A stretch of 64,000 nt of DNA from a bacterium (lineage in GTDB: Bacteria > Bacteroidota > Ignavibacteria > SZUA-365), in assembly GCA_020444325.1 (NCBI GenBank), contig JAHLLD010000015.1, positions 62,001-126,000 on the forward strand. Direction: 5' to 3'. Position 1 is the first letter of the stretch; each line of letters opens with the position of its first letter. Positions 1 through 64,000 of this stretch are shown one piece after another. The notes under the pieces were generated by a model that was given only the letters and a program-made list of their open reading frames with translations, had not been told where the DNA came from and made no database searches. A program made the translations under genes and the position numbers.

Positions 1-1
1 T

Positions 2-1864
2 TTCTCTACTATATATAATGCTTCCGTGGAAATACGGAGTTCCATTCTCAACGCCACGCTTATCATCATTGCGGCGTTTGTCCCGCTGTTCTTCCTCAGC
101 GGAATGGAAGGACGCATGCTGCGTCCCCTCGGTATTTCCTTTATCGTATCGCTGGCAACATCACTGCTCATTGCGGTTACCATTACGCCGGCACTCGCGA
201 GCAAGCTGCTGACCAGGGGACGTACACTTGCGGTCTCGGAGCCCCGCGGCGTACGATGGCTCAACCGGGTGTATGAGAAACTTCTGCGGCGCGTGATGCA
301 GCATTCGCGTATGGTGTTTTTCGCGTCAACCCTGCTTTTCCTCGGGGCGATCGCGGGTCTCCTGAGTTTCGGGCGAAGCTTCCTTCCTGAGTTTAACGAA
401 GGCTCGCTGGTGATTACTACCGTCGTGAAGCCGGGTACGGGACTGGCGGAATCGGATTCCATCGGTCGGCATGTCGAGCGCATACTGCTCGAGATACCGG
501 AAATCCAGACGACCGCAAGAAAAACCGGCCGTGGCGAACTCGATGAACATGCCCTCGGTGTCAATACTTCCGAAATCGAAACGCCGCTGCACATGCAGGA
601 GCGTCCGCTCACCGAAGTCCTGGATGATATCCGCGGCCGTCTCTCCCGCGTGCGAGGATTGGTGTTTACAATCGGCCAGCCCATTGGTCACCGCATCGAT
701 CACATGCTCTCAGGCACGCGCGCCAATATCGCGATCAAACTCTTCGGTCCTGATCTCGATCGGCTCGCTTCGATCGGTGGGCACATCAGGCAGCTCGTCA
801 CGACAGTTCCCGGTGCGGCGGATGTATCGATGGAACAGCAGGCACGCATCCCGCAGTTGCAGATTCGGCCACGGCGCAGCATGCTTGCGAAATATGGCAT
901 CACCATTCCCCGCCTCATGCGCTTTGTGGACGTGGCTTTTGCAGGCATGCATATCTCTGAGGTCTATAGTGGTCCACGCGTCCATGACCTCGTTCTGCGA
1001 TACAACGATGCCAACCGGATGAACCTCGACGAACTCCGATCCACCTTGATCGAGACCGGGGCGAGATCGGCGATGCAGCACAGTTCCGAGGATGCGATTG
1101 AGGAGTTCTCCGGGAAAATACCGCTCTCGTATGTCGCAGATGTCGTGTCCACCAACGGTCCAAATACCATCAACCGGGAGAACGTCCAGCGCAGGGTTGT
1201 CATCTCCGCGAACGTCGACGGCAGAGATCTGCGCAGCGTGGTCGACGACATGCGACGTCTCATACAGCAGGAAGTGGATCTGCCCGAAGGGTATCATGTG
1301 ATGTATGGTGGACAGTTTGAGAGTGAATCCGCCGCGTCTCGTACCCTGTTGCTTGCCTCATTGTTGTCGCTTCTCCTGGTGGTATTGCTGCTGTACCAGG
1401 AGTTTCGTTCACTGCCGCTCGCGCTTGTCGTGCTCCTCAATCTGCCGCTCGCACTGATCGGGGGGATACTCAGTATCGCCGTGACTTCCCAGGTGCTCAG
1501 CATCCCTGCTATCATCGGTTTTATCACGTTGTTCGGTATCGCGACCCGCAATGGCATCCTGCTTGTTGCCCGGTACGAACGGTTGCGTATTGAAGGGCAG
1601 GGGATGACCGAGCGCATCGTGCGTGGATCCGTTGATCGCCTGAGTCCCATCCTCATGACGGCACTGACTGCCGGACTCGCTCTGATTCCGCTCGCGCTTT
1701 CAGGTGGCACTGCAGGCAACGAAATTCAGAGTCCCATGGCAAAAGTGATACTCGGTGGCCTTCTCACTTCAGTCGTTCTCAACATGTTCGTGATCCCTCT
1801 TGCCTATGCTTCCGTCGACCGCTGGCGGCCAGAACCCGGCAAAACTGCACAAAATCCCGAATAA
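2..1864 (+). CDS. CusA/CzcA-type heavy-metal efflux RND permease (5' truncated)
   Basis: This is the C-terminal part (about 620 residues) of an inner-membrane RND pump of the heavy-metal efflux (HME) group, which drives metal ions out through a three-part envelope complex using the proton gradient. The reading frame is open from the first bases of the window, so the true start lies upstream and the GTG at 26 is internal. Visible: a transmembrane stretch followed by LSGMEGRMLRPLG, typical of the end of the first RND half; a periplasmic porter part with KTGRGELDEHALGV, typical of CusA/CzcA; and a last block of several transmembrane helices with FGIATRNGILLVARYERLR. The partner adaptor and outer-membrane channel genes would lie upstream and are not visible. 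Metal specificity cannot be read from this fragment. No terminator follows the stop codon. Confidence 0.9.
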   Translation, partial: FSTIYNASVEIRSSILNATLIIIAAFVPLFFLSGMEGRMLRPLGISFIVSLATSLLIAVTITPALASKLLTRGRTLAVSEPRGVRWLNRVYEKLLRRVMQHSRMVFFASTLLFLGAIAGLLSFGRSFLPEFNEGSLVITTVVKPGTGLAESDSIGRHVERILLEIPEIQTTARKTGRGELDEHALGVNTSEIETPLHMQERPLTEVLDDIRGRLSRVRGLVFTIGQPIGHRIDHMLSGTRANIAIKLFGPDLDRLASIGGHIRQLVTTVPGAADVSMEQQARIPQLQIRPRRSMLAKYGITIPRLMRFVDVAFAGMHISEVYSGPRVHDLVLRYNDANRMNLDELRSTLIETGARSAMQHSSEDAIEEFSGKIPLSYVADVVSTNGPNTINRENVQRRVVISANVDGRDLRSVVDDMRRLIQQEVDLPEGYHVMYGGQFESESAASRTLLLASLLSLLLVVLLLYQEFRSLPLALVVLLNLPLALIGGILSIAVTSQVLSIPAIIGFITLFGIATRNGILLVARYERLRIEGQGMTERIVRGSVDRLSPILMTALTAGLALIPLALSGGTAGNEIQSPMAKVILGGLLTSVVLNMFVIPLAYASVDRWRPEPGKTAQNPE

Positions 1865-2077
1865 TCAATATGATAGAAAAATATACGATGATGTAGTGTA
1901 AGGTCAGGTACTCTGCTTTCTTACAAAACTGTAATGCAACTGAAAGGATTTCGTAATGTAGGGTTCAGTCCGCTGTAAGGTTGATGTGCTAGACTGCGTA
2001 TTGCACTCGTAGCACAGTGAATGCAAGCCGCTGCGAGATGCAAAGTTCATTGACATCAACCAGCAAAAAGGTGCAGC

Positions 2078-5000
2078 ATGCAACGTTCAGCTCCAGCATT
2101 TGCACTGATATTGATTGTCTTCTTCGCTGCAGGCAGTCTGGTCGCGCAGCCCCTGCGCACGGATTTCAGGCAGGCCGCGAATGACGACAGTCCCTACATT
2201 ACCGGTGAAATTCACTGGACCCAGTCGATCCTGCAGAGGAACAATTCCATCTATTACGAGGGGATGTCCGTTCCTCAGCGGATATTCTTCATGAATATAC
2301 CGTCGACGCAAGGGGATGTGCATACGCTCAAGTTCAGTCACCGCGCGACGAAAAGCGGAAAGCACGCGTATGACTTTCTCACTTCGTATGACCAGGCGGT
2401 CAAGGCTGCTATCGCCATCGTCGGTCCCACCGTCATGCATACCCTCAATCCCTGTGGGGATGAGATCGGTCCCCCAAAGAACATGGGTGCGATCTGTGCA
2501 CAGGTGCGCGGAATGTTTTCGCGAAGTGTGGAACTGCCCTGGAAGATGGGGTCCATTCTCGGGCATGATGTTGAAGCAAGTGCGAAGGCCTACGAACAGC
2601 GTTTTGGTAAACGTGAATTGATGCTTTACGGTGATGCGAATATCACCTCCGCCAGCATCACCTTCGATGGATACACGAGCGGTGCAGATCCTCTCGCACA
2701 ATACACGCTGACATGGACATCGTCTTCAGCCTCCGTGCTCATCGAAATCGCGAGTCACCTCGCGATGAGCATCGATGTCACCGGTGCTGGAACTGGTATC
2801 GGCTACGGTGCCGGACTCGGTGCAGGGAGCATCAAGGGTGGATCATACCACTTCATGCTCGACAGGCTCGACAATCAATCGCTCGGGAATCAGGACAATC
2901 AGATTTCCAGTGCTGCGGTGATGCAGAGCATTACCTGCAGTACGATCGGACCAGATGTTGTCTGCGCGAACACACAGAACAGTTATACATTCAACACAAC
3001 ACTTACGGGACTGAGTTACACCTGGTCGTTATCGAATAACACCAGTGGTGCGTCCATTGTCACTTCACCGACAGGCTCCACGGTCACGGTTGATGCGGGC
3101 AATCTCCCGGGAAGCTACACGCTTACCGTAATTGTGCGCGACGGGGTGCAGACCGTCAGCTGTCCCATCCAGGTCAGCGTCAACGGATTTGCCGTGTCAG
3201 CGGTTGCTCAGCCGATACTCTGCAACGGGAATCGGACACCTGTCATCGTGACCGCCAGTGGTGGGACACCGCCGTATTCCGGGACCGGAACCTTCCTGAA
3301 GCATGCGGGAATGCACACGTTCACGGTAACCGATGCGAATGGCTGCAGCAACAGCGCTACGATCACTGTAAGTGAACCATCCGAACTCATCGCTTCTGCG
3401 GTTACCAATGCTGCACTGATCTGCAGCAACAGCACTGCGGAAGTTACCGTGTCTGCTGTGGGTGGAAAACCACCCTATCGCGGGACCGGAAAATTCCAAC
3501 GTGGTCCGGGCACACATCATTTCTCTGTCTACGACGCCAATAACTGTGTCAGCTATGCAACGCTGACGGTTGCCTCCGCTCCCACGCTCAATGTCACAGC
3601 CGTGACGAGTGCAGCTATCAGCTGTGCGGGTGGAACGGGCCAGGTCACGGTTTCCGCTGCGGGGGGCACGCCGCCGTACACCGGGACGGGAACGTTCACT
3701 CTCAGCGCGGGAACGCATCAATTTACTGTCACCGATGCCATGGGCTGCAGCGAAACCACATCATTTACGCTGGCCGAACCTCCGGCGATGCAGGTTGCCG
3801 CGCTCATCACATCGCAGATCAGCTGCTACGGCGGCAGCGGTACGGTGGTGGTGTCCGCCAGCGGCGGCACGCCTCCATACAGTGGAACCGGCACGCAGAC
3901 GCTCACTGCCGGCACCCATACCCTCACTGTGACAGATGCGAATGGCTGTTCGGCCTCCGCGACTGTAACCCTCACGGAGCCTTCATCCGCGCTCAACGTC
4001 AGCGCAGCAGTCACATCGGCAATCAGCTGCAATGGCGGCAACGCCACGGTAAGCGTCACCGCAAGTGGTGGTACCGCACCGTACACCGGTACCGGTACAT
4101 TTTCGAAGTCCGCCGGTACGCACACCTTCACTGTCACAGATGCGAACGGTTGCAGCGAGTCGACAACTCTTACCATCACGCAGCCGGCAAATGCTCTGGC
4201 CGTCGCAGCAACAGTAACGTCGGCGATCAGCTGCCATGGAGGCAGCGGTACGATTGACGTGACCGCAAGCGGCGGAACGCCACCTTACAACGGAACCGGT
4301 ACATTCAACAATACCGCCGGCACGTACACGTTCACCGTTACGGATGCCAACAATTGCACGGCATCAGCAACGGTGACGCTGACTGAACCTGCTGCGGCGA
4401 TTTCTGTCAACGCGGCAATCACCTCGCAGATCAACTGTCACGGCGGGACCGGGACAGTTGAGGTCACGGCGAGTGGAGGTACTCCTCCATATACAGGGAC
4501 GGGAACGTTCTCGAAGACCGCCGGAACCCACACCTTCACGGTGACGGATGCAAACGGATGTTCGGCGTCAGCGAGTGTCACCCTCACGGAACCGGCGACA
4601 GCGATGAATATCAGTGCTGCCATCACCTCACAGATCAACTGTCACGGCGGTACGGGCACTGTCCAGGTTTCCGCAACCGGTGGTACCCCGCCTTACACGG
4701 GTACCGGCACATTCACGCTGACGGCCGGGACACATACGTTTACTGTTACGGATGCGAAAGGATGCACTGCATCGACCAGCCTGACGCTGACCGAACCTGC
4801 CTCCGTCATGAGCGTAAGCGCTGCCGTGACCAGTGCGATCAACTGCAACGGTGGCACCGCGACAGTAGACGTGACTGCGAGTGGCGGTACGCCACCCTAC
4901 ACCGGCACGGGCACATTTACCCTGTCGGCCGGGACGCACACCTTCACCGTTACGGATGCGAACGGCTGCTCAGAATCGACGACCCTGACCATCACGCAGC

Positions 5001-8000
5001 CTGCGCAGGCACTGGCAGTTGCTGCGGCGGTGACCAGTGCGATCAACTGCCACGGCGGTACTGGTACAATCGAGGTGACCGCGAGCGGTGGTACGCCCCC
5101 TTACACCGGTACGGGAACATTCTCGAAAACCGCAGGGACCTACACTTTCACCGTCACTGACGCAAAAGGCTGCTCGGCCAGCGCATCCGCGACATTGACG
5201 GAACCTGCAACCGCTTTGAACATCAGTGCAGCGATCACCTCGCAGATCAACTGTTACGGCGGAAGTGGCACAGTGACCGTATCGGCGAGTGGTGGTACGC
5301 CGCCATACGCAGGCACGGGTACGTTTACACTTTCTGCAGGTACGCATACATTCACGGTTACCGATGCGAATGGCTGCAGTGCTTCAACGAGTGTCACACT
5401 TACGCAGCCTGCCGCGTCACTCACGGCATCCGCAACAGCGACACTCATCCTGTGTAATGGTGGCACATCAACCATCACGGTCAGTGCAACAGGCGGAACG
5501 CCACCGTATACGGGAACGGGAACCTTTACGGAAGGAGCCGGATCCTACATGTACACCGTGACCGATGCGAAAGGCTGCAGCGCAAATGCAACTGTGAACG
5601 TGAACGAACCGCCGGCACTTACCGTGAACCTCACCGCACCGCTGATTCTCTGCAATGGTGGCAGCAGCAATGTTACAGTGAACGCGAGTGGCGGAACACC
5701 TCCGTATTCCGGTACGGGCAGCTTTACAAAAGGTCCGGGCACGTATACATTTTCCGTCACGGACGCAAATGGCTGTATGGACAGCGCAACGGTCACATTG
5801 ACCGAACCGCCGGCATTGACCATTACGGCAACGACAACCTCCATTCTCTGCAACGGAGACAGTGCAACGGTCACCGTGTCCGCATCAGGCGGCACGCCAC
5901 CGTACTACGGTGTTGGCACCTTCAGCAAGAGCGCCGGAACGCATACATTGACTGTCACCGATGACAATGGCTGCTCCGCTTCGACAACTGTCAGCATCGC
6001 GGAACCGCCTCCTCTTACCATGACAGCCAGTGCAACCCCGATATCGTGCCATGGCGACAGTTCCGTCGTCACGGTTACGGCAAGTGGCGGCACCTCTCCC
6101 TACACTGGCACGGGTACCTTCATGCGCGGTGGCGGCACATTTACCTTCGTCGTTACCGATGCGAACGGTTGCTCGAAAGCGCAGGCGCTCACGATAGTGA
6201 ATCCGCCGACGCTGGTTGCCGACATCAGTGCAGCACCGATTCTCTGTAACGGTGGGACGACAACGATCACGGTTGGAGCCAGTGGTGGAACAGCTCCGTA
6301 CAATGGAACGGGTACATTTACCGAGGGAGCAGGAACGTATACCTACATCGTCAGCGATGTCAATGGCTGTTCCGACACCGTTTCCATTACGTTGCAGGAG
6401 CCGCCACTGCTTGTAGCGGCATCCACGTTTACCCCGATTCTCTGCAACGGAGGCTCATCTACCGTTACAGTGACCGCGCACGGTGGTACACCGGTGTACA
6501 CCGGAACCGGGACATTCACTGTCAGTGCAGGCAGCCATACTTTCACCGTAACGGATGCAAACGGTTGCACGGCAACAACGACAGTCAATATTCCGCAGCC
6601 TCCTGCACTTTCGGCCGTGGCCACAGCTTCTTCGGTTTCGTGTGGAAAAGACAGCACACTGGTTACCGTGACCGCAACGGGCGGGACCTCTCCCTACACT
6701 GGCACTGGCAGCTTCTATCGCGGACTCGGAACGCACACCTTCGAGGTAGAGGATGCCAATGGCTGCAAGGTCTCGACACAGGTAACCATCACCGGTCCCC
6801 CGGCCCTGTACGCTTCGGCCAACGCGACCCCGATACTCTGTCATGGCGGTACCTCAACAGTCGATGTCACGGCCTGGGGTGGTACGCCACCGTACAACGG
6901 TGTCGGGACCTTCACCGTCGGCGCCGGCACATACACGTACGTGGTCTCCGATGCGAACAGCTGCACCGACACCGTGGTTGTGACGATTATCGAGCCGCCT
7001 GCACTTGTTGCAGCAGTGACGGGTGGACCGATCCCGTGCAATGGCGGGATAGCCACGCTCACCGTTACCGCTTCCGGTGGAACCCCGCCATACAGTGGAA
7101 TCGGAAGCTTCGATCGCAGTGCCGGCACGCATACGTTCGTCATCGTCGACGGCAACGGCTGCACGGATTCCGTCTCCATCACCCTCATCGATCCTCCGCC
7201 TCTCTCGGTCACAGCGACGGCGACCCCGATTCTCTGTCATGGAGATGTATCGACAGTCACCGTTACTGCCTCCGGAGGCACAGCGCCATATACTGGAACC
7301 GGAACGTTCATCAAGTATGCAGGCACGTATATCTTCCCGGTGACCGACGCACGTGGCTGCACGGAGTATGCGACCATTACGATTACAGAACCGCCGGAAC
7401 TCGTGGCAATGGCAAATACACCGACCGTGCTCTGTGGCAAGAACAGCGGCGACATTGTCATCACGGCGATGGGAGGAACCCAGCCATACACCGGCACCGG
7501 GACCTTCTCCAGGACCCCGGGGACATACGAGTTCATCGTCGTGGATGCGAATGGCTGCCGCGATACCGTACAGGCAACCGTCGCGGGTCCGCCTGCGCTC
7601 TACGCCGCAGTAAACGCGACCCCCATTCTCTGCCATGGCGGCACCTCCACGGTAACCATTACGGCATATGGCGGAACCCCGCCGTACAGTGGGGTAGGTA
7701 CCTTCACCTATGGAGCCGGAACGCATACCTTCACGGTGGTGGATGCCAACCAGTGCATGGATACAGTGACCATCAATATATACGAGCCGCCCCCACTCAC
7801 GGTGGTCTGCACGCTCGGTCCCTGTGTCAATGGTGTCCGGACCATCACTGCGACCGTATCGGGTGGAACGCCCCCGTATACCTATAACTGGATGCCGTTC
7901 GCGTCACCCGATCCCTTCGTGGACGTGGACTGCAGCTTCAACGGACTCGTGACCCTCTTGGTGCGGGACGCCAACTGGACTTCCAGCGATCCCAACAACG

Positions 8001-8371
8001 CCGCATGTGAAGCCTCCTGCAGTATCAACGTATTCTCCAAGGGTGCTGCTGAGCAGAACTCACAGCCTGGCGTGAATGAATATGCACTGTATGAAAACTA
8101 TCCCAATCCCTTCAATCCCACGACGACAATACGCTACTTCCTGCCGGAAGAGAGCGTGGTCGAGCTGAGCGTGATCAATACTCTCGGACGCACCGTCGCG
8201 ACCGTTGTCGATGAGGTGCTTCCGGCCGGTATGCATTACGCCATCTGGAATGCCACGGAGAGCTTCGGATCACAGATGCCATCCGGAAGCTATATCTACA
8301 GGATTCATGCGAAGTCCCGCGAGAGCAATCGTGAGTTCGTTCGTGAACGTCTCATGATGCTCCTGCGGTAA
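2078..8371 (+). CDS. Giant SprB-repeat adhesin exported by T9SS (2097 aa)
   Basis: A cell-surface adhesin-like protein. A signal peptide (residues 1 to about 24, ending in LVAQP) sends it through Sec. Residues about 25-290 form an N-terminal domain with GEIHWTQSI and KSGKHAYDFLTSYD, a pattern I associate with the front of large T9SS proteins. A PKD/Ig-like stretch follows, then 23 tandem SprB-type repeats of 66-68 residues (about 381-1910), each with GGTPPYTGTGTF and TVTDANGC, and one divergent final repeat. Residues about 2000-2097 are a T9SS sorting domain starting at NYPNPFNPTT. SprB repeats are known from the Flavobacterium gliding adhesin, but repeat content alone does not show gliding here. 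The start has AAGGTG a few bases upstream. A strong terminator follows. No classic catalytic motif was seen. Confidence 0.9.
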   Translation: MQRSAPAFALILIVFFAAGSLVAQPLRTDFRQAANDDSPYITGEIHWTQSILQRNNSIYYEGMSVPQRIFFMNIPSTQGDVHTLKFSHRATKSGKHAYDFLTSYDQAVKAAIAIVGPTVMHTLNPCGDEIGPPKNMGAICAQVRGMFSRSVELPWKMGSILGHDVEASAKAYEQRFGKRELMLYGDANITSASITFDGYTSGADPLAQYTLTWTSSSASVLIEIASHLAMSIDVTGAGTGIGYGAGLGAGSIKGGSYHFMLDRLDNQSLGNQDNQISSAAVMQSITCSTIGPDVVCANTQNSYTFNTTLTGLSYTWSLSNNTSGASIVTSPTGSTVTVDAGNLPGSYTLTVIVRDGVQTVSCPIQVSVNGFAVSAVAQPILCNGNRTPVIVTASGGTPPYSGTGTFLKHAGMHTFTVTDANGCSNSATITVSEPSELIASAVTNAALICSNSTAEVTVSAVGGKPPYRGTGKFQRGPGTHHFSVYDANNCVSYATLTVASAPTLNVTAVTSAAISCAGGTGQVTVSAAGGTPPYTGTGTFTLSAGTHQFTVTDAMGCSETTSFTLAEPPAMQVAALITSQISCYGGSGTVVVSASGGTPPYSGTGTQTLTAGTHTLTVTDANGCSASATVTLTEPSSALNVSAAVTSAISCNGGNATVSVTASGGTAPYTGTGTFSKSAGTHTFTVTDANGCSESTTLTITQPANALAVAATVTSAISCHGGSGTIDVTASGGTPPYNGTGTFNNTAGTYTFTVTDANNCTASATVTLTEPAAAISVNAAITSQINCHGGTGTVEVTASGGTPPYTGTGTFSKTAGTHTFTVTDANGCSASASVTLTEPATAMNISAAITSQINCHGGTGTVQVSATGGTPPYTGTGTFTLTAGTHTFTVTDAKGCTASTSLTLTEPASVMSVSAAVTSAINCNGGTATVDVTASGGTPPYTGTGTFTLSAGTHTFTVTDANGCSESTTLTITQPAQALAVAAAVTSAINCHGGTGTIEVTASGGTPPYTGTGTFSKTAGTYTFTVTDAKGCSASASATLTEPATALNISAAITSQINCYGGSGTVTVSASGGTPPYAGTGTFTLSAGTHTFTVTDANGCSASTSVTLTQPAASLTASATATLILCNGGTSTITVSATGGTPPYTGTGTFTEGAGSYMYTVTDAKGCSANATVNVNEPPALTVNLTAPLILCNGGSSNVTVNASGGTPPYSGTGSFTKGPGTYTFSVTDANGCMDSATVTLTEPPALTITATTTSILCNGDSATVTVSASGGTPPYYGVGTFSKSAGTHTLTVTDDNGCSASTTVSIAEPPPLTMTASATPISCHGDSSVVTVTASGGTSPYTGTGTFMRGGGTFTFVVTDANGCSKAQALTIVNPPTLVADISAAPILCNGGTTTITVGASGGTAPYNGTGTFTEGAGTYTYIVSDVNGCSDTVSITLQEPPLLVAASTFTPILCNGGSSTVTVTAHGGTPVYTGTGTFTVSAGSHTFTVTDANGCTATTTVNIPQPPALSAVATASSVSCGKDSTLVTVTATGGTSPYTGTGSFYRGLGTHTFEVEDANGCKVSTQVTITGPPALYASANATPILCHGGTSTVDVTAWGGTPPYNGVGTFTVGAGTYTYVVSDANSCTDTVVVTIIEPPALVAAVTGGPIPCNGGIATLTVTASGGTPPYSGIGSFDRSAGTHTFVIVDGNGCTDSVSITLIDPPPLSVTATATPILCHGDVSTVTVTASGGTAPYTGTGTFIKYAGTYIFPVTDARGCTEYATITITEPPELVAMANTPTVLCGKNSGDIVITAMGGTQPYTGTGTFSRTPGTYEFIVVDANGCRDTVQATVAGPPALYAAVNATPILCHGGTSTVTITAYGGTPPYSGVGTFTYGAGTHTFTVVDANQCMDTVTINIYEPPPLTVVCTLGPCVNGVRTITATVSGGTPPYTYNWMPFASPDPFVDVDCSFNGLVTLLVRDANWTSSDPNNAACEASCSINVFSKGAAEQNSQPGVNEYALYENYPNPFNPTTTIRYFLPEESVVELSVINTLGRTVATVVDEVLPAGMHYAIWNATESFGSQMPSGSYIYRIHAKSRESNREFVRERLMMLLR
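3218..7807 (+). repeat. 23 tandem SprB-type repeats, period 198-204 bp
   Basis: Each unit begins at a Cys in a (L/S/N)C(N/H/Y)G(G/D) context, passes through GGTPPY and ends near EPPAL. Units 4-10 are 68 residues, most others 66 or 67. The amino-acid sequence is well kept while codons differ strongly between neighbours, so the DNA repeat is much weaker than the protein repeat. A 24th, divergent unit follows from 7808. Confidence 0.9.
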
Positions 8372-8396
8372 TCATTCCAAACTCATCACTTCTGTC

Positions 8397-8425
8397 AGGC
8401 GCCCCGATTCCGGGGCGCTTTTTTT
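8397..8425 (+). terminator. Rho-independent terminator of the SprB-repeat adhesin gene
   Basis: An 8-bp perfect stem GCGCCCCG/CGGGGCGC with a 4-base loop is followed by a run of seven T. It lies 26 bp after the stop codon. Confidence 0.9.
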
Positions 8426-8604
8426 GTTCGACCATTCCCGACGTGCGGCATCTGGATATGATATTCATGATCTCCGGGCCCGGTTGCTGCCATGAATTGG
8501 CCGAATCCATGGCCAATCCAATGTTTTTGGAGTGGAGAAAAGGGCCGTTCCCGGCCCGGATTTGACATTTATTTAAACCAAATCAAAATAAATTCGACTC
8601 TCTC

Positions 8605-8633
8605 TTGACTTTTTCAATGCCGGAGTGCATAAT
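8605..8633 (+). promoter_or_regulatory. Predicted sigma70-type promoter for the HYR-repeat adhesin
   Basis: TTGACT (8605-8610) and CATAAT (8628-8633) are separated by exactly 17 bp, in an AT-rich island of the 580-bp gap between the two giant genes. Transcription from here would give a leader of about 360 nt before the ATG at 9005. An alternative -35-like TTGACA lies at 8562-8567 but I see no matching -10. Confidence 0.55.
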
Positions 8634-8666
8634 GCACACGTCACTTTCGGACAAATAGAATGATTT

Positions 8667-8690
8667 ATATCCGGGAATTGCGCCGGATAT
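8667..8690. repeat. Inverted repeat in the leader of the HYR-repeat adhesin
   Basis: Perfect 8-bp arms ATATCCGG and CCGGATAT flank an 8-base spacer, about 30 bp downstream of the predicted -10. It could be an operator or an RNA hairpin. There is no T-run, so it is not a simple terminator. Confidence 0.5.
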
Positions 8691-8741
8691 GTGTCTGTCC
8701 CGGCGGGAGGTGGATTAATCCATACTGCCGCCTGTGCTGAA

Positions 8742-8795
8742 ATGAAAGCTCACAGCTCAATGAAAGCTCACAGCTCAATGAAAGCTCACAGCTCT
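8742..8795. repeat. Three tandem copies of an 18-bp unit
   Basis: ATGAAAGCTCACAGCTCA occurs three times head to tail; only the last base of copy 3 differs (T for A). The unit is 6 codons long. Read from 8742 it gives a 32-codon open frame (three copies of MKAHSS, then 14 more residues, stop at 8838-8840). No ribosome-binding site precedes it, so translation is doubtful. It sits in the leader of the gene at 9005. Confidence 0.85.
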
Positions 8796-9004
8796 TTGAG
8801 GCACAGTGGAACAGACACCTTCGCGATAAAGGAAGCATGACAACATGGACGCCGGATCGGGATTTCTCGTGTGGCCCGCCCGGTCGTCTCTATCAGTAAA
8901 TGCAGCGATTGTGCTGAGGGAACCGCCTCTGTCGCACAATTATGTGCATCTGCTTGCAATGATACACCACTAGACATCTTTCACAGTGAATTGAGGAGGA
9001 ATAC

Positions 9005-12000
9005 ATGACACGATGTACCAGTTTCCTCGCGGGACTGCTGCTTTTGCTGCTGGCATTCGCTCTGCCAGCACAGGCGCAGACTGGATGGTCCGCGGGGTTT
9101 TACGAAGGTTTTCGGGCTAACCAGGCCGGAAACGGGAGCCTGTCCCTGACTTGGACGACAGGTAACCTGGGAAATACCTGGGATGAAGGGGAGTGGGTGC
9201 CATACCGGCTCCAGCTCATCAACTTCAATATCAATAATGCCGGATTTTCCGATATCACCATTTGCTACGACTTCACGAAAGGCAATCAGGATGCCCGCTT
9301 CGTCGATCTCGTGCGCGGAATCCAGATCGGAGCGGATACGAGCGGTCAGTATCACGGGTGGCCTACAGATACCCTGGGTACACTGGCTTCGCTCAATAAT
9401 CTTACCGAGTTGAATATTGCGCAGAATAATAAGGGTGTCACGAGTTTCGGCAACGAGTATGTCTGGAGCAACTGGCATCTTCTCAATCTTGACACTTCTC
9501 AGGTGCACCGCGCCACGAATGGCGGTATCGGCGGTGTAGATGATTTGACGCGTTGTTTTACAATTACGCGACAGGATATCATCAACGCATATGGCGGTAT
9601 CGGGAATGTCCCGAGTGGCACCGTGTACATTTATTTCAACATGCATCTGTCTCAGACCTTTGTCTGGGCAAACAGTCTGCAGAATCAGTATGATGCGCCA
9701 CCAACGGATGGATGGGGTGGCTACTTGTACAATTACACAGGTTTCCCCGGGGACCAGCGCAATGGTTCCGGATATGTGTCCGGCTCTTCCGGTCACACCT
9801 ACCTCACACAGGGAAACAAGACTGTTTCGATCCCGATCCCTCCCGCACCTACCGGAGAACTTTCCGGTCTGAAATGGCATGATGTGGACGGCGATCAGAT
9901 TCAGGATCCGGGAGAGGCAGTTCTGGATGGCTGGCCCATCTACATCGCCTTCGTGGGTCCGACAATCATTTTCGATACGGTATACACCGACAATTCAGGA
10001 CAATGGCAGGTGACCGGACTCCCGGCCTCGCCCTACCTGGTGCTTGAGGAAATTGCGGCTGCACCTACGACAGGACTTTCTTCCGGCTACACGCTGGCTG
10101 CACCGGCGTTTGCGCAGACCCCGCCTTCGACGTGGGAACAGACGTATCCGGACAATGCTTCCACTGCTGGAACGGCTTCCGGTGTCGTGTCGCCTGCATC
10201 ACTAGTGGCGATGGGAACCGGTCCGTTCGCCTGGGAACTGCAGATCGATACCATCACCGTGTTCGGTGATCTTGATTTCGGTAACTACATCCCCGCTCCG
10301 ATTTGCGCGGTCTTCCCGATGGACACCACAATATGCGATGGCTCGCAGGTTACCCTCACCGCACAGCGTATTGCACAGGGAACGCCGCCGTACACATACG
10401 CGTGGACGGGTCCCAACAATTTCACAGCGAATACACAGAGCATCGTTGTCCCGGCGTCTGCTGCCGGTACATATACAGTGATGCTGACGGACGCCAACGG
10501 TCTTACCTCCTCTGGCTGCTCCGGAACAGTGAATGTGTTCCCGATCCCGGACTTCGATATCGCGGGTGATTCCGCGGTTTGCGAGCAGACCGGCGGACAT
10601 ATTTACTATGCTGACTTCGATGTGAATTCCCCGCTCCCGAAGGATTCCATCGTCGCATGGAACTGGTCGATTACCGGAAATGGCAGCATCACCTCGAGCA
10701 CCACGGATGATTCCGTCACCGTGATGTCCACCGGTGCAGGCAGCTTTACGCTGACCCTGATCGTGACCGACGTGTTTGGCTGCACGGAGACCGTCTCCCG
10801 TACGATCACCGTCACCGCACCTCCGGTTTGCTCGATTCAACCGCCGGGTGATGTGTGTCCGGGTTCCACCGGTAACATTTACACCGGTCCCAACGGTGCC
10901 TTCACCTATGCCTGGAGTATCAGCGGAAACGGCAGCATCAACGGCTCCACCAGCAATCAGACGGTGAGTGTGGATGTACCGAACGCGCAGGGACAGTTCA
11001 CCCTTATGCTGACCATTACGGAAACCACGTTCCCGTTCTGTACCAGCACCTGCTCGCTGACAGTGGATGTGCGCGACATTACGCCGCCGGACATTCTCTG
11101 CCATGCAGATACGACCATCGAGTGCCCCGCACCGAGTCCTCTGCCGTTCACGCCTCCTACGGCGACGGACAACTGCGATCCCAACCCTGTGATCACCATA
11201 CTCAGCACCGTTACCAGTCCCGGGAACTGTCCCAACGAGTACAGTGTGACCCGCACCTGGGTCGCGGTCGATAACTATAACAATGCTGATACCTGTTCCC
11301 AGACCATCTTCGTCGAAGACAACACGCCTCCTGTCGTGACCGCGGCATCTGACCTCACGGTCCAGTGCGACGGTAACGGCAACCAGGCTGCACTCGCTGC
11401 ATGGCTCGCCAGTCATGGTGGTGCCACAGCCAACGATGCCTGCGGCGGCGTAACCTGGAGCGATAACTTCAGCGGTCTGTCCAACCTCTGCGGCGCCACC
11501 GGCGCGGCGACGGTGACGTTCTACGCCACCGACGACTGCGGCAATGTGGATTCCACCACCGCGACATTCACCATCGAGGATACCGTGCCGCCGACGATTA
11601 CGACCGCGGCGCAGGATACCACGGTCGAGTGCGATGGCTCGGGCAACACGACGGATCTGAACAACTGGCTGAACAACAACGGCGGCGCTGTCGCCAGTGA
11701 CATCTGCAGCGGTGTGACCTGGAGCAACAACTTCAGTGGTCTCTCCAATCTCTGCGGTGCCACCGGCGCGGCAACGGTGACCTTCTACGCGACGGATGAT
11801 TGCGGCAACGTGGATTCCACGAGCGCAACCTTCACGATCCAGGACACCACGCCGCCGCTCGTAACCTCCGCATCCGACACGACTGTCGAGTGTGACGGAA
11901 ACGGAAATACCACGGATCTGAACAACTGGCTGAACAACCATGGCGGCGCCACGGCCAGCGACGATTGTTCAGACTTTACGTGGACGAATAATTACAATGC

Positions 12001-15000
12001 ACTCAACTTCGTGCCTGGCTGCGGCGGCAGCGGTCATGTCGATGTCACGTTCTACGCGACCGACGACTGCGGCAACGTCGACTCCACCACGGCACGCTTC
12101 ACCATCGTGGATACCACGCCTCCCGACATCACCGTTGCGGCGCAGGATACCACGGTCGAGTGCGACGGTCAGGGCAACACCACCGACCTGAATAACTGGC
12201 TCGCCAATATCGGCGGCGCAGTTGCCAGCGACGTGTGCTCCGACTTCGACTGGACGAACAACTACAACGCACTCAACTTCGTGCAGCGCTGTGGCGGCAC
12301 GGGCTTTGTCGATGTCACGTTCTACGCAACGGATGACTGTGGCAATGTCGATTCCACCTCCGCGCGCTTCACCATCATTGACACGACGCCGCCGGACATC
12401 ACTGTCGCAGCACAGGATACCACGGTCGAATGCGATGGCTCGGGCAACACGACGGATCTCAGTAACTGGCTGGCGCATTTTGCCGGTGCTGTTGCGAGTG
12501 ACATCTGCTCCGACTTCAGCTGGTCGCACAATTACGATGCGAACAACTTCGTACCTGGTTGCGGTGGCAGCGGTTATGTGGACGTTACGTTCTACGCGAC
12601 CGATGTCTGCGGCAATGTTGATTCCACCACCGCACGTTTCACCATCGTTGATACCACGCCACCTGACATCACTGTCGCGGCGCAGGACACGACGGTCGAA
12701 TGTGACGGCAATGGAAATACGACCGACCTGAATAACTGGCTCAATAACCATGGCGGAGCCGTTGCCAGCGATATCTGCTCCGGCTTTGCATGGACGCACA
12801 GTTACGATCCGAACAATTTCGTGCCTGGTTGCGGTGGCAGCGGTTACGTCGACGTCACATTCTACGCGACGGACGACTGCGGCAATGTGGATTCCACTTC
12901 CGCACGCTTCACCATCGTTGATACCACACCGCCGACTGTTACCGCAGCATCCGACACCACGGTTGAATGCGATGGCAACGGCAACACGACGGATCTGAAC
13001 AACTGGCTCAATAATAACGGTGGAGCCACGGCGACCGATGTCTGCTCCGACTTCACCTGGTCGAACAATTACAACGCACTCAACTTCGTGCCTGGCTGCG
13101 GCGGCAGCGGTCATGTCGATGTCACGTTCTACGCGACCGACGACTGCGGCAATGTCGACTCCACCACGGCACGTTTCACGATCGTGGATACCACACCGCC
13201 TGACATTACTGTCGCGGCACAGGATACGACGGTCGAATGCGACGGTCAGGGCAACACCACCGACCTGAACAACTGGCTCGCCAATATCGGCGGTGCGGTT
13301 GCCAGCGACGTGTGCTCCGACTTTGCATGGACCAACAACTACGATCCCAACAGGTTTGTCCCGGGTTGCGGTGGCAGCGGTTACGTTGACGTGACCTTCT
13401 ACGCAACTGACGACTGCGGAAACGTGGATTCCACTTCCGCACGCTTCACCATCGTCGATACTACTCCGCCGGACATCACCGTGGCGGCACAGGATACGAC
13501 GGTTGAATGTGACGGTTCCGGAAACACGGCCTCGCTGAACAGCTGGCTTGCCAATATCGGCGGCGCAGTTGCCAGTGACGTCTGTTCGAACTTCGCATGG
13601 ACGAACAATTACGATCCCAACAACTTCGTTCCGGGTTGCGGCGGCAGCGGCTACGTAGACGTCACGTTCTACGCGACCGATGACTGCGGCAATGTGGATT
13701 CCACGTCCGCACGCTTTACCATCGTCGACACCACGCCGCCTGATATTACGACGGCTGCGCAGAACAAGACGGTCGAGTGTGACGGTCAGGGCAATCCGGC
13801 TGACCTCAACGCATGGCTCGCCAGTAATGGTGGCGCCGTGGCGAGCGACGTCTGCTCGAACTTCACGTGGAGCAACAACTTCACAGGTCTGAGCGATGAT
13901 TGCGGCGAAACCGGCAGCGCGACGGTGACCTTCTATGCCACTGACGACTGCGGCAACGTCGACTCCACTTCCGCGACGTTCACGATTGTCGATACGACGC
14001 CGCCTTCGATTTCGGCCGGTGTCATTGGCACCTGCTACGATACGGAGGCTCTCGCTGAAGCCGCAGCTATTGCTGCAACGACTTCCAGCGACGTCTGCAG
14101 CGGTGTAACGCTCAGCGCCAACACCGTTGGTGACTGCAACGCGGTCATCACCGTGTACGCAACGGACGATTGTGGCAATGTCGACTCCGTCATGTACAAC
14201 ACGACCATCGACGGCACCCCGCCGGTGTTCACGTATGTGCCGAATGACACGACCATCGCATGCACCGAGACCCCGGTGTTCGGTACGCCAACGGCGACCG
14301 ACAACTGCGGTGTCCCGACGATCATGCAGGTCGGTAACGACGTCACCGTACCTGGCAACTGCCCGCAGAACTACGCAGTCACGCGTACCTGGAAGGCCGT
14401 TGACGGTTGCGGTAACGAAAGCGGACTTGTCAGTCAGACCATTACTGTCGTGGATGACGTACCGCCGGTGATCACCCCTGCAGCTGACGATACCGTCTTC
14501 TGCGGTGGTGTTATCGACTTTACGGATCCCACGTACAGCGACAACTGCGATAACGATCCTGAACTGATTGTCGTGAAGGATACCGTTGTCTGGGTGCTCG
14601 GCAAGTACATCCACACTCGCTGGTGGAAGGCTGTCGATACCTGTGGCAATGAGTCCGTCACGGTGTCTCAGAACATCATCGAACTCTGCAACGAGTTCCG
14701 TACGTTGACACAGGGCTTCTACGGTAATACCGGTGGACGGTATTGCGGGTCACTGCTCCTCTCCACGCAGGGTCTCATTGATTCGCTGTTGCAGGCACAC
14801 GACACCATCAGGGTTGGTGTGCTCGGCTCCGGATCCCTTTCCATCGTAGCCGGCGACGCCGCCTGCGTGATCGGAAACCTGCCTGGTGGTGGTCCTTCCA
14901 CGGCTCTTGGCCATGATTACCATTACGGAAACAACTGTAATATCATTCCTGGCAACTTGCCGCTGAAGAACGGCCGCTTCCGGAACTCCCTGCTGGCTCA

Positions 15001-15688
15001 GACGGTTACTCTCGCTCTGAACCTCAGGTTGGATACCCTGCTCGGCACCAGTTTCTTCCTGCCGCCGCCCAACACGCCCTGGATGCGGACGGAAGGTGCC
15101 GACTATATGAACGGTATCTGCGGTGACAATGACGACATGCCCGACAGCACCTTTATCAATGTCTACTTCCCGCCGAATGTCCTGACCTATCTCGGTTCGA
15201 ACGGACTCAACGTCACCCCGTTGGATCTGCTCGATCTCGCGAACCAGGCGCTGGCTGGAGCAACGTTCGCAAACATCTCCTACGCGGATATCGCGCAGGC
15301 CTGTGATGCGATCAACAAGGGCTTTGATGAAGCGCGCTTCGTCGTCGGCTTCTACGCCGTACCGCCTCCCAAGGCGATCCGACCCGATCTGCGTCCGAGT
15401 GGTTTCTCGCTCAGTCAGAACCACCCGAACCCCTTCAACCCGACGACAACGATCACCTACAGCCTGCCGGAGCGCAGCACCGTGTACCTCGCGGTCTACA
15501 ACTCCCTCGGCAAGGAGATCTCCGTCCTAGTTGATCAGGTCGCATCGGCCGGCACGCATGCGGTTGTGTGGGACAGCCAGTCCGTCGAAGGCACTTCGAC
15601 CTCCGGTCTGTTCTACTACCGTATCGTCGCCAGGGGCGAAAGCGGCGCAGTCTTCCATGACCAGAAGAAGATGCTGCTGGTGAAATAA
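9005..15688 (+). CDS. Giant HYR-like repeat surface protein exported by T9SS (2227 aa)
   Basis: A secreted surface protein. GAGGAGG sits just before the ATG, and the signal peptide ends near PAQAQ (about residue 24). After a roughly 260-residue beta-rich N-terminal region comes an SdrD B-like domain (about 285-352, DVDGDQIQDPGE, a calcium-loop-like pattern). PKD/Ig-like domains and one HYR-type domain follow, then ten tandem HYR-like repeats of about 86-90 residues (777-1667) with TTVECDG, FYATDDCGNVDST and DTTPP. After three more divergent HYR-type units, residues about 1890-2120 form a region starting FRTLTQGFYGN that resembles a recurring domain of T9SS exoproteins I cannot name with certainty. 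A T9SS sorting domain (HPNPFNPTT onward) ends the protein. The likely role is adhesion or matrix scaffolding; I see no catalytic motif. A perfect terminator follows. Confidence 0.9.
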   Translation: MTRCTSFLAGLLLLLLAFALPAQAQTGWSAGFYEGFRANQAGNGSLSLTWTTGNLGNTWDEGEWVPYRLQLINFNINNAGFSDITICYDFTKGNQDARFVDLVRGIQIGADTSGQYHGWPTDTLGTLASLNNLTELNIAQNNKGVTSFGNEYVWSNWHLLNLDTSQVHRATNGGIGGVDDLTRCFTITRQDIINAYGGIGNVPSGTVYIYFNMHLSQTFVWANSLQNQYDAPPTDGWGGYLYNYTGFPGDQRNGSGYVSGSSGHTYLTQGNKTVSIPIPPAPTGELSGLKWHDVDGDQIQDPGEAVLDGWPIYIAFVGPTIIFDTVYTDNSGQWQVTGLPASPYLVLEEIAAAPTTGLSSGYTLAAPAFAQTPPSTWEQTYPDNASTAGTASGVVSPASLVAMGTGPFAWELQIDTITVFGDLDFGNYIPAPICAVFPMDTTICDGSQVTLTAQRIAQGTPPYTYAWTGPNNFTANTQSIVVPASAAGTYTVMLTDANGLTSSGCSGTVNVFPIPDFDIAGDSAVCEQTGGHIYYADFDVNSPLPKDSIVAWNWSITGNGSITSSTTDDSVTVMSTGAGSFTLTLIVTDVFGCTETVSRTITVTAPPVCSIQPPGDVCPGSTGNIYTGPNGAFTYAWSISGNGSINGSTSNQTVSVDVPNAQGQFTLMLTITETTFPFCTSTCSLTVDVRDITPPDILCHADTTIECPAPSPLPFTPPTATDNCDPNPVITILSTVTSPGNCPNEYSVTRTWVAVDNYNNADTCSQTIFVEDNTPPVVTAASDLTVQCDGNGNQAALAAWLASHGGATANDACGGVTWSDNFSGLSNLCGATGAATVTFYATDDCGNVDSTTATFTIEDTVPPTITTAAQDTTVECDGSGNTTDLNNWLNNNGGAVASDICSGVTWSNNFSGLSNLCGATGAATVTFYATDDCGNVDSTSATFTIQDTTPPLVTSASDTTVECDGNGNTTDLNNWLNNHGGATASDDCSDFTWTNNYNALNFVPGCGGSGHVDVTFYATDDCGNVDSTTARFTIVDTTPPDITVAAQDTTVECDGQGNTTDLNNWLANIGGAVASDVCSDFDWTNNYNALNFVQRCGGTGFVDVTFYATDDCGNVDSTSARFTIIDTTPPDITVAAQDTTVECDGSGNTTDLSNWLAHFAGAVASDICSDFSWSHNYDANNFVPGCGGSGYVDVTFYATDVCGNVDSTTARFTIVDTTPPDITVAAQDTTVECDGNGNTTDLNNWLNNHGGAVASDICSGFAWTHSYDPNNFVPGCGGSGYVDVTFYATDDCGNVDSTSARFTIVDTTPPTVTAASDTTVECDGNGNTTDLNNWLNNNGGATATDVCSDFTWSNNYNALNFVPGCGGSGHVDVTFYATDDCGNVDSTTARFTIVDTTPPDITVAAQDTTVECDGQGNTTDLNNWLANIGGAVASDVCSDFAWTNNYDPNRFVPGCGGSGYVDVTFYATDDCGNVDSTSARFTIVDTTPPDITVAAQDTTVECDGSGNTASLNSWLANIGGAVASDVCSNFAWTNNYDPNNFVPGCGGSGYVDVTFYATDDCGNVDSTSARFTIVDTTPPDITTAAQNKTVECDGQGNPADLNAWLASNGGAVASDVCSNFTWSNNFTGLSDDCGETGSATVTFYATDDCGNVDSTSATFTIVDTTPPSISAGVIGTCYDTEALAEAAAIAATTSSDVCSGVTLSANTVGDCNAVITVYATDDCGNVDSVMYNTTIDGTPPVFTYVPNDTTIACTETPVFGTPTATDNCGVPTIMQVGNDVTVPGNCPQNYAVTRTWKAVDGCGNESGLVSQTITVVDDVPPVITPAADDTVFCGGVIDFTDPTYSDNCDNDPELIVVKDTVVWVLGKYIHTRWWKAVDTCGNESVTVSQNIIELCNEFRTLTQGFYGNTGGRYCGSLLLSTQGLIDSLLQAHDTIRVGVLGSGSLSIVAGDAACVIGNLPGGGPSTALGHDYHYGNNCNIIPGNLPLKNGRFRNSLLAQTVTLALNLRLDTLLGTSFFLPPPNTPWMRTEGADYMNGICGDNDDMPDSTFINVYFPPNVLTYLGSNGLNVTPLDLLDLANQALAGATFANISYADIAQACDAINKGFDEARFVVGFYAVPPPKAIRPDLRPSGFSLSQNHPNPFNPTTTITYSLPERSTVYLAVYNSLGKEISVLVDQVASAGTHAVVWDSQSVEGTSTSGLFYYRIVARGESGAVFHDQKKMLLVK
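11333..14005 (+). repeat. Ten tandem HYR-like repeats (about 258-270 bp each)
   Basis: Ten units share TTVECDG, (D/S)NWL, CSDF.W, FYATDDCGNVDST and DTTPP. Units 3-5 and 7-9 pair up, with a spacing of 1077 bp. For example, 11999-12075 and 13076-13152 are identical over 77 nt, which points to a multi-unit duplication. Confidence 0.9.
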
Positions 15689-15710
15689 CCCGCATATCTT
15701 CTCACGACAC

Positions 15711-15759
15711 GGACACCCCGTCCCCCGGCTTCGCGCAGAGGGACGGGGTGTCCCTTTTT
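15711..15759 (+). terminator. Rho-independent terminator of the HYR-repeat gene
   Basis: A 14-bp perfect stem (GGACACCCCGTCCC and its complement at 15740-15753) is followed by TTTTT. It lies 22 bp after the stop codon. Confidence 0.95.
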
Positions 15760-15769
15760 ATCAGGGATC

Positions 15770-15817
15770 ATTCCATACCGGATGCATTCCAGACCGGATG
15801 CGTTCCAGACTTGAGTC
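15770..15817. repeat. Short 16-bp tandem repeat, about 2.5 copies
   Basis: ATTCCATACCGGATGC (15770-15785) is followed by ATTCCAGACCGGATGC (15786-15801) and a degenerate third copy GTTCCAGACTTG. It lies between the terminator and the promoter region of the XRE gene. Confidence 0.6.
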
Positions 15818-15840
15818 CGCTACCCCGGCAGAGATACATT
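15811..15840 (+). promoter_or_regulatory. Possible promoter of the XRE regulator gene
   Basis: TTGAGT (15811-15816) and TACATT (15835-15840) are 18 bp apart. The -10 match is only 4 of 6. The iterated palindrome begins at the very next base (15841), so it would cover the transcription start. Confidence 0.4.
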
Positions 15841-15857
15841 TATGCAGAAACTGCATA
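15841..15857. promoter_or_regulatory. Iterated palindrome, copy 1 (candidate operator)
   Basis: TATGCAG-AAA-CTGCATA has perfect 7-bp arms. It lies between a possible -10 and the start codon of the XRE gene at 15881. The same 15-bp core ATGCAGAANCTGCAT recurs three more times exactly and twice nearly in this window. Confidence 0.6.
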
Positions 15858-15880
15858 TTCACTATTCATGGGAGAATGCG

Positions 15881-16453
15881 ATGAGCAGCGAAAAACAACA
15901 CGACGCAACACCGGCAGCAGAAGAAGAGATGGTGGACGATCATGGTACGCTGATCGAAGATGAACTCGATCCCGTTTTCATGCAGATGATGGCGGAAAGC
16001 GAACCACAGCACACCGACCCCCGCGCTGTCATCAGCTGGCTCACGCGGCTGCGGGAACGCAGGGGCTGCACGCAGGCGATGCTGGCAGAAATGTCCGGGC
16101 AGACGCAAAGCGCCATCTCGCGGCAGGAAAACGGTGACGATGCGTTGCTGAGCATTGAGGAAGTCAATGCATACATTCGCGGACTCAACATGAGCTGTAC
16201 GTTGCGCATCTACGATGACAGCATGCCGATGGATATTCAGATCAATCGCACGTTGTTGGAGCTCATGCGCCTCTGCACGCGTCTGCATCGCCTGCTGACC
16301 ATGTTCGGTGGACATGACAGCGTGCTTGACGAGATTGACACCTTCCTTGCCGGTGCGATATCCCCGATGTATCTCGAAGCGCTCGATGCCGGTGAACTGC
16401 AAGAGGATAGCGTATATGGTGTCATGCATATGGAACTTGCTCCCGGTGCGTGA
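15881..16453 (+). CDS. XRE-family helix-turn-helix protein (190 aa)
   Basis: A small cytoplasmic protein with one helix-turn-helix of the XRE/Cro type at about residues 48-105 (RERRGCTQAMLAEMSGQTQS then ISRQENG), which should bind DNA. The first 45 residues are acidic and probably flexible. The C-terminal 90 residues are helical (TLLELMRLCTRLHRLL) and could be a dimer or ligand part; I do not recognise that domain. I chose the ATG at 15881 because GGGAG stands 6 bases upstream. An in-frame ATG at 15842 lies inside the palindrome and has no ribosome-binding site. The next gene starts 48 bp after the stop with no terminator, so the two may be co-transcribed. A role as regulator of the palindrome or of the VWA genes is inference from position only. 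Confidence 0.8.
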   Translation: MSSEKQHDATPAAEEEMVDDHGTLIEDELDPVFMQMMAESEPQHTDPRAVISWLTRLRERRGCTQAMLAEMSGQTQSAISRQENGDDALLSIEEVNAYIRGLNMSCTLRIYDDSMPMDIQINRTLLELMRLCTRLHRLLTMFGGHDSVLDEIDTFLAGAISPMYLEALDAGELQEDSVYGVMHMELAPGA

Positions 16454-16458
16454 CATTG

Positions 16459-16499
16459 TGGTCTTTTATCGTATCTTTCGGGGTACGGAGGAAAGACCA
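16459..16499 (+). promoter_or_regulatory. Hairpin overlapping the ribosome-binding site of the first VWA gene
   Basis: TGGTCTTT (16459-16466) is complementary to AAAGACCA (16492-16499). The Shine-Dalgarno GGAGGAAAG (16487-16495) lies partly inside the 3' arm and partly in the loop, and the ATG is at 16502. Folding could limit translation. There is no T-run. Confidence 0.4.
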
Positions 16500-16501
16500 T
16501 T

Positions 16502-19500
16502 ATGCAACGAAACATGTGCACAGGCACCGCGCAGGGGCTGACGCGGTGGCTTTCGTATCTGCTGCTATCAATCGGACTGGCTGCCGCCGGCAACTATGCG
16601 ACTGCGCAGCCGGCGATGGAAATCACGCGGGTCAATCTCACCTGGCCCGATGTCGAAGTGTTTTTCCGCACGAGCTGTTCACATTATCTGGATTTCAGAT
16701 TCGACCGGCAGAATCTGCAGATCTTCGACCAGGGGAATGAATTACGCAGCTTCGATCTCGAGTGTCCCGATCAGACGCAGCACTGTCCGATGTCCGTCGC
16801 TCTGGTATTTGACGGAAGTGAAAGCATGCAGGGAAGTAACGTCGCTGATGCACGCAATGCAGCCAACCGGTTTATCGGCTTCATGGACGGGATGACAGAC
16901 GAAGCGACTATCATTTCGTACAACGATTCCGTCACCGTGCTGCAGACGATGAATTCAGACAAGGGGCTGCTGCTCATCGGAGCCGCATCGCTGCGGGCAG
17001 CCGGGGAAGGGCGGCTGTTGTGGGACGGTGCACGTGCAGGACTCGATGCCGTCGTATCGTATGGCATGAACAAATGCCGGGCCGTCATCCTCGTTGTGGA
17101 CGGCATCGACAAGGGATCGGTGAATACGCCGCAGACCTTGATCGAGCTGGCAACAGACGAACAGATTCGGATTTTCACCGTTGCGATGAGTTCCGTAGTC
17201 CGTACCCAGGAACTGCAGCTAATCGCAGAGCGCACCGGGGGTGGGTTTTTCCTTGTAACGCCACAGCTGAGTCTCAATGATATTGTCAGTGAAATCTCCA
17301 CCGCAATCATGGTCGGTTTCGGGGAGTGCAGGCTCGCATACACCGCGGATTGTGCTGACGGACTACCGCATGAAATTCGTATTTCCACCCTGCTGACCAG
17401 CTGTAATGCCGTAGTCGCGGATTCCGTCATGTATACGGCACCATTGGATATTTCGACGCGGAAGGATCTGCGTCTCGGGTTTGAAGACCGGACAGGATAC
17501 GGCGAGGCTGAACTCGAGGTGCCGCTTGAATTGCGGACACCATTGACAGGCAAGGTCATACCACCAATGCTGTTTACGTTGAAGACCGATGGCAGCTGTC
17601 TCAATATCATGGGTGTGACATTCGACAGCAGTGATCTGTGGTCACCTGCTTCAGTGGTTGCACAGCCTACCGAGTCAGGGTTGCGCGTCGTCGTCAACGA
17701 GCCCGTGCTCGTCCATGGCTCCGGTGCTTTGCTCAGAGTACGTGTCCGTCTCCGCGATGTCAATGACACAACCTGCTGCAGCCTGCGCATCGAAAACGTG
17801 AACCTGGCCTATGGCTGTCTCCAGCCTGTGATAGAAGAAGGAACATTCTGTATCATCCCACGACGTGCCCGCATTGACTGCAGTATTGATGCTCCGGCAA
17901 GCCTGCAATGGGATGATCTTCAGGATATCTATGTCCCTGCCAAAATTCGGGTGACCGCACGTTTCACCAACTATGGGACTCAGACCGCATCCGATCTGCG
18001 CTACACGCTGGAGTATGATACCTCCGCTATCGCGTCCATCGAACCGACCTCGCCACTGCGCGATATTCCTAAGCAAATTCTACCGGGAGATACCGTTGAG
18101 GTACACTGGGACCTCCTTCCCCGTCACGTGCGCGAGGAGGTGACGACGTTGATCTGCATCGAAGCGGAAGCATTGAACGCCGGGGATGCACGCTGCTGTG
18201 CTGATGTGCTCATCGAGCAGGCACGGCGCGATGTCTCGTGCACACTCGAAGTCCCGCCGCTGCGTGCGGATACGCTCGCCGGTGTTTACAAGCCGCAGCC
18301 GCTTACAGTGACAGCTACAGTGAAAAATGAGGGACAGGACAACCTCCAGGGCATCGCGGCGAAAATCTTTTTCGTGTCCTCTCTCGACCTTGCAGGCGCC
18401 GATGCGCCCGACAGATATCGCAAGGCGCTGACTCCCACATGGCTGGCGCCGGGCGATTCGAGCTCCGTGCAATGGGAAGTGGCCGTGCAGCCACCATTGC
18501 CGTCTGCAGAAGTGCATGCCCTCGTACGCGTGCAGATTTCCACACTGCACGGTGACAGCACAGAAGCCTCATACGTCGTGCGCATTCCGGCGATGAAGAC
18601 ACCGTTCAGAATTGCACTGTCCACCGACGACCCTCTCGAATTCTGCGAAGGCGACATGTGCCGGCTGGATGCCGGTAAGGGATACGCGGCCTATGCCTGG
18701 TCGACCGGAGAGCGGACGCGAAGCATCATTGTCAGGCAGAGCGGCAGCTATTCCTGCAGCGTCCAGGAGAATGGAGGCCGCTGGGGACATTCCGACACGC
18801 TGGAGGTCCTCGTACGTCCACGTCCCGAACCACGGTTGACGACACGCGGGAGCAACCCGATCTGTGAGGGTGACACCATCATACTGAGCACTGCGCGATC
18901 GTATGCCTCGTACCTGTGGTCAAACGGTTCGACCACATCGGAGTTAAAGGTGACTCGAACAGGCATGTATTCCGTGTCCGTTACCGACAGCACAGGCTGC
19001 AGCGGGCGATCCGATACACTCGCCGTCGCGGTGGTACCAGTCGCCGCTGTTCCCGCCATAACGCGGAACCTCGATGTTCTCACCTGCACGCGGGCTGTGC
19101 GCTATCAATGGCGCCTGAACGGTGTGGATATCCCCGGAGAGACGAATCAGTTCCTCGCACTCGACCGTACAGGCTCGTATTCCGTCATGATTACCGACAG
19201 TAATGGCTGCACCGCGGTGTCAACGCCGTATGACGTCTCCGTCCTTGATCTGGATGATGCTGTTGCTCCGCAGGCGCAGGTCGATGTCTATCCGAATCCT
19301 TCCACAGGGAATATGACCGTTGTGCTGCGAAATATGCAGAACCTGCATATTTCCATGTATGACATGCTGGGACGCTGCGTGTGGCAGGAGGTTGTCCACG
19401 ATGCCAAACCCCAAACACCGCTGACCTTGCCTTTGGCTGGGCGTCCCTCCGGAGTATATCTTTTGCGGATCAATGCTGATGGAAAGCAATACCTGAAATG

Positions 19501-19522
19501 TCTCGTTGTGCAACGACCCTGA
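16502..19522 (+). CDS. VWA-domain surface protein with T9SS sorting domain, paralogue 1 (1006 aa)
   Basis: A secreted, probably surface-attached protein. A signal peptide (1 to about 36) is followed by a family N-terminal block (about 37-95, TRVNLTWPDVEVFF), a von Willebrand A domain (about 98-275), beta-rich CARDB-like domains, and three Ig/PKD-like domains with CEGD and YxWS motifs. A T9SS sorting domain closes it (about 925-1006, VYPNPSTGN then DMLGR). VWA domains bind protein ligands through a metal site. Here the DxSxS motif is intact (DGSES) and the later Asp is present (VVDGIDKGS). The usual MIDAS Thr position, a Thr in both sister proteins (GQTA, GGTA), reads Arg (AAGEGRLLWDG). It is the first of three paralogues. 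The start is fixed by GGAGGAAAG. The ligand is unknown. Confidence 0.85.
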   Translation: MQRNMCTGTAQGLTRWLSYLLLSIGLAAAGNYATAQPAMEITRVNLTWPDVEVFFRTSCSHYLDFRFDRQNLQIFDQGNELRSFDLECPDQTQHCPMSVALVFDGSESMQGSNVADARNAANRFIGFMDGMTDEATIISYNDSVTVLQTMNSDKGLLLIGAASLRAAGEGRLLWDGARAGLDAVVSYGMNKCRAVILVVDGIDKGSVNTPQTLIELATDEQIRIFTVAMSSVVRTQELQLIAERTGGGFFLVTPQLSLNDIVSEISTAIMVGFGECRLAYTADCADGLPHEIRISTLLTSCNAVVADSVMYTAPLDISTRKDLRLGFEDRTGYGEAELEVPLELRTPLTGKVIPPMLFTLKTDGSCLNIMGVTFDSSDLWSPASVVAQPTESGLRVVVNEPVLVHGSGALLRVRVRLRDVNDTTCCSLRIENVNLAYGCLQPVIEEGTFCIIPRRARIDCSIDAPASLQWDDLQDIYVPAKIRVTARFTNYGTQTASDLRYTLEYDTSAIASIEPTSPLRDIPKQILPGDTVEVHWDLLPRHVREEVTTLICIEAEALNAGDARCCADVLIEQARRDVSCTLEVPPLRADTLAGVYKPQPLTVTATVKNEGQDNLQGIAAKIFFVSSLDLAGADAPDRYRKALTPTWLAPGDSSSVQWEVAVQPPLPSAEVHALVRVQISTLHGDSTEASYVVRIPAMKTPFRIALSTDDPLEFCEGDMCRLDAGKGYAAYAWSTGERTRSIIVRQSGSYSCSVQENGGRWGHSDTLEVLVRPRPEPRLTTRGSNPICEGDTIILSTARSYASYLWSNGSTTSELKVTRTGMYSVSVTDSTGCSGRSDTLAVAVVPVAAVPAITRNLDVLTCTRAVRYQWRLNGVDIPGETNQFLALDRTGSYSVMITDSNGCTAVSTPYDVSVLDLDDAVAPQAQVDVYPNPSTGNMTVVLRNMQNLHISMYDMLGRCVWQEVVHDAKPQTPLTLPLAGRPSGVYLLRINADGKQYLKCLVVQRP
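19330..19352. promoter_or_regulatory. Iterated palindrome, copy 2 (inside a coding region)
   Basis: Perfect 10-bp arms (AAATATGCAG and its complement) surround the spacer AAC. The core ATGCAGAACCTGCAT is at 19334-19348. It has the longest arms of all copies. It lies about 170 bp before the stop codon of the first VWA gene, inside the sorting-domain codons. Confidence 0.55.
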
Positions 19523-19615
19523 GTTCTGCGGGTACCGTTCGCACGACAGGCATTGTCTGGAAATGTAACTAATCTCCTCGCAGGGGTTTATATAAGAAAT
19601 ACGGAGGTACCTACC

Positions 19616-22600
19616 ATGACAACTTGTGCACGCATGGTCCGAGCCGGCAAAGGGATTGTCCGGTTCGCGACCACAATTTCTGTTTTGTTCATCACAGCAT
19701 TTTTTTTCATTGCTGGGAGCATCCCCGCGCAGGCCCAGCTTAACCTGAATTTCAAGCGGGTGAGCGTGAACTGGCCGACCGTCGATTGCTATTTCAGTGT
19801 CGTCTGCAATGGGACGCCAGCGTACGGCATGATGAAAAGCGATTTCGAACTCTACGACAATGGCCAGGAGATACAGAATTTCAGCCTGACCTGTCCCGCA
19901 CCCATGAGCCGCTGTGCGCTTTCTACCGCGCTGGTTTTCGATGCGAGCGGCAGCATGACCGGTGTCGGCAATGCTGCCGCTATCTCAGCAGGACGCGCAT
20001 TCGTTGATGTCATGGATGGAGTCGTGGACGAAGCAACCGTCATGTATTTCAACCAGGATGTCACCGTGATGCAGCAGATGACAACCTTGAAACCAATGCT
20101 TTACGCTGCAATAGATAATCTCCCCGCCAGCGGACAGACCGCGATGTGGGATGGCGCCTTCGACGGGGTGATCGAACTGATCAATAACGGCATCAATGAT
20201 TGCCGGGCAGTCATCCTGCTTTCGGACGGATACGACAACAGCTCGCAGCATTCCATGCAGGAGATCGCGGATCTGGCCGCAAGCAACCGAATACGTGTCT
20301 ACACTGTGGGGCTTGGCAGCTCGGTTCCCGTCACCCAGTTGGAACAGCTCGCACTGCAGACGGGTGGGCGATTCTATAATGTTGCGAATCCGAACATGCT
20401 GCCGGAAGTGTACCGGGAGATTTCCACCATCATGCTGATGGGATTCCAGGAATGTCGCATCACATATGACGCGACATGCGGTGACGGACAGCAGCATGCC
20501 GTCGAGCTGCACATGCCTGCATTCTGCTCCGGATCCGATGTGAAAACGCGTACATACCGCGCGGCGCAGGATTCCACGACGTATACGCCGCTGGCGGTAA
20601 GTATTCCGGATACCGCCGGATTTTCCGGCAATACGCTGTCCATTCCCCTCACACTCGAAACGGATCTGGATGGTGCGACGCTCCCTCCATTCAGCTTCAC
20701 CGTGGAGACTTCGCAGTCCTGTTTTTCTCATCTGAGTTTTGCCATCCCTGCCGGTTCGCTGCTTGAAGGAGTTCCCGTCAACGTTTCACCGGTCAACGGC
20801 GGCGTGCGGATGTGGACAACCGAACGTGTGACGCTTGACGACCCGGGTACACTGATGGAACTGCGGCTCACACTGGCGACTGTGCAGGATACAACATGCT
20901 GCGATGTAGTGATCAGGGATGTGCAGTTCCTGGAAAACTGTTATCGTCTTGAACTGCAGGGTGGACGTGTCTGCGTCTATCCTCGCCTGCCGGAAGTGTT
21001 CTGTGATCTGGATTACCCGGATGGCGTGCGCTGGTATGATTCCATGAAGAAATATCAACCCGATCCCTTTACCATCAAGATGATGGTGTTCAACACAGGC
21101 AACGCAGCGGCGGAGAACGTCCGCTATCGTATCACCTATGACTCGACAGTGGTGACGCGTGTTGCACCGCAGAGTGATACGCAGTATGGCACACCCGCGG
21201 AGATTCAGGTAAGCGGCATGGGGGTCGCCGAATGGCAGATGACACCGGTGTATCGCAGCACGGACGATTCGACACTCATCTGCGTTGAAGCCATGTTCGA
21301 CAACCACCGCACGATCACATGCTGTACGAAGCTGTTTATCGCCGGTGCGGACGCCAGTCTGCGATGCATCATTACCGCGGAGGACATCCATGTGGATTCG
21401 ACGCAGCAGTTGTATACGCCCGAGCCGTTCCAGCTCTCAGCTGCCGTGACGAATCACGGGCCATCACCGCTTTCCAACGTGACATCTCAGATCGTTCTTC
21501 CGCCGGAGCTCAAACTCGCCGGCACGGATGCTCCGGACAAGTACATCAAAACGGTTCTCCCATCCACGATAGCAGCGCAGACAACCGGTATCGTCGGCTG
21601 GGAGCTGGCTCCTGAACTTCCATATCCCGTGCAGGCACTGGATGTGCCCGTCATCGTCCGCACGGTCTCCGATCAGACGGATACGAGTGAGTGCAGCATC
21701 AACGTACATATCCCGGCAATGGCATTTCCCTTCGCTTTCGCACTGACTGCGGATGGCCCTCTCACTATCTGTGAAGGCGAATCCGTGACGCTGGATGCGG
21801 GTGAAGGGTACCGCAGCTATATCTGGTCGAATCACGAGGTCAGCCGTACCATCACAGTGCAGAGCGCGGGTACGTACTGGTGCCGTGTCATTGAGAAGAC
21901 AGGACTGATCGGCTACTCCGACACAGTCACCGTTACCGTGCGTCCCGCACCCGCGCCGGCCATTCAGATTATCGGATCGAATCCGCTTTGTGAAGGTGAC
22001 ACGCTGACCTTGTCGGCGGATCCGGGGTATGTCTCATACCAGTGGAACACCGGTGAGGACACGCGTGCCATTCAGGTGACGAAGGGCGGACTCTATTCCG
22101 TGGTCGTGACGGACGCGGACGGCTGTGTCGGCGGAAGCGAGCCTGTGCAGGTGAACATGCTTCCCGCTCCGGCAAAGCCGTTCATAAACAGAACCGGTGA
22201 TCTGCTTTCATCGACACCGGCTGCCAGCTACCAGTGGCTCCGAAACTATGTCCCCATTCCCGGAGCCACCGGGCAGGAATATCAGTTGAGCGAACTTGGT
22301 GCATACGTCGTCGAGATCACGGACAGCAACGGGTGTACGGCGCGGTCAAATGTCATCCAGGTCTCCGTGCTTGACGCCCGAAAACTCCCGGCTGCCATCG
22401 AAGCCCTGGATCTCTATCCGAATCCGGCCAGTGGACAGGTGACACTGTATCTGCGCCTGCCTTCACCGGGGTACGCGCTTGCCGAAGTGCATGACCTGCT
22501 TGGTCGACGTATTCTGCAACAGCGCCTGCGGGTGGGCATTAACGGAGTGCGTGCCACGTTGAATGTTGAAGGACTTCAGCCCGGTATGTATTTCGTACGT

Positions 22601-22651
22601 GTCAGTTCGGCCGGAAGCAGCGTCGTGCGCCGCCTGATGCTTACGCAATAA
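19616..22651 (+). CDS. VWA-domain surface protein with T9SS sorting domain, paralogue 2 (1011 aa)
   Basis: A paralogue of the gene just upstream with the same plan: signal peptide (1 to about 41, ending PAQAQ), family block (KRVSVNWPTVDCYF), VWA domain (about 102-280), CARDB-like beta domains (CDLDYPDGVRWYDS, then PFTIKMMVFNTGNA), Ig-like domains (NPLCEGDTLTLSADPGYVSY) and a T9SS sorting domain (LYPNPASGQ, then DLLGRR). The MIDAS set looks complete: DASGS, the Thr in SGQTAMWDG and SDGYDNSS. I take the ATG at 19616, with ACGGAGG 8-9 bases upstream, rather than an in-frame TTG at 19553. It starts 93 bp after the first paralogue with no terminator between, so they may share a transcript. A terminator closes the pair at 22704. 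Confidence 0.87.
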   Translation: MTTCARMVRAGKGIVRFATTISVLFITAFFFIAGSIPAQAQLNLNFKRVSVNWPTVDCYFSVVCNGTPAYGMMKSDFELYDNGQEIQNFSLTCPAPMSRCALSTALVFDASGSMTGVGNAAAISAGRAFVDVMDGVVDEATVMYFNQDVTVMQQMTTLKPMLYAAIDNLPASGQTAMWDGAFDGVIELINNGINDCRAVILLSDGYDNSSQHSMQEIADLAASNRIRVYTVGLGSSVPVTQLEQLALQTGGRFYNVANPNMLPEVYREISTIMLMGFQECRITYDATCGDGQQHAVELHMPAFCSGSDVKTRTYRAAQDSTTYTPLAVSIPDTAGFSGNTLSIPLTLETDLDGATLPPFSFTVETSQSCFSHLSFAIPAGSLLEGVPVNVSPVNGGVRMWTTERVTLDDPGTLMELRLTLATVQDTTCCDVVIRDVQFLENCYRLELQGGRVCVYPRLPEVFCDLDYPDGVRWYDSMKKYQPDPFTIKMMVFNTGNAAAENVRYRITYDSTVVTRVAPQSDTQYGTPAEIQVSGMGVAEWQMTPVYRSTDDSTLICVEAMFDNHRTITCCTKLFIAGADASLRCIITAEDIHVDSTQQLYTPEPFQLSAAVTNHGPSPLSNVTSQIVLPPELKLAGTDAPDKYIKTVLPSTIAAQTTGIVGWELAPELPYPVQALDVPVIVRTVSDQTDTSECSINVHIPAMAFPFAFALTADGPLTICEGESVTLDAGEGYRSYIWSNHEVSRTITVQSAGTYWCRVIEKTGLIGYSDTVTVTVRPAPAPAIQIIGSNPLCEGDTLTLSADPGYVSYQWNTGEDTRAIQVTKGGLYSVVVTDADGCVGGSEPVQVNMLPAPAKPFINRTGDLLSSTPAASYQWLRNYVPIPGATGQEYQLSELGAYVVEITDSNGCTARSNVIQVSVLDARKLPAAIEALDLYPNPASGQVTLYLRLPSPGYALAEVHDLLGRRILQQRLRVGINGVRATLNVEGLQPGMYFVRVSSAGSSVVRRLMLTQ

Positions 22652-22703
22652 CACGACAAACGGCTGTCGCGATATCTGCGGCAGATTTTTCCATATTCTT
22701 TTC

Positions 22704-22750
22704 AAAAACGCCACTCCGGTCTTCGAGACTGCTTTCGGGGTGGCGTTTTC
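22704..22750 (+). terminator. Rho-independent terminator after VWA paralogue 2
   Basis: AAAACGCCACTCC (22705-22717) pairs with GGGGTGGCGTTTT (22737-22749) with one wobble. The 3' arm ends in a T-run. The remaining 200 bp up to the next gene hold no other clear signal. Confidence 0.85.
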
Positions 22751-22951
22751 CATTAATCTGTAAGGATTCCGTACTAGTACCTATGAAAATGGGTGCTACT
22801 ACCTATTGTCTCCGGGCTTGCTTTTTCGTGTCTTGTACACAGGTCAAACAAGCAAACAAACAAGTCTTATCTGACTGTCCTGTGTCAACGCAGGCATGGG
22901 GGAGGGGAATCAGTGAGACTGTCGTCAATAACCTCTTGAAAGGAGGACGAG

Positions 22952-23383
22952 ATGAAAACCCGGATGATGATGACTGCGATCCTTGGTGTCCTCTTGATAC
23001 CCGTTGTCCTGACAGCGCAGCCGCGCTTTGTCGAGGAAGATATTGTTGTGCAAAGCTGTGATGGCGACATTCGCATTTCTGACATGGCACTCGAACTGCG
23101 TGACTACGTACTCGTGGTGGAAAGTGCCGAGGAAGGACTGATCAATCTGCGCGACTACGACGCAGGTGTGACAGCGACACTCGATCTTCGCAATAAGAAG
23201 TGTTTCTGTCTCAGTGTGTTCGATGGTGAGCAGGAAATGAAGGTCCATTGCTGCTGGAAGGATGTGCGTGTGCCTCAGCACGCGGATATCTGGAACAAGC
23301 TCACAGATCACGATCGCGCATTTTTTGGCCGGACGGCACTGCACAATTCGCTGATCGCGGCACTGCAGAACGAAGTGCAGTAA
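22952..23383 (+). CDS. Small secreted protein of unknown function (143 aa)
   Basis: AAAGGAGG stands 6-7 bases before the ATG. The protein begins with a signal peptide (MKTRMMMTAILGVLLIPVVL, cleaved near TAQP), leaving about 120 mature residues that are acidic and hydrophilic. Several cysteines (VQSC, KKCFCLS, HCCW) suggest disulphides or metal binding. I do not recognise a family. It lies between VWA paralogue 2 and a convergent outer-membrane barrel gene, and a perfect 16-bp terminator hairpin follows. It has its own ribosome-binding site and sits after a terminator, so it is probably a separate transcription unit. The function is unknown. Confidence 0.75.
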   Translation: MKTRMMMTAILGVLLIPVVLTAQPRFVEEDIVVQSCDGDIRISDMALELRDYVLVVESAEEGLINLRDYDAGVTATLDLRNKKCFCLSVFDGEQEMKVHCCWKDVRVPQHADIWNKLTDHDRAFFGRTALHNSLIAALQNEVQ

Positions 23384-23515
23384 TACAGATTCTCGAGGTG
23401 CCCCTGGAAGGAGGCAGGGGGAGGAGAGGTGCCAGGTGAGAAGGAGGGCTTTCGGTGAGCAGGAGGATTCCTTTAGAGGAGGAAGGTGTGGGAGTGGAGT
23501 GAACAGATGAACGAG

Positions 23516-23556
23516 AAAGAAGGCCGTAAGCAGGCAGGCGCTTACGGCCTTCTTTT
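23516..23556. terminator. Perfect 16-bp hairpin terminator, probably bidirectional
   Basis: AAAGAAGGCCGTAAGC (23516-23531) and its exact complement (23540-23555) flank an 8-base loop. The T-rich end serves the plus-strand gene and the A-rich start could serve the convergent minus-strand gene at 23619. Confidence 0.9.
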
Positions 23557-23618
23557 ATATACAGTGGGGAAGCGGAGGGGAAGGGTCCTGTGACCCCGTC
23601 ATGTCTCCCTGCGCGAAT

Positions 23619-26420
23619 TCAACGCACGAATTGCCGAAGATTCCAGGTGAAGGTCAAGAGTACGTAACGCTGAATCACATTGCTGCGTGTGTCTTCGATG
23701 TAGACGTCAGTAATGTTGCGCGCGATGCTGTTGTTCTGTCCGAGTACATCATAAATCGTCAGCCGAAGCTCTCCCATGTCATTTGGAAGGAATTTCTTGC
23801 CCAGGCTGATATTCCAGAGCAGATAATCATCGTCGTACGCATCCGAGAGTCCATCATAGAACTGATGAGCGAGGTCGGTGTTGAACACGAAGCCGCCCCA
23901 CATGATCCAGTTGAAGCGGAGCCGCGTGTCGACGGACAGGTAATCCGTATTCGACAGTGATTGCACGGAATTCTCCACCCAGTTGTACTGGGCAGTGCTG
24001 CTGAGTGTAAAGTCGAGGTCGGGGCTGATGTTGCTGCTCAGGACAGCTCCGAGGCCCGTACTCCGCGTCAGGGAGTTATTGGCGACCCCGTTGATGCGTC
24101 CCGGCGTATTGTTGACTGTCATCCTCAGATTCAGGTTGAGATTGGATTTGAGCAGGGGCAGGGGACGTCCGTAGGTCATGAAGCTGCGCAGCGTGTACTG
24201 TCCGCTCAGGTTCTCCGGACGAGAAATCTGCGTGCCGGCGGCCAGAGGAACGCCGAAGACCGCAGTGTCCTGTCGCGCGATCACCGTATGCGTGCCGATG
24301 TAATCATCTGTCGTTGACGCCATGGCGAAGACGAAGAAGTATGATGAATTCATCAGATCGGTGGCAGAATAGCGCATGCCTGCGAAATGTGTAGCACTCT
24401 GATCAAGGCCTGGATTCCCCAGGGAAAGAAGCAGGGGATTGCTGTTGTCAAGGACGTCCTGCAACTGATCCACGCTCGGCGGGGAGGTCATGCTGCGATA
24501 GAAGAAATGCAGGTTCTTGCTGCGGGATATTTTCCACCGGCCGCGTGCGAAAGGAAGGACATTGCCAAAGCTGCGTTCAAGAGAGTTTACATAGGGATAC
24601 TGCTGGTCGTTGTTTAACGTCGACCATTGATAGCCGATGTTTGCGGACAGCTCGAGATCGTCATTCTCATAGTTAAGTCCCGCGCTTGCATTCTGTCTCA
24701 GATACTGGTTGGCAAATTCATTACTCAGAGTGGTATTGAGCACATCGTTCGCAAGCGCCAGATCACGGTCCCATGTCTTCTTGTCCGAAGTGTTTTCACT
24801 GTACGCAGCGTCGTGCTGCAGCATGAGACGAAAATCGTCCGACAGCGGCTCGGTATACTGCAGGCGCGATTCCACCGACCAGCCGTCCTTCAGTAGACTT
24901 GAAACCTGGTTAATTGAATCCGTCTCAGCGGCGTTTCCGTACACCGTGTAGTCAGAGTAGAGGGTGTTGTCACCGTTGTTGCGGGAGTAGGAGTTTTCGA
25001 TTCCCCAGGAAAAACTTCTGCCGGGAGTGGCGAAGCGCCGGCGGTACAATAGCTCGTTGGAAAACTGCAGTCCCGCAAGATCCGAAGTAAAGTATGTGGC
25101 ACTGCTGTTGAGTGCCGCATCGTTGAACATGGTCTCAGCCAGTGTCTGGCTTTTCCCATCGTTCTGCTGCAGAGTGAGCCGGGGACGCAGGAGAATGGAA
25201 TTCAGGCTGTCGATGGACCAGTCGATCTTCATGTTGAGACGATGATTCATGTTTTGTGTCTTTGCCTGCTCGTCCTCATTGTACAGCTGTCCGGCGGCGT
25301 CAGGAAGAACATACTCGCGGAACAGGGAGGAGACCGCTTCGTTGTCGCTGTAATTGATGAAGTAACTGCCCGACACCTCGACGTTTTTTCCCCAGTTGTC
25401 GATGTAATTGAGTCCGAACGCATGCGTGCTGGCAATTCCATTTTGGGCATCGACGAGAAAATCGCCCGTTCCGCCGCCCATACCCGGTCCACCGCCAGGG
25501 GGACGTCCGCCCCCTCTGCCGGGACCGCGCATACCGCGGAATCCGCCTCCGCCCGACATGACCCCGAGGAGATCCTCGGAAGAGAAGTTCTGCTCGTTCA
25601 CATTGTTGGACATCCCGAGCACCGACCAGCGTTGTTCACCGTTGAACAGATTGAGCGCAAAGCCTGCGCGATAGTAGTTGTTCTCTCCGTACCCGCCATA
25701 CACTTTCCCGAAACGGGCATTGCGCATCGTGCGCTTGGTAACGAGGTTCATTGCTTTGCTTTCATTTCCGTCGCTGATGCCGCTGAACTGCGCCTGCTCG
25801 CTCTGCTTGTCATACACCTGCACGCGGTCAATCATTTCGGCAGGGACATTGCGCAGCACCGTGCGTGGATCGTTGCCGAAAAACGGCTTACTGTCCACCA
25901 GCACATCCTTCACTTCCTCGCCACCGGATTCGACCTTGTCACTGCTCACGGTAATTCCCGGCATTTTCCGGACGAGATCTTCCGCTGTGGCATCGGGATT
26001 GAGCTTGTAGGCCTGCGCCAGGAATTCGGATGTATCCCCTTTGAGTGTCGCCATCGGCGCCTTCCCGGTCACTTCGATCTCATTGAGCGGCACGGAGCTT
26101 TCACGCATGGGGATTTCACCGTAGTCGATTCCCTCCTCCTCCTTGATCACGGGGAGCAGAATGGTGTGATAGCCGATATAGGAAATGCGGAGCAGGTATT
26201 TGCCCGGCCGGATATGCGGAAGCATGAAGTGTCCGTCCCGTCCCGTCACCGCACCACGGACTGCAGCGGAATCCGGGAGATCAAGCAACACGACATTGGC
26301 ATTCAACATGGGCTTTCCGCTTCCTGACTCCACCACCGTTCCCTGTATCCCCGTTCCCCTCGGCTGCGCTGCCGCCACTGTACCCAGAAGCATGAGTGAC
26401 GCAACAATCCAGACTTTCAT
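23619..26420 (-). CDS. TonB-receptor-like outer-membrane beta-barrel protein (933 aa)
   Basis: An outer-membrane protein. Signal peptide 1-18 (TVAAAQ); a carboxypeptidase-regulatory-like domain at about 24-110 (IQGTVVESGSGKPMLNANVV, FMLPHIRPGKYLLRISYIGY); a plug-like domain at about 110-235 (VRKMPGITVSSD, MIDRVQVYDKQSEQAQFSG); then a large barrel of the OMP_b-brl_3 kind ending in an aromatic-rich strand (LLTFTWNLRQFVR). Such proteins take up or bind ligands in partnership with TonB or act as processing scaffolds; I see no SusD-type partner here and no clear TonB box. A Gly/Arg/Pro-rich stretch at about residues 284-315 interrupts the early barrel and is probably an exposed loop. AAGGAA precedes the ATG. 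The gene is convergent with 22952 and divergent from 26726. The substrate is unknown. Confidence 0.88.
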   Translation of the reverse strand: MKVWIVASLMLLGTVAAAQPRGTGIQGTVVESGSGKPMLNANVVLLDLPDSAAVRGAVTGRDGHFMLPHIRPGKYLLRISYIGYHTILLPVIKEEEGIDYGEIPMRESSVPLNEIEVTGKAPMATLKGDTSEFLAQAYKLNPDATAEDLVRKMPGITVSSDKVESGGEEVKDVLVDSKPFFGNDPRTVLRNVPAEMIDRVQVYDKQSEQAQFSGISDGNESKAMNLVTKRTMRNARFGKVYGGYGENNYYRAGFALNLFNGEQRWSVLGMSNNVNEQNFSSEDLLGVMSGGGGFRGMRGPGRGGGRPPGGGPGMGGGTGDFLVDAQNGIASTHAFGLNYIDNWGKNVEVSGSYFINYSDNEAVSSLFREYVLPDAAGQLYNEDEQAKTQNMNHRLNMKIDWSIDSLNSILLRPRLTLQQNDGKSQTLAETMFNDAALNSSATYFTSDLAGLQFSNELLYRRRFATPGRSFSWGIENSYSRNNGDNTLYSDYTVYGNAAETDSINQVSSLLKDGWSVESRLQYTEPLSDDFRLMLQHDAAYSENTSDKKTWDRDLALANDVLNTTLSNEFANQYLRQNASAGLNYENDDLELSANIGYQWSTLNNDQQYPYVNSLERSFGNVLPFARGRWKISRSKNLHFFYRSMTSPPSVDQLQDVLDNSNPLLLSLGNPGLDQSATHFAGMRYSATDLMNSSYFFVFAMASTTDDYIGTHTVIARQDTAVFGVPLAAGTQISRPENLSGQYTLRSFMTYGRPLPLLKSNLNLNLRMTVNNTPGRINGVANNSLTRSTGLGAVLSSNISPDLDFTLSSTAQYNWVENSVQSLSNTDYLSVDTRLRFNWIMWGGFVFNTDLAHQFYDGLSDAYDDDYLLWNISLGKKFLPNDMGELRLTIYDVLGQNNSIARNITDVYIEDTRSNVIQRYVLLTFTWNLRQFVR

Positions 26421-26519
26421 TTCGCGTTCCTTATAAATGGTACCATTCCCTTAGACACCCGTCAGAGTACAACGTTGAACAGCGCACTTCGCTGCTTCCG
26501 TCCCTCAACGGAGGAAATC

Positions 26520-26544
26520 AGTGCGTCAACATCGCACTTTTTTT
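26520..26544 (+). terminator. Terminator-like hairpin in the divergent intergenic region
   Basis: AGTGCG (26520-26525) and CGCACT (26533-26538) form a 6-bp stem with a 7-base loop, and T at 26538-26544 gives the tail. It lies between two divergent genes, where no upstream plus-strand gene needs stopping. It could be part of an attenuator or a small RNA. A third small inverted repeat (GGGTTGT-GAT-ACAACCC, 26557-26573) follows. Confidence 0.5.
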
Positions 26545-26644
26545 CCTGGAAAAGAAGGGTTGTGATACAACCCATTTGTTGTCGGAACACTGTGTAGCCG
26601 GAACCAGCCGGCTGGTGTAGGCATCGACTGGCACATTGTGCACA

Positions 26645-26680
26645 GCGAGAGGGGTGTAACTTTCACTCCTCTCGCGTTTT
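26645..26680 (+). terminator. Second terminator-like hairpin upstream of VWA paralogue 3
   Basis: GCGAGAGGGGTG (26645-26656) pairs with CACTCCTCTCGC (26664-26675) with a single G-T wobble, followed by GTTTT. It stands 46 bp before the ATG at 26726. Confidence 0.65.
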
Positions 26681-26725
26681 GTAATATGCGAAAGGGACAG
26701 TCTCATCATTGCACGGAGCGACCCC

Positions 26726-29700
26726 ATGCGCCTGTCACGAGTTTCCGGAATGCGTTTCCTGTATGCGATTCTGTTCGTTTCAGTTGTCATTCTCGGCGTG
26801 AGTACGTCGTTACATGCGCAGACCGCCGAAGTGGAGATTCACCGTGTCATCGTGAACTGGCCCGATGTGGAGATGTATTACACTGCGCGCTGTGCCGGCG
26901 TGAATCAGTACAACATCCAGCCATCGCAGATCACCGTGACCGACAGCGGACGCACGGTGAACATCCTTTCCATGAGCTGTCCCGGACTCCCCACGCCATG
27001 TCCCATGTCCGTCGCCCTCGTCGGCGATGCCAGCGGTTCCATGGCTGGTGCAGGGAATACCGCACAGAAAAATGGCTTCAATATGTTTGTCGACTCCCTC
27101 CTGGGTGGAGACGAAGCGGCCGTGCTGTATTTCAATACGAATGTCGCCACTGCGCAGTCCATGACCGGTAACAGGACTTCCCTGCACAGCGCGATCAATG
27201 GCATTCCCGCCAGCGGGGGAACAGCGCTATGGGATGGATTCTATGCCGGCCTGCAGGAAGTCATTAATAACGGGACGGGAAGCTGCCGGTCGGTCATTGT
27301 TGTCACGGACGGAAGCGACAATAATTCCTTCTTCGCCCCACAGGATCTGATCATTCCCGCAAACCAGCACCACGTGCATCTCTGCGCGATCGGACTCGGC
27401 ACCGCGATCAACACGACAGAGCTCGAGATGATTACCAAGCTGACCGGCGGGAAACTGATCGTCATCAGTGACACCGCACAGTTCGCAGGTGCCATGATGG
27501 AAATACAGCATTTCATTCGGAATTACTATGAGGAATGCAGCATCACGTTGCAGACCGGGTGTCCCGACGGCAGCGTGCATAAACTTGATCTGGCCATCAC
27601 CGGTGTATGCGGCACGACGGTAAGGGATACCGCGGCATTTCGTGCGCCGCTGGATACGTCCGCCTGGGTGGACATGCAGATGCATCTGACCTCGCCGCAG
27701 ACTGCCGGTTATACGGAAGTGGACATGGAGCTTGTGCTCGATACCTGGTTGAATGGCGATTATTTCGAGCCTTTGGAGTTCTCCCTGAATTTCAATACGA
27801 CGGCTCTTGAACTCAGGGATGTTTTCCCCTCGCCGGGTTCGCTGCTGGGACCAGTCAATGTGCAGATTATACCGACAAGCAGCGGCGCCAATATCGCTGT
27901 CAGTGGTCCGACACAGATAACGGGTACCGGTCCACTCCTGAATTTCCGCTTCTACACGAAAATCCTTCCCAATGACACGATATGTGAACCTGTCACCATC
28001 ACCGATGCGAACTTCGATGCCGGGTGCTATCGTCTGCGGGAAACAAGTGGGGAGCTCTGCATACTGAAAGGACTGCCGGTCGTCTCCTGCGACATGACGG
28101 GGCAGGATAAGATGGTGTGGGACAAGGGGGCACAGGAATACGTGCCGAATCCCTTCGCCGTTTCGATGACGGTAGAGAATTCGGGCGATGCCGGGGCAAC
28201 GGGCATGCGCTTCCATCTACTGTATGATACGACGGACGTTGCGTTGGTCTCTCCTGCTGTAGATACGCTGCTTGCGAATCCTTCGGTGTTGCTTCCGGGA
28301 ACGCAGAGTATGGCGGTATGGCAACTGCGGGCGAAGACGCGCTTTACCAGCGACAGCATTACGCTGCGCATGGTGGCCGAATTCGACAATGCACCACCTG
28401 TGACATGCGAACACCGTGTGTTCGTACCGGCGTCTCCACTGACGCTGCAGTGCTGGATCGACTTGCCCGTGATTACCGCGGACAATGCCAATAACCGCTA
28501 TTCGCCGATGCCTTTCCCGGTAACACTGACTGTAACGAATGTCGGGGGGGCGAAGACGGATTCGGTGTTTGCCACGATTATTGTTCCACCAAACCTGAAG
28601 CTGGCCGGAGCTGATGCGCCGGACAACAATACCAAGCGAGTTCTCCCGTCCATTCTTCTCCCACAGCAGAGCGGAAGTATACAGTGGATGGTTGAGCACC
28701 CGCTTACCAACCAGGCAAGGCAGTACCAGGTGACGGTGTGGGTGAAGACGGCGAATGGCGATTCTTCCCGGTGTACGGCTTTGATTACGATACCGGCTAT
28801 AGATATACCGTTGCTCTCGCCAAGATGCTATGTGCCGGACTCCCTGCATTTCGATCCGGCGCTCAATATGTATACGCCGAATCCGTTCACGGTTCGGCTC
28901 ACCTGTGTCAACAACGGGGAGACCACTGCAAAGAACGTTGTGGGTAAACTTGTCCTGCCACCGGATGTGGAACTTGTCAATCCGGCGGAACCGCTGACGA
29001 AAATGTTCAATCCGTCTACGCTCCCGAAACTGAAGATCGGTGATCCCATCCCGGAACTCTCCTGGGATGTCAGGTTCACGAAGCGCGCACACACCAGGAT
29101 CTGCCCCGAGTTCAGGTTCGTCGTCACTGGAGAGAATTTCTCCGGAGTGGCTCTCGACTCTGTGGATGTGACCTGCTGCGTTCCTGTTCCACCGGTATTG
29201 CCCTCGTGGGCATGCGACCTGGATTTGCCGGATTCACTCGGAGTTAGTGTGACAGGCATGGATGTTGTGCCGAATCCTTTCTATATCCGCTACACGATCA
29301 CAAATTCCGGACAGGAAGCTGGTGTCATCAAGCGCGTAAAACTGTACATGTCGGCGCAGGATGGACTCTCACTTGATCCGGCCTCAATCATGCCGCTGGA
29401 TACAAATGTGAACGTCACGGTCGGACCAAATTCCACCGCTTCCTTCGAGTGGGCTGTGCGCGTGCAGAACCGGGACAGCCGCCGAAATCTGAAGTTTGGC
29501 GTGACCGCCTGGGATGACAAGGATGATCCCATCATGTGCGAGGACTACCTTCCCATCGCAGCGGTGGAGCGCAGCATCACCTGCACAGGAATAAGTGTCG
29601 ATCAGTCTGAGCTTTGCGCTGAGGGAGGAAGCGTAATGGTTACGGCCGTGTTGCGAAATGAAGGGGCCGTGAATGTCAATGACGTGACGGCTCTCCTCGA

Positions 29701-30661
29701 GTGGACAGATGTCGGAGGGACGCAGTACCTGGAATTCGACCCGTCTTTTGGGGACAATGATAATCCGAAACAGTGGGGTGTCCTCTTCCCGCAGCAGAGC
29801 CGGCAATTTCGGTGGGGTCTGCGCATGAGCAGGATGAATACGGGACCGACCCCGCTGACCGTGCAGCTCACACTGCGTTATGGTGCCGCGTCCATCCCGA
29901 CGACAGGAGGTGATTCGCTGTGTACGGCTACCGTCACAATCCTGCCCCTGCAGTCCGCCCCGATCATCGTTCTCGGAAACAATCCAGCCTGCGACGGTGA
30001 TACTGTGGTACTCGATGCCGGGAACGGCTATGCGAGCTATAGGTGGAGTACGCAGGACACCTCGCGGCAGCTTGTCGTGACGCAGAGCGGTTCCTATCAT
30101 GTGCGTCGTGTCATGGGCACGGAACCGTACTGCATGGTGCTGAGCGATACCGTTCAGATGACGTTCCATCCAAAGCCGGATGTCCCTGTCATCACACGCA
30201 ACGGCAACACGCTGAGCTCCACCGCGGCTGCTACCTACCAGTGGGTGCGCAACGGGGGTGCCATTCCACTGGCAACCTCGCAGGATTACACGGCGACAGC
30301 AAATGGAGTGTACTTCGTGATTGTGACGAACGGCTTCGGCTGCACGGCATTGTCCGACACCCTGCGCGTGACACTTGTCAGTGTGGATGAACCGCTGGCC
30401 GGGAAGTTCACCGTTGATGTGTACCCGAATCCATCCCATGACGTCTTCACCCTCTCATGCACAGCAGGGAGCAGGCAGCACCTGCGACTGACGGTGCGGG
30501 ATATTCTCGGCCGCGTCGTACTGGAACAGTCCATCGAACATAATGGTGTGTATACGCTGCAGCGGGTGGACCTTTCCGCGTTGCCGGATGGAATCTTTTA
30601 TCTCCGACTGGAGAATGCAACAGTGCAGCACACCCGCGTGCTTCTGCTGCAGCGCGAATAA
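26726..30661 (+). CDS. VWA-domain surface protein with T9SS sorting domain, paralogue 3 (1311 aa)
   Basis: The longest of the three VWA paralogues. Signal peptide (1 to about 31, LHAQT), family block (HRVIVNWPDVEMYY), VWA domain (about 94-275), then more CARDB-like beta domains than the sister proteins (repeated 'YxPNPFxV' phrases such as YTPNPFTVRLTCVNNG). Ig-like domains (NPACDGDTVVLDAGNGYASY) and a T9SS sorting domain (VYPNPSHDV, then DILGR) follow. The MIDAS residues are complete: DASGS, the Thr in SGGTALWDG and TDGSDNNS. GGAG lies 9 bases before the chosen ATG; an in-frame ATG at 26750 is a weaker alternative. The upstream leader carries two terminator-like hairpins. A strong terminator ends the unit. 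It probably binds a surface or matrix partner; the ligand is unknown. Confidence 0.87.
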   Translation: MRLSRVSGMRFLYAILFVSVVILGVSTSLHAQTAEVEIHRVIVNWPDVEMYYTARCAGVNQYNIQPSQITVTDSGRTVNILSMSCPGLPTPCPMSVALVGDASGSMAGAGNTAQKNGFNMFVDSLLGGDEAAVLYFNTNVATAQSMTGNRTSLHSAINGIPASGGTALWDGFYAGLQEVINNGTGSCRSVIVVTDGSDNNSFFAPQDLIIPANQHHVHLCAIGLGTAINTTELEMITKLTGGKLIVISDTAQFAGAMMEIQHFIRNYYEECSITLQTGCPDGSVHKLDLAITGVCGTTVRDTAAFRAPLDTSAWVDMQMHLTSPQTAGYTEVDMELVLDTWLNGDYFEPLEFSLNFNTTALELRDVFPSPGSLLGPVNVQIIPTSSGANIAVSGPTQITGTGPLLNFRFYTKILPNDTICEPVTITDANFDAGCYRLRETSGELCILKGLPVVSCDMTGQDKMVWDKGAQEYVPNPFAVSMTVENSGDAGATGMRFHLLYDTTDVALVSPAVDTLLANPSVLLPGTQSMAVWQLRAKTRFTSDSITLRMVAEFDNAPPVTCEHRVFVPASPLTLQCWIDLPVITADNANNRYSPMPFPVTLTVTNVGGAKTDSVFATIIVPPNLKLAGADAPDNNTKRVLPSILLPQQSGSIQWMVEHPLTNQARQYQVTVWVKTANGDSSRCTALITIPAIDIPLLSPRCYVPDSLHFDPALNMYTPNPFTVRLTCVNNGETTAKNVVGKLVLPPDVELVNPAEPLTKMFNPSTLPKLKIGDPIPELSWDVRFTKRAHTRICPEFRFVVTGENFSGVALDSVDVTCCVPVPPVLPSWACDLDLPDSLGVSVTGMDVVPNPFYIRYTITNSGQEAGVIKRVKLYMSAQDGLSLDPASIMPLDTNVNVTVGPNSTASFEWAVRVQNRDSRRNLKFGVTAWDDKDDPIMCEDYLPIAAVERSITCTGISVDQSELCAEGGSVMVTAVLRNEGAVNVNDVTALLEWTDVGGTQYLEFDPSFGDNDNPKQWGVLFPQQSRQFRWGLRMSRMNTGPTPLTVQLTLRYGAASIPTTGGDSLCTATVTILPLQSAPIIVLGNNPACDGDTVVLDAGNGYASYRWSTQDTSRQLVVTQSGSYHVRRVMGTEPYCMVLSDTVQMTFHPKPDVPVITRNGNTLSSTAAATYQWVRNGGAIPLATSQDYTATANGVYFVIVTNGFGCTALSDTLRVTLVSVDEPLAGKFTVDVYPNPSHDVFTLSCTAGSRQHLRLTVRDILGRVVLEQSIEHNGVYTLQRVDLSALPDGIFYLRLENATVQHTRVLLLQRE

Positions 30662-30719
30662 TGCGCACCCAGGAGTGTGACGTGAGGACATAGTGCACGA
30701 TGCACCGAAGCGTCACCAT

Positions 30720-30766
30720 GCCGTTCGTTCCGCTTGCCACCCTGGCGGACGAACGGCGTTTTTTTT
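30720..30766 (+). terminator. Rho-independent terminator after VWA paralogue 3
   Basis: GCCGTTCGTTCCGC (30720-30733) pairs with GCGGACGAACGGC (30745-30757) with one bulged base, followed by G and a run of eight T. Confidence 0.9.
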
Positions 30767-30858
30767 CGGAACATCGATGCGGCTGACATTGTATGCGATG
30801 AACCCTATATTACGGGTCGTTACCTGTATTCTGTACGCAATACGAGATGAGGTCGTTC

Positions 30859-31728
30859 ATGCCGCATCGCATCGGGTTAAGTCTCCTCAGTGGAGGCAGT
30901 TGCACTGCACTTCTCCTGCTCATCGCATTCCTGTCCCAACCAGTACTTGCTCAGCAGGGGGACGAGGATGAAGGTCCACCGTATTATGACAAAGTGGTTC
31001 GCCTCAAAGACGGGACCGTGATCCGGAACGTTGAGGTTACCTGGGAACAGGAAGAGGGAGAGTATGAGCGCTATGTGATCAAATCCCGCAATGGGGAAAT
31101 CGTTCGCAAGCTCCCTTCCGAAATCCTGGTTATCGAAACACATTCGCGCACATTTCTTCCGCCGGGGTACAATCCTGTCGGTATCGTCACTCCCTGCGAC
31201 GACCGTCAGCGGGAAAAGCTGCCATACTTCCTCGAGCTGCGGGCCTTCGGATATCTGACCGGAGAGGATGAGTCCGACAGCCAGATCGGTATCAACAGCT
31301 TTGTGTTCGGACCAGAAGTTGCCGGTGGGTTTCGCTTCGGGGCGTTTGGTATCGGACTCGGTGCTGCGTGGTTTTCGTCGCGCGACATCAACCGTTTTCC
31401 TTTCTTCATCCATGCGCGCTATCAGCTTGCGATGACATGCTTCGCACCCTTCCTTTTTGCCCAGGCCGGGACGGTGTTTGATGATCAGAGCGGGGAGACC
31501 CTGGGTTTCGACAATCTGCTGGAAGCTGCTCCCAAACTCTTTTCCATCGGAGCGGGCATTGACTATCCGCTTTCTCCATCGCTGGATATTTCCTTCGATC
31601 TCGGGTACCGTTACATGCAGCTGCCCACCGCGGTGCTCTGTGACTGTTCGGACATCCCCGAACGCGCGGAAGCGATCTACTATAATGAAAGCCACGGACT
31701 GTTGCTCCGTCTCGGCGTGACATTCTAA
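30859..31728 (+). CDS. Outer-membrane beta-barrel protein, first gene of a three-gene operon (289 aa)
   Basis: Signal peptide (about 1-32, QPVLAQ), then a small SH3-like beta domain (about 40-95: VVRLKDGTVIRNVEVTWEQ ... LPSEILVIE) of a kind common before Bacteroidota barrels. A transmembrane beta-barrel follows (about 115-289) with alternating aromatic strands and a terminal Phe (LLLRLGVTF), the usual outer-membrane insertion signal. I prefer the ATG at 30859 because GAGG lies 6 bases upstream; an in-frame ATG at 30847 would add four residues. Fourteen bases separate it from the next gene. In the known T9SS, PorP/SprF barrels pair with PorE-type lipoproteins. The PorE-like gene two places downstream makes a comparable role possible, but I see no specific PorP signature. 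Confidence 0.75.
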   Translation: MPHRIGLSLLSGGSCTALLLLIAFLSQPVLAQQGDEDEGPPYYDKVVRLKDGTVIRNVEVTWEQEEGEYERYVIKSRNGEIVRKLPSEILVIETHSRTFLPPGYNPVGIVTPCDDRQREKLPYFLELRAFGYLTGEDESDSQIGINSFVFGPEVAGGFRFGAFGIGLGAAWFSSRDINRFPFFIHARYQLAMTCFAPFLFAQAGTVFDDQSGETLGFDNLLEAAPKLFSIGAGIDYPLSPSLDISFDLGYRYMQLPTAVLCDCSDIPERAEAIYYNESHGLLLRLGVTF

Positions 31729-31742
31729 GCAGGAGACAGGAC

Positions 31743-33686
31743 ATGAATTTGCGCACACATACAATGATACTACGCACCACCGCTCTCGTATTCACGGCTG
31801 TCCTGCTGCTTTCCTGCCAGTCACCGATGGAGCGTCCGCCGACCGAAGCACGCGATGTGGTCGTCCATGTGCAGACTGCGACAGGGCGTCCCATCGAACT
31901 CGTTCCCGTCGAAGTGTACGATCTCGCTGTGCCGCAGGAGCAGCGCGAAGCGCTTGATCGGGAAATGACGGATCAGGCCGGAAACAGCTATTTTCGCTTC
32001 GTGATCCCGACAACGGGAGGACGCTACCGCTTCGTGGTGGGGAATGAACAAACCGGCGTAACGACGCTCGATGCAAACCTGCTCTGCCGTGACACGCTCA
32101 TGATCGTGGAGCTCGTTTCAGAGGAACTCCCCTGCAGCGGTACGATCGATCGCACGTTACGCATCGACGACGTCTGCGCCCCCCTGAGTACCGGGGAGAT
32201 GTTTACCGACAGTGCCGAAGTCATATTCCGCAACGGCTGTGACGTACCGATGACATACACATTGAGCGGACCGGGAGACTCTCCGGCGCATGCGCTTTTC
32301 ATTCTCGATGCGGACGGGAATATCATCACGGACCGGCCATTCACGGTGGATGCGATGGGGCAGATGACCTTGCGCGCCGTGGCCACGCCCGAAGACAGCA
32401 GCCTCCAGGTCCTGCGCTATACGCTCAGCGGTATGGGGCCGAATCAGGCAGCGGTGACCATTAACCTGACAGTGGAAATCGAAGCGCGCAACTGCAACTT
32501 CTGTACCTGTCCCGAAGATGAAATCATCATCGATTTCGGCAGCATACAGGCCGAGCCCGAAGCGGATCGCGGGGAATCCGCTGAAGTGGTTTCCATGCCC
32601 AGGAACAGCTGCCTGTATGACCGCATCGACGATCTGATCAAGCAAGCCACGCAGAATGACGTGTTCAGCGTCACTGCGCTGGAGAATCTGACTGTCCCAA
32701 CCGGATCCCGCAGTTCGGTCACGGTAACCTTCCGTCCGAAAGAACAGCGCAGCTACCGCGACACCCTTCTGATCGAGCACTTCCTGCCGGAGGAACAGCG
32801 GCGTTGCACGACACGGGTTATTCTCCAGGGCGAGGGCTGTGGTCCCGCCTGCGAACTTGTGGAAGATCCCAGGTTGGTCGAGAGCGCGACTGCCCGCTAC
32901 GATTTCGACATGGGCCGCGTGCGTGTATACGAAGGAGGCCGTGATCAGATTTGCTTCATGAATGTGGGGGATTGCGGTGTGCTGGAACTGGAGCAGGACT
33001 ACGTGGAAACCCCCGGATTTACCGTCACCCCTTCGGCGCTTTCCATAGACGGCGGCGAAACGGGCTGCTTCAGTATTGTATTCGATGCGTCGGACGAAGT
33101 GGTCTGGCCGGATGGACACGGACAGCCGGCGAAAACACTGCATGAGATGCCGATGCTGGTGCGGGGCTGCGGTCCCAGGCGCGATATTACCGTGCATGTC
33201 ATCGTCGATACGCTCCCCATCCTGTTTTCCCGTTGCATCTATCAGTGGGATCAGAACGGCAATTACGGGTACAACTTTACTCCTGTGGGCGGCAAGGGTG
33301 AGGACCGCTACGATCCGGATGCCCTGCTGGCACAGATTACCGATCTCGTTGTCATTTCCGCGCGTGCGGGCAATGATGCCGAGGTGCGCATACGCAGCGG
33401 CTGGAAACATATCAAGGATGGTGTCTCCGAGGCACAGTTCAATTACACCGACATGTCAACGGCAAGTAACGGATGGAGTATGGCGGAGTTTCGCTCCATC
33501 ACCTCGGATCCATTTGATCCGGGACCGGCGGCCACGCTCGATTTTCGCTCCGTGTATTCCATCCGCATCGAACGCAACGGTGTCATCAGCTACGCCTGTG
33601 TGCGTGTGCGCGAAATCAGCATGGATCCCGATGGGAAATTCAAGCTCTGCCTCGACGTCCTGTACCCGATGATCAAGGAGAACTGA
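31743..33686 (+). CDS. Lipoprotein with Hydin/SPD-2-like beta domains (647 aa)
   Basis: The N-terminus has a lipoprotein signal with lipobox LLSC (Cys about residue 25), so the protein should be lipid-anchored in the outer membrane. Residues about 38-110 look like a carboxypeptidase-regulatory-like or transthyretin-like domain (VHVQTATGRPIELVPVEVY, FRFVIPTTGGRYRFVV). Residues about 140-480 hold two or three beta-sandwich domains of the ASPM/SPD-2/Hydin kind (IDFGSIQ, VTVTFRPKEQ, FSIVFDAS). The rest (about 480-647, RCIYQWDQNGNYGYNF onward) is unrecognised. AGGAGA precedes the ATG. It lies 14 bp after the barrel gene and 3 bp before the PorE-like gene, which implies one mRNA and probably one envelope complex. 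No enzymatic motif is visible. Confidence 0.75.
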   Translation: MNLRTHTMILRTTALVFTAVLLLSCQSPMERPPTEARDVVVHVQTATGRPIELVPVEVYDLAVPQEQREALDREMTDQAGNSYFRFVIPTTGGRYRFVVGNEQTGVTTLDANLLCRDTLMIVELVSEELPCSGTIDRTLRIDDVCAPLSTGEMFTDSAEVIFRNGCDVPMTYTLSGPGDSPAHALFILDADGNIITDRPFTVDAMGQMTLRAVATPEDSSLQVLRYTLSGMGPNQAAVTINLTVEIEARNCNFCTCPEDEIIIDFGSIQAEPEADRGESAEVVSMPRNSCLYDRIDDLIKQATQNDVFSVTALENLTVPTGSRSSVTVTFRPKEQRSYRDTLLIEHFLPEEQRRCTTRVILQGEGCGPACELVEDPRLVESATARYDFDMGRVRVYEGGRDQICFMNVGDCGVLELEQDYVETPGFTVTPSALSIDGGETGCFSIVFDASDEVVWPDGHGQPAKTLHEMPMLVRGCGPRRDITVHVIVDTLPILFSRCIYQWDQNGNYGYNFTPVGGKGEDRYDPDALLAQITDLVVISARAGNDAEVRIRSGWKHIKDGVSEAQFNYTDMSTASNGWSMAEFRSITSDPFDPGPAATLDFRSVYSIRIERNGVISYACVRVREISMDPDGKFKLCLDVLYPMIKEN

Positions 33687-33689
33687 GAT

Positions 33690-35582
33690 ATGAAAACAGT
33701 ATGCTCTTTCGCTGCGCTTCTTTCCTTGATGCTGCTCTCCGGATGCGGTGGCAGTGATTCGGTGGTGCAGCAGAATCGGAATTCCACGCCCCGAGGGAAT
33801 CTTCCCGTGTACAATTGCAGCGTGCTCAACAGTGCGGCAGACGAATTCGCTCCAGTCGTCGCGAGTACGACGCGCGTGTTTTTTACCTCGAATCGACGAC
33901 AGGAGGGCAGTAATACCTTCCTCTCCCCGGAGTACCGCTACGGTGAGGCCGTGTATGTCGTTGAGCGGAATACTGATGATAAGGTACTGCAGCTCGATAA
34001 AACAGCAGAGTGGACACGACCACTGATATTCCGCCCCGAGGTATTCGGAAAGGTCAATACCGGAACGCTGGCGATGGATGGCAAGGATGAGATGTACCTC
34101 AGCAGTGCTTCGTATATCCCGGATGCGGAAGGCGGAGCCGACCTGTTCCGCGTCTCGTCGGTTGCCGGTGCAATGAGTGCGCCACAGGCACTCGATAGGG
34201 TGAATTCTCCATGGTGGGACGCCCAGCCTGCAGTTTCCCCTGACGGGAGTCTCCTCATCTTCGCCTCCGACCGTGTGGCTGCGCAACCTTCCGTCGATGA
34301 CCAGGGAAACCGTCAGCCGCAGCTCTGGCTCAGCACGAGGCAGGAGGATGGAAGCTGGGGTGCCCCGGAACTACTCCCCGCGCCGATTAACAGCGGAAAA
34401 GGGGAGATGTCGCCACATTTCGATGCGAACGGCATGCTCTACTTCGCAACGCTGCGCTGGCCCGAGCAGGGTTTCGATATCGTGAGCAGCTCGAGAAACA
34501 TGAATGGGACCTGGAGTGAACCCGTGCGGCTTGCTCCTCCTGTGAACAGCGATGGGAATGACGTCTTTCCGTATGTGACGCCGGATCGACTGCAACTGCT
34601 GCTCGCATCCGATCGTCCCGGAGGCGCAGGGGGATATGACATCTGGGCGGCGGAAGTGCCTTACTGTATCAATGTCATCGCGGATGTGACGCTTCTCGAG
34701 CCTGACAACGACAACACGACGTCTTCTCGTCCCGGTGTCCAGGTCGCAATGAAAGTCATTGATGTGGAAAGTGGCAGCACCGTTCTCGAGGGACGGACAG
34801 ACACGGAGGGACGTTTTGCGCCGGAGACCTGTCTGCGCGCGGGACGCAAGTACATCCTGCGCCCTGGCAACGAAGCATGTTTCCAGGCCTCAGAGCCCGT
34901 TGCCTTTACCACCCCGGTTCCTGACGCAAGCACCGCTATGGTGCCGCTCACGGTCGAACTGCGACGTCCGATGCTTCCGGAGTTCGAGGTGCTCACCGAT
35001 ACCATCCCGTTTTTCGTCACCGGTTACTGGTATCCGAATACCTCGACGGAACTTCAACGTCTTCGTGAACGCATGCGCGATGAGGAACTGCCGAATGCCA
35101 ATTTCATCGATCTCAAGGACTATGATTACAGCTTTGCCGCCCAGCGCGTCGATCGCTGGTTTTCCCATCTTTACAGTGAAATCGAAAACATGATCGTGCC
35201 CATGCTCGACACCTGCTACACCGGTGTCGACACCCTGGTGATTTCCGTGTTGGGACATGTTGATCCGAGAGGACTCGCGTGGGGACGTTTCGATGAAGAT
35301 GAAACCGTGCAGACGCAAACCATGACGGTGGCGCCGGGAACGGTCATGCAGAAGCAGGACGGAAACGTCAAGCTTTCACACCTCCGCGCATATTACACCA
35401 TGCGCATGATCGACAGCGAAATGCGCAAGCGCTCCGACCGTTACGCGCTGTTGCGGGATCAGCGCCGCATCCGCATTCTTGCGGAAGGTGCCTATATCGC
35501 AGAAGACGCCGGTCGTGACATTAATGACCCTTACCAGAGAAAGTTCATCGTCAACGTCGAGGTCCGCCACGGCCATCATTGA
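33690..35582 (+). CDS. PorE-like lipoprotein: PD40 propeller, regulatory-like domain, OmpA-like end (630 aa)
   Basis: Lipobox LSGC (Cys about residue 20) gives a lipid anchor. Residues about 45-325 form a PD40/WD40-like propeller (AVSPDGSLLIFASDR, SPHFDANGMLYFATLR, LLLASDRPGGAGGYDIW). Residues about 335-420 are a regulatory-like beta domain (VIDVESGSTVLEGRTDTEGR). Residues about 430-630 resemble the OmpA peptidoglycan-binding domain: VISVLGHVDPRG matches the GHTD motif and KLSHLRAYYTMRMI matches LSxxRA, keeping the Asp and Arg that hold diaminopimelate in that family. This order is that of PorE of the T9SS, which also has an N-terminal TPR that is absent here. It would tie an outer-membrane complex to the cell wall. 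AAGGAG precedes the ATG. It is the third gene of the operon. Confidence 0.72.
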   Translation: MKTVCSFAALLSLMLLSGCGGSDSVVQQNRNSTPRGNLPVYNCSVLNSAADEFAPVVASTTRVFFTSNRRQEGSNTFLSPEYRYGEAVYVVERNTDDKVLQLDKTAEWTRPLIFRPEVFGKVNTGTLAMDGKDEMYLSSASYIPDAEGGADLFRVSSVAGAMSAPQALDRVNSPWWDAQPAVSPDGSLLIFASDRVAAQPSVDDQGNRQPQLWLSTRQEDGSWGAPELLPAPINSGKGEMSPHFDANGMLYFATLRWPEQGFDIVSSSRNMNGTWSEPVRLAPPVNSDGNDVFPYVTPDRLQLLLASDRPGGAGGYDIWAAEVPYCINVIADVTLLEPDNDNTTSSRPGVQVAMKVIDVESGSTVLEGRTDTEGRFAPETCLRAGRKYILRPGNEACFQASEPVAFTTPVPDASTAMVPLTVELRRPMLPEFEVLTDTIPFFVTGYWYPNTSTELQRLRERMRDEELPNANFIDLKDYDYSFAAQRVDRWFSHLYSEIENMIVPMLDTCYTGVDTLVISVLGHVDPRGLAWGRFDEDETVQTQTMTVAPGTVMQKQDGNVKLSHLRAYYTMRMIDSEMRKRSDRYALLRDQRRIRILAEGAYIAEDAGRDINDPYQRKFIVNVEVRHGHH

Positions 35583-35617
35583 GCGCCAGCAGTAAGCCAA
35601 GTGCCGACAGCGATGCG

Positions 35618-36595
35618 TTATTCGAAATCTTCAAGGAAACGGCCGAACTGCGATGCAAAGGCATGCAGGTCTTCATCCATGATGATGCGGACCACGATGG
35701 TTTCGCGAGGACCGATGGACACCGGCATGGGCCTGTCGTGATCCCAGTAAACCTTGCGGCCTGAATTCGCTTCCCAGGTGAGGTGCACCCTGTATTCGCG
35801 CTCATTACGCAGTTTTACGGTGTAATGCGTCCCCGGCTTCATGTCGTTGAGGGTAATCGTGGTGCTGTCTGCTACCGCACCGTAGAGTGGAATGAGGCGG
35901 GAGGTGAACTGCGTGCCACGCTCCATCGGAAGATGGAGCTTGCTGTCGGCCGTGCTGTGGGAGAGCACACTGTATTGCACGAGCTGTTTGAATTCCGTGT
36001 TGATGTTCGCACGCATTCTGTTTGAACGTGTCGAGATCTGCAGATAATTTCCCTGCAGCTTGTCACCAGCGCTTTTTGTGCCTTCCACAAAACTGATATT
36101 GTGGAACGCAAAATCAGCTGATACGCCCGTCCCCGTCCTGCGCTGCATCTTGTAGCTGACCCTTCTCGTCCCGCGCCGCTTTCCCAGTGAGAGACTGTCG
36201 CGCACGTCGAGATTCAGTTCGAAAAGCGAACCACCACCCTGTCCATACCCCCACTCATACTGCCACCAGTAACCCGGCTGATCAGGCTGCAGCCTGCCCA
36301 TGGGATTCCATCCGAGCAGCACGGCCTCGTTCGCGCGGTCCCGCGTCGGCCCCGCATGCTTGACGGCGTATGAGTGCAGTGCAAAAATCCCGCGGCCATT
36401 CTCCGCGGCGCCTTTCCATCGCAGCGTAGGCGGCATGGGCAGGAGCTGCAGAGGGGAGTACCCTTCGTACGTACCGACACTGTCGGCAGGGTGGAAATAC
36501 AGGTTGTCATCCTGTGCGTGGAGGGAGGAAGTGTACAGGAGGATAGCAAGCGCGAACATCAGCTTCATCGCGGGCCTCGACAATTGGGTGGACAT
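35618..36595 (-). CDS. Secreted protein of unknown function (325 aa)
   Basis: A signal peptide is visible (MKLMFALAILLYTSSLHAQ after nine extra residues). GGGAG five bases before the ATG at 36595 supports the longer start. The mature part is beta-rich and polar, with no cysteines, no sorting domain and no family I recognise. Recurrent short motifs such as GYWWQYEWGYGQGGGSLFEL and THYTVKLRNEREYRVHLTWE suggest a soluble periplasmic or secreted beta protein; the C-terminus (FGRFLEDFE) does not look like a barrel strand. It is convergent with the PorE-like gene, with only 35 bp between stops and no terminator between. The function is unknown. Confidence 0.7.
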   Translation of the reverse strand: MSTQLSRPAMKLMFALAILLYTSSLHAQDDNLYFHPADSVGTYEGYSPLQLLPMPPTLRWKGAAENGRGIFALHSYAVKHAGPTRDRANEAVLLGWNPMGRLQPDQPGYWWQYEWGYGQGGGSLFELNLDVRDSLSLGKRRGTRRVSYKMQRRTGTGVSADFAFHNISFVEGTKSAGDKLQGNYLQISTRSNRMRANINTEFKQLVQYSVLSHSTADSKLHLPMERGTQFTSRLIPLYGAVADSTTITLNDMKPGTHYTVKLRNEREYRVHLTWEANSGRKVYWDHDRPMPVSIGPRETIVVRIIMDEDLHAFASQFGRFLEDFE

Positions 36596-36932
36596 GTCTG
36601 CTCCCTAAAAGTGCGTGGTAACGCGGAGGAAAGCAACCTGCATCAGGAAGGAAAGGGACCCGCACCATGAGGTAAGAAATCGGTATGAAACTTGCGCCGC
36701 GTATTGCCGTACGACAGAAAAAGAAAAAACAAATTATTTTTTGTTTTTACTTGCATATTTAGAATTAATCCACGTTATTTGTAGTGTCGTCTCACGATAA
36801 ACTCTCTCTCACTCTCACACTTCGCATGGATGAGAATCCATCTGAAGTTGGATTCCTGCTGTTGCCCCCGGGAATCACTATCGCCTGCCGAGGGGCTTGG
36901 ATTATCTAACAGAACACCTGAAGGAGTGTGAA
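36596..36932. other. Intergenic region between divergent genes with an AT-rich core
   Basis: 337 bp separate the secreted-protein gene (minus strand) from the barrel gene (plus strand). The core at 36715-36785 is A/T-rich in an otherwise GC-rich window and includes TTGCAT at 36751. I found no -10 at good spacing to it on the plus strand, so no promoter is called. The last 30 bp hold the ribosome-binding site AAGGAG. Confidence 0.5.
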
Positions 36933-37592
36933 ATGCTTTCGAAATCTAACCATCGTTATCTTCGACGAATGTTGGCCGGCAGCGTTCTGCTGATCGGCAT
37001 GTTGCTATCGACCGGAAGCGCCATTGCGCAGCCGGATATTTCTACGGTCAAGGACCATCAAGAGTATTCCGTCATGCTGGCTGTCGGGTATTCCCGCACG
37101 GCATTCAAGCAGGCGGATGTCTTTTCCGGCATTGAGAAGTCGAACAGTCCGCAGTTTCGCGCACAGCTCGACTATCGCCCGTATCGCCACCTCGGCCTGA
37201 GCGGCGGAATGAACCTGCTGGGCAGCACCGGATACCGGGGCGTGAGCCTGGAACAGGACGGTGCCAGTCAGAATGGCGAGGTTTCGTCAATGAGCGCGGA
37301 ACTCGCTGCCGTTGGCTATCTCCCCCTGACGCAGATGTCAACACTGTATGCCAGAGCTGGCGGCGCGTATATCAACGTGCGCCAGAGTCAGGTGACTGAC
37401 GGTGTTGCGTCCACGGCACATGCGAACGGATTTTCCCCTCTCGCAGGGCTCGGTGTTGAAGTTGATCTTCAGCGCCTTATCGCCTTCCGCGTCGGGATGG
37501 ACTGGTATTTCAAAGCCGGTGACGCCGCGCGTCTCGGTGGCGAAGGTGCCATTCAGGCTGCCTACGGCGGTTTCGTGTTCCGATTCAACTAA
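36933..37592 (+). CDS. Small outer-membrane beta-barrel protein (219 aa)
   Basis: The ATG at 36933 follows AAGGAG by 7 bases and is preferred over an in-frame TTG at 36897. Signal peptide about 1-33 (STGSAIAQP). The mature part (about 185 residues) shows alternating hydrophobic strands typical of an 8-stranded OmpA-type barrel (SVMLAVGYSRTAF, FRAQLDYRPYRHLGLSGGMN, LYARAGGAYINVR, AAYGGFVFRFN) and ends in a strand with F-R-F-N. There is no OmpA peptidoglycan-binding part. The role is probably structural or adhesive in the outer membrane. A terminator hairpin follows at 37665, before the next lipoprotein gene. Confidence 0.75.
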   Translation: MLSKSNHRYLRRMLAGSVLLIGMLLSTGSAIAQPDISTVKDHQEYSVMLAVGYSRTAFKQADVFSGIEKSNSPQFRAQLDYRPYRHLGLSGGMNLLGSTGYRGVSLEQDGASQNGEVSSMSAELAAVGYLPLTQMSTLYARAGGAYINVRQSQVTDGVASTAHANGFSPLAGLGVEVDLQRLIAFRVGMDWYFKAGDAARLGGEGAIQAAYGGFVFRFN

Positions 37593-37664
37593 GGTGTATC
37601 GGAAAACGGATCAGGACTGATTAACCGTGATGCATGACGGCCGCTTCCGTTCATGCAAGCTGGA

Positions 37665-37697
37665 AAAGACGCCGCACGTCGGCGTCTTTCGCTTTTA
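37665..37697 (+). terminator. Rho-independent terminator after the small barrel gene
   Basis: AAAGACGCCG (37665-37674) and its complement (37680-37689) form a perfect 10-bp stem with loop CACGT, followed by CGCTTTT. It lies only 20 bp before the start of the next gene, so some read-through is possible. Confidence 0.75.
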
Positions 37698-37717
37698 TAT
37701 AAAATGGAGGAGTACTT

Positions 37718-38422
37718 ATGCGCGTTCGAAATATTTCTTTGATGCTGGTTGTTTTGCTGCTTACCGCCTGCGGTGCATCCGTGAACCCCATGCTGCAGAA
37801 GCGTGTGGGAGAATGGTTCGGGAAGCGTTCTTCAAAGGTGTACGATGCCAGTGGACAGTATACAAAGGTCATGCCGTATGCCGTGGGACAGTATGTTGTG
37901 CATGGGGTCACGGACGGCAATGAGCGTTCGATAATACGGACTGCGATCGTCGGGAAAGAAGGTGATGCCTGGATAATTGAAACCTCGTCCCTTTCACCCA
38001 CAGGTGAAACCATCATGCAGATGGCGGTGACGGGACTCGAACAGGTGCAGAGTACGATGAACACCGACCTCATCGATGTCAAATGGGTGAAGATGAAAGC
38101 TGGTGATGATGAGGAAGTACAGAAAATCGATGGTATCGCGCTCAGCGTGGGAAAAAGTGCGTACGCGAAAGGACTGAGCGGTCTGGCGGTGAATTTCGAG
38201 AAAACCGGTGGTACTGCGGCGGTGTCCGTACCTGCGGGTACCTTCAACGGCTGCACAAAGATCACAGCCAAGACGGAAACCTGGATCAAGGATTTTGAAT
38301 CCGAGGGCTACTATCACACCTCCGTTCCCCTTAACGGCATGGTGCGCTCGAAGAGTCTGGATGACGACACCGTCACCGAACTCATCGAATTTGGCCTCAG
38401 CGGGGCGAAAGCCAGTTTCTGA
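37718..38422 (+). CDS. Lipoprotein of unknown function (234 aa)
   Basis: GGAGG stands 7-8 bases before the ATG. A clear lipobox (LLLTAC, Cys at residue 18) makes it an envelope lipoprotein. The mature part (about 215 residues) is beta-rich and includes VGQYVVHGVTDGNERSIIRT, VSVPAGTFNGCTKIT and MVRSKSLDDDTVTELIEFG, a layout similar to periplasmic lipoproteins that form a half-barrel, but I cannot name the family. Two Cys (lipid Cys and the one in FNGC) are present. It has its own terminator. The function is unknown. Confidence 0.72.
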   Translation: MRVRNISLMLVVLLLTACGASVNPMLQKRVGEWFGKRSSKVYDASGQYTKVMPYAVGQYVVHGVTDGNERSIIRTAIVGKEGDAWIIETSSLSPTGETIMQMAVTGLEQVQSTMNTDLIDVKWVKMKAGDDEEVQKIDGIALSVGKSAYAKGLSGLAVNFEKTGGTAAVSVPAGTFNGCTKITAKTETWIKDFESEGYYHTSVPLNGMVRSKSLDDDTVTELIEFGLSGAKASF

Positions 38423-38445
38423 TGCTGCGGCGCTATCGCATGGCG

Positions 38446-38485
38446 ACGGCCGGATGATGCAGCGCATTGTCCGGCCGTTTTTTTT
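38446..38485 (+). terminator. Rho-independent terminator after the lipoprotein gene
   Basis: ACGGCCGGA (38446-38454) and TCCGGCCGT (38470-38478) form a perfect 9-bp stem, and T at 38478-38485 gives the tail. It lies between convergent genes. Confidence 0.9.
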
Positions 38486-38491
38486 CTGGTG

Positions 38492-39262
38492 TTACGGGAC
38501 AGTCAGGAGGGAGCGATAGCTGCCAGTGCCGTCGCTGATCATACTCGAGGAAAGCGGGTTCTGCATGGTCTTTCCATCGACCCAGAACTGGTATTGGTAT
38601 TCCCCGGGAGGGAGAAACATGCGCACTTCCCAGCCCGTGCGCGTCTTTCTCATCGGTACAATACCTGCGGTCCACGCATTGAAATTTCCAATGACACTGA
38701 CTCTCTGCGCACGCTCGTAGCCGGGCAGTTGCAGCAGCACGGGTTCCGGCCTGCTGTGGCTTGCCAGCCGCAGGACGGTGTGAACGCGCCATGTCGCTCG
38801 GTCGTCTGATTCTTCGCGGACGACAAGCAGAGAGTCGTTCTGTCGCACATCCGTGATGCGGACGAAGGGCGTTCCTTCACGCAGGAAACGGCGCAGCACC
38901 CACTGCCCGGGATTGCTCACCTTCTGCAGACCCTGGACGGTATACTTCTGCTGCAGCATGTTTCCGGACCCGGCACGCAGTGTGGTGAGGAGGAGGCTGT
39001 CTGCTTCGTAGGTATACAGATCGACGCGCTCGGTCAATTGCTCCGTATCATGACGGAACATATGCAGCATCAGCATGCTGCCGTCATAACTCAGTTGGAT
39101 GTCAAGCGCGACATTACGCGTTTCACCTGAGTAGCGATTCTCAATCGTGCCGCTCCAGTAGCCGCAGAGTCCTTCATACACCAGTTGCTGTTTCGCAAGC
39201 TGCGCCTGCAGTGGTGCAGCAGTCAGTGCGGTGAAGGCGAACAGAAAGATCAGTACTCGCAT
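38492..39262 (-). CDS. Secreted protein with CBM48-like C-terminal domain (256 aa)
   Basis: I take the ATG at 39262, which starts directly at a signal peptide (MRVLIFLFAFTALTAAPLQAQ). A longer in-frame start at 39325 would run into the end of the AddA gene. Residues about 25-180 form a lipocalin-like beta domain (GYWSGTIENRYSGETRNVAL, SYDGSMLMLHMF). Residues about 185-250 match the AMPK/CBM48 glycogen-binding fold: VSVIGNFNAW, then GWEVRMFLPPGEYQYQFWVD. This suggests binding of an alpha-glucan or similar sugar outside the cytoplasm. It lies 43 bp downstream of the AddA gene on the same strand and has no strong ribosome-binding site, so it may be read from the addBA transcript. No catalytic motif is visible. 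Confidence 0.7.
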   Translation of the reverse strand: MRVLIFLFAFTALTAAPLQAQLAKQQLVYEGLCGYWSGTIENRYSGETRNVALDIQLSYDGSMLMLHMFRHDTEQLTERVDLYTYEADSLLLTTLRAGSGNMLQQKYTVQGLQKVSNPGQWVLRRFLREGTPFVRITDVRQNDSLLVVREESDDRATWRVHTVLRLASHSRPEPVLLQLPGYERAQRVSVIGNFNAWTAGIVPMRKTRTGWEVRMFLPPGEYQYQFWVDGKTMQNPLSSSMISDGTGSYRSLLTVP

Positions 39263-39305
39263 CGGACCATGTCGTGTGTTGGGATAGACATAGTATAGAA
39301 AAAAA

Positions 39306-42300
39306 TTACTCCACAAGCAGTCCATTCATCACGAACCAGAGTATGGTCGCGGGACGCGTTCCGGTCATGCGTTCCCATGCCGTCGCATACGCGGAAATCT
39401 GTGAGCGGTAGGCGGCGACGCGCGGGTCCTCCATGGTCTCCACCAGGTCTGTTTTGTAGTCGACGATCGTCCAGCCTGTCTCGTCCTCGAAGACGGCATC
39501 CATTACGCCGCTCATCACTGCCGGCATTGCATCGGCATCCTCTTCCCACGCGGTTCCGAAGGGCAGTTCAGTATACCATCGACGAGCATTTTGCATTCGC
39601 TGCCACAGCGGATGTGCGGATACCCGTGTCGAGAGATCGCGTAATTGCACTTCCATCGCGGCATCAAGTCCTTCATCGCTGGCAATGCGCGCACAGATGT
39701 CCTGCAGACGCTTTTCGGCAGAATCGCCATCAATCTCTTTCTCATCGTGCAGGGCCTGCTGCTGTAGGGCCAATTCAAACAAGCGGTGTGCTGCGGTGCC
39801 GAAGCGCGCGCCATGTCCGTGCTCTGAGGAAGCAGAAACAGGCGTAGCGGCATGCAAAGTAAGACGGCTGGGACTCAGTAGTTCATATCCTTCTGCAGCA
39901 GCGTCATGAAGGCGCGTTTCTATCTTTTCTCGTGCTGAGGCATCGAAAGGCACGGCAGGGTCAGCTGGAGGGCCGATGCGATCCTGCTGTCCGACGGGAC
40001 CGAAGGAGGGCGCCGCCGGGAGGTCAGTTTGCAGGAGAGTACTCCAGGTTTCTTTATGCACATTCTGCATATTCGCGTTGTGCGCGATAATCAGGGCATT
40101 CTCGGCGCGTGTCGCTGCAACGTACTGCAGCCGCATGCGCTCCGCTTCCAGAAATCGCTGTTCTTCCTCGTACTGGCGATCCCACAATTCAGAGACAGCC
40201 ACCTGGGGGCCGTTGTACTCACCCTGCTTCGCGTGAATGCGCATGCTGCCTGTCGGGGGAGCAGTGCTGCGATCGACGCAGAGCCGCTCCCTGTCCTTTC
40301 TCTGCCGGCTGCGATGCTGCGCGAGGATGACTATGGGAGCCTCGAGTCCCTTTGCCTTGTGCACGTTCATGATGCGGAGTGCATGGGTATCGGGGAACAG
40401 CGGCATTCCGTCGACCGGACTCTGTCGCGTTGCCGCATCGAGATTCCCGACGATTTCCGCGAGGGAAAACCCACGTGCTGAATAGTGCTGGACGAACTCC
40501 ATGAGTCGCTGCAGCGTGCCGGCGCGCATGTTGCCTCCTGCATCAGTAGATGTCCACGCGAGCAGTCCCAGTTCTTCAAGCACACTGCCTACTACCGCGG
40601 CCGGTGGAAGGGAACGAAGCAGACGGACCTTGCCCTTGATGAAGGCGAGTCCGTCGAGAATACGTGCATCGGCATCCTTGACCACGGAAGAGAAAAAGGT
40701 GAAGCGTCCCCCTTGGTCACGATACGCCGTCAGTGCGGCATCATCCACGCCGCAATAGGGTCCGCGAAGAAAGGCGACGACTGAGATTTCGTCCAGCGGG
40801 TCCGCGAGCGCATGCAGAATCTGCATAATCGGTCGCAGGGTCACGCGATCACGGAGCGCAAAGCCTCCTGCAATCGTCACGGGAATCCCTGCGCGCTCCA
40901 TCGCGTCCGCGAATGCCGTGATTCCGGCATTTTCAGGTGTCAGCAGAAGGATATCCTCGGGGCGCAGCGCCCGAAGTTCTTCCTCTCCATCACCTGTTCG
41001 CACCTGGATTTTCATGCCCGATCGCAGCGCGTCCGCGGTCCACGACGCCAGCGCCTCCGTTTCCTCGAGGAGGCATTGCTCCGGTTTCCGCCTGTCACTG
41101 CACTGCAAAGGAAATGCGTAAACCCCGGTAAATCCTCCCAGATTGGCACGCACGGGCGTGAGGGGAGCCGCCGCCGCCTGATAGGGTGTGGCTTCCTCCG
41201 GAAAGATTTCGCTGAACCGCGTGTTCACCCAGTCTGTGATGGCCGGCAGACTGCGGAAGCTGTTGTCGAGACGTAGCCGCTGCTCGCCGCCGCGTTCAAT
41301 GATGTTCGCGACGACGTTGTATATGCTGATGTCCGCCTGGCGGAAGCGGTATATCGACTGACGGGGATCGCCGACCACAAACAATGAACCCGCGCGTGGA
41401 CACAGCTTTCTCCATGCGTTCTCGCTGACATCCTCGCCGGTCAGGTAGAGCATGATTTCTGCCTGTGCCGGATCCGTATCCTGAAATTCGTCGACGAGCA
41501 GATGGGTGTAGCGCTGCTGCAGATCCTCACGCACGGAGGGATGCTCGCGCAGCATGTCACGCGTGCGCAGCAGCAAATCATCATGCGTCAGCGCGCCCCG
41601 TGATTGGAGCTCCTCGCGAAACAGGGCCGCGAGGGGACGCGCATGCTCGATTAGAAGGGGATAGCAATACTGCTTCCAGGCGGAATATGCAGAAACTGCA
41701 TAATTCTGCAGGAAATCTTCCAGCAATGGTGCGACGGTGTGCTTTCCATCGAGTCCGATTTCATCCCAGCGTTTCTGCGTCAGCAGGGAATCTTTCATAA
41801 ATGGTGCGAGTACACGGGCGATGTCCCCCGCGGAGGTCAGAGAGGACAGCTCAACGAGGCGCAAGCTGCGGAGTATACCCTGCAGCGCATCTTCCTTCGG
41901 ACGCACATCGGGAGGAATTGCGGGAGCGAGGATTTCATACAGCTCGATGAGCCTGTCGCGAGCGGGTCGAAGATCCGGTTCGGCGCGCCGCTCTGCCGGG
42001 AACTCCGTATCAGGATGTTCACACAGCAGTGCATACGTTTCCTGCAGTGCGGAGAGCGGGAGCTGCAGACTGCGGAGCATTTCTTTTGCTGCAGTGCTCC
42101 CGGACCGATCCTTTCGCATCGCCAGGAAAAAGATGCGCTGCTGCAGCGCGGCTGCCTCCTGATCATCGATAATGTGGAAGTCCGGATCCACGCCCGCCTC
42201 AAGGGGACGCTCACGCAGCAGCTGTGCGCAGAATGCGTGGATGGTGCCGATGAAGGGACGATCAATATCATGCAATGCATCGACAATGCGCTGACGTTCG

Positions 42301-42566
42301 TTGGGAGGCAGATCCGGCTCGCTGAGAGCGGATTGCAGCGACACCTCAAACTTCTGCCGGAGATGCCCCGCAGCTTTCACGGTGAAGGTCATCGCCGCAA
42401 GGTGTTCGATGCGGACAAGTCCCTGTCGCAGCAGCGCGGTCATGCGCATGACAAGGCTCGTCGTCTTGCCTGTACCCGCCGCGGCTTCGACGAGAATGCA
42501 GTGGCCGGTGTCGTTCACAATGCGCTGCCGGGCATCCTGATCTGTAAGTTTCAGCCTCTCAGACAT
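39306..42566 (-). CDS. addA: AddA-type UvrD-family helicase/nuclease (1086 aa)
   Basis: The motor subunit of an AddAB/RecBCD-like helicase-nuclease, which processes DNA double-strand ends for recombination in the cytoplasm. Superfamily 1A motifs appear in order: Walker A (AAAGTGKTTS, about 29-38), motif II (LLVDEFQDTD, about 358-368), motif III (VVGDPRQSIYRFRQADI), motif IV (LDNSFRS), motif V (VHKAKGLEAP) and motif VI (AATRAENAL). The C-terminus has a RecB-type nuclease: GTAAHRLFEL, then a conserved Asp in MDAVFEDE and DYKTD (about 1033). The start at 42566 follows GGAGGAG; another ATG at 42587 is upstream of that site. It overlaps the end of addB by 8 bp, so translation is likely coupled. 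Three copies of the iterated palindrome lie inside this gene. Confidence 0.88.
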   Translation of the reverse strand: MSERLKLTDQDARQRIVNDTGHCILVEAAAGTGKTTSLVMRMTALLRQGLVRIEHLAAMTFTVKAAGHLRQKFEVSLQSALSEPDLPPNERQRIVDALHDIDRPFIGTIHAFCAQLLRERPLEAGVDPDFHIIDDQEAAALQQRIFFLAMRKDRSGSTAAKEMLRSLQLPLSALQETYALLCEHPDTEFPAERRAEPDLRPARDRLIELYEILAPAIPPDVRPKEDALQGILRSLRLVELSSLTSAGDIARVLAPFMKDSLLTQKRWDEIGLDGKHTVAPLLEDFLQNYAVSAYSAWKQYCYPLLIEHARPLAALFREELQSRGALTHDDLLLRTRDMLREHPSVREDLQQRYTHLLVDEFQDTDPAQAEIMLYLTGEDVSENAWRKLCPRAGSLFVVGDPRQSIYRFRQADISIYNVVANIIERGGEQRLRLDNSFRSLPAITDWVNTRFSEIFPEEATPYQAAAAPLTPVRANLGGFTGVYAFPLQCSDRRKPEQCLLEETEALASWTADALRSGMKIQVRTGDGEEELRALRPEDILLLTPENAGITAFADAMERAGIPVTIAGGFALRDRVTLRPIMQILHALADPLDEISVVAFLRGPYCGVDDAALTAYRDQGGRFTFFSSVVKDADARILDGLAFIKGKVRLLRSLPPAAVVGSVLEELGLLAWTSTDAGGNMRAGTLQRLMEFVQHYSARGFSLAEIVGNLDAATRQSPVDGMPLFPDTHALRIMNVHKAKGLEAPIVILAQHRSRQRKDRERLCVDRSTAPPTGSMRIHAKQGEYNGPQVAVSELWDRQYEEEQRFLEAERMRLQYVAATRAENALIIAHNANMQNVHKETWSTLLQTDLPAAPSFGPVGQQDRIGPPADPAVPFDASAREKIETRLHDAAAEGYELLSPSRLTLHAATPVSASSEHGHGARFGTAAHRLFELALQQQALHDEKEIDGDSAEKRLQDICARIASDEGLDAAMEVQLRDLSTRVSAHPLWQRMQNARRWYTELPFGTAWEEDADAMPAVMSGVMDAVFEDETGWTIVDYKTDLVETMEDPRVAAYRSQISAYATAWERMTGTRPATILWFVMNGLLVE
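40055..40071. promoter_or_regulatory. Iterated palindrome, near copy inside addA
   Basis: On the minus strand it reads TATGCAGAATGTGCATA, one base off the exact core. It lies within the addA coding region. Confidence 0.4.
40811..40827. promoter_or_regulatory. Iterated palindrome, exact copy inside addA
   Basis: The core ATGCAGAATCTGCAT is at 40812-40826, with 6-bp perfect arms. It lies inside the addA coding region. Confidence 0.5.
41686..41702. promoter_or_regulatory. Iterated palindrome, exact copy inside addA
   Basis: TATGCAG-AAA-CTGCATA, identical over all 17 bases to the copy in front of the XRE gene (15841-15857). It lies inside the addA coding region. Confidence 0.55.
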
Positions 42567-45501
42567 TTCGCAGACTCCTCCATGCATCCAGCATGCGGTT
42601 GCCTGCGTTCTCCAGTTTCTGTCTCGACTGGATATTCACGCTGTCGTCACTTCCACACAACTCTGCAAAATCGCAGTGCCTGCATTCGTCCTTCTCCGGT
42701 GTATGCGGGTATATGCCCTGTGTGATGCATTCGCGAATATGTCCGAGTGCGACGGGTAATTCCGCACTTGCATCCGGCATGCGCAGACGAAGCCCACCTT
42801 CATTTTCTCCCAGGAACACATATTCCGCGGCGACCACGTCCCTGTGCTGCGCGAAAAAAGTCCGCACCGCCTCGACATACAGCGCATGCTGCAGATGTTT
42901 GCCTCCACCGAGTCCGACGGAAGCATCAAAATGACGCTTCCCGGTTTTGTAATCCCTGACGAGAAGGCTGCTGTCTGCTTCACTGTCTACACGGTCTATC
43001 CCGCCGCTGACCTGCAACGTGCCGCCGGGGACCGCGATCTCCAGTGGTGGAAGGGGCTCTCGTTCGCCCCGGTTGTGCCCGAAGTTCTGTTCCAGCGCGA
43101 GAGGGGTGCCGGGTTCTGCGCATTCGAGTCTGAAGAAACGCTCACAGAGATCCTGCACCCGCGCTGCGCCCTCGCTGCGGTGCAGAGCCGAAGGAGCCGG
43201 AACGCGCTCCGCCGTGTCTGTGAGAACCGCTGTCAGGATCTGCTGCAGCAGGGGAAGGTGTGCGGGACGAACCGGAAAATCGTTTTTCGCCCGAACGGCA
43301 TCCATGAAACGTTCGAGGATGGTGTGTACCGCACTCCCGAGCTGCGCCGCGTCGAGCCATTCAGCAGCATCACGATCCCAGGGATCGGGTGGGGACAGAT
43401 GCAGTATCGTTGAAAGAAAGAAACGATAGGGGCATTTGGCAAAGGCTTCGAGGCGTGAGGCGGAAAGCGGCGAGGGCAGCGCATGCTGCACTCCTTCAGC
43501 GGCAACGCTGCCATCGTATGCCGTGAATGTATCGCCTGCCCGTGCGGCTTCTGCATCGCTGCCACGTGCGAGCAACGGCAAGGCCTCGCGCATCCGGTGG
43601 CGAAGTACCTCCGCCTCATCGGTGATGCTGCGCTGCAGCCAGTACTCGGCCAGGCTGAGAGCATTCTGCAGGGGAGCTGCCGAGAGCGGGGCGCCCGCTG
43701 CGCGTTCGAGGTCGTCGTATCCCAGCTGTGGATCGCCTTGCTCTCTGCGCAGCAGATCAAGCAGCAGGTGTGAAGGAAAACGCACGCTCCCATCCTGCGC
43801 ATCGCGTTCGCTCCACGAGACATGCAGCTGTCCGGTAATCCTGCTCACAAGAGCATGAAAAGCGGCAGTATCGTGTTCCGCCTTTTCGGATGCGAGAGGG
43901 AGGTGGCTTCCGGTCGCAAGATTGATGGCTCGGCGATCGCTGTCGAGGAGCACGGGGTTTTGTGCGGACGGCGAGGGCAGCGTCGCTGCGTCCGCTCCGA
44001 GCAGCAGTGTGCATGGGCGTCCGCTGTATCCTCCACGTCCCGCAGTGCTGACATGCAGGTGTCCGGGACGCGGCGTCGTGACCAGCAGCGGTTCTGCACC
44101 CGGCTCCTGCAGTACGAGGGGATAGGTGATGCTGCGGATATCCGCGATGACGCGTGCACTCAGCTCCGCCACAGGAGAATGCTCATCCTCACCCTCGAGA
44201 TAATCCGTCAGCAGGCGAAGGAGTTCAGCGAGCGCCTGTTGTTCACCGGGATACTTGTCACGCGACATGTCCGTGACCAGGATACGTGTTGCCTCTGCAA
44301 GGGCATGCAGGCCAACGCGGTTCTCGACATCGGGATGGGGTGTTACTTCGAGCAGCCGTGCGATCCAGGCCCGGTCAGCAAGAAACTCCCTGCGCTTTTT
44401 AAGGTCACGGGCACTGATCTTTTCATCAGTCCCGCGTCGTGCGATCAACGCATCAATGCGAGGGAGGTATCTGTCCCGTCCCCAGCCGATCGCCGCCTCG
44501 CGCAGCAGTGCGGCTGTCGACAGTCTTCCCCCGCGGACTCCCTCGTGTTTCCATTCCGAAAAATCAGGGACGCCATCATACATCATTCGTATGAGATGGG
44601 AGGCGGCGAAATCCGAGCTGATCCATCGCAGGTATGCCGTGACCGTGCGCGCCGCTTTGCTGTAATGGAGGGGGATGCCCGGATCGAACGTGCAGGGGAT
44701 GTCGAGCTGGCGGGACAATTCGTAGGCGAGTGGCAGCAGATCGCCACGCATGAGAACGATCTCCGCATCTTCCCAGCGCAGCTCGCTGTCGAGCACGGTG
44801 CGGAAGGCTGCGCGGACCTCCCATTCCGGCCTCTCTGCGCGATGAACGTGCAGGGTGGACCTGGCATCGCGGGCCTCAATTTCATGGAGGTCGCCTGCGG
44901 CTTCGAGCAACTCGCGTGCTACCGCCGGGAGCCTGTTGAGTAACGATGGTTCGACAAGAAGGATGCGTGTTGATGTACTCTCACGTGCGGCGGCGAGAGC
45001 AGCGCGCAGAAGCATGCTGCGCGTGCTGCGATTTCGCTGCGCGCAGAGTTTGGCAAAGGTCACATGGATGGCGACAAACACGCGTCCCCGCTCGCTGTCG
45101 CCGAAAGCAGTGGCAGCGAGTGTGGCAGGATCGAGTCCGGCCAATTCACAATCCTCAATCCCCTGAAGCAGAGCACGGTGGAAGCCCCGGTTGCTGCGTA
45201 GTGCGGCGAATGCCGAGTCCTCAGGAATGGCTCCCTCACATGCATGCCGCATGAGGCGTTCGGACTGTCCGGGTGTCAGGAGTCCCGTGACAACAGCATC
45301 TTCATCCCCAAGGATATGCCTGGCAAAACCGTCGACGGAACGGGCATGCAGGTTCAGCCACGGCGTCCCGTCGCGGGCACAGCGCTCGCGCAGCTGTCTC
45401 CCCGATGAGGAGGCTGATGTGATGATGATTTTCTCATCAAACAGATGGTCACGGCAAACCGCGGCTATGTCCCGCTTCATATGCTGATTCTTTATGCGCA
45501 T
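42559..45501 (-). CDS. addB: AddB-type nuclease with iron-sulphur cysteine pattern (980 aa)
   Basis: The partner of the helicase downstream. The N-terminal part looks like the inactive helicase-like fold of AddB proteins (IIITSASSSGRQLRERC, VDGFARHIL); no Walker A is present, unlike Firmicute AddB. The C-terminal third is a PD-(D/E)XK nuclease: SASRLEAFAKCPYRFFLST (about 680-700), then GGIDRVDS and VRDYKTGKRH (about 850). The cysteine in AKCPYRF plus the three in DECRHCDFAELCG (about 938-950) form the usual four-Cys 4Fe-4S staple of AddB-like nucleases. The start is uncertain: ATG at 45501 or at 45480 (MKRDIAAV), and neither has a clear ribosome-binding site. A near copy of the iterated palindrome overlaps the start region. 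It ends 8 bp inside addA. Confidence 0.83.
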   Translation of the reverse strand: MRIKNQHMKRDIAAVCRDHLFDEKIIITSASSSGRQLRERCARDGTPWLNLHARSVDGFARHILGDEDAVVTGLLTPGQSERLMRHACEGAIPEDSAFAALRSNRGFHRALLQGIEDCELAGLDPATLAATAFGDSERGRVFVAIHVTFAKLCAQRNRSTRSMLLRAALAAARESTSTRILLVEPSLLNRLPAVARELLEAAGDLHEIEARDARSTLHVHRAERPEWEVRAAFRTVLDSELRWEDAEIVLMRGDLLPLAYELSRQLDIPCTFDPGIPLHYSKAARTVTAYLRWISSDFAASHLIRMMYDGVPDFSEWKHEGVRGGRLSTAALLREAAIGWGRDRYLPRIDALIARRGTDEKISARDLKKRREFLADRAWIARLLEVTPHPDVENRVGLHALAEATRILVTDMSRDKYPGEQQALAELLRLLTDYLEGEDEHSPVAELSARVIADIRSITYPLVLQEPGAEPLLVTTPRPGHLHVSTAGRGGYSGRPCTLLLGADAATLPSPSAQNPVLLDSDRRAINLATGSHLPLASEKAEHDTAAFHALVSRITGQLHVSWSERDAQDGSVRFPSHLLLDLLRREQGDPQLGYDDLERAAGAPLSAAPLQNALSLAEYWLQRSITDEAEVLRHRMREALPLLARGSDAEAARAGDTFTAYDGSVAAEGVQHALPSPLSASRLEAFAKCPYRFFLSTILHLSPPDPWDRDAAEWLDAAQLGSAVHTILERFMDAVRAKNDFPVRPAHLPLLQQILTAVLTDTAERVPAPSALHRSEGAARVQDLCERFFRLECAEPGTPLALEQNFGHNRGEREPLPPLEIAVPGGTLQVSGGIDRVDSEADSSLLVRDYKTGKRHFDASVGLGGGKHLQHALYVEAVRTFFAQHRDVVAAEYVFLGENEGGLRLRMPDASAELPVALGHIRECITQGIYPHTPEKDECRHCDFAELCGSDDSVNIQSRQKLENAGNRMLDAWRSLRNV

Positions 45502-45514
45502 TCTGCATAAAATA
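45493..45514 (-). promoter_or_regulatory. Near copy of the iterated palindrome next to a possible addB -10 element
   Basis: On the minus strand TATTTT (45514-45509) runs straight into TATGCAGAATGCGCATA (45509-45493). The AATG core and arm order match the near copy at 40055. No -35 at good spacing was found. The arrangement of a -10 followed by the palindrome repeats that in front of the XRE gene. Confidence 0.45.
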
Positions 45515-45585
45515 GGAAAAGCACACCGGGAAATCGAATCAATGTTCAGGCAACAGAGGCGTCCTGTTCCCGCAAGCCGCCATAC

Positions 45586-45614
45586 TTGACATCAAATATC
45601 CGAATACGTATACT
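45586..45614 (+). promoter_or_regulatory. Sigma70-type promoter of the metalloprotease-like gene
   Basis: TTGACA (45586-45591) and TATACT (45609-45614) are separated by exactly 17 bp, a near-perfect match to the E. coli consensus. It would give a leader of about 150 nt before the ATG at 45771. Confidence 0.75.
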
Positions 45615-45770
45615 GAGGACAACAACAATCACGATACATCGGTAATCCTCCTCGCCCTCAAACCAGGGAGTGTTGTGCGATGGGGCAGCTGAAAGCGCGT
45701 GGAGACGCGTGATATGTCTGTATTGGCCTGAATACGACGTCCGCTTTATAGATAGATGAAAGGAGACGGT

Positions 45771-48700
45771 ATGAGACAATGGATACGCTTGCAGGGTTTC
45801 CTGTTGGCATGTATGATCCTGTCGGGATCTGCGTTCGCGCAGGCTCCGCAGCCAGGGTATGACAACCCTGCTCCAGCCCTGCCGGGTACGGTGGTGCAGG
45901 ACCAGGACCTGGCAGTTATCGAGACCAACTGTGCCGATATCGACCAGGCAATTGATCTGCGTGACGCGCTCGTTGAAAACGGCGCAGTCGTGTCAATTAT
46001 CACTTCGCCGCAGCGCATGCTCGCGTGGGTACCTGAAGGCGCCCGCGAAGCCGTGCGTTCCACACAGCTGTCAACCGCAACCGGAAGCATCGGCGTGATG
46101 ACACTGTCGTATTCCTCGGCGGAGTTCGACATGAATCACGATCCGAACCAGATGCTCGCAGCGGAAAATGACGCTGACAGGGCCATTGTCGAATATCTGG
46201 ATTTCATCAAACGTCCACTCACGGATGAGGAAAAGGAAGCGATCCGCGAGCGGGAATTCGAGATTCAGAAGAAAATGGAGCTGGAACCGCCGCTTGATTG
46301 CATGGACTGGCCGACGACGGACATGCAGTCACCCCGTGAACTCAATGGCGGTATCCCGGCCATTGGCGGGACCGAGGATGCAGTGCTGCGACGCACCGCG
46401 ATCCGCGGCTTTGTCGTACACACCAGTTTTTTTGTGGAAAGTAAATCCGGTACCGGCACGTGGAACTGGTCGTCACTGATCTACACGCGCTACCGGAACT
46501 TCTATATCGCCGGTATGAATTACTGGTCCAGTTTCGTGGCCCGATACGGAAAGTCGGTAACCACACTCTGGCGTCTGTACAGTCCGTATTCCTCCGGCGC
46601 CCAGGTGAACGGTGAGCCCACCTCCATCGGTGAAGATTCCTATATCCCGCAATGTGTTATCAAAGTCGCACCACCGACACCGTGGGACCTGCCGCCGAAC
46701 TGGGAATGGGCCGGGGCCGGACTGCGCTGGGGCTGGTATTACAACAAGCGCATCCGTGAAGCTTATGATGCAGACGATGCGATCTGCGGTTTCATCTGTT
46801 ACAAGCCCACGTACGATGAAGCTGTCTGGCCGCATGCCAACGGCGTCATCTGGGGCGGCACCGATTTTGAAGGAGTGTATTTCACGCTCGATACGCAGTA
46901 CTGGCAGGCGGAGCTGGATCCGTTCAGCGCTCCGCAGCGCAATGTGATCGCGCATGAGATCGGACATCTCTGGGGTGCCCCTGACGAGTATCGCAGCGAC
47001 AACTGCAACTGGTCGTACCGTGGCATCCGTAATGTCAACTGCCAGAGTACAACCTCGGCGTACCTTCGTTCCGGTACCATGAAGGGATGGGACGGCATCA
47101 TGGTCACCAACTATACGAATGGCAACAGCCTGGCGACTCCGGTGCATACCGGCGTGATCAACAAGCTGCAGGCCGTGACCACCCGCTGCTTCTCGAGTAC
47201 GCCAACGGGCGTCACGCTGTCGTTCCGCAACTGTGATGGCATCGGAACCGTCAATCGCAATACGCCAACCTGTATTCCGATGGATTACGATTACTGCCAT
47301 CGCATCGTTGCCCCGAGCAAGGTGTTCAAGTCGGGACAGTGGTGGTATTTCGACCACTGGAAGGTGACGCGTGAAAATAACAGTGTTACCAATATTGACT
47401 ACTACGGCAACGAACTGCCGTCGTATGCATTCAGCAGCACGTTCGCGAATGCGGCGAAGGATGTTGAGGCGGTGTTCACGAATAATCCGCCGGACATTTT
47501 CTCCAACAACACGACGTTGCAGGCGGATCTTGCGCCGGGGAATTTCGCGGTGTCACCCGCTCTCGCAATCGGTTTGCGCTGGCGTGTGAAATACAACATG
47601 CTTGATGCGGATACTCACATTGAATACGAGGCCAGTGCCGGAAACTGGAAGGAACTCTCCTTCGGCGATTTCACACTCGGACCCTTCCGCGTGGATATCA
47701 ATCAGTGGACTGGCGTTCACATCAACAAGGTACCGAACGCTTCCGGCAGCGGTTCTACGGTCATTCAGCCGAACAAAACCTACCGCTTTCGCATCGTTGG
47801 CGAGTTCAACGGGAATAGAGGTACGCCCTCGACTCCCGCGTCGGTGACCACGCGTCCCGCCTCCCCGGCAGATACTGCCTATTGCTACGACGCGAACGAA
47901 CCAAATTCACCTTCGAATCCGACCGTGCTGACTTCCTCGGGTCCGGGAATGGAAACCTATGCGCTCGATGGCGCAATCGCCATTTCACCGTATCCGGCGG
48001 AATTCACGTGGTTCGTTCCGATATGGGACTTCTACCGCATCACCGTCATCAACGTGTCGAACCAGCTGTTCGGCGAGCGTGTGACGCTGAAGGTGCGTCC
48101 CAAAGACGGCTCCGATTTCGTCCCGCGTCTGCGTGCGCAGCGCGTCGGACAGAACACTTACATCAATGGCACCACCCTGGGTGGTGTTGCGACGCTGAAT
48201 CTGACCTCTGATGGTGAGTACCTGATCAGAGTGGAATCGCAGATATCGCAGACCATTTCATGGGACTTCGTGGATCGCTCAGGCGGACACTACAGTTTCG
48301 GTGAGTATGAACTCGAGGTCAGCCGCACGGTGGCGAAACCCGGATTCAAAGTCCCCGATCTCTGTATCAACTGTATCAAGCTCAAGCTCGTGCAGCCGCT
48401 GCCCGGAGAAATCATCATGCGGCCGCATCCGAAGTTTGACCTCTTCTCGACAGGTATGGACAGAAATACGCCACAGATGTTTCAGATGTATTACCAGACA
48501 CCACCGGGGTATTCCTTCCTCGGATTCACTGGCGATCTCGGAGAGATACAGAAAAATCCTGCGGATGTCAGTTTCGGCCCGAATTCCGAACCGGGCGAAT
48601 ACTCCGTCTATCCGGTCATCGAGGCCATCAGCAGTGGACAGGCCGAACTGGTGGTGATAAATCCTGAAGGACCCGGTGGTCCCTTCGACGCACGACAGGC

Positions 48701-50825
48701 AACAAATATCGGAGGTACGCTGACGGCGGAGGCGAAACCGCCACAGGGCTACACGTTCGTTGGTTGGGGCGGCGATACCACATCCACCACGAATCCTCTG
48801 CAGGTCACCATGTGGCGCAGTAAGCGGCTTATCGCCTACTACCGCCCGAAACCCTGCACGCCTGAGCCGATGACGGAATGGAGGCATATCCTGAAATTCA
48901 CCAATGCCCGTCAGAACGAGGTTGAGATGACCTATGGTATGCTGACCGGCGCAGGTGATGGACTGGAAGCCGGACAGGTGGATCTCCCGCCGATTCCGCC
49001 TCCCACGGCGTTCGATATCCGCTTCATCAACATTGCCGGATCACAGGGCAGCACCACCGATCAGCGTGCGGTCAAGAGCTCGCACACCTACCAGGGACGC
49101 GTGCAGACTGGCGGCACCGCTCCGGTAGAGATGAGGTGGGATCCCCCTGCAGCGTCGCCGAATGCAAGCTACACGCTGAAGATTCAGGGCGTGAGCGGCA
49201 GTATCGACATGCGCTCGGAATCCAGCTTCACGTTCAAGGATGAGGGATCCTACATCTTCACCATCGAAGTGAAGGAATCCAGCTGTCCTGAACCGACGGA
49301 AGAGAATGAAGTGATTGTCACCACAGAGGACGTGAACAACGACGAATGGCCATGCATCAGTCTGAAGCTGCGTGTGGTCGATCGCCAGACCGGTGAACCG
49401 CGTCCGTACTACAATCCGTACAACCTCAAACTGTTCCAGAAATCCCAGACGGGTGAGAATGTCCCGACGCGCATTCGCGAATTCATCCAGCGTGACTCCG
49501 TGTTGATCGTGCGCATCTGCCCCGATCCCGACGAGCCGACGCGCGATCGTGAAATCGTCGTTGTCAATGAGAACGAAAACGACGAGCAGAAGAAGGACAC
49601 CGTCACGGTTCGGGTTCCACCTCCTGTTCCTGACGGCGATGGAGACCCCGAGCGCTTCGTGCTCCGCCACGAAGGCGAGTGGGAACTCGTCAGTACACCG
49701 CTTGCACTGAAGAGTCCTGACGTCGCGACACTGTTCCAGGATCCGAATCTGCGCCTTTACGGATTCGATACCGAGCAGGGTGCATACATCGCTGCTGAAA
49801 ACATGGTGTTCGGTGAGGGCTACTGGATGAAGGGCATGCCCTTCGATCAAATCCTAATAGGACTCTCGAAGCCATCCCTGATGCTGGAGGGACTGAGTGG
49901 AATCGGTGAGCCTTATGGCTACGGCTGGAATCTCATCGGATCACTCGCCTCGGCGGTGGATGTGAGCAGCATTCAGCAGAATCCTGCCGGCAGCATGAAG
50001 TCCATCTTCGGATGGGATCCCTCGCAGGGTTATATCGTTCCCACCCAGGTTGAGCCCGGCAAGGGCTACTGGGTGCGCCTTGATCCTGACGCCAAGCTGA
50101 CACTGTCCACCAGTGGTGTACGTGGCAGCGGCGGGGGTACGGCGTATGCGCGTACGGTTTCCGCCATTGACCTGGCCGGAATACTGACGCTTCAGAACGG
50201 AGAGGGCCAGACACGACCACTGTATATCAGTGGGACGGTAGCAGATGACGCCATGCGCAAGGACCTCACACTTCCCGAGGTCCCGCCTGCAGGTGCTTTC
50301 GACCTGCGTACCGCGCAGGGCTCGCAGTTCCTCTTCCCTGGTGAAAACATCGTGACGATCCGCGGAAGTGGACGTCATGTACTCTCCCTGCCTTCGGCAG
50401 CACAACGTGCGACGATCGAGGTGCGGGACGAAAACGACAGGCTGCTGCATACGTTTGACGGCAGCGCCGGCGATCATATGCTGATCGATGTTACGGGTGA
50501 ACGCATGCTCAAACTGCGCACGCGCGTCGCCCCGGCATCCGAGCAGCTGACGCTCGGCAGCAATTATCCGAATCCCTTCCGTTCGTCAACGCGGACGTTT
50601 ATTCCTTATTCGCTGACACAGGACGGAACGGTACGACTGACCGTGTATGACATGCTTGGCCGCGAAGTGCGCACGCTCGTTCTCGAGACGCAGACCGCTG
50701 GCTCACATGTCGCGACCTGGGACGGCCTGGATGCCAATGGCCTCCTCGTCCCTGTGGGCATGTACACCTGTCGCCTCGAATCAGCAGCAGGCGTTGTTTC
50801 CCGTACACTGTCGATCGTCAAATAA
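45771..50825 (+). CDS. Multidomain T9SS exoprotein with metzincin-like HExxH motif (1684 aa)
   Basis: Signal peptide about 1-24 (GSAFAQ). An N-terminal region of about 390 residues leads to HEIGHLWGAPDE (about 395-406), the HExxHxxGxxD zinc-site pattern of metzincin-like secreted metallopeptidases, so a protease is likely. Further on are beta domains including an InlB B-repeat-like unit (about 980-1025, PQGYTFVGWGGDT, then RLIAYY), a PKD/Ig-like region and a paired module with GYGWNLIGS, NPAG and EPGKGYWVRL (about 1320-1450) that recurs in the gene at 52023. A T9SS sorting domain (NYPNPFRSST, then DMLGREVR) ends it. I use the ATG at 45771 with AAAGGAGA before it. Fourteen bases separate it from the next gene. 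Confidence 0.85.
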   Translation: MRQWIRLQGFLLACMILSGSAFAQAPQPGYDNPAPALPGTVVQDQDLAVIETNCADIDQAIDLRDALVENGAVVSIITSPQRMLAWVPEGAREAVRSTQLSTATGSIGVMTLSYSSAEFDMNHDPNQMLAAENDADRAIVEYLDFIKRPLTDEEKEAIREREFEIQKKMELEPPLDCMDWPTTDMQSPRELNGGIPAIGGTEDAVLRRTAIRGFVVHTSFFVESKSGTGTWNWSSLIYTRYRNFYIAGMNYWSSFVARYGKSVTTLWRLYSPYSSGAQVNGEPTSIGEDSYIPQCVIKVAPPTPWDLPPNWEWAGAGLRWGWYYNKRIREAYDADDAICGFICYKPTYDEAVWPHANGVIWGGTDFEGVYFTLDTQYWQAELDPFSAPQRNVIAHEIGHLWGAPDEYRSDNCNWSYRGIRNVNCQSTTSAYLRSGTMKGWDGIMVTNYTNGNSLATPVHTGVINKLQAVTTRCFSSTPTGVTLSFRNCDGIGTVNRNTPTCIPMDYDYCHRIVAPSKVFKSGQWWYFDHWKVTRENNSVTNIDYYGNELPSYAFSSTFANAAKDVEAVFTNNPPDIFSNNTTLQADLAPGNFAVSPALAIGLRWRVKYNMLDADTHIEYEASAGNWKELSFGDFTLGPFRVDINQWTGVHINKVPNASGSGSTVIQPNKTYRFRIVGEFNGNRGTPSTPASVTTRPASPADTAYCYDANEPNSPSNPTVLTSSGPGMETYALDGAIAISPYPAEFTWFVPIWDFYRITVINVSNQLFGERVTLKVRPKDGSDFVPRLRAQRVGQNTYINGTTLGGVATLNLTSDGEYLIRVESQISQTISWDFVDRSGGHYSFGEYELEVSRTVAKPGFKVPDLCINCIKLKLVQPLPGEIIMRPHPKFDLFSTGMDRNTPQMFQMYYQTPPGYSFLGFTGDLGEIQKNPADVSFGPNSEPGEYSVYPVIEAISSGQAELVVINPEGPGGPFDARQATNIGGTLTAEAKPPQGYTFVGWGGDTTSTTNPLQVTMWRSKRLIAYYRPKPCTPEPMTEWRHILKFTNARQNEVEMTYGMLTGAGDGLEAGQVDLPPIPPPTAFDIRFINIAGSQGSTTDQRAVKSSHTYQGRVQTGGTAPVEMRWDPPAASPNASYTLKIQGVSGSIDMRSESSFTFKDEGSYIFTIEVKESSCPEPTEENEVIVTTEDVNNDEWPCISLKLRVVDRQTGEPRPYYNPYNLKLFQKSQTGENVPTRIREFIQRDSVLIVRICPDPDEPTRDREIVVVNENENDEQKKDTVTVRVPPPVPDGDGDPERFVLRHEGEWELVSTPLALKSPDVATLFQDPNLRLYGFDTEQGAYIAAENMVFGEGYWMKGMPFDQILIGLSKPSLMLEGLSGIGEPYGYGWNLIGSLASAVDVSSIQQNPAGSMKSIFGWDPSQGYIVPTQVEPGKGYWVRLDPDAKLTLSTSGVRGSGGGTAYARTVSAIDLAGILTLQNGEGQTRPLYISGTVADDAMRKDLTLPEVPPAGAFDLRTAQGSQFLFPGENIVTIRGSGRHVLSLPSAAQRATIEVRDENDRLLHTFDGSAGDHMLIDVTGERMLKLRTRVAPASEQLTLGSNYPNPFRSSTRTFIPYSLTQDGTVRLTVYDMLGREVRTLVLETQTAGSHVATWDGLDANGLLVPVGMYTCRLESAAGVVSRTLSIVK

Positions 50826-50839
50826 AGGAGAGTGATAAA

Positions 50840-51928
50840 ATGAAATACACAACTATACTCGTCCTCGGTTTTCTCCTGCTGGCCGCTTCCGCGGCCGCGC
50901 AGGAGTTCCGGGGCGTATCCCTGGAAATGACCGTTTCGAACAGTCAGGGCCGCGAGCAGGTCGTGGTTCTCGGGTCACGTGAAGGCGCGACCACGGGGCT
51001 CGACCCTTCTCTCGAAGAATCGGAGCTGCCGCCGCTGCCACCGAATGAAATCTTCGATGCACGCTGTATCAGCACACCGGGCAAATCACAGCTCGGACTC
51101 GGCTCACTTGCCGATTATCGTCCCTGGCCATCTGCTCCCATGACGGAAACCTATACCATAGGCTACCAGGCAGGGATTGACGCTTCCGGTGTCATTCTCA
51201 GCTGGTCGGAAAATCTCCCCGGACGCATCACGAAACTGATGGTGGACGGTGAGGATGTCATGGGGCAGACCAGCGTGGAAACACAGTTTGCAACGGGACA
51301 GATTATCGTGGAGGTCGGTTTTGATCCTGCTCCGTTGAGCTTCATGGCGACCCCCAATCCCATGAGCTTCATGGTCAACAACAAGGACCCGCTTCCGAGT
51401 AAAATGCTGACCATCTCCCCGCAGGGGGATGCGACGGCAAGCTGGGTTCTGTCAACCAATGTGGATTGGCTTTCTTTCGTCCCCGCTGCCGGCGAGGGTG
51501 AGCAGGAAGTCGAAGTGTCCGTCAATACACAGGTACTCGAACCGGGTGAGTACAGCGGCATGATTTATGTCCGCTCCCCGGTGTACAATGCCGAAGCCGA
51601 TGTTGAAGTGAACATGGAAATGGTGCTCGGTGCTGAGGCTGTACACCGTCCCGGAACGCTCATGCTTTCGCAGAATTATCCGAACCCGTTCAATCCCTCC
51701 ACGGTTATTGATCTGGATCTCGGCACGATTCTTTCGAAGGAGCGTCCATCACTGCGCATCTTTGATTTGCTGGGACGGGAGGTCGTGGATCTGTCGTCTG
51801 AGCTGCTGATACGCAGCGGTGTGCAGAGCGTGCATTTCGACGCCGCTGCACTGGCCGCTGGCAGTTATCGCTACGTTCTGCGGTACGGTGAACGCCTCGA
51901 GTCGCGTACGATGACGCTTGTGAAGTAG
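50840..51928 (+). CDS. T9SS exoprotein with BACON-like domain (362 aa)
   Basis: AAGGAGAG precedes the ATG, and the gene follows the metalloprotease-like gene by 14 bp, so the two form an operon. Signal peptide about 1-21 (ASAAAQ). Residues about 22-155 are an unrecognised secreted domain. Residues about 160-265 match a BACON-type beta sandwich (SWVLSTNVDWLSFVPAAGEG, then VNTQVLEPGEYSGMIYVRS), a fold often involved in protein or carbohydrate contact. Residues about 275-362 are the T9SS sorting domain (NYPNPFNPSTVID, then DLLGREV). Its partner may be the upstream enzyme; this is inferred from the operon only. A perfect terminator follows. Confidence 0.82.
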   Translation: MKYTTILVLGFLLLAASAAAQEFRGVSLEMTVSNSQGREQVVVLGSREGATTGLDPSLEESELPPLPPNEIFDARCISTPGKSQLGLGSLADYRPWPSAPMTETYTIGYQAGIDASGVILSWSENLPGRITKLMVDGEDVMGQTSVETQFATGQIIVEVGFDPAPLSFMATPNPMSFMVNNKDPLPSKMLTISPQGDATASWVLSTNVDWLSFVPAAGEGEQEVEVSVNTQVLEPGEYSGMIYVRSPVYNAEADVEVNMEMVLGAEAVHRPGTLMLSQNYPNPFNPSTVIDLDLGTILSKERPSLRIFDLLGREVVDLSSELLIRSGVQSVHFDAAALAAGSYRYVLRYGERLESRTMTLVK

Positions 51929-51952
51929 CGCATCGACAACGTTCCATAGCCA

Positions 51953-51990
51953 GCCCGCGGGACAACACCTGTCCCGCGGGCGGCATTTTT
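51953..51990 (+). terminator. Rho-independent terminator after the BACON-domain gene
   Basis: GCCCGCGGGACA (51953-51964) and TGTCCCGCGGGC (51970-51981) form a perfect 12-bp stem with loop ACACC, followed by GGCATTTTT. Confidence 0.92.
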
Positions 51991-52022
51991 CACTCATGTT
52001 CACTTGACGGAAGCACAGTACC

Positions 52023-54857
52023 ATGAATCTACGCAGCATACTCGTATTAATAGGCCTGCTCGCCGCGGGCAGTATGGCGTCGGCGCAGTATGCGGATGTC
52101 AACAGTTTCCTGCAGCTCGGCGGCTCCTCCTATATCAGTATTCCCTACAATGACCAGTTAAACCTCAACTTCGCCAATACCGGGCAGATCAGTATCGATG
52201 CCTGGGTGTATCCCACATCCGGTGGTACGAAGATGGCCATCGTCGGCAACGACGAGGCTACCGGCTACTGGTTCGGGATGACGTCGGCACGCAAACTTCG
52301 TTTTTCCCCGAATCCGGGAATGTGGCAGGAAAGCAGTTCCAGCATCCCGCTCAACACCTGGACGCATGTCGGCGTCAGCTACGATGCGTTCAAGAACTCC
52401 ATGGTGTTTTACATCAACGGTTCCATTGACCGGACTATCAGTACACCCCAGAGCTATATCGCGTACAATTACTCTGATCTTCGCATCGGGGCAGACCGGC
52501 TGAAAACCGGTCCTGCGATGTACTGGAACGGGGGACTCGATGAAGTCCGCATCTGGAACGCCGCAATGAATTACAGCAATGCGGCCGGACTGCTGTACCG
52601 TATTCCGCTCGCGATGACCGGCGGATTGCACGGCCGCTACATGATGGGTGGCTGGCGCATGAACGGCAATGCCCAGTCGGTTGACGGCAAGGTAAACGGA
52701 ACAGCCATCGGCGGCGTGTCATACGCGACGAAGCCGGACGCGCCGTTCTATTCGCGCATCGCGTTTGTCGCCACGAATGGCCCCGACCGCAGCGACCATC
52801 TCACCATTCCGCATCGCGCCGCCCTCACGCTTACCCAACCCTTTACACTCGAGTGCTGGGTTCGACCGACGTCTGGCGGGAACACCCAATACCAGACCTT
52901 CATCACGAAAGGACTTTACAGCTCGAGTCGCTATAACTACTGGTTTGGTCTCAACAAGTCGAATATGCGGCTCATGTTCTTACCGAACGGTGACTGGAAG
53001 AATCCCACGACCAGTAATGCAGCCCTTCCGCTGAATGCGTGGTCGCATGTTGCCGCTCGTTTTGAACAGAACGGAAGCAACTTCATCGCCACGGTTTTCA
53101 TTGACGGTGTTCCTGCCGGTTCACGCAGCTATACCAGTACCGGCAGCGGAAATACCGATCCAGTCATCATTGCCGCGGCAGGGACGCGGTCTTCCGGATA
53201 TACTGCCTACGGGTACAGCGGTCATATCGATGAGGTTCGCATCTGGAAGGTGGCTCGTACGGATGATCAGATTGCGGACTACCATCGCGTGGAGATGCAG
53301 GGCGGACAAAGCGGCATGCTTGCCCGCTATCCCATGCACGGCGACGATGTGGACCGTTCCGGGAATAATTTTGACGGAACCGCCGATTTTCGTGGCTCCA
53401 CCGCCTATTTTGCCGATGCGTCTTCACAGCCGAGCCCACCGAATATTGTGCTCATTCGTCCCCTCGGCGGCGAGCGCTGGGAAATCGGATCGACGCAGAG
53501 CATACGCTGGACGGCAATCGGACTCGTAAACGTGCGTATCGAACTCTCACGTGACGGCGGACAGACCTTTACTCCGCTTGCCGCTTCCGTGCCTGCGAGT
53601 CCGGGTGCGTATCAGTGGACCGTTGACGGTCCCCCGACCACCACCGCCATTGTCCGGGTACGAAATATCTCATCAAATGAATTCAGTGCACAGAGCCAGT
53701 CCTTCCAGATCGAGGACCCCGTCCCTGTGCTCGACGTGGCACCTCGCCAGCTGGTGTTCAACATGTATGAAGGTGGTCCCGCACCGGCACCGCAATACAT
53801 CCACCTCAGGAATGTCGGTGGAAAGACGCTGTCATGGACGGCGAATCGCCTCAGCAAAATGTGGTATACGCTTGACCCGGAACAGGGCAGCAGTAACGAA
53901 GATTCCGTCAAGGTGGAGATCACCGACACCCAGCTGGCCCTCGGGACACATACCGATAACGTGCGCATCGGTGGGAATGCCGTCAATGCCGGCATCCTCG
54001 TGAACATTGTCTGCAACGTCGTGCCCGCTGAATCCTATCAAATATCCGGGACGGTGCGCACGGGAAGCGGAGCTCCCGCCGCGGGCGTGCGCATGGTCGT
54101 TGTCGGAACGATGAGTGCGGAAGCCTGGACTGATGCCAGCGGCGACTACGCCGTGAGCGGACTGATACCGGGTGATTACAGTATCGCGCCGACGAGCACG
54201 TTTTTCGATTTCACTCCCGCGTCAGAGAGCTTTAACGGCCTGTCTGAAGACAAGTCGGGTGTGGATTTCCGTGCGACACGACGGAGCGGCGACATCGTCA
54301 TTCGCTTCAAGGAAGGCTGGAACCTGCTGTCCATTCCCATCCCGCAGGATGATAATGGCGTCGGCGAGGTGTTCCCGAACGCCGTGGGAACAGCCTACGA
54401 GTACATTCCGGATCAGGGATATGCGGAAGCAACCGAGCTGGAGCCCGGAAAGGGATACTGGATCAAATTCAACAGTCCCGATTCCATCGTTATCAGCGGA
54501 CCGTATCAAACCGCGCTGGAACTGACATTACAGGACGAGTACGGTGGATGGAATCTGATCGGTGGTCCCTGTGGAACCGTTCCGCTCATGAACATCGCGG
54601 AGAATCCCGCTGGTGCCCTGTTGCAGGTGTTTGCCTACGATCCGGACACCGGCTACATGGATCCGCCGGGAGCCGCACTGCATGCAGGCCAGGCGTATTT
54701 CATGCGTGTCAATGTCGAAGCCGTGGTCCAGCTCATCACGCAGAGCTTTGCACCGGTCGGAAATCCATTTCTCGAGGATGCATGGTACCATGCACACGAC
54801 AGGAAGCGCGCTTCACCGCCGCCTCCGCCTTTCATGAAGCCGCCACCGGAGAACTGA
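52023..54857 (+). CDS. LamG-domain secreted protein without a visible sorting domain (944 aa)
   Basis: Signal peptide about 1-21 (SMASAQ). Two LamG/concanavalin-like domains follow (about 28-215 and 240-470), each with ISIDAWVYPTSGG or FTLECWVRPTSGG, WTHVGV or WSHVAA, and DEVRIWN or DEVRIWK; such domains bind sugars or proteins. An Ig-like region (GSTQSIRWTAIGL), a BACON or Hydin-like domain and a carboxypeptidase-regulatory-like domain (ISGTVRTGSGAPAAGVRM) come next. Then comes the paired WNLLSIP/GGWNLIGG module also found in the gene at 45771. The C-terminus is a proline-rich tail (SPPPPPFMKPPPEN) and I see no T9SS sorting domain, unlike the neighbours. The ribosome-binding site is weak (GGAAG). 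A weak hairpin follows. Confidence 0.8.
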   Translation: MNLRSILVLIGLLAAGSMASAQYADVNSFLQLGGSSYISIPYNDQLNLNFANTGQISIDAWVYPTSGGTKMAIVGNDEATGYWFGMTSARKLRFSPNPGMWQESSSSIPLNTWTHVGVSYDAFKNSMVFYINGSIDRTISTPQSYIAYNYSDLRIGADRLKTGPAMYWNGGLDEVRIWNAAMNYSNAAGLLYRIPLAMTGGLHGRYMMGGWRMNGNAQSVDGKVNGTAIGGVSYATKPDAPFYSRIAFVATNGPDRSDHLTIPHRAALTLTQPFTLECWVRPTSGGNTQYQTFITKGLYSSSRYNYWFGLNKSNMRLMFLPNGDWKNPTTSNAALPLNAWSHVAARFEQNGSNFIATVFIDGVPAGSRSYTSTGSGNTDPVIIAAAGTRSSGYTAYGYSGHIDEVRIWKVARTDDQIADYHRVEMQGGQSGMLARYPMHGDDVDRSGNNFDGTADFRGSTAYFADASSQPSPPNIVLIRPLGGERWEIGSTQSIRWTAIGLVNVRIELSRDGGQTFTPLAASVPASPGAYQWTVDGPPTTTAIVRVRNISSNEFSAQSQSFQIEDPVPVLDVAPRQLVFNMYEGGPAPAPQYIHLRNVGGKTLSWTANRLSKMWYTLDPEQGSSNEDSVKVEITDTQLALGTHTDNVRIGGNAVNAGILVNIVCNVVPAESYQISGTVRTGSGAPAAGVRMVVVGTMSAEAWTDASGDYAVSGLIPGDYSIAPTSTFFDFTPASESFNGLSEDKSGVDFRATRRSGDIVIRFKEGWNLLSIPIPQDDNGVGEVFPNAVGTAYEYIPDQGYAEATELEPGKGYWIKFNSPDSIVISGPYQTALELTLQDEYGGWNLIGGPCGTVPLMNIAENPAGALLQVFAYDPDTGYMDPPGAALHAGQAYFMRVNVEAVVQLITQSFAPVGNPFLEDAWYHAHDRKRASPPPPPFMKPPPEN

Positions 54858-54890
54858 ACCGGCAGGTTCACGACACCGGACAGTAAGACG

Positions 54891-54943
54891 AATCCCCGCT
54901 GTTTCCAGCTCAGCTCGATGAGATAGGAGACAGCGGGGGTTTG
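54891..54943 (+). terminator. Weak terminator-like hairpin after the LamG gene
   Basis: AATCCCCGCTGTTTCC (54891-54906) pairs with GGAGACAGCGGGGGTT (54926-54941) with two wobbles; the tail is only a short T-run. A terminator is plausible. Confidence 0.5.
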
Positions 54944-55002
54944 TACATCAGACAGTATTCTCCGATATTCAGGGTTTCGCGAACCTCCCGGAGCTACCTG
55001 TC

Positions 55003-56388
55003 ATGTTTCGTGTTTTCTCTGTCGCAACGTTTCTCATGCTGATTGCATGCTCTGTCACCGCGCAGCAAGGGACAGATGATTTCAGTTTCAGTGTCGATCA
55101 TCGCAGCCGGCTTGTGAGCTGGGACAAAGGGCTGTTCCCGGTCAACGGCTGGGAGGCGCTTTTTTCGCGGCACAGAACCATCGTCGGTGCGACCTGGAAA
55201 CCGTTAAGCGAAATCGAACTGCATGCCGCGCTGGGCAATGAGTTCTTTTCCTGGTATGAATCCCCCGACGGTCGTGATTTCACCCTGGATGAAATCTTCT
55301 TCGACAATCTGTACCTGCGCTGGAAACCGGAAGCGGTGCCTCTCACACTCACCGTGGGAAGACAGAACATGATGTTCGGAGAAGGATTCGTGATGATGGA
55401 TGGGAGTCCTCTCGACGGTTCGCGTTCCATCTACTTCAACGCGCTTCGTGCCGATTGGGTGTCGCAGCCGGGTCATACGCTGACGGCCTTCGCGTTGCAT
55501 CAACCGCCGAAAGAAGATCTGCTGCCGGTGATCCATGCTGTGGACCGTGCGCTTTTCGAGGAGGAAAGCAATGCGGTGGGTGTGTATTACCGGGGAACGT
55601 TAAGTGACGACGACGACCTGGATGCGTATTATCTGCTTGCGGGAAGGAGAGTGGACGCAGGGGAAGGAGAAGTGCCTCGCAGTGCGGATACATACCACAT
55701 GCCCGGGATCCGGTACACGCGATCGCTGCATCCGCGCTGGCGCGTGACCGGGGAAGCAAATGTCCAGTTGGGTCGACGCAGCAGCGCAGCGCATCCCGGC
55801 GGCATGGCGCAGCAGGCATGGTCCTGGTATGCATATGCCAGTTGGGTCCCTCTCTTTGAATCCGTCGATCCCGCTGATGGTTCATTTCCATCCAGTGCGT
55901 CCTCTGCCGGCAACGGCCTGCGGAAAGCGCCGCTGCTCACCTGTGAAGCAGGCATGTACCAGTACTCCGGCGGAGGGGATGCGGACAATGGGAGTCCGAT
56001 CAGTCAGCAGTTCGCCCCGCTCTTCGCACGGTGGCCGAAATGGAGCGAATCGTTCATCTACACCCTCATTGCCATACGCGGCGGCGTGGCGGAATGGACA
56101 AATGTCATGGCTCCCTTCGTGCGCTGCCGCTGGCATATCGGCGGCCCACTGACCCTTCGCGCGATGCTGCAGCGTCTTTACAGCGTCTCGGCTACAAGTG
56201 CCAGCTGGCCGGGCGACGATGGGGGCATCGGTACGCTGGGTATTCTCGAGGTGAAATACGACAGCGGCAGGGGACTGACCGGCCATGTGCTGATGGAGCG
56301 CATGTTTTTCGATGACGCGCCTTCGCCTTCGCAGGCCGACGGCTACATCTGGTCACGCCTTGAGCTCCGCTACCGGCTGTCCATGTAA
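55003..56388 (+). CDS. Alginate-export-like outer-membrane porin (461 aa)
   Basis: Signal peptide about 1-21 (ACSVTAQ). The mature protein is a large beta-barrel that resembles the alginate-export (AlgE) porin family: TLTVGRQNMMFGEGFVMMDG followed by GSRSIYFNALRADW, the usual 'GRQ ... yG ... FNG.R' region, then repeated amphipathic strands (VTGEANVQLGRRSS, SWYAYASWVPLF) and an aromatic-rich last strand (WSRLELRYRLSM). Family members pass anionic polysaccharides or act as general porins. The substrate here is unknown and no polysaccharide synthesis genes are nearby. GGAG lies 9 bases before the ATG. It follows the LamG gene by about 145 bp with a weak hairpin between. Confidence 0.75.
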   Translation: MFRVFSVATFLMLIACSVTAQQGTDDFSFSVDHRSRLVSWDKGLFPVNGWEALFSRHRTIVGATWKPLSEIELHAALGNEFFSWYESPDGRDFTLDEIFFDNLYLRWKPEAVPLTLTVGRQNMMFGEGFVMMDGSPLDGSRSIYFNALRADWVSQPGHTLTAFALHQPPKEDLLPVIHAVDRALFEEESNAVGVYYRGTLSDDDDLDAYYLLAGRRVDAGEGEVPRSADTYHMPGIRYTRSLHPRWRVTGEANVQLGRRSSAAHPGGMAQQAWSWYAYASWVPLFESVDPADGSFPSSASSAGNGLRKAPLLTCEAGMYQYSGGGDADNGSPISQQFAPLFARWPKWSESFIYTLIAIRGGVAEWTNVMAPFVRCRWHIGGPLTLRAMLQRLYSVSATSASWPGDDGGIGTLGILEVKYDSGRGLTGHVLMERMFFDDAPSPSQADGYIWSRLELRYRLSM

Positions 56389-56499
56389 CTTGTCTTTCAT
56401 CCGTCATTCCCATAATATGCACGGTACCATTCGATGCGCCCGTATTTCCCCGGCACCTGTGCCGCAACATGTTGAACCAGCTGTAACCCCTATCGCTCG

Positions 56500-59400
56500 T
56501 TGTTCCCGCGATTCATCATAACATTTTTCACGCTGCTGCTTGCTGTACCCCCGTTGTTCGCGCAACAGCTCGGCCAGTGGGTTGAACAGCCGATTGCCGT
56601 GCCCGTGCGCGGTCTCATGGGGATATCCATGGCCGATACGGGGCGCGGGTATGCTGTTGGTGACGTCAACGTTCTTCTCGGTCAGACCGGCGTTCTCATC
56701 AAGCACACCGGAGATCCCACCTGGCATCCCGTCGCGGCGAGCGCGTTTTCTCCGGCACTGAATATCAGTCTCGCCTCCTGGGCGCAGGACGTGTATGCCA
56801 TTCCCAACACGGGCGTCGCATTCATTTCCTGGCGTGACGATTACCGCAGCCTCGTGTACAAAACCAATGATGGCGGCCTCAGCTGGTTCAGCGTATCGCC
56901 GCTGAATCCCATCCTTTACGGCACGCGTTACACCGTGGTCTTCAAGGACATCCGGGAAGGAATGATTGTCGGGGAGGGACCGGGCCGTGTGCATCGCACG
57001 ACGGACGGCGGGGTATCATGGACCAGCTTTACCGTGCCGGTGCGCCTCTCCCTGACCGACGTAGATTTTTCTGGAACGTTCTGGAATGTCTCCGGCGGGG
57101 AGAATTCCTACTTCCGCTACCTCCCATCCAACAACCGGTGGATCAATCTTTCCTTCCCCCGTGCGACCGAGTTTTACTCGACACACATGAAAACAAGCTT
57201 CGTCGACGATGACAACGCGTACGTCAACGGATACAATTCGGGGACCGGCAATCATGTCATGGTCACCGAGAATGGCGGTATCGACTGGATGCCGGTACCG
57301 GCGCAGCCGAATTTCCGCTCCACTCCGGAAGGACACAAGGGGATACATTTCTTCGATACGCTGAAAGGCTGGGTTGCAAGCGACTACGACGAGTTTGCGT
57401 ATACCGAAAACGGGGGATACACCTGGGCCAAGTTTACTCCGCTCACCTTTGGCAACAAGGTCTACCGTCCGGTAAACAAGATGGTGTTTCTCAACGAAGC
57501 CGTTGGCTGGGCGGTTGGCGGTATTCAGCGTACGGACGGCTATCCCAGCGTTTCGGATGGCTACATTTACCGCTGGTACGGAACGCAGAAACCAGATATC
57601 TCAGGTACCGCGACCATTGCGAGTTTCGATACCCTGCGCTGCGCGGATTACAAAAACATCCAGGTACCGATCACCAATACCGGCACGGGAAATCTCACGA
57701 TTCCTGCCGGAGGCGTGTCTTTCGCGGGCGCCGGTTTCATCGTGACCAATACCAGTTTCCCGTTTACTGTCGCACCGGGACAGACACGGTACATCACTGT
57801 GCGCTGGACTCCGGGCGCCGGGTATTTCGGGGAGATTCCGCCTGCGAGCAGAATGATCATCGAGAGCAACGATACAGATCATACGCCGTGGACCATCAGT
57901 TTGCGTGGTATGCGGCTGCTCTCCGAGCTGCAGCTCGTCAATGCGAAACTGTTGTTCCCTACATCCTGTCTCGGCGATTCGGCGGTCGCCGGACTCGCGG
58001 TCGTTGCGCATGGCAATCTCGCTCCGATGATCGTGAAGGTTGAAAATACCGGAAGAGGAGAAATCTTCCCGCTGTCGCATCTCGTCGGTGATACCGTAGC
58101 CACGATCGATACACTCTGGTTCGCACTCGGGGGTGCGCTTGACGGCGCCATGAGTGGAGATCTGAGCATCGTTGCAGGCGATACCAGCTGTCCCGCAACC
58201 CTGACGATTCCCTTTGAAGGCTTTATCGAAAGCAACACCCTCAAATTCACACCGGATCACGTTGACTTCAAGGAAGTCTGTGTCGGACAGGAGGCGACGG
58301 AGTATCTCGAGGTGAAGAATCTCGGTACGCAGGAGGGACGCATCGTCGCCGTACAGATGCTGGGTGGCGACGCCGGCTTCTTCATCGATGCCGACACATC
58401 GGAGTACATCGCGCCGGGTGCAAGTACGCGTCTGCCGGTACGATTCATTCCTCAGCAGGCCGACTCGACGGCCCTTGCCGCGGCGTTTCGCGTGTTGCTC
58501 GGTCCCTGCGCCGACACGGTGGATGTGTATTTCGAAGGACAGGGCGTGCTTCCGGAGTTCACTGTCCTTCCCGACTCCATGCTCGTCATTGGTCCCGTGC
58601 CGCTGAACATCGATGTCGACCGCATCGTTTCGGTGAGAAATTCGGGGATGAAACATATCGTCATCAGTGGCCTGGAACTGCGGCCGCCGGTACCCGGTTT
58701 GCAGATACTTTCTCCGACAGGATTTCCACTGCAGTTCAATACCGGCGATTCACTCGGCATCGCGCTGCGCTACCGCGCGCAGGTGCCTGACAGCATTCAT
58801 ACCGCGCTGCGTCTGACCTGGGCTGAACCCTGCCCTGACACCCTGGTGTATCCATTGCTGCTGATCAGCGACAGGCTGCCGTTTGCCGAGCATCCCGACA
58901 CCCTGCGATTCTTCGACCAGATCTGCGAAGACGCAGTTCTTGACAGTTTCCTTCTGCGGAACGCAGGTCAGCAGCCTCTGCTTCTCAATCGCGGCGATAT
59001 CATCGGACGCGATCCCTCGCATTTTCGTCTGCTTGCACCGCAGCTTCCACTCACGCTGCCGGCGGATTCCTCGGTATTTTTTGTGCTTTCCTACGATGCA
59101 CCTGCGAATGTCGAGAGCCGCGCGGCACTGCAGCTGCAGCACAACGACTCCACGGTATTCGGGAAAAGTACCGTTCATCTTCTCGGGCGCAGGAATGTCC
59201 GTACACTGGAGGTCGAGGGTGATACGGTCAAACCGATGGCGCTCTGTGTCGGTGTGCCGGGGACGCGGCGTTTTGTATTCCGGAATCCTCACGATGCGCC
59301 ACTCCACCTGACGGATATCACGCTGGGGAGTGGGGCGCCGTTTGTTTCGCTGAAACATGATGCCCTGCCGACCGACGTCCCGCCGGATGGAGGTTTCACG

Positions 59401-62400
59401 CTGACCGTAACCGGTGACTTCCCTATCGATACTGTCGTCACTGTTGTCGTGCGGGCACAGATGGAGCCCTGCAGCGTAGAATATCTTCTGCGTTTTGAAG
59501 CCGGCGTGTTTCATCCTGCCATGACCGTCCTCCCGGATCCACTCGATTTCGGTGTGCGGTCTCTTTCCGATACGGCACGTATTATGGCGCTGGTGCAGAA
59601 CAGCGACAGTATCGATGTCGAGGTCGGCGAAATCTATCTGTCAGGCGTCTCGGGCGCACTGACACTTGATCCGCCACCCATGCTTCCGAAAGAACTTCTT
59701 CCCGACTCGCTGCTGCGCGTATCACTGAAGCTGCGTATGATGAAAGACACCGGGAGTTATGCCGGCAGTCTCTGCGTCGTGCTGTCGCACCCCTGTCTCG
59801 ACACGCTCTGTTTCCCGCTGGGAATGATGATATCGGACGAGGGACTGCTGGCGGATGCCGACACCGCTTCTTTCATCTTTGCCTTCTGTGACACGCTGCA
59901 ATGCGACAGTGTTACCGTCACCAATACGTTGACATCCGTACAGGTCGTCGAAGCGAGTGTAACGAACCCCGCGGTGTTCAGCGTCTCCCCGGATACCGCG
60001 GTGCAGATTGAGCCCGGTGCCTCCGCGATTTTCGTGGTCTGTGCCGTGGCGCCGACAGCCGGTGATGCGCGCGGAGAACTGCTGCTGCGCGGCAGCGAAG
60101 GGGCCCTGAGTGTTGTGCAGCTGTATGCGCAATACGAGAAGGACGGTCTGCAGCTGCCGGATACACTTGATGCGGGAAATGTGCCGTACTGTGAGACGGG
60201 CCGGGAGTTCGTCCTGCTTCTGCGCAATACTGCCCGGATTGACGAGGTGGTGCAGGATATGCAGGTAGCCGGCGGACCGTTTACAGTGCTTACGCAGCCA
60301 CCGTATTATGTGCGCGGTGGAGGTGAAGTTGCGGTCCGCCTGCGCTTCGATCCTGTCTCCACGGGGTCCGCCAGCGCACAGCTGACGCTGACCAGCGTCA
60401 TTGGCAACTGCACGCGCATCAGCACCGTGACGTTGATCGGACGCTATGGCGGCGCGTACATCGAGACAGTGCCTTCGACCCTGCTGTTTGCAAACGTCGT
60501 CGCCGGATCGAGTCAGACGCGGACGCTGGAGGTGCGGAACCGGGATATGCAGGGACTTCGTCTCGCGGAGATCATGGTGTCACCGAATCCGCCGTTCTCG
60601 GCATCTCTCTCGCTTCCCCTGGCGCTGGATACCGGGGCAGTACTCGATATCCCGGTGACCTTCCTGCCGGACAGTATCGGCAGCTTTTTTGCCTCCATCT
60701 GCCTGGTGTTCGATCAGCCCTGTGCCGATACCGTCTGCATTGATCTCGAAGGAGAGGGAATTGACGGTGATATTGTGTATTCCGTTCCGGAGCTTCGTTA
60801 TGACACGCTGGCACAATGCGAGAGCCAACTGCTCACGGCGCTCCTGCGGAACACCGGCAGTGCAAATGTGGAACTGAAAAGCAGTGTGATCAACGGTCCT
60901 TCCGCAGCGGCGTACACTATTGAAAATCCCGTCGTGTCCGCGGAAACAATTGCAGCCGGTACGAACAGGGAATTCCGTGTTCGCTACGACGGCGCGGCAG
61001 CGACCGATGGTCCCGTGGCCGCCACGCTGTTTGTGAGCACCGATGCACCCAAGCAGCCGGTCGTAGAATTGCCTCTGCAGGGGTGGCGCGTGACACAGGT
61101 GACGCCGGCGGAGATCAGGGTGATTCTGGGCGATGTGCTTCTTGGGAGTCCGCGATCATTCACGGCTGACGGCCGCAACGATGGCAGTGCCGCACTGCGG
61201 TATACGGCGGTCCTTCCGGCTGAGTATGCACTCGACATTTCCGCGGCAACAGTGCTGTCGCCGGTCACAGGCTTCTCCCTGCCGTTCCAGTTCAATCCTT
61301 CGGCTGAAGGACCCTTTACCGACACCTTGCGCCTCGCACTGCAGCCATGTGAAGACAGTCTGCTCATCATCGTTTCAGGCGATGTCACGCGTCCCTTCGT
61401 GCAGACGGACGTGGATTATCTCCAGGTCCCTGTCTGCCAGTCGCGCGAAGCTGAGGCAGAACTGCACAACAACAGCGGCGAGGAAATGGAAGTGCTGGCG
61501 CTGGCGATTGAAGGCGCCTACGCCTCGCGGTATTCCTTCGTCAATGCACCGGCGACGCCCTTCCCGCTTGCATCTGCTGCCTCTCGACGTATTGCCATAC
61601 GATTCACTCCCCGGCCTGGAGATGCGGGAGATCTGAGTGCAGAACTGCGCAGCGATGTGCGTATCGACGGCCAGGTACACAGTTTCCGATCCCTTCTGCG
61701 TGCGGAAGTGTTCGACGGGGGACTCGATTTCGCCAACCCGCTTCCTCTTGGCTCCGCTGCGATCGGTGAGGAGAGTGGGGAAGTCGGCATCACCGGGTAC
61801 AACAACTCCGCTTTCCCGGTTTCCGTCGCGGCGCTGCAGCCGGTGGGACCCGGATTGCGCGTTACAGGGACAGAGCCGGCGTTGCCTGCACAGCTGCTCC
61901 CAGGCGACAGTCTGGTCGTTCGGCTGACATTTACACCAGATCGCCAGGGATGGATTGACGATACGCTGCTGCTGACGGCAACCGCACCCTGTGAAGTTGC
62001 ATTGTCCGTACCCGTGCGCTATGAGGGACGCGGCGACCTCTTCCCGCTGACGATCACTGCCGCAGACGCCGCAGGCGGTATCGACGACACCGTGTCCATT
62101 CCGATTTTACTGTCACGCGACATATCCGGACTCGGCGTGACGGCGTTCTCCGGTTCGCTGCATTATGACGGAAGCATGCTGTATCCCACAGGTGTGACGG
62201 GCGAGGGCAGCGCCAGCGTGGGAATGCAGCTGAGCTGGACCAGCAACGCGGCAGGTGAGGTCGTGTTCCACGGAAACAATGGAATGCTCTCCGGGGGAAG
62301 CGATACCCTGCTGACGCTGCGTTTTCTTGTGCTCATCGGCTACGACAGCGTATCGACACTGCGTCCCGCAGCCTGTACCTTTTCCCATCCCGCGATCGAC

Positions 62401-62739
62401 GTGACTGAATACGTTACGGGACTGTTCACGCTCGAGGGATACTGTCTCGCGGGTGGGTCGCGGCTGCTCAGCGCGGATTCTGACACGCTGGGCCGCATCA
62501 GTCCGCATCCTCTCACCGAACGCAGCCAGACCCACGTGCATATTGCGCAATCCGGCGCCGTACATCTCGGGATTTACGATCTGCAGGGCAGGGAGGTGCA
62601 GGTGCTGCGCGATGGATTGCTGTCGGCAGGGGATCATGTGATAATGATCAGTGCTGACGGACTTCCTGCAGGAAGCTACCTCCTCGTTCTTCGCACCGCG
62701 CAGGGTACCCAGGCAAGGCGATTCACGCTCATGCGGTGA
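56500..62739 (+). CDS. Giant YCF48-propeller/Hydin-domain T9SS exoprotein (2079 aa)
   Basis: Signal peptide about 1-21 (AVPPLFAQQ). Residues about 30-360 form a YCF48/BNR-like beta-propeller with YKTNDGGLSW, HRTTDGGVSW, YTENGGYTW and VGWAVGG repeats. Residues about 370-1840 are a long series of ASPM/SPD-2/Hydin-type Ig domains of roughly 100 residues (VDFKEVCVGQEATEYLEVKN and similar). A cohesin-like domain follows (about 1847-1985, FSGSLHYDGSMLYPTG) and a T9SS sorting domain ends the protein (about 2000-2079, DLQGREVQ). The role is probably a long, extended surface stalk. The only in-frame start before the signal peptide is a TTG at 56500 with no ribosome-binding site; upstream the frame is closed by TGA at 56473-56475. 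No terminator is visible before S20. Confidence 0.83.
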   Translation: MFPRFIITFFTLLLAVPPLFAQQLGQWVEQPIAVPVRGLMGISMADTGRGYAVGDVNVLLGQTGVLIKHTGDPTWHPVAASAFSPALNISLASWAQDVYAIPNTGVAFISWRDDYRSLVYKTNDGGLSWFSVSPLNPILYGTRYTVVFKDIREGMIVGEGPGRVHRTTDGGVSWTSFTVPVRLSLTDVDFSGTFWNVSGGENSYFRYLPSNNRWINLSFPRATEFYSTHMKTSFVDDDNAYVNGYNSGTGNHVMVTENGGIDWMPVPAQPNFRSTPEGHKGIHFFDTLKGWVASDYDEFAYTENGGYTWAKFTPLTFGNKVYRPVNKMVFLNEAVGWAVGGIQRTDGYPSVSDGYIYRWYGTQKPDISGTATIASFDTLRCADYKNIQVPITNTGTGNLTIPAGGVSFAGAGFIVTNTSFPFTVAPGQTRYITVRWTPGAGYFGEIPPASRMIIESNDTDHTPWTISLRGMRLLSELQLVNAKLLFPTSCLGDSAVAGLAVVAHGNLAPMIVKVENTGRGEIFPLSHLVGDTVATIDTLWFALGGALDGAMSGDLSIVAGDTSCPATLTIPFEGFIESNTLKFTPDHVDFKEVCVGQEATEYLEVKNLGTQEGRIVAVQMLGGDAGFFIDADTSEYIAPGASTRLPVRFIPQQADSTALAAAFRVLLGPCADTVDVYFEGQGVLPEFTVLPDSMLVIGPVPLNIDVDRIVSVRNSGMKHIVISGLELRPPVPGLQILSPTGFPLQFNTGDSLGIALRYRAQVPDSIHTALRLTWAEPCPDTLVYPLLLISDRLPFAEHPDTLRFFDQICEDAVLDSFLLRNAGQQPLLLNRGDIIGRDPSHFRLLAPQLPLTLPADSSVFFVLSYDAPANVESRAALQLQHNDSTVFGKSTVHLLGRRNVRTLEVEGDTVKPMALCVGVPGTRRFVFRNPHDAPLHLTDITLGSGAPFVSLKHDALPTDVPPDGGFTLTVTGDFPIDTVVTVVVRAQMEPCSVEYLLRFEAGVFHPAMTVLPDPLDFGVRSLSDTARIMALVQNSDSIDVEVGEIYLSGVSGALTLDPPPMLPKELLPDSLLRVSLKLRMMKDTGSYAGSLCVVLSHPCLDTLCFPLGMMISDEGLLADADTASFIFAFCDTLQCDSVTVTNTLTSVQVVEASVTNPAVFSVSPDTAVQIEPGASAIFVVCAVAPTAGDARGELLLRGSEGALSVVQLYAQYEKDGLQLPDTLDAGNVPYCETGREFVLLLRNTARIDEVVQDMQVAGGPFTVLTQPPYYVRGGGEVAVRLRFDPVSTGSASAQLTLTSVIGNCTRISTVTLIGRYGGAYIETVPSTLLFANVVAGSSQTRTLEVRNRDMQGLRLAEIMVSPNPPFSASLSLPLALDTGAVLDIPVTFLPDSIGSFFASICLVFDQPCADTVCIDLEGEGIDGDIVYSVPELRYDTLAQCESQLLTALLRNTGSANVELKSSVINGPSAAAYTIENPVVSAETIAAGTNREFRVRYDGAAATDGPVAATLFVSTDAPKQPVVELPLQGWRVTQVTPAEIRVILGDVLLGSPRSFTADGRNDGSAALRYTAVLPAEYALDISAATVLSPVTGFSLPFQFNPSAEGPFTDTLRLALQPCEDSLLIIVSGDVTRPFVQTDVDYLQVPVCQSREAEAELHNNSGEEMEVLALAIEGAYASRYSFVNAPATPFPLASAASRRIAIRFTPRPGDAGDLSAELRSDVRIDGQVHSFRSLLRAEVFDGGLDFANPLPLGSAAIGEESGEVGITGYNNSAFPVSVAALQPVGPGLRVTGTEPALPAQLLPGDSLVVRLTFTPDRQGWIDDTLLLTATAPCEVALSVPVRYEGRGDLFPLTITAADAAGGIDDTVSIPILLSRDISGLGVTAFSGSLHYDGSMLYPTGVTGEGSASVGMQLSWTSNAAGEVVFHGNNGMLSGGSDTLLTLRFLVLIGYDSVSTLRPAACTFSHPAIDVTEYVTGLFTLEGYCLAGGSRLLSADSDTLGRISPHPLTERSQTHVHIAQSGAVHLGIYDLQGREVQVLRDGLLSAGDHVIMISADGLPAGSYLLVLRTAQGTQARRFTLMR

Positions 62740-62754
62740 TTTTGCCTCCTGATC

Positions 62755-62783
62755 TTGCATCCGTTTCCGCTTCGATGTATATT
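62755..62783 (+). promoter_or_regulatory. Sigma70-type promoter of rpsT
   Basis: TTGCAT (62755-62760) and TATATT (62778-62783) are 17 bp apart. A ribosome-binding site AAAGGAG and the ATG at 62814 follow about 30 bp downstream. Confidence 0.7.
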
Positions 62784-62813
62784 TGAGTTCGTATTTTTGG
62801 ACAAAGGAGCATC

Positions 62814-63068
62814 ATGCCTCAGCATAAGTCTGCAAAGAAGCGCATGCGCACGAGCGCCCGGAAGAACGCATACAACAGTATGAACAAATCCCGCATGAAG
62901 ACTGCCATCAAGGATCTTCGTGGGACAGAGGACAAGACCGTTGCAGAAGAGAAATTTCGCAAGGTGACGACGATTCTGGATCGTCTTGCGACCAAGCGAA
63001 TCATTCACCCGAATACCGCAGCGCACAAGAAGTCCAAACTGGCGAAGTTCGTCCAGAGCCTGGGATAA
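62814..63068 (+). CDS. rpsT: 30S ribosomal protein S20
   Basis: A small, strongly basic protein of 84 residues, the usual S20 length (about 85-90), that binds 16S rRNA in the small subunit. Visible: MPQHKSAKKRMRTSARKNAY at the start, which matches the S20 N-terminus (xxxxKSAxKRxRxxxxxRxxN), the helical middle and the conserved IHPNTAAHKKSKLAKFV end. AAAGGAG is 5 bases before the ATG. It stands alone between a giant exoprotein gene and a CNNM-type gene, with its own promoter. Confidence 0.97.
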   Translation: MPQHKSAKKRMRTSARKNAYNSMNKSRMKTAIKDLRGTEDKTVAEEKFRKVTTILDRLATKRIIHPNTAAHKKSKLAKFVQSLG

Positions 63069-63115
63069 GCACAGACTGTCTCCCGTTTTCGCCACGTGGG
63101 CGAAACGGCACACGC

Positions 63116-63140
63116 AGCAGGCATGCCGGTCATGCCTGCT
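63116..63140. terminator. Hairpin after rpsT, weak as a terminator
   Basis: AGCAGGCATG (63116-63125) and CATGCCTGCT (63131-63140) form a perfect 10-bp stem with loop CCGGT. The tail (TCTGTC) is poor in T, so termination is uncertain. A second imperfect stem lies just before it at about 63083-63108. Confidence 0.45.
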
Positions 63141-63222
63141 TCTGTCATACCCCAACTATTATGGAACCTCCGAGTATCAGCAGTCAAGTCCATGTCCTCC
63201 GGTCATGTGGAGATGAGTCATC

Positions 63223-64000
63223 ATGACCGGTGTGCCGGAACTTGACCTTTTTCTTTTTCTGACCTCCCTTTTTTCCGCGATCCTGATTGCCGTCGCGGAG
63301 TTCGCCGTCACATCTGCCTCCCGAAGCCGGCTCGAATCCCTCGCGGAGCGAGAGGATCGCCATGCAATTCTTGCACTCCGGTTGAAGGACAGGGATGAGG
63401 ATCTGCAGGGTGCGACGCAGATTGCAACGCTGTTTCTGACCATTTTTGCCGCCCTTTTGCTCGCGCCGCACTCTGAGCGTGCCGTACAGGAATTCCTTCG
63501 CAGCGGTGTCGAGCCCTGGCTGCTTCCTCTTATTCGTACTCTTGCCTGGCTGGTGACCGCCGTGGTGATGACGGGAGTATTCCTGGTCACGGTCAACCTT
63601 GTCGCAAAATCCCTCGGGGAGCGTTACGGTGATGCCCTGGTGCTGCGGGTGGCCACCGGACTGTTCACGTTGACGCGGCTGCTTCACTTGCCGCAACGCC
63701 TTCTCACCGTCAGCGCCAACATCCTGCTCAAGCCTTTTTCGGGCAGAGCGAGTTTCAGGGAAGCGGTCACCTCGGAAGAGAACCTGATGGATATCCTGGA
63801 GGATGGCGCCAAGACCGGTCTGCTGGACCAGACCGAGCATGAGCTGATCGAGAGCATTTTCCAGTTTACGGATACGACCGCACGCGAAGTCATGATTCCG
63901 CGGACGGATGTCGTTGCCGTGGATATCACCATGCCTGCCGCAGGTATTCTCGACACCTTCCTCGACGAGGGCTTCACGCGCATGCCCGTGTACCGCGATT
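63223..64000 (+). CDS. CNNM/CorC-type (hemolysin family) membrane protein, 3' truncated
   Basis: The frame stays open to the end of the window, giving the first 259 residues. The protein starts MTGVPELDLFLFLTSLFSAI, continues through a DUF21/CNNM transmembrane region of about three or four helices (AEFAVTSASRSRLESL, VTAVVMTGVFLVTVNLVAK) and then the linker (TSEENLMDILEDGAKTGLLD, HELIESIFQF). It enters the first CBS domain with AREVMIPRTDVVAVD, a hallmark of the family. Members act in magnesium or cobalt homeostasis; 'hemolysin' is only a historical name. A weak GGAG lies 11 bases upstream. The rest, including the second CBS and the CorC-HlyC domain, lies beyond the window. Confidence 0.85.
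   Translation, partial: MTGVPELDLFLFLTSLFSAILIAVAEFAVTSASRSRLESLAEREDRHAILALRLKDRDEDLQGATQIATLFLTIFAALLLAPHSERAVQEFLRSGVEPWLLPLIRTLAWLVTAVVMTGVFLVTVNLVAKSLGERYGDALVLRVATGLFTLTRLLHLPQRLLTVSANILLKPFSGRASFREAVTSEENLMDILEDGAKTGLLDQTEHELIESIFQFTDTTAREVMIPRTDVVAVDITMPAAGILDTFLDEGFTRMPVYRD

Follow-up and report, generated by a model that had tools for sequence, protein, structure and literature searches.

Organization of the operon

Genes A, B, and C form a true operon within the 64,000-nucleotide stretch of Ignavibacteria DNA that was analyzed (contig JAHLLD010000015.1, positions 62,001 to 126,000; the window). We consider it an even call that their products constitute a co-inherited, modular anchor between the outer membrane and peptidoglycan, with a lipoprotein as its client here and T9SS cargo elsewhere. 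The three plus-strand open reading frames lie where the first-pass annotation had placed them, with gaps of 14 bp between A and B and 3 bp between B and C. A promoter-like site precedes A at 30783-30811 (10/12), but three sites were found against 2.4 expected. The operon was also said to sit among T9SS cargo genes, and this holds: a local T9SS sorting-domain model flagged 8 of the 25 called genes in the window, and the product of the upstream neighbor, besides its VWA domain, matches Por_Secre_tail (42.1 bits, Pfam) and TIGR04183 (33.7 bits). This neighbor is a possible client of the trio; its homologues were seen adjoining the trio only within the genus.

Table 1. Coordinates of the operon, its upstream neighbor, and features of the encoded proteins (positions in the window).
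Feature	Position	Strand	Basis or remark
Upstream neighbor, VWA protein carrying a T9SS sorting domain of type A	26726-30661	+	Pfam, TIGR04183
Gene A; product with signal peptide, N-terminal five-stranded domain, and 8-stranded outer-membrane barrel	30859-31728	+	ORF; alternative open start at 30847; product partly from model
A residues 45-94, five-stranded N-terminal beta domain	30991-31140	+	model
A residues 123-289, 8-stranded barrel with Phe at the end	31225-31725	+	model
Gene B; lipoprotein with ASH/HYDIN domain and many invariant cysteines	31743-33686	+	ORF
B lipobox Cys25 (...LLLSCQSP)	31815-31817	+	invariant in 11/11 rows of alignment A2 (close relatives)
B residues 300-349, ASH/HYDIN/Cep192 domain match	32640-32789	+	Pfam
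Gene C; lipoprotein with PD40 propeller, beta-sandwich, and variant OmpA-like domain	33690-35582	+	ORF
C lipobox Cys19 (...MLLSGC)	33744-33746	+	sequence
C residues 40-322, PD40 beta-propeller	33807-34655	+	Pfam and model
C residues 326-425, carboxypeptidase-regulatory-like beta sandwich	34665-34964	+	model; sub-threshold Pfam in relatives
C variant OmpA-like (vOmpA) domain	35007-35576	+	
C Asp525, diaminopimelate-binding triad	35262-35264	+	invariant (D86 of alignment A6)
C Asn559, diaminopimelate-binding triad	35364-35366	+	invariant (N120 of alignment A6)
C Arg566, diaminopimelate-binding triad	35385-35387	+	invariant (R127 of alignment A6)

Domain architecture of A, B, and C

The predicted structure of A confirms the outer-membrane barrel expected from the first reading; the Pfam match to OMP_b-brl is weak (14.5 bits, cut-off 28.7). 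Fold comparison of the model identifies the barrel as NspA/OmpW/OmpA-like, the best eight rows having Z scores of 13.0-14.8 over 116-151 residues at 10-17 percent identity. Searched by sequence against solved structures, A returned only chance-level rows (NspA at 0.42 and the putative lipoprotein 2k57 at 0.86). A shares its barrel fold with these 8-stranded proteins but differs from them by conserved cysteines and the extra five-stranded domain, which is probably periplasmic and for which an SH3/LSm-like fold is our guess.

B carries a lipobox cysteine after a signal sequence, as is characteristic of outer-membrane lipoproteins. This cysteine is kept in at least 90 percent of the 18 rows of alignment A4, and the strict lipobox pattern is found in 15 of 29 B proteins; two of the misses are fragments and most others have an atypical lipobox, for example with Trp at -2. 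All Cep192_D3/ASH/HYDIN matches fall at one place, approximately residues 299-365 (best 30.5 bits, cut-off 27, Pfam), and the B profile matches the HYDIN chain 9ijj with an E value of 1.6e-8. Of the proposed lipoprotein with several Hydin-like domains, the lipoprotein therefore stands, with one clear domain in place of several.

For C, the proposed PD40 propeller was recovered (50.5 bits, Pfam), and the model predicts it to start near residue 40. The regulatory-like domain corresponds to a predicted beta sandwich that in relatives stays below the Pfam cut-off (20.2 and 20.4 bits, cut-off 32.3), and the OmpA-like end proved to be a variant. Propellers fill the match lists of the whole-C fold comparison; for the propeller itself, TolB heads the Foldseek list and GH43-type propellers the VIA-align list. 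Matches to TolB families are marginal (13.2 and 10.8 bits), and the C profile has no match among solved structures at E 0.1. In some C proteins, the OmpA-like domain is followed by a SPOR match (22.6 bits with a cut-off of 21, 20.9, and 15.2 bits). The C lipobox is absent in many divergent class members, so that C would there reach the membrane via A or B.

The vOmpA domain shows an OmpA-like order of strands and helices in the predicted structure and scores no more than 73 percent by hhalign against canonical OmpA-like domains; PF00691 matches neither C nor the trio relatives scanned. The peptidoglycan-binding triad of PorE is given as Asp576, Asn584, and Arg591 in the part of PMC7192894 that describes it. 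In our alignment these residues map to Asp525, Asn559, and Arg566 of C, kept in 30/30 sequences (32/32, 31/31, and 31/31 in a second count), with 26 extra residues between the Asp and the Asn in C compared to PorE. C-type proteins can occur alone: in an independent sample, 13 of 21 vOmpA genes had neither partner set alongside. No vOmpA subfamily member was found outside the class among 395 phylum genomes, with at most the best 3 or the best 7 candidates scored per genome. In another genome, a vOmpA match fell in an "open frame" of 24,401 codons, which was discarded as a stretch of masked bases.

Relationship to PorE, PorP, and Pal-type proteins

The first-pass annotation likened C to PorE minus its TPR, noted that PorE works with PorP-type barrels in other species, and took B as an added partner. 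We reject the identification of C with PorE (NF052230). C scores 94.5 bits where the cut-off is 600 and has no TPR match in Pfam; of the PorE features, the PD40 propeller and the Asp-Asn-Arg triad are present. All six PD40/OmpA paralogues scanned from the same genome outscore it (136-284 bits). C matches PorE no better than generic PD40/OmpA proteins do, the first of two outcomes that had been named in advance as speaking against a PorE-like unit. Among the best 16 candidates at most from each of 61 genomes, no protein exceeded the PorE cut-off, and the best of this genome reached 280.9 bits.

A is likewise not PorP/SprF, defined in a passage of PMC9143113 as a 14-stranded FadL-type barrel: A has 8 predicted strands and no PF11751 match. 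This genome contains no PF11751 match at all, and the same search found matches in 27 of the 61 genomes, 22 of them over the cut-off. TIGR04183 matches none of A, B, and C, and the 17 matches of this genome to PF13585, the type-B sorting domain, all lie below the cut-off.

The set nevertheless looks like an analogue, separate in its parts, of the system of PorE, PorP, and type-B cargo. PorE-PorP-PG1035 and the F. johnsoniae operons likewise combine a barrel, a propeller/OmpA-like peptidoglycan-binding protein with the triad of C, and a third Ig-type or surface protein, in F. johnsoniae encoded together as in the trio. They differ in the barrel, in the TPR that C lacks, in the insertion in its OmpA-like domain, and in the third protein, which here is a lipoprotein without a T9SS signal. 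CHU_0125/Pal-type lipoproteins, with the make-up of CHU_0125 judged from its profile and paralogue matches, share with C the propeller, the putative regulatory-like domain, the OmpA-like end, and the lipid anchor, whereas C here is linked with two partners, a barrel and an ASH lipoprotein. In TolB-Pal a propeller fold also works beside an OmpA-like wall-binding domain, but in C both are on one chain.

Conservation of the trio and a sister operon

A-B-C is present in the taxonomic order of this genome and in divergent class members. Eight loci were retrieved because of a hit to the B profile, and each of them has A and C as well, detected with models built without these loci, in the order A-B-C in seven and C-A-B in one. 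B is as constant as A and C and not an addition to a PorE/PorP pair. Profile comparison with the order's own set gave 99.0-99.6 percent for A, 98.1 and 99.8 percent for B, and 99.8-100 percent for C; hhalign left the subfamily pairs A_II/A_III (47.6), A_II/A_54 (8.8), A_III/A_54 (3.1), and B_II/B_III (12.9) unjoined. The trio is kept together through the class, although A proteins are only 22-29 percent and B proteins 16-21 percent identical. Since order and orientation persist over such divergent sequences, the co-occurrence is more than chance. In one subtype of the class, the lipoprotein is short (277-297 aa) and shows no homology that could be detected to the long B, and the middle gene of locus L149 is unrelated to B by hhalign (6.1 percent). 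A search of genome contigs assigned one relative locus to an uncultured Ignavibacteria bacterium, and a plasmid search gave two partial matches only. Among the papers listed in searches of the open-licence PMC literature, we recognized none describing A-B-C.

Six class loci carry a sister operon encoding a VWA/ASH protein, a barrel from another family, and a homologous PD40/variant-OmpA protein of the C type. In four of the six, the T9SS sorting domain of the VWA/ASH protein exceeds the curated cut-off. This arrangement resembles F. johnsoniae operons that combine a PorE homologue, a type-B substrate, and an SprF-like protein, as described in a section of PMC12618676. Compared with such operons, the trio has a lipoprotein in the place of the cargo, and the order cargo-like protein, barrel, and C occurs in the six sister loci.

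Of 18 genus-level loci, 7 have a gene over the TIGR04183 cut-off next to A-B-C (5/7 in the order and 2/11 outside it), a count that includes G013, where the cargo gene lies across a called ORF. Not counted was a neighbor in G008 (L067) with 13.0 bits; the downstream neighbor in L064 has no TIGR04183 match, though it scores 41 bits in the local model. Outside the 18, the trios L155 and L156 have no cargo neighbor. P ranges from 2e-4 to 0.04 for 7/18 and from 0.001 to 0.11 for 6/18, at per-neighbor rates of 3.75 to 10 percent that are rough, given counts of at least 150, clustered cargo genes, and one-sided flanks at some loci. Most trio genomes contain at least 150 cargo genes and four only 50-60. 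The enrichment of cargo beside the trio is therefore suggestive only.

Proposed mechanism and alternatives

We propose that A, B, and C would form one complex, with the OmpA-like end of C holding peptidoglycan stem peptides and its propeller docked to the periplasmic face of A, B, or both. The Ig/ASH domains of B would be the displayed, outward-facing part, and the unit may hold B, and perhaps neighboring exported proteins, on an outer-membrane post that is bound to the wall. In the sister operon, a VWA/ASH protein with a T9SS sorting domain stands in for B, together with another barrel, and this swap suggests an anchor of general use whose client can be exchanged. Of the cargo-anchoring unit originally suggested, the anchor-like working has gained support from the invariant triad, the sister operon, and cargo neighbors in several lineages; the PorE variant has not. 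A wider version, in which the class has its own wall anchor built on the vOmpA subfamily and one type of propeller post serves lipoprotein clients (A-B-C) as well as T9SS clients (VWA/ASH cargo-barrel-C), is possible and put forward tentatively.

C might instead merely tie membrane to wall, with A and B as membrane feet and nothing displayed, making the trio a structural stabilizer of the Pal/CHU_0125 kind. We regard this as rather unlikely. TolB, which heads the Foldseek list, works with Pal, an OmpA-like lipoprotein. CHU_0125 (NF053607) gives C its best NCBIfam score (98.4 bits, cut-off 620), and its deletion impairs outer-membrane integrity according to the part of PMC5891637 dealing with it. 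However, all six canonical PD40/OmpA paralogues scanned fit CHU_0125 better (170-328 bits), and a plain stabilizer leaves the large Ig/ASH lipoprotein and the sister operon unexplained.

That the trio is a true PorP/PorE variant, in which A would be the shuttle for type-A cargo from the adjacent gene and C its anchor, appears improbable. The cargo neighbors and the sister operon with its F. johnsoniae parallel (PMC12618676) would fit such a T9SS accessory. The 8-stranded A without PF11751 does not, the neighboring cargo genes are of differing kinds or missing altogether, and such genes are common and clustered in most trio genomes. Moreover, SprA is found in 60 of 61 relatives and the trio in far fewer, and type-A cargo uses PorV, as stated in a portion of PMC12618676. 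Least credible, and in our view very improbable, is mere co-transcription, with products working separately and C being one of many PD40/OmpA wall-binding proteins: stand-alone vOmpA genes are indeed common, but the trio stays together through the class at the low identities given above.

Significance

These genes should not be named porE or porP, which corrects a tempting annotation. The trio is a compact three-gene set open to expression and pull-down. Surface retention in T9SS bacteria is known from a few Bacteroidia; a separate, class-wide anchor would follow the same logic as that of the T9SS but differ in its barrel, in its variant wall-binding domain, and in a client that can be exchanged. 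If real, the proposed anchor would suggest that posts linking a membrane barrel to the wall evolved on more than one occasion or were remodelled.

The three-gene unit and its predicted folds

The source genome (4.65 Mb) carries A, B and C on the plus strand in close succession (window G000:C15:62001-126000; see table), and at one relative locus, from an uncultured Ignavibacteria bacterium, C is 73 percent identical. Pfam detected a weak barrel match on A, an ASH/HYDIN/Cep192 domain on B, which has a lipobox cysteine, and nothing but PD40 on C. In A, modelling (mean pLDDT 74.2) predicts an N-terminal five-stranded domain (residues 45-94) and an 8-stranded barrel; the solved structures that match the barrel best also have 8 strands, among them NspA, OmpW and OmpA (the eight top rows have Z 13.0-14.8 over 116-151 residues). 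For C (mean pLDDT 80.6), a propeller (40-322), a sandwich (326-425) and a terminal OmpA-like strand/helix order are predicted; fold searches with the propeller placed TolB at the top of one list and GH43-type propellers at the top of another.

Near the trio, three genomes of the genus (loci L061, L062 and the window) share a gene of 321-325 aa without any Pfam family above cut-off. Further along the window, the first of two long overlapping genes resembles, on visual inspection, a UvrD/AddA-type helicase-nuclease.

Coordinates of the features discussed (G000, source genome; L-numbers, fetched loci)
Feature	Locus and position	Description	TIGR04183 (bits)
A	window 30859-31728	ORF
B	window 31743-33686	ORF; 14 bp after A
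C	window 33690-35582	ORF; 3 bp after B
321-325 aa gene	window 35618-36595	near trio
Two long genes	window 39306-45501	minus strand; overlapping
Cargo-rich region	window 2054-62736	span of sorting-domain genes
Sister operon	L077:9162-14960	OMP_b-brl_2 below cut-off	23.6, above cut-off
Sister operon	L078:367-6045	OMP_b-brl_2 above cut-off	28.7, above cut-off
Sister operon	L084:7392-12727	OMP_b-brl_2 below cut-off	13.7
Sister operon	L135:7489-13301	OMP_b-brl_2 above cut-off	absent
Sister operon	L144:2279-7515	OMP_b-brl_2 below cut-off	25.1, above cut-off
Sister operon	L145:1851-7134	OMP_b-brl_2 above cut-off	27.0, above cut-off

Conservation of the trio

The ordered three-gene unit is real and has so far been seen in this class alone. 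Among 61 genomes, A was matched in 17, B in 14 and C-like PD40 proteins in 39. Within the order, A, B and C are adjacent in G000, G001, G002, G003, G005 (two copies), G006, G008, G009 and G010, as well as in G012, where the contig stops 88 codons into C, and G014, where contig ends truncate A and C. The trio is divided between two contigs in G013, contig-end loci retain B-C in G007 and C only in G004, and searches for A and B found no match in G011 and G015. Other families of the class carry divergent versions of the trio (G020, G027, G033, G045, G060); G042 has A-B at a contig end and G054 a short middle gene. Profile comparison linked the sequences of this order with the divergent sets at 99.0-99.6 percent for A, 98.1 and 99.8 for B and 99.8-100 for C, with cross-family controls at 52 percent or below (top control, B against ASH-domain cargo). 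Some of the divergent sets were not joined to one another (A_II/A_III 47.6, A_II/A_54 8.8, A_III/A_54 3.1, B_II/B_III 12.9), and no B set was linked to the short B of G054.

In a subtype of the trio (L076, L158, L161, L162), a short lipoprotein (277-297 aa) replaces B between A and C. Its end resembles that of the long B by eye, and hhalign left the two unjoined (6.5 percent). L065 (G005:C40) is a second, divergent A-B-C in one genome, flanked on both sides by T9SS cargo genes.

A B profile run against 395 genomes of the phylum, with up to three candidates scored per genome, matched 73 at E 0.001. Long high-scoring matches fell within the class only (G000, G020, G033, G252, G233, G378, G366, G203, G287; weaker in G153), the top match outside it reaching 32 bits over one part among the candidates scored. 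Eight new loci were retrieved from this search, G039 being chosen on its C-terminal match alone; all eight contain A and C, detected by models built without those loci. The order in G378 is C-A-B, with a called ORF of 186 aa separating C and A.

The wall-binding end of C

In PorE, the residues described as binding the stem peptide are Asp576, Asn584 and Arg591 (PMC7192894). The equivalents in C, Asp525, Asn559 and Arg566, are invariant in the C alignment (12/12) and in a wider domain alignment (30/30); a scripted count gave 32/32, 31/31 and 31/31, a contig end having cut one domain. The Asp-to-Asn spacing, however, is 34 positions in C versus 8 in PorE. Pfam PF00691 did not match this variant domain in the C proteins scanned, and its comparison by hhalign with the canonical OmpA ends found in six same-genome paralogues gave 73 percent with the triad aligned; the variant-domain model scores about zero on those six. 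The variant domain was found in 30/395 phylum genomes, all within the class (up to seven candidates scored per genome). In a few C proteins it is followed by a SPOR match (22.6 bits, above cut-off, 20.9 and 15.2; loci L124, L065 and L075, one above cut-off), possibly placing two wall-binding domains in one protein.

Relation to PorE, PorP and T9SS cargo

The first-pass annotation had read the operon as a possible PorE-like variant anchoring complex for T9SS cargo. By the tests applied here, C is not PorE: it scores 94.5 bits against a PorE cut-off of 600 and lacks the TPR, while all six paralogues scanned in the same genome score 136-284 bits; a TPR-bearing form is known elsewhere in the class (L083). 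Nor is A a PorP-type barrel, given its 8 predicted strands instead of the 14 reported in PMC9143113 and the silence in this genome of PF11751, a search positive in 27/61 genomes. A T9SS sorting domain was sought on A, B and C and none was found. SprA is present in 60/61 genomes, so the trio is unnecessary for having a T9SS.

The source genome encodes at least 150 type-A sorting domains, and so do 16 of 21 other trio genomes (one has 149, four 50-60). In the 64 kb window, the local sorting-domain model marked 8 of the 25 genes called; finding cargo next door is therefore unsurprising in itself. At genus level, 7/18 trio loci have a neighbour with TIGR04183 above cut-off, comprising 5/7 loci within the order (G000, both G005 copies, G012, G013) and 2/11 outside it (G033, G153); two further trios (L155, L156) have no cargo neighbour. 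These neighbours are of several sorts (VWA; tandem-95/TafC-like; F510_1955 glycosylhydrolase-like; choice-of-anchor D) and therefore do not represent one conserved partner.

At six loci a sister operon encodes, in this order, a VWA/ASH protein, a barrel of the OMP_b-brl_2 type and a protein that combines PD40 with the variant OmpA-like domain. VWA and HYDIN/ASH were matched in each of the six long proteins, and the barrel family (Pfam OMP_b-brl_2) differs from A. The end of the L135 cargo-like protein was detected by a second T9SS-cargo model as well as by the local one; L144 and L145 are independent finds from the variant-domain search. In an independent sample of 21 variant-OmpA genes in 20 loci, A lies two genes upstream of six (two with a recognised B, four with another middle gene), barrel and cargo lie beside two, and neither set lies beside 13.

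A putative membrane-to-wall anchor

We propose that C would hold peptidoglycan and dock onto A and/or B, that B would be the displayed part, and that the whole A-B-C unit would act as a membrane-to-wall anchor. In many divergent class members C has no lipobox and the B cysteine is kept, a pattern that fits partners holding C at the membrane. PMC9143113 and PMC12618676 report such an anchor logic for PorE-PorP-PG1035 and propose it for Flavobacterium johnsoniae, where five operons encode a PorE homologue, a type-B substrate and an SprF-like protein. In view of this reported logic, the initial idea is kept in the sense that the A-B-C unit may work like these systems; identity with PorE/PorP is dropped.
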